Positions 1-33,215 are shown, numbered from the stretch's first letter. The stretch is DNA of 33,215 bases from Patescibacteria group bacterium UBA4664 (GCA_943354575.1 CALRCL010000006.1:1-33215), one strand, 5' to 3'. A program made the numbers and translations. Notes: a model not told the origin generated them from the sequence alone.

Positions 1-148
1 ATTTTTTAGCTAAGTGCGGCTTGAGAGTCTCGTTCGCCACAATATTTGTGAGTGTGCCACCGTTAATTTCTATGGCATCGATAATATCAAAAATCATATT
101 ACCAGCCCCAAAAACTACCCAGCTAGTTTTGCTATTTTTGTTGCTCAT
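1..148 (-). CDS. N-terminal fragment of a Rossmann-type protein, possibly NeuD/PglD-like sugar acyltransferase (truncated by window edge)
   Basis: Own reading of the minus strand from the ATG at 148: MSNKNSKTSWVVFGAGNMIFDIIDAIEINGGTLTNIVANETLKPHLAKK. It is open to the window edge and has a VVFGAGN nucleotide-binding-like start. It overlaps the 3' end of the 132..2030 ORF by 17 bp. Absent from the ORF track because it is partial. Confidence 0.55.
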   Translation of the reverse strand, partial: MSNKNSKTSWVVFGAGNMIFDIIDAIEINGGTLTNIVANETLKPHLAKK

Positions 149-2030
149 AGAAGTAGCTTATCAGTTGCGATACAATGTAGTCCACCAATTGTTCATGAAT
201 ATTTGGGTTGATAGGCAAACACAGACTCCTGTCGAAAAAATCCCAGGCCTTTGGGGCTTGCTGCTTGGTTCCTAACGGTTGATATTTGACAGTTGTATAA
301 ATATTTCTAGATAACAAAAAATTGGCTAATTCATTACGCAACTTCTCATTTTTTAGAACTATCCAAAAAAGGTAGGTCGAATTTTCGACTGCCGTCGGTG
401 TGGGTGGAATAACAACATGCCCGTCTGCTACCAATTGTCTGAGCTTTTTGTGATACCAATCCAATACCTTTTTGCGCTGCTCTAGATTTTGCTTGATACC
501 CTCTAGCTGCGAAAGCCCAATTGTTGCCGTGATATTATTCATCGATAGCTTCAAGCTCGGGTCGATAGCGCCAATCTCCCACCATTTCTTGCTAGAGCCA
601 CTTTTGGCGAAACTACTGTTGTTTTTTTCTAAAATGCCATAATACGACAGGGACCTGCAGTACTCTATAATTTTTTTATCATTGCCTAGTATCATCCCAC
701 CCTCACCTGTAACGAGGATTTTATTCATATCAAACGAGTATAGTGCGTAATCATATTGCTTGGCGGTATATTTGCGATACTGCTTAGTAAAGGGTGAGTT
801 TGCGGCGTCTAGCACCAGGATAATGTCGTTTCTTTTAATCTTATTTAAATGCTTCTTGAGCTCCTTTATAGCAAATGGGTAGCCGCCATATTCTAGGCCA
901 ATAATAACCTTGGTATTTTTTGTGATGTTACTTTTGATGCTCTCTAGGCTGGCATTGGGGATTGTGGCATCAACATCTACTACTCTATATTTTATCTTCA
1001 AAATTTCGAGTACGTTTTTTATCCCAAAAAAGTGGGTGCCAGGAATCAACACTTCATCATTAGATCTAAGCCTTAACGCTTTCAATAATATCCAGAACGC
1101 ATTAGTGCATGAATTTGTGGCCACCCCGCCTTTAAAGCCGATGCATGCCGAAAAGGCCGATTCAAATCTGACAACTTCGGCGCCATGGCCAACCATATGA
1201 GAGTCAAACACCGGTTGGAGCTTGACTGCCAATTGGTTGTCGAACGAATTACCAAAAACCGAAATCATTTCTTTGCCGAGCATACCTTCTATCCTTTTGT
1301 CAGTCATCCTTTTATAGCTTCGTTCGTCGCCTTCAATAGCTGCAAATATATCAAGCAAGGTGGCTTTTTGGGTTTTTGATATTTTAAGCCAATACTTGAA
1401 ATCATTTCCTGGGTCACCGTTGCTGTAGTTAGATGGGTAGTGATATTTTTTAGCGACCTTTTTTGAAATACAATAATTCGCAACCGAAATCTGTCCTTCG
1501 GTATCTCTTTGACCATGCGGTAAAATTGTTCCGTGATATTCTGTTTTAACCAACATTATATTAGTTTTAATAAATTTCTGCGCCACAAATAACTTTGCTA
1601 GGTACATGCTGTCGGTGATATGCACATCGGCGTCTAGAAACTGATACCATTTGGCGTTAAAATACTGTAAACAAAAATCACGCCTTTTGCCTGAGTTTGT
1701 CATTAATTCTGCAAAGCTTACGGTAAGCTCCTGTATGGTTTCGACATAAATAAATCTATCATCAGTTTTATTTAATTTAGCAACATAGGCTTCGATTAGA
1801 GGGGAGTTGCCGTTACTAACAAGGACATGAATAAAGTTTTTGTAGGTCTGCCCTTTTAGATCTGTGATTAATTTTTTTAGAGAAATTAAAGCAGGGTCAA
1901 AAATTGGAGTAATAATGCAAAAAGTGGGCTCAGACTTGTTCTTGTTTTCAAAGCTATCAAGCAAATTGGCGTACTTATGCAAACCCACGACTCTATTTTT
2001 TAAGGAGTCCTTAATGGCAGTTAAGCTCAC
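132..2030 (-). CDS. Fusion protein: N-terminal GT2-like glycosyltransferase + C-terminal DegT/DnrJ/EryC1-type PLP aminotransferase
   Basis: N-terminal FCIITPIFDPALISLKKLITDLKGQTYKNF and DAD motif (YQFLDADVHITD). C-terminal ATNSCTNAFWILLKALRLRSNDEVLIPGTHFFG, VLDAANSPF and SFDMNKILVTGEGGM (PLP-lysine region). GTG start overlaps the upstream stop (GTGA). Confidence 0.85.
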   Translation of the reverse strand: MSLTAIKDSLKNRVVGLHKYANLLDSFENKNKSEPTFCIITPIFDPALISLKKLITDLKGQTYKNFIHVLVSNGNSPLIEAYVAKLNKTDDRFIYVETIQELTVSFAELMTNSGKRRDFCLQYFNAKWYQFLDADVHITDSMYLAKLFVAQKFIKTNIMLVKTEYHGTILPHGQRDTEGQISVANYCISKKVAKKYHYPSNYSNGDPGNDFKYWLKISKTQKATLLDIFAAIEGDERSYKRMTDKRIEGMLGKEMISVFGNSFDNQLAVKLQPVFDSHMVGHGAEVVRFESAFSACIGFKGGVATNSCTNAFWILLKALRLRSNDEVLIPGTHFFGIKNVLEILKIKYRVVDVDATIPNASLESIKSNITKNTKVIIGLEYGGYPFAIKELKKHLNKIKRNDIILVLDAANSPFTKQYRKYTAKQYDYALYSFDMNKILVTGEGGMILGNDKKIIEYCRSLSYYGILEKNNSSFAKSGSSKKWWEIGAIDPSLKLSMNNITATIGLSQLEGIKQNLEQRKKVLDWYHKKLRQLVADGHVVIPPTPTAVENSTYLFWIVLKNEKLRNELANFLLSRNIYTTVKYQPLGTKQQAPKAWDFFDRSLCLPINPNIHEQLVDYIVSQLISYFYEQQK

Positions 2031-2860
2031 TTGAGGCCTAACATTTCCCTAGCTTCAGGCGGAGTGGCAATCTCTAGTTGCATCAGTTTAGCCATTTTGA
2101 CAATTCGTTTTACAAGCATTTCATTAGAGGCCATGATAGACTTCTCTCTATCAAAATACTGGTTATCTTCTAGGCCTACCCTGACGCCTCCACCCATACT
2201 CATACTCATAACGTTAGCGTCAAGCTGGTACTGGCCGACTCCGGCGATACTCCAGACCGCGTTTGCCGGAAGCAATGAGTAAAATGATGAAAAAACTGCA
2301 GGGTGCAAGGGCGAGGTACCAAGTGACCCTAATAAAATATTAAAATAAGGATGCGAATCTTTAATAATACCCTTCTCTATCAAATAATTAGCCTTGTGTA
2401 GCATCCCTGGTTCAAAAACTTCGAGTTCAGGCTTAATGCCTTTTTCCTGCATTTTAATGGCTAGTTGCTCAATGATATCTGGCGGATTCACAGATGCGGT
2501 GCTAATAAAATTCATTGAGCCTACAGTAAGTGAGGCCATATCTGGCTTGAGGTCGCCTTTAAGATCCAGGCACTCTGACCGTCTTTCGAAGTCAGACCAA
2601 GCTCTGCCGCTGGTGGTGGCATTTAGGATTACCTTATCGTTCTGGCTTCTGATGCCGTCTATTATTTTGCCGAATTCTTCTTTTTTCCAGGTTGGATTAC
2701 CGTTTTCGTCGCGCGGATGAATATGTATAATCGTAGCTCCAAGTTTGACACAGGCCAAGCTCGATTTGATTATTTCACTGGCCGTAACGGGCAATCTTGG
2801 GTTGGCTTGTTTAGAAGATACCATTCCGGTTGGGCAGAGATTGATGATTAATTTTTTCAT
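2027..2860 (-). CDS. BKACE family (beta-keto acid cleavage enzyme, DUF849; 3-keto-5-aminohexanoate cleavage enzyme-like)
   Basis: IIHIHPRDENGNPTW (metal-binding HxH) and GGGVRVGLEDNQYF (family GLED motif). Full length at 277 aa. Confidence 0.88.
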   Translation of the reverse strand: MKKLIINLCPTGMVSSKQANPRLPVTASEIIKSSLACVKLGATIIHIHPRDENGNPTWKKEEFGKIIDGIRSQNDKVILNATTSGRAWSDFERRSECLDLKGDLKPDMASLTVGSMNFISTASVNPPDIIEQLAIKMQEKGIKPELEVFEPGMLHKANYLIEKGIIKDSHPYFNILLGSLGTSPLHPAVFSSFYSLLPANAVWSIAGVGQYQLDANVMSMSMGGGVRVGLEDNQYFDREKSIMASNEMLVKRIVKMAKLMQLEIATPPEAREMLGLK

Positions 2861-2903
2861 AATTACATAATGTCAGATTTATCAAGATGGCGAAAGTATA
2901 AAG

Positions 2904-3476
2904 TTACTTTTTAACTTCAATATAAATTGTTACAGGGTCGTCATGTGTATCATAACGAAAGCCATATCCTGATTTCATAAACCCATACTGTTTGGCCTCA
3001 CGAAAACCTATTTCTTTTAGAATGTCCTTCATATGCCTCGGAGTGTAGGCGTATCTGTGCCCCCAAGAGAACAACCTATCTGCAAGGATTTCATCCCAAT
3101 GGCCAAAACGCAAGTTAAGGTGGGGTAGGATGTGTTTTTTATGCTTTCTTGAGTGGGTTAGGTAAGAGCTTACTAGCTTATTGAGGCCTGGCCAGCCAAT
3201 TCTCATTACGCTTCCTGGCTTTAGTACTCTATAGCACTCCTCTAAAAGTTTATAGCCGTCTTCTTTATCAAAATGCTCAATAACATGTTCGGAGAAAATA
3301 CTACTAACTGTATTGTCTTTAAGGGGTATCCCTTTTAAAAGGTCTGCCTTAACTGCCCCACCGCTAGTATCTATATCGTAGTTGATCCACCCACCAATAA
3401 TATGACTACTGGAACCTAAGTGAATATTAATAATTTTTGTTGTGGGGCGATTAATTGCTTTTTTACTATTAGGCAT
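2904..3476 (-). CDS. Class I SAM-dependent methyltransferase (Methyltransf_11-like)
   Basis: INIHLGSSSHIIGGWINYDID, FSEHVIEHFDKEDGYKLLEECYRVLKPGSVMRI pattern. Confidence 0.75.
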   Translation of the reverse strand: MPNSKKAINRPTTKIINIHLGSSSHIIGGWINYDIDTSGGAVKADLLKGIPLKDNTVSSIFSEHVIEHFDKEDGYKLLEECYRVLKPGSVMRIGWPGLNKLVSSYLTHSRKHKKHILPHLNLRFGHWDEILADRLFSWGHRYAYTPRHMKDILKEIGFREAKQYGFMKSGYGFRYDTHDDPVTIYIEVKK

Positions 3477-4597
3477 TATTTCTGCCTTAGAGCCAGTTCA
3501 TAAACCTCCAGTGTTTCTTGGGCTGTTTTGTGCCAGCTGTATTTTTTGATCTGGCGGTTACCTTTTATAACTAGCCCTTTGGCGAGCTTTTCGTCTGTCA
3601 GCACTGCCAGCATGGTCTCGGCCATTTCAGTAACATTGCGTGGGTCAAAATAGGCGGCGGCGTCACCTAATACCTCGGGCATACATGTAGCATTACTGCT
3701 AGCCACCGGCAGGTGGTGTGCCATAGCCTCGAGTGGTGGCAAGCCAAAGCCCTCGGAGAGCGACGGAAAAACATAAAGCTTGGCGTTTTTGTATAAGCCC
3801 GCTAGCTCTTGGTCGGTCACAAAATCAGTAAAAACAACTCTATCTTGCAAACCGGCATCAGCTACCGACTGCTCTAAGCCCTTATGAAAGGTATCTTTTT
3901 TGCCAGCAATAACTAGCTGATAATCAAGCATGTATTTGGTAATTAATTTTCCAAAGGCCATTATCATTCGCTCTAGGTTCTTGTGCGGATAGGCATTGCC
4001 AACATACAGTACAAAGGGCTTATTGATACCTTTTTTGTCTAAATTTACTCTGGGAGTAGCAAAATCTTTATCGACGGCTTCGTGGGTAACGCTTATTTTA
4101 TTACGACGCACCTTAAATGTTTTTGCAACATCCTCTTTGACATATTCTGTAGGCACCAAAACAACACTGGCTTTTTTAATGCCTTGGCGCAGTACAATAT
4201 TGCGCATCACCTGCTCCTTGAACATATAGTAGACTTTGCGGGCCATGGAGTTTCGTAGGTTTCTGAAGTGTAGTAGGGTCAAATCGTGGATTGTAATTAC
4301 AAACTTGCCCCGGTATGCAACCGGAAAATTAAAATTAGTAAAATGCACTAAGTCGGGCTTTCGAGCATTAAGTATCGATAGTATTTCGGTCTGCTCTTTA
4401 ACTCCAAAAAAATTAGCAGTTGTGCGGACATACTCTAGGTTGTCGACCTTAAGGTCGAGGTTTTTGGTATCAATATCGCGAACCAGTAATTCGTACTGGT
4501 TTTTTTTGTCGATCTCTAGTATTGCCCTAAGTGTATTTTCGATATATCGGCCAATGCCGGTTTTTTTGATTCCTCTGCCGTCTATTAGTATCTTCAT
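3476..4597 (-). CDS. GT4 family glycosyltransferase
   Basis: LVHFTNFNFPV, PFVLYVGNAYPHKNLERMI, SLSEGFGLPPLEAMAHHLPVASSNATCMPEVLGDAA. Confidence 0.92.
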   Translation of the reverse strand: MKILIDGRGIKKTGIGRYIENTLRAILEIDKKNQYELLVRDIDTKNLDLKVDNLEYVRTTANFFGVKEQTEILSILNARKPDLVHFTNFNFPVAYRGKFVITIHDLTLLHFRNLRNSMARKVYYMFKEQVMRNIVLRQGIKKASVVLVPTEYVKEDVAKTFKVRRNKISVTHEAVDKDFATPRVNLDKKGINKPFVLYVGNAYPHKNLERMIMAFGKLITKYMLDYQLVIAGKKDTFHKGLEQSVADAGLQDRVVFTDFVTDQELAGLYKNAKLYVFPSLSEGFGLPPLEAMAHHLPVASSNATCMPEVLGDAAAYFDPRNVTEMAETMLAVLTDEKLAKGLVIKGNRQIKKYSWHKTAQETLEVYELALRQK

Positions 4598-4605
4598 AGG
4601 TATGT

Positions 4606-4611
4606 ATTATA
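4606..4611 (-). promoter_or_regulatory. Candidate internal -10 box before the GT4 gene
   Basis: TATAAT on the minus strand overlapping the upstream stop region. Predicted TSS about 4599; ATG at 4597. No clear -35. Confidence 0.38.
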
Positions 4612-6097
4612 ACTCAAAAATAACAAAAGTATTGTCTTCATAGATGTTTTTATATCTGGTACCTAGCTCGCTTATTTGGCTAGTAGTTGAAAATGACTTG
4701 TCTATTATTAAATACTTAGCGCCAGCTACAATATATGTTTTTATTTCGTTCTCACCTAGTAGTGCGTTTGGCAACGACCAGCCCTTTCTATTAGAAAAAT
4801 AGAGTACCACGGGGTTGCTATTGGCATTGGTTATGACAAGCCTGTTTTTTGGAACTACAGCGTCGACTATTGACTCTAGCTTTGAATAGCTACGATCAAC
4901 ACGATTTTTGTATACCCGCTCTGCGTTAATGAATGCGACTATCGTTCCGCCCGCTACAATAACCACGATTAATATTTTGGCAATTATTTTGCTATCCTTT
5001 TTGAGGTTTGAATATATCCATTCCAGCGCTATGCCAACCATCAGCGCTACGGGAGGAACCAGAGGTAGGCTATAGTAATTATGGTAAAAACTTTTTATCG
5101 CAAATACCGCGATAAATATCACAAACGAAAGTAGCCACACTATGGGCAAGTATTTTTTCCTTACTATGCTGACTAAAAGCCCTATAAAAGCCAAGAGGTA
5201 TATAGGCCCAAAGACAAATCTTATCGGAAGTATGTAGTCACAAATCCTATACCAGAATCCTTTAGTAGCTACCAGTGCTAAAGATTTAGCAAATGATATA
5301 TCGCCGTAAAAATAATTGCCCATACCATAATCTTTGCTCAGATGATCAGACCATAGGTACCATCCTAGCACCGGGGCAACTAAGAATAATAATATCGAAA
5401 GCATCTTTTTGATGTCTAATATCTTTAGCAGGCCTTCTTTTTTTAAAATATAAATAGCAGGAAGCAAAATAAACACAGCCGGTACTTTAATGAGTATAGC
5501 CAGCGAGAAGCAGGCCAGCGCTGTGTAAAAGAACTTGTCTTGGTGCTTTTCTGAAAATCTTTGGGTAAAGTATAGGCCTGCTATAGATAAAAAAAGCATC
5601 AATATGTCGGGCTGAATGTTCTTGGAAAACGAAAAGTATAGTGGCGTTAAGGCTATTACAAAAGTAGATATACAGGCTACCCAGATATTATACCGACGTT
5701 TAATCAGTGCATAAAAAAAAGCGAGACCCAGACAACCAAAAATTAGAGTAATAACACGGCCGTGCCAGTGCTGGTAGCCAAAAATTGAATTGGCAATATA
5801 CAAAATATAATTATAAGCCGGAAATTCCATACCAGTGATACCGCTAAATTGTCCTCTACCGTCGACTCTTGGTAAAAATATATTTGAGGACTCAAATTGA
5901 AAATTCCTCGCCACTGCCGCGGTATCGGTTTGTCTCCAGTTGTGCTCGTCTATGGGCGGTGTGGTTATCCATGGCATATGGATTAGCGCAAATAATACGA
6001 TAAGTATTGCGACCAGGTAATTTACTTTAAGGGCGGCAATGGTACGGCTGCCTAGATTGATAATTTTGATCAACATGTCACTAGCCAGTGCCTTCAT
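4607..6097 (-). CDS. GT-C fold (ArnT/PMT-like, GT39/GT83-type) membrane glycosyltransferase
   Basis: Multiple hydrophobic segments. N-terminal PPIDEHNWRQTDTAAVARNF acidic loop typical of PMT_2 proteins. Confidence 0.75.
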   Translation of the reverse strand: MKALASDMLIKIINLGSRTIAALKVNYLVAILIVLFALIHMPWITTPPIDEHNWRQTDTAAVARNFQFESSNIFLPRVDGRGQFSGITGMEFPAYNYILYIANSIFGYQHWHGRVITLIFGCLGLAFFYALIKRRYNIWVACISTFVIALTPLYFSFSKNIQPDILMLFLSIAGLYFTQRFSEKHQDKFFYTALACFSLAILIKVPAVFILLPAIYILKKEGLLKILDIKKMLSILLFLVAPVLGWYLWSDHLSKDYGMGNYFYGDISFAKSLALVATKGFWYRICDYILPIRFVFGPIYLLAFIGLLVSIVRKKYLPIVWLLSFVIFIAVFAIKSFYHNYYSLPLVPPVALMVGIALEWIYSNLKKDSKIIAKILIVVIVAGGTIVAFINAERVYKNRVDRSYSKLESIVDAVVPKNRLVITNANSNPVVLYFSNRKGWSLPNALLGENEIKTYIVAGAKYLIIDKSFSTTSQISELGTRYKNIYEDNTFVIFEL

Positions 6098-7563
6098 AAT
6101 TTTTTTGTTATTTTCGACTTGCCAGTCTTGCTGAATGCATAGAACAAAACTATATTGAATATTATTAGCAACAACAGCATTACAAACCCCTGCCGAACGA
6201 AATGATAGCTAGATTGGTTTGATATAGGACTGAAGATGGGTAGATTTTGAAGCAAAGGTATTTTTTGGGTAATTATATTGTCGGCTCCGGCATCAAAATA
6301 AACAAATCCCATTTCGCGAAATATATTAATTCGATAAACAATAGCGATACTCATTAGTGCGCTAGTCGTAACCGCGGCGGCTAACAGCCCAATCTCTAAT
6401 TTGTTATTTTTATTAAAGTATTTTGCTATTAAAAATACCACGGCGTAAATTGCTACTAGTGCATAACGGCCAGCTGGAGCAAATGAGCCACTCCAGTCTG
6501 TAAAACCAATTTGAGCTACCAGCAATAGCAATACCCCAGTGGCCACCGACAATGACAGTACGGCTTCAGTAGTTACTGACTTTTTTTGGATGGCCTGTTT
6601 AATTACTAAGATCAGATCCTTGAGTCCGTAATAAATATATGGGCCCGACACCAATAGCACCGGAAAGTATACTGCCAGGCCCTTCGCTCTATCAAATAGC
6701 ATTGCAATAATATTGGTGGCAACATTGGCGCCAAATAACTGGCCGTTTTCGCCATACAGCTTGGTCGGGCTATAAAAACCATAGCTAGCTTTTAGGAAGC
6801 TGGCATATAAAAAAACAGCGCCCAGCAGCAGAAAGTAGTATAATCCGAGTTTTTTGGATGTCTGTGATATGCCCCATTCTTTGATGAGCACAATATTGTG
6901 GCCTAAATAAATGGGTGCCAAAATTATAATTGCTTTGGTGTGTAATAACATACCAGCCGCCATTACCAGTACAAATACGAAGTTGCTGAGCCTATCTTGT
7001 TTGGCAAATAACAGCACTGCGGCTGCGACCAAAGTGACAATCAGTAGGTCTGGCATTATTGCGCCCATATTTTGCCAAAAAAATGTACAGGATAATAAAA
7101 TAACCATCCCCAGAAAGACTCTGCCGTCGGACTTAATGTACTTTTTGAGTATCTTATAGAACAATACTAGCGATAGCAATTGGAGTAGTATTATTAAAAA
7201 CCTAGCTCCAGCTAGCCCAAAAATCTTATATGGCAGTGCCATACCTAGCGGAAGGCCAATTGTATGAATAGAGTACCAATCGTCAGAGTGGGCGGTTTCT
7301 ATTGCTGGCGATATGTGGGGATATATGCCAGTAAGGCTGTAGCTACCTATTGCCCTGTTGAGCAAGTAGTCGTTTTTCAAATTAAAGTCGCCGTCCCTGA
7401 CGAGACTATCTGTCATCATTAGATAGTGCGGTTCATCACCAGAGGTGTATATTTCCTTGCTAAGATGGCCTTTCAAAAATAAGTTACTAAGCATAAAAAG
7501 CACTGCAAGGGTTATAAAAATGAGCCACCTGTGGCTTATTAGGATTTTACTTATTTTTACCAT
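6094..7563 (-). CDS. Polytopic membrane protein, GT-C-like glycosyltransferase
   Basis: Many TM segments. SGDEPHYLMMTDSLVRDGDFNLKNDY acidic first-loop motif. Overlaps the next gene by 4 bp. Confidence 0.65.
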   Translation of the reverse strand: MVKISKILISHRWLIFITLAVLFMLSNLFLKGHLSKEIYTSGDEPHYLMMTDSLVRDGDFNLKNDYLLNRAIGSYSLTGIYPHISPAIETAHSDDWYSIHTIGLPLGMALPYKIFGLAGARFLIILLQLLSLVLFYKILKKYIKSDGRVFLGMVILLSCTFFWQNMGAIMPDLLIVTLVAAAVLLFAKQDRLSNFVFVLVMAAGMLLHTKAIIILAPIYLGHNIVLIKEWGISQTSKKLGLYYFLLLGAVFLYASFLKASYGFYSPTKLYGENGQLFGANVATNIIAMLFDRAKGLAVYFPVLLVSGPYIYYGLKDLILVIKQAIQKKSVTTEAVLSLSVATGVLLLLVAQIGFTDWSGSFAPAGRYALVAIYAVVFLIAKYFNKNNKLEIGLLAAAVTTSALMSIAIVYRINIFREMGFVYFDAGADNIITQKIPLLQNLPIFSPISNQSSYHFVRQGFVMLLLLIIFNIVLFYAFSKTGKSKITKKL

Positions 7564-7576
7564 AAATTAGTGGTGC

Positions 7577-8929
7577 TTACTTTTTAAAAGGCTTAATTTT
7601 AATAACACCAATCAAAAGCCCAATCGGGAACCAGATGTATATCACGTACAGTGTCGAGTAACCCTGGTATTGAATTGCCTGAGATATCAGGTATAGCGAT
7701 ATTATGGCCGCAAAAAGACTGGTCTCGTTATTCGGTTTGCTAAGACCCAGCTGGAGGCCCTTAAAAATCATCGTTGCAATAAAAACTACTACCAGCAGCA
7801 GCCCGACTAGGCCGGTTTCAACCAGTAGCTCGAGCGGCAAGTTATTGACGATGGTCCACTTGCCTTCTTTGGGAATATTGTTTTGAACGACGGGGCCAAA
7901 CTGGCCTGGCCCAACCCCAAGCAACAACACCGCCTGCTCGGTAGAGACAATATCGATGGCTTTTTGTCGCGACATGGCTCGCCCGTCGTTGTCGTCTAGG
8001 CTGGTGTTTTTAAGTTGTGCGATGTAAGCATTCGCTCCTTTTTGGCCTTGAGTAAATGAGCTAGGGGGCTTATTGAAGAAGTTTATAATTACTAAGCTCA
8101 AGCCCCCAGCAATCAGTATCGTAACAATTATCAGCATTACGCGCCGAAGGCTAGTTAGTTTGAGCTTTGCAAATAGAGCACTGCCAACTAGCAGTGCTCC
8201 GACCATTCCATATAGTGCGCCTCTTGAGACGGTCATAAAAATAATAAAACTAAATAAAAATAATAATGACCCAGCAAGCTTTTGTGAGATAATTTTTTGC
8301 TTACTGTCTAGTACTAGGCAAAAGGCAGCACAAAAAGGCAGTAGCAGGTACGAAGCAAAGTATAACGGCTCTAGCGACATAGAGTGAATTCGCGGAAAGC
8401 CAAATACTTGCCACGAGTACATTTGCCTGATGCCAGTAACCGAATTAGGCAAGCCATAAAGATTGCCCAAATACTGGAATAATCCAAACAAGCAAACCCC
8501 CAAAGCAGACAAGAACAGGCTATATATTATTGGCTTGATGTATTTTTTATTAAACAGCAGCGACACAGATAGCGCCAAGACAATAGTGAAGGAGTTAAAT
8601 AAAAGCACACCAACCCCTCTATTGATATTGATCGACTCTGGCACCAATAGCGCCAGCCAGGCCATAAATGCAATCAGTAGCTTTTCTGGAAAACCAAGAT
8701 TGATACGGGCTTTTTTGGTAGCCAGCAAATAGGCAACTCTGGTAATGAGCACAAGCCCAATTATTACGCTAGGCCTAATAGTTGCGTCGAATAACTCGAA
8801 CGATGGAATACGCTCAAAAGGCAAAGCAAAAGTTAGCAGTATGAGTAGTGCTCTATCGATATCTGCGGTGATGTACTGGTAGCTTTTCTTGACTATATTT
8901 GTAATTGTCTTTGTACTGGCTTGGCTCAT
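7577..8929 (-). CDS. O-antigen ligase / polymerase family (Wzy_C/WaaL-like) membrane protein
   Basis: About 10-12 hydrophobic segments. FMTVSRGALYGMVGALLV and LLLGVGPGQFGPVVQ patterns. Confidence 0.8.
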   Translation of the reverse strand: MSQASTKTITNIVKKSYQYITADIDRALLILLTFALPFERIPSFELFDATIRPSVIIGLVLITRVAYLLATKKARINLGFPEKLLIAFMAWLALLVPESININRGVGVLLFNSFTIVLALSVSLLFNKKYIKPIIYSLFLSALGVCLFGLFQYLGNLYGLPNSVTGIRQMYSWQVFGFPRIHSMSLEPLYFASYLLLPFCAAFCLVLDSKQKIISQKLAGSLLFLFSFIIFMTVSRGALYGMVGALLVGSALFAKLKLTSLRRVMLIIVTILIAGGLSLVIINFFNKPPSSFTQGQKGANAYIAQLKNTSLDDNDGRAMSRQKAIDIVSTEQAVLLLGVGPGQFGPVVQNNIPKEGKWTIVNNLPLELLVETGLVGLLLVVVFIATMIFKGLQLGLSKPNNETSLFAAIISLYLISQAIQYQGYSTLYVIYIWFPIGLLIGVIKIKPFKK

Positions 8930-9915
8930 AGCTTTTTTACTGCCTTGAGGGGGTTTTGTTTGCTAAGCAAGTGCTCGAATTGTGCCGAAGATATCTTCTT
9001 GGTCGATTGTATATGGCGCCTTTTTATAATGATAGAGGGGAAATTAACCAATGCCGTGAGCTGGGCTTTTATGGCCGCTAGCGAGTAGCCTTTGGTGAGC
9101 GCGGCTCCTGTCATTCTGATATTAGAATATAAAGATCGTGGCAAGACTTTTAGTATCAGCGGAAATGGAAGGTTCTTCCAAAAAAGGTAAATACTATTTT
9201 TTATGGCCATTTCCCTACCAAAGCCTGGTATCTTATCGGCAGTGTAGTTCATTTTATGATGCACAATAGCTTTTGATGATAAATAGATAGTTTTGCCCAT
9301 TAGCTGGGCTCGCATACTAATATCGACATCCTCATAATAAGCAAAAAAGCTACTGTCAAAATACCCAACCTCATCAAATAAAGACATTTTATACAAGCTA
9401 GCGCCGCCGCTGGCCGAAAAAATTGCCTGATCGGCATTGGGTAGCTTGGTAGCTGGCTGGTTGCGCATGCCCGGATATGGCAGCCCCCAGGTGCTGTATT
9501 CGTCACCCACCGAATCTATCAGTTTGCCGTTGGCCGTAAGTATTACTGCCTGAGTGATGTCTGACTTTTCTTTTGTGGCCGTCTTAATGAGCTCGCTGAG
9601 GCAGTCTTTTTCGCACTCGGCGTCGTTATTAAACAAAAACACATATTTGGCCTTGGCGGCTCTAATACCGATATTGACTCCTTCAGCGAAGCCGAGGTTT
9701 TTTTTGTTTCTAATAATCACAACGCCGGGGTAGTTATTTTTAATTAGTTCTATGGAATTATCTACACTGCCGTTATCGACCACAATTATTTCCGTTGGTT
9801 TGAGGTTCTGGTTGGCGATAGACTTTAGGCAGTCTAGTATTACACCTGCTCCATTCCAGTTAGGAATTACAACAGATATAGTTATATTTTTTTTACCGAT
9901 TCGTACCATCATCAT
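8926..9915 (-). CDS. GT2 family glycosyltransferase (rhamnosyltransferase-like)
   Basis: ISVVIPNWNGAGVILDCLKSI, VDNGSVDNS, FLFNNDAECEKD, FFAYYEDVDISMRAQLMG. Start is ambiguous among three tandem ATGs at 9915, 9912 and 9909. Confidence 0.92.
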   Translation of the reverse strand: MMMVRIGKKNITISVVIPNWNGAGVILDCLKSIANQNLKPTEIIVVDNGSVDNSIELIKNNYPGVVIIRNKKNLGFAEGVNIGIRAAKAKYVFLFNNDAECEKDCLSELIKTATKEKSDITQAVILTANGKLIDSVGDEYSTWGLPYPGMRNQPATKLPNADQAIFSASGGASLYKMSLFDEVGYFDSSFFAYYEDVDISMRAQLMGKTIYLSSKAIVHHKMNYTADKIPGFGREMAIKNSIYLFWKNLPFPLILKVLPRSLYSNIRMTGAALTKGYSLAAIKAQLTALVNFPSIIIKRRHIQSTKKISSAQFEHLLSKQNPLKAVKKL

Positions 9916-9921
9916 ATTATA
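9916..9921 (-). promoter_or_regulatory. -10 box abutting the GT2 start; predicted leaderless start
   Basis: TATAAT directly followed by ATGATGATG. Predicted TSS about 9909, the A of the third ATG. The -35 is weak. Confidence 0.5.
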
Positions 9922-10020
9922 GCCTGTTTATCTAGCATTTTATTAGCTGAGCTGAACTATTTGTGGCTTTATGGATAAGCATTTGCTGCGCAAATAACAT
10001 CACCCATGCAACGAATAGGA

Positions 10021-11337
10021 TTAGTCCTGGTGCTTTTTAAAAAGCTTTTTGACATGTTTCAACCGTACGATGTTTTGGCTAGAATATAGTTTAATTGCCA
10101 CAGATTTACTGGAGTCGATAATTCCTTTCATCTTTTTAGTCTTATCAATTGCATTATCTTTATGCCTCACGGACACATCTTTTATGCAGTCGCTGAGTTT
10201 AGTACGATAAATTAAGTCCGTTGGTATAAACTTTTCAAAAGTATCGTAATAGGTACTACTGAATCCCGTCTTGGTCATATCTTGAAATTTCGACTCCAGC
10301 ACCGCAAGCTTGTCGCTGTCATAAGTGGCTTGCCCATTTCTAAAAAACTGTATGGTTTCGCCGGTTCGCAGCAATTCCATTGGTAAATCACCAATTTCAT
10401 CAATGAGAGCTTGAAAATTTTTATGCTTTTTAAAGTTAAATGTTTTGGCTTTATTTTTGAAATTAAGTAGGTCTATAACCAGCATGGTCCTTGCACATTT
10501 TTCGCATTCAGAGCAGTTGTGCCTACCGGTAGTCCTATCGCCCAAACAAACCCGCACAATGTTTGGTGCAATACCCATACTATCACTATACACCTTAAGT
10601 ATTTTTTCGGCTCTAGACTTAGCGGCTCCATCATGTACTATCTGCAATGAGCCGCTCGACCACAGTGGATCAAGAATTGGGTGGCTGCCCCATGGCAGGA
10701 GTGAGCTGTATGTAAATGTTGATGGTATATATACTTTTCCAATATCAACCGGAAGCAAGTGAGCTGCTGTTGCCAGGGCCGCGCCATGGTACTGATCTCC
10801 CCATCGAATATGAGTGTCTAATTCTAAATGTAGGTTGGTAGTAATAAAAATAACGTCTTTTTTATATAATTTTGCAGCTTCTCGTATTTTTTGTCTCATG
10901 AATTTTAAATAACTTTTTTCGTGCGGCCATACATCGTACCCCTCCACATAAACCAGATAGTCTATCTCCTCAAAATGGCTCAAAAGAGTATCGAGCGAAT
11001 CTATGCCACAACTAAAGAAGCTAGCTACCTTGCTGCCTCTTTTTGCGGCACTGTGCTGCTTGAGCTTTATATCGACAGCAGCCATGTCATTGAACCATGT
11101 TGAGTAAATGCCCTGAATAGTTTGCGAGTTCATGGCCAGCTGCTTAGAGACTGGTCTATCGATACTTAAGCCCAAACCTTTCTTCATTGCGATAGGCAAA
11201 AATGCACAAAAGGCAGCATCCCCTAAGCTAGCAGTGTTTAGTCGACTGCCCTTAAAATATAATTCCTGGGAATTACCCAAATAATCTATACTAAATAATA
11301 CTTTCTGTGCTGTTTTGTTCGTAGTTACCTTTAACAT
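10021..11337 (-). CDS. PP-loop/HUP-type ATPase-like protein, QueC-like, uncharacterised, in glycan cluster
   Basis: VASFFSCGIDSLDTLLSHF (PP-loop-like SxGxDS variant), PWGSHPILDPLWSS, and Cys cluster RVCLGDRTTGRHNCSECEKCARTM (C-x10-C-x2-C-x2-C). AAGGA ribosome-binding-like site just upstream of the ATG. Confidence 0.7.
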   Translation of the reverse strand: MLKVTTNKTAQKVLFSIDYLGNSQELYFKGSRLNTASLGDAAFCAFLPIAMKKGLGLSIDRPVSKQLAMNSQTIQGIYSTWFNDMAAVDIKLKQHSAAKRGSKVASFFSCGIDSLDTLLSHFEEIDYLVYVEGYDVWPHEKSYLKFMRQKIREAAKLYKKDVIFITTNLHLELDTHIRWGDQYHGAALATAAHLLPVDIGKVYIPSTFTYSSLLPWGSHPILDPLWSSGSLQIVHDGAAKSRAEKILKVYSDSMGIAPNIVRVCLGDRTTGRHNCSECEKCARTMLVIDLLNFKNKAKTFNFKKHKNFQALIDEIGDLPMELLRTGETIQFFRNGQATYDSDKLAVLESKFQDMTKTGFSSTYYDTFEKFIPTDLIYRTKLSDCIKDVSVRHKDNAIDKTKKMKGIIDSSKSVAIKLYSSQNIVRLKHVKKLFKKHQD

Positions 11338-11419
11338 AAGAATCCTTATTTATTAGCATTGTAGCTTATTCTGAGCAGCATTTATATAATCGATTCAAGA
11401 AATTTATTATTATCAAGTA

Positions 11420-12604
11420 ATGTCTGATATGATTCAAAACATAATGAATAAAGATACAATAAGCGCTGCCAAAAAACCATTGCCAAAAATTGGTATACTT
11501 TACGACTCGCACTATAAGAATACTGGTGACAAATCTATGGGTATTGTGATGGCTGATTTTTTGAATACAAATAATATACCGTTCACCGACGTCAGTCCTT
11601 TTGCAAAAAACAAAAGCACCTACGATCTGCTAATCATAGGTGGCGGACAGATAATACGTGAGCCAGCCGATAGCTACTATAATAATTTTAGAATTTGGGG
11701 CAGGCACATACTAAATACTGCAGACATCACAAACGCTAAAAGCCTGCAGTTTTTAAAAGACTACGAATATGTGTCTGTGCGTTCATCTGTGGCAGTTAAT
11801 AAATTGGGTAAAAATAAAATTAATGCTGTATGTGTTCCGGACATATGCATTGCTATGCAAAATAAAAACACAGCAGTAAAAATACCGAAAGATTCTGTCG
11901 GTATACATTTTATGCCTGGTCGTAGTGATATGGATATAAAAAAACATATTGAATTTGTCAAAAACACGACAAAGACTAATACCGTAGTGTTAATACCCTT
12001 CACCCACTACGCTGGCGACTACAAATATCTAAAAAAGATCCATGCTGCCGTACCTAAAACAATACTGCTTGTTGAGCTCGAGCCTCAAGTGCTATTCGAT
12101 ACTATTGGTGAGCTAAAAATGCTCGTATCGATGTCTCTTCACGCGACTATATTTGCATATAGCCAAAATGTTAATTTTATCGTGGCCGAAGAACCAGAGT
12201 ACAAAAAGATTGGTGCTTTTTTAAAAGACAGGGGGCTTCAGCATCGAATCTACACTGACTATTTGAGCCTTAGCAATAAGACTAAGTTCTACCTCAAGAA
12301 GCAGAATACCAACTACAACAAAGAGCTTAGTGTCGATAAAGTACTTTTAGAAAAGCATTTTGCTAAAATCTTGGCAATTATCAAGAATATACAGCTAGAT
12401 CCCAAGCTACATGCTCTATACTCGGAGATTACTGCAATCGAAGATGCTAAAAATAGTCTTGTGCAAGACCTGCAAGAAGCACAAAATAAATTAAAAGATG
12501 CCAATTTATCACGCAAAGTTATGGCCAAAGAACTACGTCAAATTAAATCTACAAAATCATGGAAGTTAGTTGGCTTCATTAATAGCCATTTGCGGCGTAA
12601 ATAA
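11420..12604 (+). CDS. Polysaccharide pyruvyl transferase family protein with C-terminal coiled coil and basic tail
   Basis: IGILYDSHYKNTGDKSMGIVM, DLLIIGGGQIIRE, VGIHFMPGR, MLVSMSLHATIFAYS. C-terminal SWKLVGFINSHLRRK. Confidence 0.8.
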   Translation: MSDMIQNIMNKDTISAAKKPLPKIGILYDSHYKNTGDKSMGIVMADFLNTNNIPFTDVSPFAKNKSTYDLLIIGGGQIIREPADSYYNNFRIWGRHILNTADITNAKSLQFLKDYEYVSVRSSVAVNKLGKNKINAVCVPDICIAMQNKNTAVKIPKDSVGIHFMPGRSDMDIKKHIEFVKNTTKTNTVVLIPFTHYAGDYKYLKKIHAAVPKTILLVELEPQVLFDTIGELKMLVSMSLHATIFAYSQNVNFIVAEEPEYKKIGAFLKDRGLQHRIYTDYLSLSNKTKFYLKKQNTNYNKELSVDKVLLEKHFAKILAIIKNIQLDPKLHALYSEITAIEDAKNSLVQDLQEAQNKLKDANLSRKVMAKELRQIKSTKSWKLVGFINSHLRRK

Positions 12605-12633
12605 TATTATCCTTGCAGAGACCAGGCTTAGTG

Positions 12634-14022
12634 TTATCGCTTTCTTAAAAGCTTTTTAATGCGGTTTAGTCGGACCATATCTTGGCTAGAATACAGAGCA
12701 ATGAGCCGGTTTAGGTTTTGTCTAGGAGCTAGGTATTTTTTGATAGCTTTTTTTGATAGCGTCAACCTATTGCCGTAGATGCCGGTCAAATAAAAGATTG
12801 TTTGATTGATATTTGGCTTAATTTCGGGTGCCCTGCCATCCCAATATGCAATCATGTTCTCGATTGGCTTAACACATTCCTGCCAATAGTAGCGCTTTTG
12901 TATAGAGCGAATATTGACTTTAATTTGTTGGCGCAGAGCCTTATCTGATGCTAGAGTTTGTATTGCTTGGGCTATAGAGCCAGAATCGTTATATCTTACT
13001 ACCTCGCCTAGCTTATCTTCCTCGATTACTTCAGCAAACGAATCACCTTGTGTTGCTATTATAGGCAAGCCAGCCCATATATAATCTAAGATTCTTGTGC
13101 GGAACGAAAATCGCGTCTCAAGGTGATCATAATGCATCGATACGCCAGCGTCGGCATCTAGCAAATACCCCTGGCGCTCTTCGTAAGGAACCCAGCCTTC
13201 ATTAAAAAAAACTGACTGATCTAGCAGACCAAGCTTTTTAGCTTTTTGTATCGCCTTTTCGACCATAGGCATTCTTGGAATATTAACATTGGGGTGGTCT
13301 ATGCCCATAAAAACTAGTTTTACAGGTACTTTGCCCTGTAATTTAGCGACGGCTTCGATGAGGGTCAGAGGGTCAAACCAGTTCCAGATACCTCCCCCCC
13401 ATAAAAGCACGAAATCATCTTCTGATAGCCCAAACTTCTTTCTCAAGACGAGGGGCGTAGAGATTGTAGCGGACTTACTTGATAGCCCAAACGGCACTAC
13501 ATCTATTAACTCCCTGAGTGAGTTATCGCTATCATATACCTCTGGCGTTATTCTGTTGACGCTAGATAAAACACCAATCCAAAAATCTCGCTGCTTTTCA
13601 CTGGCACAGATAATACTATCGGCCAGCATAAAAGCAGAACTCTGCTCTGTCAGTAGGATGGAATTAACTAGCTTTCGAAGCTTTATGGGTTCGTGGCTAT
13701 TAGCCTCCAGAGCTTCTACGGTAATGGGGTCATACGCATCTAGGATTATTCTAGTGTTGAATGCCTTAGCAGAATTTGCAATTTTCGGTGTTATTTTTTG
13801 CGTGATTACTATGTCGGCTTTTTTTATTTCTTCTTTTAGGACTTTATTATTACAAATCTTTAAGACAAAGAGTTTAGATTTAATTTCTGGCTTGATGGGT
13901 GAAACCACTACTACATTGTGGTTTTTAGACAGCTGGGTTGCGAATTCCCAGCTTCGAATGGCCGGACCGGCCATTGTTTTACCGATGTAGTCTTGGCAAA
14001 TAATTAGTATGTTTTTTTTCAT
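12634..14022 (-). CDS. GT4 family glycosyltransferase
   Basis: MAGPAIRSWEFATQLSKNHNVVVVSP, LLWGGGIWNWFDPLTLIEAVAKL, IWAGLPIIATQGDSFAEVIEEDKLGEVV. Confidence 0.88.
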   Translation of the reverse strand: MKKNILIICQDYIGKTMAGPAIRSWEFATQLSKNHNVVVVSPIKPEIKSKLFVLKICNNKVLKEEIKKADIVITQKITPKIANSAKAFNTRIILDAYDPITVEALEANSHEPIKLRKLVNSILLTEQSSAFMLADSIICASEKQRDFWIGVLSSVNRITPEVYDSDNSLRELIDVVPFGLSSKSATISTPLVLRKKFGLSEDDFVLLWGGGIWNWFDPLTLIEAVAKLQGKVPVKLVFMGIDHPNVNIPRMPMVEKAIQKAKKLGLLDQSVFFNEGWVPYEERQGYLLDADAGVSMHYDHLETRFSFRTRILDYIWAGLPIIATQGDSFAEVIEEDKLGEVVRYNDSGSIAQAIQTLASDKALRQQIKVNIRSIQKRYYWQECVKPIENMIAYWDGRAPEIKPNINQTIFYLTGIYGNRLTLSKKAIKKYLAPRQNLNRLIALYSSQDMVRLNRIKKLLRKR

Positions 14023-14927
14023 TTCTTTAATGCCCCCTTTATTTTATGTTGAGCCCGCCTGGCAAGCTTGAAGATTTTACTATCAGGTAGCTTTTGGCGT
14101 GTGGTTAGCGCGCGCCTGGCTATCTTGAGCTCTTTGCTCAGATAGCCAATAGTATCGTGCAGCTTATTGACCTCTGCAATATGTAATGTAGCTATCTCCA
14201 GTGGTTTTTTTGGCAGCCGAGGTATAGTTCTGTTTTTACCAGGCATCGCAACGAATTTGTACTGGAAAGCTGTGGCGTCTGGCCTAGCTATGAACTTGTA
14301 GAATTTTTCGGTGGGTATTAGACCCAACGAAGCTAGTATAGACTCGGTTGTCTTCCTTGGCTGAGCCATCACAGACTGATCAAAATCAACCACTTTATAG
14401 CCCGACTGGTCAAGTAGCCTATAAAAAGATTTGAACGTAAAGTACTTCATGTGGGTATCGTCTAGTATACCTAGCTTTTCATATTCGAAGTTGCCCTGTA
14501 GTAGCTCCATCCGTATAGACGAGTGGGCTATATTAGGCACAGAAACTATAATCACGCCCTTGGGTTTGAGTAGTTTTGAAAATCTACTCAGCACTTCACC
14601 GGGATGCCTCAGGTGCTCAAGTACATCGCCAAACAATATGACATCGTATTTTGCTTTAGCTGACAATATGGGCCACTTGTCACCTTCCAGATCAAAAGAA
14701 TATACATCTCTTAATGCTTTTGACGCCTTAGTGGCATCTTCACTATTGAGTTCAATGCCATCTACAATAGATTGTTTATCATCCATCAAAAGCGCACCAA
14801 AGTATCCAGAACTGCACCCCACATCTAATACAACGGATCCCTGTGGAATATAATCATATATTTTTTTACCCAGGCTATCTTTAAGGGTATTGTTACCATT
14901 TTTACTTAGCTCGGTATACTTCGACAT
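14019..14927 (-). CDS. Class I SAM-dependent methyltransferase (Methyltransf_23-like) with C-terminal coiled coil and basic tail
   Basis: GSVVLDVGCSSGYFGALL, VILFGDVLEHLRHPGEVLSRFSKLLKPKGVIIVSVPN. Confidence 0.88.
   Translation of the reverse strand: MSKYTELSKNGNNTLKDSLGKKIYDYIPQGSVVLDVGCSSGYFGALLMDDKQSIVDGIELNSEDATKASKALRDVYSFDLEGDKWPILSAKAKYDVILFGDVLEHLRHPGEVLSRFSKLLKPKGVIIVSVPNIAHSSIRMELLQGNFEYEKLGILDDTHMKYFTFKSFYRLLDQSGYKVVDFDQSVMAQPRKTTESILASLGLIPTEKFYKFIARPDATAFQYKFVAMPGKNRTIPRLPKKPLEIATLHIAEVNKLHDTIGYLSKELKIARRALTTRQKLPDSKIFKLARRAQHKIKGALKK
14118..14147. repeat. Intragenic imperfect inverted repeat (12-bp stem with one bulge, 5-nt loop)
   Basis: GGCTATC-T-TGAGC-TCTTT-GCTCA-GATAGCC inside the methyltransferase CDS. 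Confidence 0.6.
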
Positions 14928-14950
14928 ACTAAGCCTTGGTCCGTTTCACG

Positions 14951-15742
14951 TTAACTAGCATCGCCGCTCTTGTCGTTCATGCTGTTTATGTCGGCGACTT
15001 CTTTGATGTTGTTTAGCTTAAAATACCTTTTAGCAATCAGCTCTGGCTTACCTTGCATAACCATCTTTGAATCATCAATAAGTATCGCTTTGTCACAAAA
15101 TTTTACCACCGATTTCATATCGTGCGAAACAAACACCACTGTCTTCTTTTTGCGCTTTAACTCTTCGAAGTAGTTTAGGCACTTAAGTTGAAAGGAGGCA
15201 TCTCCGACGGCCAAAACCTCATCGATTAGTAGTATATCTGCATCGGCCCGTACTGCTATCGAAAAAGCCAACCGCACCATCATTCCGCTCGAGTAGTTTT
15301 TTAGTTTCTGGTCCATAAACTCTTCCATTTCAGAGAATTTCACAATGTCATCATATAAAAACTCAATTTTCTTTTTAGTTAGGCCTAAGATTGTCCCGCT
15401 CAAAAAAACATTTTCCCTGCCAGTCAGCTCAGGGTTAAAGCCAACTCCCAGCTCAATAAAGGGCGAGAGGGTACCCTGAATACTAATACTGCCTCCGTTT
15501 GGCTGGTAAATGTTTGCTATTATTTTTAGTAGTGTGCTCTTGCCGCTGCCGTTTTTGCCGACGATACCAAAAAACTCGCCTTTTTTGATCTCGATATCAA
15601 TATCTTCTAGCGCCTGATACTTGGTAAAGTTTTTAGAGCCAAAAAAATGTATTGCCCTGTCTTTAAGACTGTTGTGCTTTTCGTGAGGCAGCTTAAATGA
15701 CTTACTTATGTGGCTTATTTTTATTGCTACATCATCGTCCAT
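14951..15742 (-). CDS. Polysaccharide/teichoic-acid ABC exporter ATP-binding subunit (Wzt/TagH-like, without extended C-terminal carbohydrate-binding domain)
   Basis: GIVGKNGSGKSTLLK (Walker A), NYSSGMMVRLAFSIA (signature), ILLIDEVLAVGD (Walker B). Only 263 aa. Confidence 0.95.
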   Translation of the reverse strand: MDDDVAIKISHISKSFKLPHEKHNSLKDRAIHFFGSKNFTKYQALEDIDIEIKKGEFFGIVGKNGSGKSTLLKIIANIYQPNGGSISIQGTLSPFIELGVGFNPELTGRENVFLSGTILGLTKKKIEFLYDDIVKFSEMEEFMDQKLKNYSSGMMVRLAFSIAVRADADILLIDEVLAVGDASFQLKCLNYFEELKRKKKTVVFVSHDMKSVVKFCDKAILIDDSKMVMQGKPELIAKRYFKLNNIKEVADINSMNDKSGDAS

Positions 15743-15745
15743 GTC

Positions 15746-16537
15746 TTAGGCCTCCTCCGCAAAATTCTTAGCGGCCTTCTCGAAATAAAAGTAGCCGGCT
15801 ATTAGCAATACAAATGGTATTAAGTACGGTATCAGCTCTAGCGGAGCAGGTAGAATTTGTTTGGCTGTGATTGTCTCTTTGCTTACCAAAACAAATCTAG
15901 CATCTTGAACAATCTGAGTGATGGGATTTAATAAGATAATTTTCTGAAACCTCACAGGTACGATGCTCAATGGGTAAATAATGGCACTTGCATAAAATAG
16001 CAGCTGCAAAGCTAGTTCCCATATATGGCCAACGTCGTGATACTTTATATACAAAGCTGAGAGAATAAAGGCCAAGGCAATACAAAGTACAAATAGCTCG
16101 ACCAGTAGGGGTATAAACCACAATGCGTTCCAGCCGGGCGCAACTCTGGCGACCACAATAAATACAAATACTACGACTAGGTTTAGAAGTAACGTAATTA
16201 CGGAGCTAATGCTGGCGGATATAACGATGGCAATACGCGGAAAATACACCTTGCGCATCATATCGCCCTTGTCTGCAACTGAGCGCATCGAGGTCGTAGT
16301 GGCATCGGCAAAGTATGTCCAGAGTACAACTCCTAGCAGCAGGTACAGGGCGTAGTTTTGTATGCCTGAGCCAATTTTAACAAATACTGTAAACACCATA
16401 TACAGTACCCCAAACATCGCTAGTGGCTTAACGAACGACCATGCGTAGCCTATGATGGAGCCTTGGTATTTTATCTTGAAATCCGTGAGGGCCAGCTGAC
16501 GGATGAGGTCAAATAAGTTGGCTTTGTTTGGTTTCAT
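15746..16537 (-). CDS. ABC-2 type polysaccharide exporter permease (Wzm/TagG-like)
   Basis: LTDFKIKYQGSIIGYAWSFVKPLAMFGVLYMVF, six hydrophobic segments. Lies 3 bp upstream of the ATPase gene. Confidence 0.95.
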   Translation of the reverse strand: MKPNKANLFDLIRQLALTDFKIKYQGSIIGYAWSFVKPLAMFGVLYMVFTVFVKIGSGIQNYALYLLLGVVLWTYFADATTTSMRSVADKGDMMRKVYFPRIAIVISASISSVITLLLNLVVVFVFIVVARVAPGWNALWFIPLLVELFVLCIALAFILSALYIKYHDVGHIWELALQLLFYASAIIYPLSIVPVRFQKIILLNPITQIVQDARFVLVSKETITAKQILPAPLELIPYLIPFVLLIAGYFYFEKAAKNFAEEA

Positions 16538-16614
16538 AATGTCCTATTTTATCAGATACCTGTGCTATATTCTAGGCCGCAATCATAGCAGGCCCACTTA
16601 AATATACTGGCAAG

Positions 16615-18057
16615 TTAAATCAAAGAATTTTTGATACCATACGATGCAGTATAATAAAAAAGATAAGTTAAGAATAAATAAGTAGACAGAGTAAAAATAG
16701 TAACAATAGCCAAGAGTGCCTGTACTTTTTTATAAGATAGTTTGATTTCTACATAACTAGCAATAAAACTAAACAAAGGTATTAATAAAATTAATACTGG
16801 GGTGATATATCTGCCCTGCACGCCCTGAATGTACACTGCATCTACTCCACCTATAAAAGGTAGCCTGGTCCATAACAAATACATAGCTGCAAACATGCCT
16901 ACGATATAGGCTAAAAACGTACCTGTAAAAATATATGAAATATATTTATCCCTTTTTATGAATCTTGCACTGTCTTTTATAAGTACTATGCATAACATGG
17001 ATAGACTCATAAAAACCATCCAAACGGGCAATTTGTACCACAGCCAGCCAAAATGACCTACAATCCCGCTAAATACAATAGGATCGAGCTGAGTATTAAT
17101 TTCTGGCCTAAAAAAAGTATTAACAACTATTTTTAATGTTTTCAAGGCTGCTTGATGCTTAGCTAGTGTAACTGTAAAAAATATAATTGCAGCAATGAGA
17201 ATAGAATATAATATTATATGCTTCTTGTTTTTTTTAAAAAACTGTTCCGCCCTAGACATGGCTTCGGTTATTTTTTTATTTTTGCTGTTTTGTAATTTTT
17301 TATATACAGTTATCGGGAGAAGCAGAAGCAGAACTAAATTGATTGGCTTAGTTAAGCACAACAATACTGCAATTGAAACGGATAGCAGTATGACCCTTCT
17401 AGTAATCCTGATATTTGCGTATGCAATATTCAGGACGAGCACTATCCATGAAGTTATGATGGCGAAATTAACTGCGTCATAAGAAAGGGAGGCCATTTGT
17501 TGAACCATCATCGGGAAAAGTGAAATATACAAAATTACAAGCTTCCATTTTTTTGTATATTTAATTACAAAGTAAATTATCAAGATAAACACAGCCATAT
17601 TTATCAATCTCCCAAAAAGAATCATCGACCCCACCGAACCATATATGTACTTTCCGATAAATACGCCTATCGATTGCGGAATATGGGTTATATCTGTGAG
17701 GCTACTTTTGATCTCCCATGACTTAACTTTTCTATCATTGGCATTATTTACAGTTATGGTCTTTGGGCCAAAAGACAACGTATTATCTTCAAAATTTACT
17801 TTTTTTACATATATGTCGTGGTAATAAGATTTATTTTCTATTTTTTTTAATATTGCCTGTGGAGATATTAATAGATCATTTGGGATAGTCCTAGAAAAAC
17901 TGCCGTAGCTGGCCCAGAAGTGCACTCCCTCGTCGGGTACCGTAAAAACCGGCACCAATAGTAGGCTTAAAAAACCGAATGTTATTGCTAAACTTAAAAA
18001 TAATTTTTCGGGCTTAATATTGCCCAAAAAATCGACTATGCTAGTTGCAATATTCAT
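16615..18057 (-). CDS. DUF2142 family polytopic membrane protein
   Basis: VPVFTVPDEGVHFWASYGS first-loop motif, multiple TM segments, MVQQMASLSYDAVNFA. Confidence 0.78.
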   Translation of the reverse strand: MNIATSIVDFLGNIKPEKLFLSLAITFGFLSLLLVPVFTVPDEGVHFWASYGSFSRTIPNDLLISPQAILKKIENKSYYHDIYVKKVNFEDNTLSFGPKTITVNNANDRKVKSWEIKSSLTDITHIPQSIGVFIGKYIYGSVGSMILFGRLINMAVFILIIYFVIKYTKKWKLVILYISLFPMMVQQMASLSYDAVNFAIITSWIVLVLNIAYANIRITRRVILLSVSIAVLLCLTKPINLVLLLLLPITVYKKLQNSKNKKITEAMSRAEQFFKKNKKHIILYSILIAAIIFFTVTLAKHQAALKTLKIVVNTFFRPEINTQLDPIVFSGIVGHFGWLWYKLPVWMVFMSLSMLCIVLIKDSARFIKRDKYISYIFTGTFLAYIVGMFAAMYLLWTRLPFIGGVDAVYIQGVQGRYITPVLILLIPLFSFIASYVEIKLSYKKVQALLAIVTIFTLSTYLFLTYLFYYTASYGIKNSLI

Positions 18058-18061
18058 AGTT

Positions 18062-20302
18062 TCATTTCACTTCAGCCATAACAATTACAGCTTCAATGTT
18101 TTTAGACTGTCCAATAACTCCTGCTAATGAATCATTAGTTACCCAATCCATCCAACCTATCCCCGAAACATGCACCTTGTATTTAATATTATATAAATAC
18201 GAAGCAACCCCTGTTAGTCTTAATTTAATGGCCTCGATTGGCCTCGATTGTCCGGTAGTGCCACAAGTATTATTCGCAGTTACATAATTAGCCCACCCTA
18301 GGCCACGGACATTAGCCGAGCATTCTATATTAATTGACCCAAATACTGAGTTTATTGTTTTGAACGACAAGGCTTCGAGGGGCCTTGATTGCCCTGTTGT
18401 TCCGCTAATACTGCCCTCGCCTACTGCAGTTGTCCAGCCTAAATTACTTAGGTGGGATGAGTATGTAATGGTATGGTCTTTGATTGCCGAAAGACCCATA
18501 GGGTCTAGGCAAGACTTTTGGGATTTATTCAGGCCTTGAGAATTATTTATAGGTGAAAGCCTGAATTCAACCGCTTCTAACCTCAGGCTTAGGCCAGAGG
18601 AGCCTGCACAACCGCCGGTATTGGTCCACTCCATCCATCCATAATTTTCTATATAGCCTCTGTACCACAGGGTATACTGGCTAGCGACTTCACCTACCAA
18701 GGCTGCTCGGATAGCCTCAGTTCTCAGCGACTTGCCAGTGGTGCCACTAACCTGCCCACCAGACTTAAAGTCTTGCCAGCCGATGCTTTGCACATGGGCA
18801 GAGTACACGATGTCGCCAGCTAGACCTGTATTGTTAATGAGAGAAATATTGATTGCCTCTAGCCTTCTGGATTGTTCTGTAGTGCCACTAATCATTCCGT
18901 CGCTAACTGTGGGCTGCCAACCTATGCTACTTATATGTGATAATATATTCAAGGAAACCGGCCTAGAGACATCGGCTGGTGCTGTACCAATTGAGCTTGG
19001 GGTGGCGGTATCGCCATAAAAAGGTACAGATTTCAGGTAGGGTGCTATTTCAATTGCCTCTATTTTTTTAGTTGCATCACCAAGATAGCCTGCGACTCCA
19101 TTATTTTTAGTCCAACCCATCCATCCAATACCACCTACATGCACCCTATACCAAACATCGTATATATCTGAAAAAATTCCAGTAGGGTTAATTTTAATAG
19201 CACTGGTAGCTCGATTTTGTCCTAGAGTGCCCGATATCATACCACTATTAATTATTGGCTGCCAACCCCTCTCGTTACTGTATGAATTATACTCTACACT
19301 CCCGTTTATCTTGAAGGCTTCTAATGACCTAGATTCGCCTGTTGTGCCAATTACTCCGCTATTAGTTTTTTGTGCTGTCCAGCCTGTACCGCCTAGGTAC
19401 GCCTTGTAGGCTAGGAGTATTTGACTGTCGTATGTGCTCCCAAACCAGCCAGTAAAGTCTCGCCAAAAGTTACGATTACCATAGGCACTACAAGCATCGC
19501 CAGTACCATAGAGGTTATTAAGGGCGGCAGCGTTGGGCTGGTAGGGCGTGTACGAATAAAGTGCCGCGGCAGCACGGGTGGTGATATTGACGCTACTGCT
19601 TCCGCAGGCCGAATTGGGGTTGTAGCCAATCGTATTAACCCCAGGCAAGGTGGGCGTCCAGAACCCGCCGCTTCTGACGCCATCAAAAAAGTTACGGAAA
19701 TGTCTGGTACCCTGCGCAACTTGATTTGCAAAACCAAACCACTGCGCATCGCATGGTGCGCCGTCTGGGCAGCCAAAGCCCATAGCGGTGCGGTACTGCC
19801 AGCTGGCAGCCCAGTCGTCAGTAATTAGACCGGTTTCTTTTTGTAAAGTAACCAATATAACCTGAGGGTTAATGGAGTAGGTTTGGGCGGCGTTCCAAAT
19901 AATCTGTGCTGCACTAAGCCCACCTGGTACCACAACGGGGCTACCGTCGGGGTTGAATTGGCCAATGTTGTTTTGTTTGGTTATGGGGTTTTCGTTGTAC
20001 TCCTTAAGGCAAGTCCATGGCGGGCTGTACACTGTGCCACTAGAGCCTGTAAAGCCTGCATGCCACCTGTTGCAGGTTGGTACCTTGGAGTTAAGGAAGT
20101 TCTGAATATCGGCAACCGACATAGAGTTTTTATTAACAAAGATACTGTCGTCAATAATACGGCCGGCCTCAAAACTAGCAGCTTTGGCTGGAGTGGGCAA
20201 AAATAATGCCAGGCTAAATAGCGCAAAAAATAGCAAAAATATGGCTTTTGACTTTGATAATTTAGTTCTGATACTGGGTTTTAAAATATTAGCGTTGTTC
20301 AT
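18062..20302 (-). CDS. Secreted protein: signal peptide, lysozyme/lytic-transglycosylase-like domain, nine ChW (hydrophobic W, PF07538-type) repeats
   Basis: N-terminal AIFLLFFALFSLALFLPTPAKAASF signal peptide. SINPQVILVTLQKETGLITDD (lysozyme-like helix with Glu). Repeated GW(x)n(S/A)GTTGxSRxLEAI units over the C-terminal ~450 aa. Confidence 0.85.
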   Translation of the reverse strand: MNNANILKPSIRTKLSKSKAIFLLFFALFSLALFLPTPAKAASFEAGRIIDDSIFVNKNSMSVADIQNFLNSKVPTCNRWHAGFTGSSGTVYSPPWTCLKEYNENPITKQNNIGQFNPDGSPVVVPGGLSAAQIIWNAAQTYSINPQVILVTLQKETGLITDDWAASWQYRTAMGFGCPDGAPCDAQWFGFANQVAQGTRHFRNFFDGVRSGGFWTPTLPGVNTIGYNPNSACGSSSVNITTRAAAALYSYTPYQPNAAALNNLYGTGDACSAYGNRNFWRDFTGWFGSTYDSQILLAYKAYLGGTGWTAQKTNSGVIGTTGESRSLEAFKINGSVEYNSYSNERGWQPIINSGMISGTLGQNRATSAIKINPTGIFSDIYDVWYRVHVGGIGWMGWTKNNGVAGYLGDATKKIEAIEIAPYLKSVPFYGDTATPSSIGTAPADVSRPVSLNILSHISSIGWQPTVSDGMISGTTEQSRRLEAINISLINNTGLAGDIVYSAHVQSIGWQDFKSGGQVSGTTGKSLRTEAIRAALVGEVASQYTLWYRGYIENYGWMEWTNTGGCAGSSGLSLRLEAVEFRLSPINNSQGLNKSQKSCLDPMGLSAIKDHTITYSSHLSNLGWTTAVGEGSISGTTGQSRPLEALSFKTINSVFGSINIECSANVRGLGWANYVTANNTCGTTGQSRPIEAIKLRLTGVASYLYNIKYKVHVSGIGWMDWVTNDSLAGVIGQSKNIEAVIVMAEVK
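18065..19421 (-). repeat. Protein-level tandem repeat region: nine ChW repeats in three triads
   Basis: Nine GW cores in order: GWTAQ, GWQPI, GWMGW, GWQPT, GWQDF, GWMEW, GWTTA, GWANY, GWMDW. About 30-aa linkers follow units 3 and 6. Confidence 0.85.
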
Positions 20303-20841
20303 TGTATATTTACCTTCTTAGTTTCTGATTTGACTGACCCCGAAGCCGTGACGAGCTCTACTACTACATTCCACTCGCCTTTTTGGACAAACTCGCTAGT
20401 TGGCACATCAAAGCCCTGACAAATATAATACGATACTAGGTAGCCCACCGGTGCGGTTTTAGTAATGGTAGCACTGCCTTTTGTGGCAGTTAGGCTGCAG
20501 GTGCCGCTGGTGGTGCCACTAACTTGCGCACTAACGGACAAGTTTGTGCCATTTTGTCCAGCGTAGGTAATTGTAACCTTGGCGCTACTGGCAGCGGAAG
20601 ACGCTTGCTGTTGGCTGGCAGCTTGGTCAGAGTTTTTCGTATTGTTGTCGGCTGTCTTGTCAATTGCCACAGCCTGAGCATCAGACTTTTCTTTGGTTGC
20701 TTCATTGGCTGGCTTTGGTGCAGGTTTGGGCTTTAAAAATACCTGGTAGCCCACAAAGCCAATTGCACCGATTACCAATACCATCAGGGCAATGGCAACC
20801 CCTTTTTTAATTTTACTTTTGGTTTTACTGTTTGTACTCAT
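20299..20841 (-). CDS. Membrane-anchored small protein: N-terminal TM, Pro/Ala/Ser/Gln-rich linker, beta-rich extracytoplasmic domain
   Basis: MSTNSKTKSKIKKGVAIALMVLVIGAIGFVGYQVF, low-complexity linker, then VTITYAGQNGTNLSVSAQVSGTTSGTCSLTATKGSATITK. Start set at 20841 rather than 20871 because the upstream extension covers a promoter-like sequence. Overlaps the ChW gene by 4 bp. Confidence 0.7.
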   Translation of the reverse strand: MSTNSKTKSKIKKGVAIALMVLVIGAIGFVGYQVFLKPKPAPKPANEATKEKSDAQAVAIDKTADNNTKNSDQAASQQQASSAASSAKVTITYAGQNGTNLSVSAQVSGTTSGTCSLTATKGSATITKTAPVGYLVSYYICQGFDVPTSEFVQKGEWNVVVELVTASGSVKSETKKVNIQ

Positions 20842-20852
20842 AGCTATTACAT

Positions 20853-20858
20853 ATTGTA
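20853..20858 (-). promoter_or_regulatory. Candidate extended -10 for the small membrane protein / ChW operon
   Basis: TG-T-TACAAT on the minus strand. Predicted TSS about 20846; ATG at 20841. Confidence 0.42.
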
Positions 20859-21002
20859 ACATATTAGGCAACAGCAGGTATGGGCTTTTTGTGACACGAT
20901 TGTATACTTTTACATCAGCTTTTGCTAGTACGCCTTACCAGCTGAAGTATTCAGGCAATGGAATGCTACATGGCTATGAATAACCCATAAAACACCCCTC
21001 CT

Positions 21003-21031
21003 TTGATTAATACTTGATAATTCAGTATAGT
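21003..21031 (+). promoter_or_regulatory. Sigma70-type promoter for the flippase operon, near-leaderless
   Basis: TTGATT (21003-21008), 17-nt spacer, TATAGT (21026-21031). Predicted TSS about 21038; ATG at 21040. Confidence 0.62.
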
Positions 21032-21039
21032 TCTTGTAG

Positions 21040-22281
21040 ATGAACTTGAGTCAAAAAAGGGACTATATTTGGAATACCGTTGGGGTTTTTGCGCAGAACG
21101 CACTATCCCCTTTAATGCTAGTAGTAATCACCAGAATAAACGGTATTGATGCCTCTGGCTTGTTTTCTTTTGCCTTTTCTCTTTCGATTGTTTTTTTCTT
21201 TATTGGTTTGTGGGGAGGCAGGATATATCAGGTGTCAGATAACAAATCTGAATATAAACAGCAGAATTATGTAGAATTAAGGTTATTTTTATCTTTTATA
21301 GCAGTTGCTGGGTCTTTAATTTTTTGCCTCATCAACGGTTATAGTGGCTCCAAAACTTTACTGATTTTAATGCTTGTATTGTTCAAGGTCGTTGAATCAG
21401 TAGCCGATGCGCTATATGGAGTGATGCAGGTTAATCACAAGCTACACATTTCTGGCATCTCATTATTGGCAAAGGCTACGGTTGGCATCGTAACGTTCAC
21501 CATAGTAGACCTGCTCACAAAAAATGTAACTATTTCAATCTTAGGTGTAATACTAATTAATATGTTTTTTCTGATAGCTTTTGATTTAAGAATGGCCAAT
21601 AGGCATGAAAGAATAAGTATTAATCCAGTACGAGCTCTATTTAATATGCCAATTACCTTTGCTATTTTGAAAAAAACATCAGGTGTTTTTATAGTTTCTT
21701 TTTTGGCTTTATTTTCTATTAATATACCCCGTTACTTTATTGATATGAACAGCCCAACAGAACTAGGATATTTTGGCATATTGGTGATGCCGATTACACT
21801 ACTAGCATTATTTATTTCATTTATAATACAGCCCAATATAGTGAGCTTGTCTAGCCTTTATAAGAAGCGGTCAACTACAAAATTCAAGCGCCTTATAAAT
21901 AGAATGCTCTTATTTACAATCGCTATAGGTTTGGTAATTATTATTTTCACAGCAATAATTGGAGTGGATGCATTACGAATAGTCTTTGGCGTTAATTTTG
22001 TCCAATATAAAATACCGCTGTTAATAGTAATTGTTGGGGGAATAGCAAATTCCATGCTAGCAATAATGTCTGGTACCCTAACAATAATGCGAAATATAAG
22101 AGTACAGGCCTACACCCTATCAACCACAATCATTATTTTATTGGTGGTGTCATTTTTATTGCGTCATCAATATTCGTTAGAGATCGGAGTTGTTTTATTT
22201 ACTCTTACCAATTTAGTACAGTTCACTATTTTATTTAGTTGGTATTTTTATAAAATTAATTTGGTACAGGCTACAAAATGA
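21040..22281 (+). CDS. Oligosaccharide flippase (Wzx/MVF-like)
   Basis: MNLSQKRDYIWNTVGVFAQNALSPLMLVVITRINGIDASGLFSFAFSL; about 12 TM segments. Confidence 0.85.
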   Translation: MNLSQKRDYIWNTVGVFAQNALSPLMLVVITRINGIDASGLFSFAFSLSIVFFFIGLWGGRIYQVSDNKSEYKQQNYVELRLFLSFIAVAGSLIFCLINGYSGSKTLLILMLVLFKVVESVADALYGVMQVNHKLHISGISLLAKATVGIVTFTIVDLLTKNVTISILGVILINMFFLIAFDLRMANRHERISINPVRALFNMPITFAILKKTSGVFIVSFLALFSINIPRYFIDMNSPTELGYFGILVMPITLLALFISFIIQPNIVSLSSLYKKRSTTKFKRLINRMLLFTIAIGLVIIIFTAIIGVDALRIVFGVNFVQYKIPLLIVIVGGIANSMLAIMSGTLTIMRNIRVQAYTLSTTIIILLVVSFLLRHQYSLEIGVVLFTLTNLVQFTILFSWYFYKINLVQATK

Positions 22282-23258
22282 AGAAAATTAGTGTAGTAAT
22301 ACCTATATATAATGGTGAAAAATATATTAAGAGATGTGTAGATTCGGTACTGAATCAAAAATATTTCGATATTAAGTTAGCAGAAATACTGCTGCTTGAT
22401 GATGGCTCTGAAGATAGCTCAGAAAAAATAATAAAGGATTTTTCCAAACGCTACCCTAAAATTATCATGGCCTTATCTCATAAAAATATGGGGGTAGCAA
22501 AAACACGTGACAAAGGCATTGAAAGAGCTAAGGGCGAGTATATTATATTTATTGACCAAGACGATTATATCGATCCAGACTACTTCAAGAGGCTTTTGGC
22601 TGCGGTTGAGAGAGGTAATTATGATATTGCTATTTGCGGCTTCAAGAGACCAGGAACGGGGTTCAGAATTATTAATAAAAATATAAAACTCAAAAATAAA
22701 GAATACGCAAAGTACATATGCACGGGAGTCTTTGCTAAAATTCACAAATCATCTTTTTTAAAAGAAAAAAATATAAAATCCTACCACACTACTTACGGCG
22801 AAGATATTGGTTTTATTCTTCATGAATATGCTAGTACCAAAAAGATAACAGTTGTTGAAAACTACGCAGGATATAACTGGTCCTATAATAAAACCAGCGT
22901 ATCTAACACAGAGCATAAGGAATTGCTTGTTGTGCTGCCAATGCTTATAAAAATGCTCGACAAAATAAAACTTTACGACACCCACACGGATGAGTATGAA
23001 TATTATATATTACAAACCATAGTGGCTTACCTTTTATGGGCGGGTCGCCTGGCTAATCGAAAGGACTTTAAAATTGCCTACAGCAAGGTTTTCAAATGGG
23101 TATATGCAAACTATCCACACATTAACCACAATAAATATGTCTATACCGGGCCTAGTGGCTCCCCAAAGTTAACTAGGTCTTCAATTGGTATTTTTATGAT
23201 TTTGCATAAATTAAAACTTATTTCATTATTTTCATTAATTTACTGCAAAGGAAAGTAG
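22278..23258 (+). CDS. GT2 family glycosyltransferase
   Basis: ISVVIPIYNGEKYIKRCVDSVLNQ, LLDDGSEDSSEKI, IIFIDQDDYIDPDYF. ATGA overlap with the flippase gene. Confidence 0.95.
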   Translation: MKKISVVIPIYNGEKYIKRCVDSVLNQKYFDIKLAEILLLDDGSEDSSEKIIKDFSKRYPKIIMALSHKNMGVAKTRDKGIERAKGEYIIFIDQDDYIDPDYFKRLLAAVERGNYDIAICGFKRPGTGFRIINKNIKLKNKEYAKYICTGVFAKIHKSSFLKEKNIKSYHTTYGEDIGFILHEYASTKKITVVENYAGYNWSYNKTSVSNTEHKELLVVLPMLIKMLDKIKLYDTHTDEYEYYILQTIVAYLLWAGRLANRKDFKIAYSKVFKWVYANYPHINHNKYVYTGPSGSPKLTRSSIGIFMILHKLKLISLFSLIYCKGK

Positions 23259-23309
23259 GATTTTTTTGATATACTTAACAATACCAAATAGAGAGCGAGG
23301 TAATTAATA

Positions 23310-23894
23310 ATGACGAAGAGCACAAAGGAAATTGACTATACTAAGCGTCTTAGTCGACTTTCGGGTCGGAAATGGAAACAAGTACTTGACGTACAAAGGC
23401 CTTACCGTTGGAATATTAAGAGGCTTGGTTTGGGCACCACGCTTGATGTTGGGTGCGGAATTGGGCGGCTTTTAGGTCACTTGCCGGTGGGTAGTATTGG
23501 GGTTGATCACAATAAAGATTCGATTAGTATTGCCAAGAAGTCTGGATACAATGCTTTTACTACCGAAGACTTTTTTAAAAAGAAATTTCCAGATAATAGT
23601 TACGATAGCTTGCTCCTTGCTCACGTATTGGAGCATATGCCCGTTAGTCAGGGTAGAAAAATAATAAAGGAATTTTTACCATACATAAAAAATAATATAG
23701 TAGTTATATGTCCGCAGGAAAAAGGCTTTAAAACTGATGAAACTCATGTAAACTACCTATCTAAAGCCGCCATAGAAGATATACTCCTAAGCCTAGGTCT
23801 AGCCATTGATAAGTCTTTTTCATTTCCACTCCATAAGTATTTTGGTAAGATTTTTACCCACAATGAAACCGTCGTAGTAGCTAAAAAAATCTAG
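23310..23894 (+). CDS. Class I SAM-dependent methyltransferase
   Basis: TTLDVGCGIGRLLGHLPVGSIGVDHN, LLLAHVLEHMPVSQGRKIIKEFLPYIKNNIVVICPQEKG. Confidence 0.85.
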   Translation: MTKSTKEIDYTKRLSRLSGRKWKQVLDVQRPYRWNIKRLGLGTTLDVGCGIGRLLGHLPVGSIGVDHNKDSISIAKKSGYNAFTTEDFFKKKFPDNSYDSLLLAHVLEHMPVSQGRKIIKEFLPYIKNNIVVICPQEKGFKTDETHVNYLSKAAIEDILLSLGLAIDKSFSFPLHKYFGKIFTHNETVVVAKKI

Positions 23895-24708
23895 CCAATA
23901 GCTTATGCGTCCGTGGGGTTATGTGGTATTTTGCATTTTTGGATGCGCGTATCCAGACAATTTCATTAAATACTCTAGCAAAATTCATGTATACATCCTC
24001 TTCCTCTTCGAAGCGTTTTCCGGCCTTGCCTTTCCCCGTGCTAGACATGGACTTCGCATGTCTTCTATAACGAAAGCTAATTTCTTTGTCAAAATAGAGC
24101 GTTCCTCCGTCTTTAATTATACTTAACTCTAAATATACATCCTGCACAATAGTATAGCTTTTATTGAATCCATATTTTCTAATTGTTTCTGTTTTCCAAG
24201 TGATCGAAGGAAAATATAGCCAATTCCCTATGCACAATGACGAAGCTAACTTTTCTCCATAGTAAATTCCAGACTTCTTGGGCTGTAATATTTTTTTTAT
24301 TCTATCACCTACTGGAAGGTACTTTTTGCCCCTAGAGTCAATAACATCAACGCCTGGCTGATAAAAATCTGCTTCCCCTATATTCGACAAGGTTCTTTCT
24401 GTATAGTTTGGCATTAGCTCGTCATCACAGCCCATAATCATTACGTATTTAGATTTAGCTAGTCTTACGCACTTATTAAAGTTATTTGTTATTCCTAAAT
24501 TTTTATTATTTTTTATATACCTAACACGTTTGTCTTTAATACTTTTGCAGTATTTTTTAGCAGCATCACCGGGGTAATTATCGTCAATGATGGTAAGGCG
24601 CCAATTTTCGTTGGTCTGCCCAAGAACAGAATTAATTGCTGTTTTTAAAAGCCGTAGATCTCCCCAGTAGGGTATAAAAATATCTATACTATTTTTTTGC
24701 ATTTTCAC
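23881..24708 (-). CDS. GT2 family glycosyltransferase
   Basis: IDIFIPYWGDLRLLKTAINSVLGQTNENWRLTIIDDNYPGD, MIMGCDDELMPNY. Confidence 0.9.
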   Translation of the reverse strand: MKMQKNSIDIFIPYWGDLRLLKTAINSVLGQTNENWRLTIIDDNYPGDAAKKYCKSIKDKRVRYIKNNKNLGITNNFNKCVRLAKSKYVMIMGCDDELMPNYTERTLSNIGEADFYQPGVDVIDSRGKKYLPVGDRIKKILQPKKSGIYYGEKLASSLCIGNWLYFPSITWKTETIRKYGFNKSYTIVQDVYLELSIIKDGGTLYFDKEISFRYRRHAKSMSSTGKGKAGKRFEEEEDVYMNFARVFNEIVWIRASKNAKYHITPRTHKLLARFF

Positions 24709-25048
24709 TTAGTAAAATTGATATTTCTTGATGTAAATCACGTAAATATATTTCGTTCTGCTCTGTTTTTTGCCTCTGGTTAATAAGTGCGTATAGTAAA
24801 AATATTATACCTGTAGTTTGAAAAATATCGAATAGGCTTAGGTCCACTGCATCTAATATAGGGCGGTTATAAACCATGTTATACGCTGGGAAAGAAAGTA
24901 CTATAAAAATCAATAAGAAGCACCAAAAAAACATTCTAAAACGAAATCGATTCTTTTGAATTTTTCCGAGCTTGTGCTTAGTTATTAAATTAATAATTGC
25001 TATAAAAATAATCGGGAGGTTTAGTGCTATAAGGATTAAATACCTCAT
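24689..25048 (-). CDS. DUF2304 family small membrane protein
   Basis: 119 aa, three hydrophobic segments plus C-terminal coiled-coil region (LLYALINQRQKTEQNEIYLRDLHQEISIL). Adjacent to a DPM1-like GT2, the usual context for this family. Confidence 0.72.
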   Translation of the reverse strand: MRYLILIALNLPIIFIAIINLITKHKLGKIQKNRFRFRMFFWCFLLIFIVLSFPAYNMVYNRPILDAVDLSLFDIFQTTGIIFLLYALINQRQKTEQNEIYLRDLHQEISILLSENAKK

Positions 25049-25761
25049 TCGAACAGCTCCACAAGCCTGCGCTTAACAAGGCTTTTTATAATATTAATTC
25101 CATTCCAATTATTTTGACCTCTAGATTTTGAATATTCGGTATAAATAGCTTTTATTGGGTACTCATCTATGACCAATCCCTGCTGCTTAGCCCTCCATAG
25201 CATCTCCGAACAAAATTCATATCCGCTGCTCTTCCATTTTAATTGCCCTAAGGCCTTTTTTGAAAAAACTCTAAGCCCAGACTGCGAATCAGTAACCCTT
25301 ACACCAAATATCATGAACGTAAGCATAGACAAGCCCTTGTTGCCTATTACTTTAGTCTTGGCCATCCCTTCTGAATTAACCAATCTACTGCCGATAAGCA
25401 AGTCCACTCTTGATGCAGCCATATTGTTTATGCCGCCAATAACATCTTCTGCGTCATGTTGGCCGTCTGCATCCATTGTGATGGCTATATCGTATTCCTG
25501 CTGTTGTGCATAGCTTAAGCCAGTCGCAGTAGCGCTTCCACTTCCTGAGTTTAATATATGAGATATTACAGTTGTTTTTTCTTTTTTGCAGATTGTAGCA
25601 GTGTCATCGGCAGAGCCATCATCTATAACTATTATTTCGTAGCTAAATTTTTCTTGAGCCAATGCTCTCTTAAGATTTTTTATAACACTGCCTATGATCC
25701 TGGCTTCATTGAAGGCAGGAATAACAATTGCGATTTTAAGGGGTTTAACCATACCAGACAT
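25045..25761 (-). CDS. GT2 polyprenyl-phosphate sugar transferase (DPM1-like)
   Basis: IAIVIPAFNEARIIGSVIKNL, VIDDGSADDT, AITMDADGQHDAEDV, DSQSGLRVFSKKAL. Confidence 0.92.
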   Translation of the reverse strand: MSGMVKPLKIAIVIPAFNEARIIGSVIKNLKRALAQEKFSYEIIVIDDGSADDTATICKKEKTTVISHILNSGSGSATATGLSYAQQQEYDIAITMDADGQHDAEDVIGGINNMAASRVDLLIGSRLVNSEGMAKTKVIGNKGLSMLTFMIFGVRVTDSQSGLRVFSKKALGQLKWKSSGYEFCSEMLWRAKQQGLVIDEYPIKAIYTEYSKSRGQNNWNGINIIKSLVKRRLVELFE

Positions 25762-26627
25762 TATACACCTTTGATTAAATTATTCAGATATTCCCCGTAC
25801 CCAGACTTGACTAAGTCTTTGGCTACTTCTTTGAGCTTATTGGCATCAATATACCCCTCGCGGTAGGCAATCTCTTCGATACAGCCAATCTTTAAGCCAG
25901 TGCGCTTTTCGATAACATGTATGTATTCGGCCGCCTCCATCATCGAGGCAAATGTACCGGTATCGAGCCAAGCCGATCCGCGGTCCATAACCTGTACTTT
26001 GAGCTTTTTGCGCTTCAGGTACTCTGCATTAATACTGGTAATCTCGAGCTCCCCGCGATCGCTGGGCTTGATGTGGTGGGCGATATCGACGACATCGTTA
26101 TCATAAAAATACAGCCCCGTAATTGCGAAGTTCGATTTTGGCTTGGTGGGCTTTTCGACTACCGATACGACATTCATGCCACCATCGAACTCAACCACTC
26201 CGTAGCGCTCTGGGTCTGAAACCTGATAGGCGAATATTGTGCCGCCTTCGACATCCGTACACTGCTTTAGGGCCTTACCAAACTGGCTGCCGTAAAAGAT
26301 ATTGTCACCCAGCACCAGAGCAACTTTGTCGCTACCAATAAACTCTTTGCCAATAATAAAGGCTTGTGCCAGGCCATCTGGCGACGGCTGCACGGCGTAA
26401 CTGAGGCTAATACCAATATCGCTACCATCGCCCAAAAGGCGCTTAAATTGGGCCTGTTCGTGCGGGGTGGTGATTATTAGAATGTCTTTTATACCTGATA
26501 GCATTAGTGTGCTTAAGGGGTAGTAGATCATTGGCTTATCATAAATAGGCATTAGTTGCTTACTAATACCTTTGGTGATTGGGTAAAGGCGCGTCCCGCT
26601 GCCGCCGGCTAAAATTATTCCCTTCAT
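25761..26627 (-). CDS. rfbA: Glucose-1-phosphate thymidylyltransferase
   Basis: [68 protein letters not shown]. Confidence 0.98.
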
Positions 26628-26633
26628 TACAAA

Positions 26634-27479
26634 TTACTCCTTGTTTAAATAATTCTTCAATTCATGACGCCAATCGATAGACTTGAAGCCTGCAGAATGA
26701 ATTTTATCAAGATTAAGTGTACTAGATAACGGGCGAGGTGCAATACCTGTTTTGCCCTGGTAGTATTTCTGGGTACTAATATTCGCAACTTTTTGGTTGA
26801 CGTTGGCAATATTATATATTTCTCTTGTGATATCAGCCCAGCTAACACTTGGGCCGGAATTGGTAAGATTATATAAGCCATAGTCTTTGTTTTTGGTAAG
26901 CAGAAAATCTATTGCCTTGACCAGCTCAGAAGTAAAGGTTAGTCGGCCTATTTGGTCCGATACTACGGTCGGGCTAATACCTTTTTGGCCCAACTCTAGC
27001 ATGGTACGCACAAAATTTTTGCCTTCACCAATAACCCAAGATGTTCTGATAATATAATGCTTTTTAGCTAAGCTACAGGCTATATCCCCAGCTACTTTAC
27101 TCGCGCCATAGACAGAAATAGGCGATAGACTTTCTTCTTCGGTATGGTTTTTTTGGGTGCCATCAAAAACATAATCTGTAGAAACATGAACCAAAACAGC
27201 CCCAATTGAGTTGGCTGCTTCGCTTAAATATGCTACCGCCGTGGCGTTGACTTGGTAGGCCAAGACCCTCCCCTGTGCTGTTTCGGCACCGTCTACATCG
27301 GTGTAGGCGGCGGCATTGATGATGTACTCTATGCCTTGCCAGCTATAGTTTTGCACACTTTTTTTGTTTGTGATGTCTAGCTCATCAATGTCTGCATGCT
27401 TGGCTTTGGGGTATTTTTTTCTTAAGGCCGTGCCAAGCTGGCCATTGGCGCCGACAATAAATATTTTTGAATCTTGCAT
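26634..27479 (-). CDS. rfbD: dTDP-4-dehydrorhamnose reductase
   Basis: FIVGANGQLGTALRKKYP, NAAAYTDVDGAE, STDYVFDG, YGASKVAGD. Confidence 0.96.
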   Translation of the reverse strand: MQDSKIFIVGANGQLGTALRKKYPKAKHADIDELDITNKKSVQNYSWQGIEYIINAAAYTDVDGAETAQGRVLAYQVNATAVAYLSEAANSIGAVLVHVSTDYVFDGTQKNHTEEESLSPISVYGASKVAGDIACSLAKKHYIIRTSWVIGEGKNFVRTMLELGQKGISPTVVSDQIGRLTFTSELVKAIDFLLTKNKDYGLYNLTNSGPSVSWADITREIYNIANVNQKVANISTQKYYQGKTGIAPRPLSSTLNLDKIHSAGFKSIDWRHELKNYLNKE

Positions 27480-28047
27480 TACAACTCTAGTGGTTTAATA
27501 CTTTTGAGCACTGGGTGCTTGGAGTCTTTTCCTGAAATAATAGCCTCAGACTGTGGTATTGGCCAGTCTATAGCGGATTCTTTGTCAAAAAGATTGAGAA
27601 AGGTGTACTGGCTGTATCGAGACCAATGCTCGTTGACCAAATAAGTATAGGTAACATGGGGCTCGAGGGTTTGGTAGCCGTTGGCTACCCCTCTGGGCAC
27701 AAAAATAGCAATACTGGGGTCTATCTCCATAGCTAAGCTCTGACCAAAACTTTCTCCTTTGCGCAGATCTACCCAGGCTCCAAAAACTACACCGTTAGCT
27801 ACCGAGATGAATTTTTCCCAGGGCTCGGCGTGCAACCCCCTGGTGACTCCACGCTCTTTGTTATATGAAAAATTGTTTTGAACAACTTCAAAGCTCGGCA
27901 AGCCCAAGGCTTCCATTTTTTGTTTTTGGTAGTTTTCTTTAAACCAGCCGCGGTTGTCGCCATGCACTGGCAAATGTAAGGCTAATAATCCTGGGATGTT
28001 GGTTTTTTCTATTTGGAGTTCTTGGTTTTTTTTGGGCTCGGAGCTCA

Positions 28048-28048
<1 letters not shown>
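27479..28048 (-). CDS. rfbC: dTDP-4-dehydrorhamnose 3,5-epimerase family (actinobacterial-like variant)
   Basis: VQNNFSYNKERGVTRGLHAEPWEKFISVANGVVFGAWVDLRKG, FVPRGVANGYQTLEPHVTYTYLV. Position between rfbB and rfbD. Confidence 0.93.
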
Positions 28049-29058
<1,010 letters not shown>

Positions 29059-29117
29059 TCATATCTGTTGCACGAGGTTTTTACTGAAACTAAGGCTTAC
29101 TTCGGTGGTGTTAAAAA

Positions 29118-29146
29118 TTAACAAATAATAGTATTTATTGTATAAT
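29118..29146 (+). promoter_or_regulatory. Sigma70-type promoter for the VanW gene
   Basis: TTAACA (29118-29123), 17-nt spacer, TATAAT (29141-29146). ATG at 29174. Confidence 0.7.
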
Positions 29147-29173
29147 ATACTTGATAACGATTGGTCATAACAG

Positions 29174-30916
29174 ATGATAGAGCTAAAAACCTGGTGGATA
29201 AAATCCAAAACCTGGCAACATATTTTGCTAGGCGCTGGGTTAGTTTTGGGTCTGTACTTTGTGATTATTTTTATGGTGCGGCTTGGGCATTACGACAAGC
29301 TGCTGCCGGGCATAGCCTTGCGCGGCGTGTACGTCGGTGGTCTCACCAAGCCACAAGCCGTTGCAAAGCTCGATGCCGCCACGACAAACTATATGAACTC
29401 CGAGATTACCTACCAAGCAAACGGCGAGAGCGTTGCTGCCAAGCCTGCCAGCTTTGGCATTAGCTTCGATAACAAGGCATATGTAGATGAGGCTTTCAAG
29501 CTCGGTCGTGATAGCGACATCATTAGCGATATTGCAACCCAAACATCACTGCTATTTAGCGCCCCAGATATCATGCAGCTGGGTGTCGATGGTGCTGTGT
29601 TCTCGAAAGAGCTGGTCAATATCAACCGAATCATCGCCAGGCCCAGCCAAAATGCCGAGTACCAATTCGGCAGCGGCAAAATTAGCGTCACTGAAGCCAA
29701 GAACGGCGCAAGTATTGATATGGGTTGGGCAATATTTAACCTCACCAGGCAATTTAGTGAGCTCAAAAGTAAGCTTGATCTGCCCGTAACCACCTCGCTA
29801 CCAAACCGCAGTACCGAGATGCTATTAAGGCAAAAAGATACCGTGGCTAATATCGCAAAAGCGCCCCTGGTGCTGACCTACGCCAACAAAAGCTGGGCCA
29901 TCACTCAGCAGCAGCTGGTTAGTTGGGTCGATATCGACTATCAAAAAGGCCCCCTTGTTACGGACTTATTAAATCGCTACTTCGACATACCAATTACGCT
30001 CAACGACTTTAGTATCAATAAGCAAAATGCCGTAAATTATTTGGCTGGTCTGGCTGGAGAGATAAACCAGCCAGCCATTGATGCTACTCTGGCAATTAGT
30101 GGTGGGCGAGCAACTGTTTTTAAACAGAGCCGCGACGGCAAAGTCCTCAACGCCTCAAAAACTGCCGATGCCATAATATCGGCCACCGAATCTATCGACA
30201 ATCAGCCCATTGAGCTAGTGGTGGATGTTCAAAAAGCCATAGTGGCAGATAGTAATATCGATAATCTTGGCATTAAAGAGCTAATTGGTGAGGGCATAAC
30301 GTACTTCCCGGGCTCGTCGGCCGCGCGTTTGCAAAATGTTAGGGTTGGGGCAGCTAGGTTTAATGGAGTTTTGCTAAAGCCCGACCAAGTTTTTAGTTTT
30401 GGTGAGTATCTTGGCGATGTTGGTGCCGAGCAGGGTTATGTCGAGGGGCTTATTATTCTCGATAAGCGCGTCGAAAAGGCCTACGGCGGAGGTTTGTGTC
30501 AGGTATCGAGTACTGCCTACCGTGCAGCACTGCTATCTGGCCTGCCGATAGTTGAGCGCACCAACCACTCTTTTGCGATTAGCTACTATACGGCGCCGTT
30601 TGGTGTGCCTGGGGTCGATGCCACCATTTATTACCCTCAAGTCGATATGAAGTTCAAAAACGATACTGGCCACTATATACTAATCCAAACTGAGATGGTC
30701 GGCACTACGCTGAAGTTTAGCTTTTATGGTACCAAAACCAAAACTGGAGTTATCAATGGCCCATCGTTCGTGTATGGCAGTAATGATGAAACCAAGCCGT
30801 CTCAGACGGTCTTTTATAGGCAGGTGCTAGACCTATCGGGCAACATCATCAAGACCGACACCGTCAACACCTACTACAAGTCGTCGCTCGACTTTCCTGT
30901 TGCTACTAGCAACTAA
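29174..30916 (+). CDS. VanW family protein with N-terminal TM anchor and PF12229-like (YoaR-type) region
   Basis: N-terminal hydrophobic anchor HILLGAGLVLGLYFVIIFMVRLG. C-terminal FNGVLLKPDQVFSFGEYLGDV, AYGGGLCQVSSTAYRAALLSGLPIVERTNHS. Confidence 0.93.
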   Translation: MIELKTWWIKSKTWQHILLGAGLVLGLYFVIIFMVRLGHYDKLLPGIALRGVYVGGLTKPQAVAKLDAATTNYMNSEITYQANGESVAAKPASFGISFDNKAYVDEAFKLGRDSDIISDIATQTSLLFSAPDIMQLGVDGAVFSKELVNINRIIARPSQNAEYQFGSGKISVTEAKNGASIDMGWAIFNLTRQFSELKSKLDLPVTTSLPNRSTEMLLRQKDTVANIAKAPLVLTYANKSWAITQQQLVSWVDIDYQKGPLVTDLLNRYFDIPITLNDFSINKQNAVNYLAGLAGEINQPAIDATLAISGGRATVFKQSRDGKVLNASKTADAIISATESIDNQPIELVVDVQKAIVADSNIDNLGIKELIGEGITYFPGSSAARLQNVRVGAARFNGVLLKPDQVFSFGEYLGDVGAEQGYVEGLIILDKRVEKAYGGGLCQVSSTAYRAALLSGLPIVERTNHSFAISYYTAPFGVPGVDATIYYPQVDMKFKNDTGHYILIQTEMVGTTLKFSFYGTKTKTGVINGPSFVYGSNDETKPSQTVFYRQVLDLSGNIIKTDTVNTYYKSSLDFPVATSN

Positions 30917-30951
30917 TTATTGAGAATTAATAATCTACTATTACTACGGAG

Positions 30952-32277
30952 CTACTTGCCGATACAGAAGTTTCTGAATATCGAGTCGATAATTTGCTGG
31001 TTAGCGTGCTCGCCGGTTAGCTCATTGAGATCTTTAGCGACTAGCTCAAGCTCGGCGCTAATAATATCGAAGCTCAAGTTCTGGGCCTCGTCCTCGAGCT
31101 TGGTTAGTGCCTGCTCTACACGGTTAATGATATTTAGCTGACGCTCAGTCAGGATTTGCAGGCTGGTCTGGGCTTGGTCGAGGCTTAAGCTAATAATTTT
31201 GTCGGTCAGCTCTTTGATGCCGGATTTTTTTAGGGCACTGATTTGAATGCCTTTTGATTTGTTATTGCTGATATCAGACTTGGTGAATACTTTAATTGTT
31301 TTAGGACTATCGATGTACTCGATAAGGTTTTTGGACTCGATAAAAGCCTTGGTTTTGGATTCTTGGCCGGGCTCAATTAGTAATAGTATAATGTCAGCGC
31401 TTTTGATGTTTTCAATAGATTTTTCGATGCCAATCTTTTCGACGGCACCGGGTTTAGAATTAAGCCCAGCGGTGTCGATGAATTGGTAGTTGATTCCGCC
31501 CAGCTCGGCGGTTTCGTTAATTGTGTCGCGGGTAGTACCGGCCTGGTCCGATACGATCGAACGGTCAAACCCCAGCAGAGTGTTTAGTAGTGTGCTTTTA
31601 CCAGCATTGGGTAGCCCGATTAGCACGACGTTGATTCCCTCTCGAAGTTTTGGCAGTATCTCGGAGCCCGCCTTGATGATGTTGATTTTGGTTATTATAC
31701 TAGCCAGTGCCTCGGCAATCATGGTGCTATCAAGTAGCGGCAGGTCTTCTTCTGAAAAATCCAAATCGGCGGCAAGAGTGGCACCGAGCTTGGTAACTTC
31801 GCGCAAGATGTCTTTGATTTGTTTACTAAACTCGCCAGCCAGCTGTCTGGTAGCGAGCCTGGCAAGCTGGGTATTTTCGGCTGATACCAGCTCCATAATG
31901 GCTTCGGCCTGGGCTACGTCGATTTTGCCATTATAGTACGCTCGCTCACTAAATTCGCCGGGCTTGGCGGCCTCGATGCCCTCGGCAAAGAGCACATCCA
32001 AAATGTTGCGCTGGACAACTTTCGAGCCGTGGCAGTGAATCTCGACAACATCTTCGCCAGTAAAAGAGTTTGGGGCCTTAAAATAGACCATCATTGCGTG
32101 GTCGATTTTTTGCTTACCTTCATAAATCCAGGCTGGCTTGATTTGGTTTGGAGTCGGCGTTGCAGTTGAGTTAGTCAATAGCTTATAGGCACCTAGGGAC
32201 TTTGGTCCTGATACCCTAATAACAGCAATAGCTCCCCTCCCTGACGCAGTAGCGATGGCAGTAATAGTTGTATTCAT
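30952..32277 (-). CDS. mnmE: tRNA modification GTPase MnmE (TrmE)
   Basis: TITAIATASGRGAIAVIRVSG, GLPNAGKSTLLNTLLG, DTAGLN, C-terminal FCIGK. Confidence 0.98.
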   Translation of the reverse strand: MNTTITAIATASGRGAIAVIRVSGPKSLGAYKLLTNSTATPTPNQIKPAWIYEGKQKIDHAMMVYFKAPNSFTGEDVVEIHCHGSKVVQRNILDVLFAEGIEAAKPGEFSERAYYNGKIDVAQAEAIMELVSAENTQLARLATRQLAGEFSKQIKDILREVTKLGATLAADLDFSEEDLPLLDSTMIAEALASIITKINIIKAGSEILPKLREGINVVLIGLPNAGKSTLLNTLLGFDRSIVSDQAGTTRDTINETAELGGINYQFIDTAGLNSKPGAVEKIGIEKSIENIKSADIILLLIEPGQESKTKAFIESKNLIEYIDSPKTIKVFTKSDISNNKSKGIQISALKKSGIKELTDKIISLSLDQAQTSLQILTERQLNIINRVEQALTKLEDEAQNLSFDIISAELELVAKDLNELTGEHANQQIIDSIFRNFCIGK

Positions 32278-32718
32278 TTATCTTTTTTTAATAACTATGT
32301 GGCGATCAAGATCTTCGCCCTCGCTGGCCGTAACAACATCTGGATTCTCGGCTAGCAAGGTATGTACCGAGCGACGCTCGAAGGCGTTCATTGGTGCGAG
32401 GTGCTGGTCTTCGCCGCTAGCCAAGGCCTTGTCGGCAAGCTCCTGGGCAATACCCTGGACCTTCTCAACCCGCTCTTTTTTATAACCACCGATGTCGATA
32501 CCCACATAGCCCTCATCGCTCGACTGACGTCGATAGATAGTGTTGACGATGGCCTGAAATGAGCGCAGTGTTTCGCCGCCCTTGCCGATTAGTAGCGCCG
32601 AATCGTCGGAGCTAATAGTAAGGTATATCGGCTCTTGTGATTCGATTGATATAGTGGCCGAGACACCCATAGAATCGAGTGTTTTCTGGGCGATGTCTTG
32701 GGCTTCGATGGCCGACAT
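32278..32718 (-). CDS. Jag/KhpB-like RNA-binding protein (KH + R3H)
   Basis: LLIGKGGETLRSFQAIVNTIYRR (KH), LAPMNAFERRSVHTLL (R3H). Located between yidC and mnmE. Confidence 0.94.
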   Translation of the reverse strand: MSAIEAQDIAQKTLDSMGVSATISIESQEPIYLTISSDDSALLIGKGGETLRSFQAIVNTIYRRQSSDEGYVGIDIGGYKKERVEKVQGIAQELADKALASGEDQHLAPMNAFERRSVHTLLAENPDVVTASEGEDLDRHIVIKKR

Positions 32719-33215
32719 TATTTTTTGCCCTTGTTTTTGATTCTGGTTTTAACTCGGGGCTTAGGTAGCTTTTTGGTGGCCGATGCTGCGGAGCCTTTTC
32801 TGATGACCTTCACGACGTCCATTTCTTCCATGGTCTCGACTTCTTTACGCATAATCAACCATTGCTGGCCAATCGATAGGAAGTTGGTGGTGATCCAGTA
32901 GGTTGGTAGCGCGGCTGGTAACCCCCAGGCTATAAACACGGTTAGGGCGGGGAAGGTGTAGTTCATCATTGCAGTCATTTGGGCCTGGCTGTCCTTGACG
33001 TCGCTTGCTTGCTTTTTAGGGGTTAGCATCTTGACTTGTACAAACTGGGTTAAGCCCGATAGCACCGCCAAGATGGCGTTAGGCTTGGCCATCGATACAA
33101 TGCCAAACAGAGTAACATTAAAGGGTATTTGGCCAGTGATAATGGATTGGATGTAGGGAAGGTTTTTGACAGGAGCGTACAAAAGCGTTTCAATTCCCTG
33201 GATCGAGCCTGTAGC
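32718..33215 (-). CDS. yidC: YidC/Oxa1 membrane insertase, C-terminal part (truncated by window edge)
   Basis: The frame stays open upstream to the window edge (ATGSIQGIETLLYAPVKNLPYIQSI...), so the TTG start in the ORF track is probably not real. TAMMNYTFPALTVFIAWGLPAALPTYWITTNFLSIGQQWLIMRK. Confidence 0.95.
   Translation of the reverse strand, partial: ATGSIQGIETLLYAPVKNLPYIQSIITGQIPFNVTLFGIVSMAKPNAILAVLSGLTQFVQVKMLTPKKQASDVKDSQAQMTAMMNYTFPALTVFIAWGLPAALPTYWITTNFLSIGQQWLIMRKEVETMEEMDVVKVIRKGSAASATKKLPKPRVKTRIKNKGKK

Follow-up and report, generated by a model that had tools for sequence, protein, structure and literature searches.

A clade of beta-keto acid cleavage enzymes (BKACE, DUF849) is almost always encoded beside acyltransferases in bacteria and in large phages, which suggests that these enzymes are used to place an unusual acyl tag on amino sugars. 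One member lies in a Saccharibacteria genome, at the start of the 33,215-nucleotide stretch of DNA analysed here (the window), where it overlaps a fused glycosyltransferase-like and aminotransferase gene that in turn overlaps a probable acyltransferase gene. We propose that this locus is likely to make an N-acylated amino-deoxysugar and to generate the acyl-CoA for it, a chemistry predicted from the sequence. The initial annotation had interpreted the BKACE as an acyl supplier, and this interpretation is supported by the comparisons below.

Three overlapping genes at the end of a surface-glycan contig

The source genome, from a small bacterium of symbiotic type, is a Saccharibacteria MAG of 606,730 bp in 32 contigs, 91.7% complete, whose closest locus-bearing relative is Baikal-deep-G207, labelled Candidatus Saccharibacteria. 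The window spans bases 1-33215 of contig C6, and its left edge is the end of the contig. Positions 1-2860 hold three translationally overlapping genes on the minus strand, an arrangement that had been annotated before and that we confirmed from the sequence and the open reading frames (ORFs). They encode the BKACE (2027-2860, 277 aa; PF05853, E 1.2e-82), a fused glycosyltransferase-like and DegT aminotransferase protein identified by its ORF and by Pfam (132-2030, 632 aa, GTG start), and the first 49 codons of a probable sugar N-acyltransferase of the NeuD/PglD/VioB family, identified by translation and homologues and cut by the contig end (1-148). Both overlaps read in the sequence exactly as previously described: the BKACE stop and the fusion start share GTGA (4 bp, 2027-2030), and the end of the fusion gene shares 17 bp with the start of the acyltransferase (132-148).

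The BKACE gene is adjoined on the same strand by a SAM methyltransferase gene (2904-3476; PF08241, E 7e-9), possibly a sugar O-methyltransferase with a VioM-like role, and the gene run continues with a GT4-type glycosyltransferase (3476-4597, minus strand; PF00534, E 7.6e-33). Further along the minus strand lie rmlA, rmlD, rmlC and rmlB (25761-29046; TIGR01207, E 8e-143; TIGR01214, E 2e-64; TIGR01221, E 2e-29; TIGR01181, E 9e-138; all NCBIfam), predicted to supply dTDP-4-keto-6-deoxyglucose and dTDP-rhamnose and thus the probable source of the DegT substrate. The contig also carries a Wzy_C ligase, a PMT-like protein, an ABC-2 exporter, several glycosyltransferases and mnmE-, KhpB- and YidC-like genes (the mnmE- and YidC-like assignments were made by eye). 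Given the rml genes, the ligase, the exporter, the glycosyltransferases and these last three genes, the contig is a chromosomal surface-glycan region. Contamination was judged an unlikely origin, since the mnmE-, KhpB- and YidC-like genes are aboard and the same locus occurs in a second MAG.

The same fusion is found in a genome of the same genus (G010), with 88% amino acid identity. Its DegT/DnrJ/EryC1 domain (aa 269-623, 162-1226) matches PF01041 with 192 bits against a cut-off of 19.8 (E 2.1e-56), and its best solved relative is TlmJ (5UID, E 7e-39). The PLP lysine, K437 in SFDMNK, is present (720-722), so this part of the earlier description stands in full. The domain scores far under each NCBIfam equivalog cut-off; the sequence therefore does not fix which sugar is aminated. 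The GT2 half of the described fusion is only probable. From its sequence, the N-terminal region (about aa 35-250, 1281-1928, with DADVH at aa 133) is probably a GT-A-like/GT2 glycosyltransferase domain, but its Pfam GT2 score is below the cut-off (17.7 vs 23.3 bits, E 0.0036). Its best PDB profile match is a weak one to the glycosyltransferase 5HEA (E 0.06, from a four-sequence profile). The AlphaFold model of the fusion has a pLDDT of 53, and the glycosyltransferase half was therefore read from sequence only. This half is 36% identical to a stand-alone protein encoded near a BKACE in the distant patescibacterial genome G384.

The 49 residues of the partial ORF gave no match when searched alone against Pfam; they are 35% identical to the N-terminus of a full-length homologue in G384 that matches TIGR03570 (NeuD/PglB/VioB) with E 9.5e-41 and 139.6 bits (cut-off 160.8). 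The same ORF in G010 extends to 139 aa and matches this family with E 3.4e-13; several scores of NeuD-type homologues fall under the family cut-off. The catalytic histidine of the LbH fold occupies a near-invariant column in the homologues (His145); the G010 ORF ends with this codon, and in the window the position lies past the contig end. A search of four genomes (G000, G010, G011, G012) did not recover the missing part of the window gene, which is absent from the window's own assembly as well. The G010 extension and the full-length homologues in G384 and G740, all of the TIGR03570 family with the conserved histidine, support the suggestion that the ORF is NeuD/PglD-like and speak against its being anything other than an acyltransferase.

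The window BKACE has an intact active site and a divergent sequence

The BKACE matches PF05853 over its full length (positions 1-274 of 274; 277.8 bits, cut-off 24.8). Its HIHPRD and GLED motifs are intact, as annotated: the zinc ligands H46 and H48 (HxH) and E231 are present, as are the active-site residues E147, R227 and D232 (alignment to 2Y7D, CcaKce). Its AlphaFold (AF2) model (pLDDT 90.4) is a TIM barrel like Kce, and the best Foldseek matches are Kce (2Y7F/2Y7E) and the DUF849 protein 3NO5, with TM scores of 0.92-0.94. A loss of catalytic residues, which would have undermined the acyl-supply reading, is not seen in the sequence, and the model matches the Kce crystal structures at TM 0.92.

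BKACEs are grouped by the nature of their substrates, and both promiscuity and members that are not BKACEs have been documented (PMC4922564). The window protein does not reach the threshold of any NCBIfam BKACE equivalog, and no known substrate can therefore be assigned. It reaches 251 bits against the 382 needed for the model of the Kce of lysine fermentation (NF052387), and Val14 replaces the Glu14 of CcaKce. The catalytic Tyr of characterised Kce/ObcA is absent, the position of Kce Tyr145 being Phe149. Canonical cleavage can thus not be assumed, and the change leaves room for divergent chemistry.

BKACEs of the same clade adjoin acyltransferases in bacteria

We collected bacterial loci by BKACE similarity alone and then read their neighbours with profiles on stop-to-stop frames. 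A NeuD-type acyltransferase adjoins the BKACE, or is one gene away, in 13 of 14 loci of the clade to which the window protein belongs and in 0 of 21 other BKACE loci, most of which were read with 1.5-kb flanks and hence for the adjacent gene only (Fisher p 9e-9). When loci are collapsed to genus, the association is 11/11 vs 0/21 (p 8e-9). The sole exception (L011) is on a 5-kb contig, and its sister locus (L009) has NeuD.

Gene order varies around this pair. It is NeuD-BKACE in L064, L067, L068 and L010, and DegT genes often complete the set: NeuD-BKACE-DegT-RmlA in L009 (BKACE-DegT-RmlA in L011), GMD and Fcl followed by BKACE-DegT-NeuD in L008, NeuD-BKACE-FdtA-DegT-GT2 in L065 and L066, and GT2-DegT-NeuD-BKACE in L069. 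The DegT types beside the BKACE are DesI-like and C4-type (L009), LegC/PseC-like (L008), or C3-type with FdtA (L065, L066), so that the amino position varies while the BKACE stays. The adjacency of DUF849, DegT and NeuD genes is thus recurrent, occurring in Patescibacteria, in several lineages of Bacillota and in phages, and does not have the isolated distribution that would have spoken against the initial annotation. When one Bacillota class was scanned at a strict cut-off, with the window protein as single query, nothing beyond L009 was found.

In the phylogenetic tree, the window-type BKACEs form one group (support 100/99) with two copies from riboflavin-related clusters. These two lack an acyltransferase, which counts against the acyl-supply reading. 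Ser84 and Arg86 (TSGR) are found in all clade members and the pair in 0 of 21 other BKACEs; a four-residue insertion (GDLK, 102-105 in the window) is present in every bacterial member and absent from six phage copies. Finding a BKACE in a glycan locus had been called unexpected: this is true of the family as a whole but not of the Ser84/Arg86 clade, where it is normal and where the Saccharibacteria locus has many counterparts.

Few Patescibacteria have the gene: family-wide it was found in 2 of 13 genomes, within the genus in 2 of 4, and across the phylum in 2 of the 380 sampled. It occurs in 2 of 86 genomes in the class of G384; the N-terminal domain of the fusion was not seen in any of the 239 other genomes sampled from the phylum. 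In G384 and G740, which are distant Patescibacteria, a homologue of this domain sits with a BKACE: genes for RmlA, the glycosyltransferase-like protein and NeuD on one strand converge on the BKACE on the opposite strand, all within about 3.1 kb, and in G384 a full NeuD gene separates the glycosyltransferase-like gene from the BKACE. That two rare genes (BKACE and glycosyltransferase-like) are kept together in distant genomes argues for a shared function. Neither genome has a DegT gene adjoining the BKACE (the nearest in G384 is about 100 kb away), which counts against an acyl-supply module.

Large phages carry the same association

Two scans of viral contigs gave 13 with BKACEs of the same clade; a search of the INPHARED phages with the window protein gave none. 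Twelve of the 13 copies have a NeuD-type/LbH or GNAT acyltransferase in their neighbourhood, and two of these twelve have a DegT gene there too. In L078, L081 and L082, which have terminase-like genes (and a portal gene in L078), the BKACE overlaps or abuts a GNAT acyltransferase, with several glycosyltransferases nearby. In L083-L086, of which L083-L085 are near-copies, the BKACE is followed by a GNAT-like protein and the pair is flanked by giant, probably structural, proteins. In L089 (a 296-kb contig), L090 and L091 it overlaps a NeuD gene, followed by a DegT-like gene in L089 and L091; RNA ligase and tail/head connector families flank the locus in L089 and L090. Two putatively viral contigs (L088, L092) have LbH genes near the BKACE. 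The remaining copy (L087) is without an acyltransferase and counts against the acyl-supply reading. Since the partner in several phages is a GNAT, often overlapping the BKACE, what is constant is acyl transfer and not one protein family.

A predicted route to an N-acylated amino sugar and its alternatives

In the proposed pathway, RmlA and RmlB would make dTDP-4-keto-6-deoxyglucose, which the DegT half of the fusion would aminate, probably at C4, to a viosamine- or Fuc4N-type dTDP-amino sugar. The BKACE would convert a beta-keto acid and acetyl-CoA into acetoacetate and a non-acetyl acyl-CoA, the NeuD/PglD-type enzyme would transfer this acyl group to the amine of the sugar, and the glycosyltransferase half of the fusion would pass the acylated sugar to a surface glycan. 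Each of these catalytic steps is an inference, as are amination at C4, the direction in which the BKACE works and the non-acetyl nature of the group; what the data show is the identity, order and overlap of the genes, the intact active sites and the association of the clade with acyltransferases in bacteria and phages. The partner that does not change is an acyltransferase, of either of two unrelated folds, and the sugar genes vary (C4-type DegT, C3-type FdtA with DegT, GDP- or dTDP-linked), so that a BKACE supplying acyl-CoA is the simplest reading. No gene making the beta-keto acid was found in the window module, which counts against it. Phages would rely on host metabolites, and the beta-keto acid should therefore be a common one. 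Acyltransferase homologues, recurrent adjacency and intact BKACE residues together leave the acyl-supply reading standing at each of the three points where the initial annotation said it could fail.

Other functions for the BKACE are less probable. The most serious is that the clade has a divergent chemistry like that of BsfD, C-acylating a keto compound or making another small molecule without cleavage, with the acyltransferase using the product or acting separately. Phe149 at the site of Kce Tyr145, as in BsfD (PMC12871164), and the two clade members in riboflavin-related clusters (riboflavin synthesis being the target of flavophos) would fit it. We nevertheless consider it unlikely: BsfD (9ZSC) scores 113 bits against the window protein, well under the about 153 bits of Kce and 3NO5, and an acyl-CoA product best explains the adjacent acyltransferase. 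Phe149 was ruled out as a marker of such chemistry, since all 21 non-clade BKACEs sampled, several of them in catabolic loci, also have Phe at this site. A BKACE working in reverse, to recycle acetoacetate and an available acyl-CoA into acetyl-CoA for simple N-acetylation, would suit NeuD/PglD enzymes, which mostly use acetyl-CoA, and reduced genomes, where acetyl-CoA may be short. Free-living Bacillota and phages show the association just as strongly, and their cells would not be expected to lack acetyl-CoA, making this explanation improbable.

It is more improbable still that the BKACE acts directly on the keto acid of a nucleotide sugar, such as a 4-keto uronic acid, instead of making a donor acyl-CoA. 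An NDP-sugar dehydrogenase making uronic acids is encoded on the same strand as the BKACE in G384 and G740, but most loci (L008, L009, L011, L065, L066 and the window) have genes of the 6-deoxysugar type, sugars without a carboxyl group, and the NeuD or GNAT partner would be left unexplained. The least probable account, already disfavoured, is that the BKACE hitchhikes in a glycan island and has an unrelated catabolic role. BKACEs are generally catabolic, and the distant L070-L072 from the same search are in catabolic-looking operons; such a bystander would hardly adjoin an acyltransferase in 13/14 loci vs 0/21, with translational overlap across phyla and phages.

Beyond the window, the BKACE clade may act as a dedicated and mobile source of acyl-CoA, moving among Patescibacteria, Bacillota and large phages together with a NeuD-type or GNAT acyltransferase and sometimes also a sugar aminotransferase, and serving an undescribed N-acyl amino-sugar decoration on cell surfaces and in phages; we give this broader proposal even chances. 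The acyl-supply reading is a concrete hypothesis for an unassigned BKACE subfamily, and under it Saccharibacteria surfaces should bear sugar structures that are still hidden. If true, it would give an anabolic role to a family known mainly as catabolic, the recent flavophos case apart, and would add the BKACE to ketoacyl-synthase/ACP systems and general acyl-CoA pools as a route to unusual acyl groups on glycans. Large phages would then encode the synthesis of acylated amino sugars.

Comparison with known systems

The window BKACE shares with Kce its fold (TM 0.92), zinc ligands and active-site Arg and Glu/Asp, but is 33% identical, differs at Val14 (Glu14 in CcaKce) and Phe149 (Tyr145), and has a biosynthetic instead of a catabolic neighbourhood. 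BsfD, the DUF849 enzyme of flavophos biosynthesis, makes a phosphonate via acyl transfer without cleavage and has Phe at the Kce Tyr site (PMC12871164). The window protein resembles BsfD (9ZSC) in this residue and in belonging to a biosynthetic cluster, but the window locus has sugar genes and the BsfD cluster has none. The full-length homologues of the partial ORF belong with the PglD/NeuD/VioB acyltransferases that have the LbH histidine, and differ by their coupling to a BKACE. The fusion has the PF01041 domain and PLP lysine of TlmJ- and PseC/DesI-type DegT proteins and, unlike them, is fused to a glycosyltransferase-like domain. Among the open-access papers searched, we found none linking DUF849/BKACE with glycan loci.

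The viosamine island of Pseudomonas syringae pv. tabaci comprises vioA, vioB, vioT, vioM, vioS, vioR and acp, and its product is Qui4N bearing a 3-hydroxybutyryl group (PMC3927599). Of these genes, vioS, vioR and acp have been assigned the synthesis of the acyl group, which vioB attaches to the product of vioA (PMC3927599). By family, the window likewise has a DegT aminotransferase, a probable NeuD/VioB-type acyltransferase (truncated), a methyltransferase and a sugar transferase (a weak call). The acyl supply of the viosamine island is a ketoacyl-synthase III, a reductase and an acyl carrier protein, whereas the window module, in which no KAS, ACP or reductase gene was found, has a BKACE in their place. 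The viosamine island is the closest known parallel, as a vioA/vioB locus that has its own genes for acyl supply.

Possible recombination within the fusion gene

The gene joining a GT-like domain to a DegT aminotransferase is a mosaic between two genomes of the same genus (window 1086-1670 compared with 1355-1939 of the counterpart locus L006). DNA identity between the two is 88-100% over amino acids 1-100 and 320-632 and 59-81% over amino acids 121-315, i.e., the GT/DegT junction, where 58 of the 107 changed codons are nonsynonymous. This mosaic of DNA identity suggests recombination at the sugar-specifying part of the fusion. Eight clostridial hydrophobic W (ChW) repeats occur in a 746-aa protein encoded elsewhere in this Saccharibacteria surface-glycan region (window 18062-20302).

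Genomic contexts of the BKACE clade

In a Peptococcaceae locus (L010:7104-8831), NeuD and BKACE adjoin without obvious sugar genes beside them, as if the pair alone were the mobile unit. Uncultivated phages also encode this clade (viral contigs L078 and L081-L091, L088 being putatively viral; some exceed 150 kb), and in all except L087 BKACE lies next to or near a NeuD-type/LbH or GNAT acyltransferase (e.g., L089:6001-8079, L091:5884-8024 and L078:4995-6286). A DegT-like gene is also present on two of these BKACE-acyltransferase contigs. That of the huge phage L089 (7432-8079) encodes just 215 aa, far below the normal length of sugar aminotransferases, with a Pfam DegT match covering the N-terminal part. 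On L078, a PAPS-reductase-family gene (3137-3982) sits amid glycosyltransferases. The INPHARED phage collection gave zero matches to the window BKACE.

Plasmids of Streptomyces camelliae (L004) and Salmonella Karamoja (pRSE21, L005) carry further members of the clade, both neighbouring ribA, riboflavin synthase, a gamma-glutamyltransferase and a SAM methyltransferase, with rosB also nearby in the Streptomyces copy. These loci look like flavin-analogue or flavophos-like clusters.
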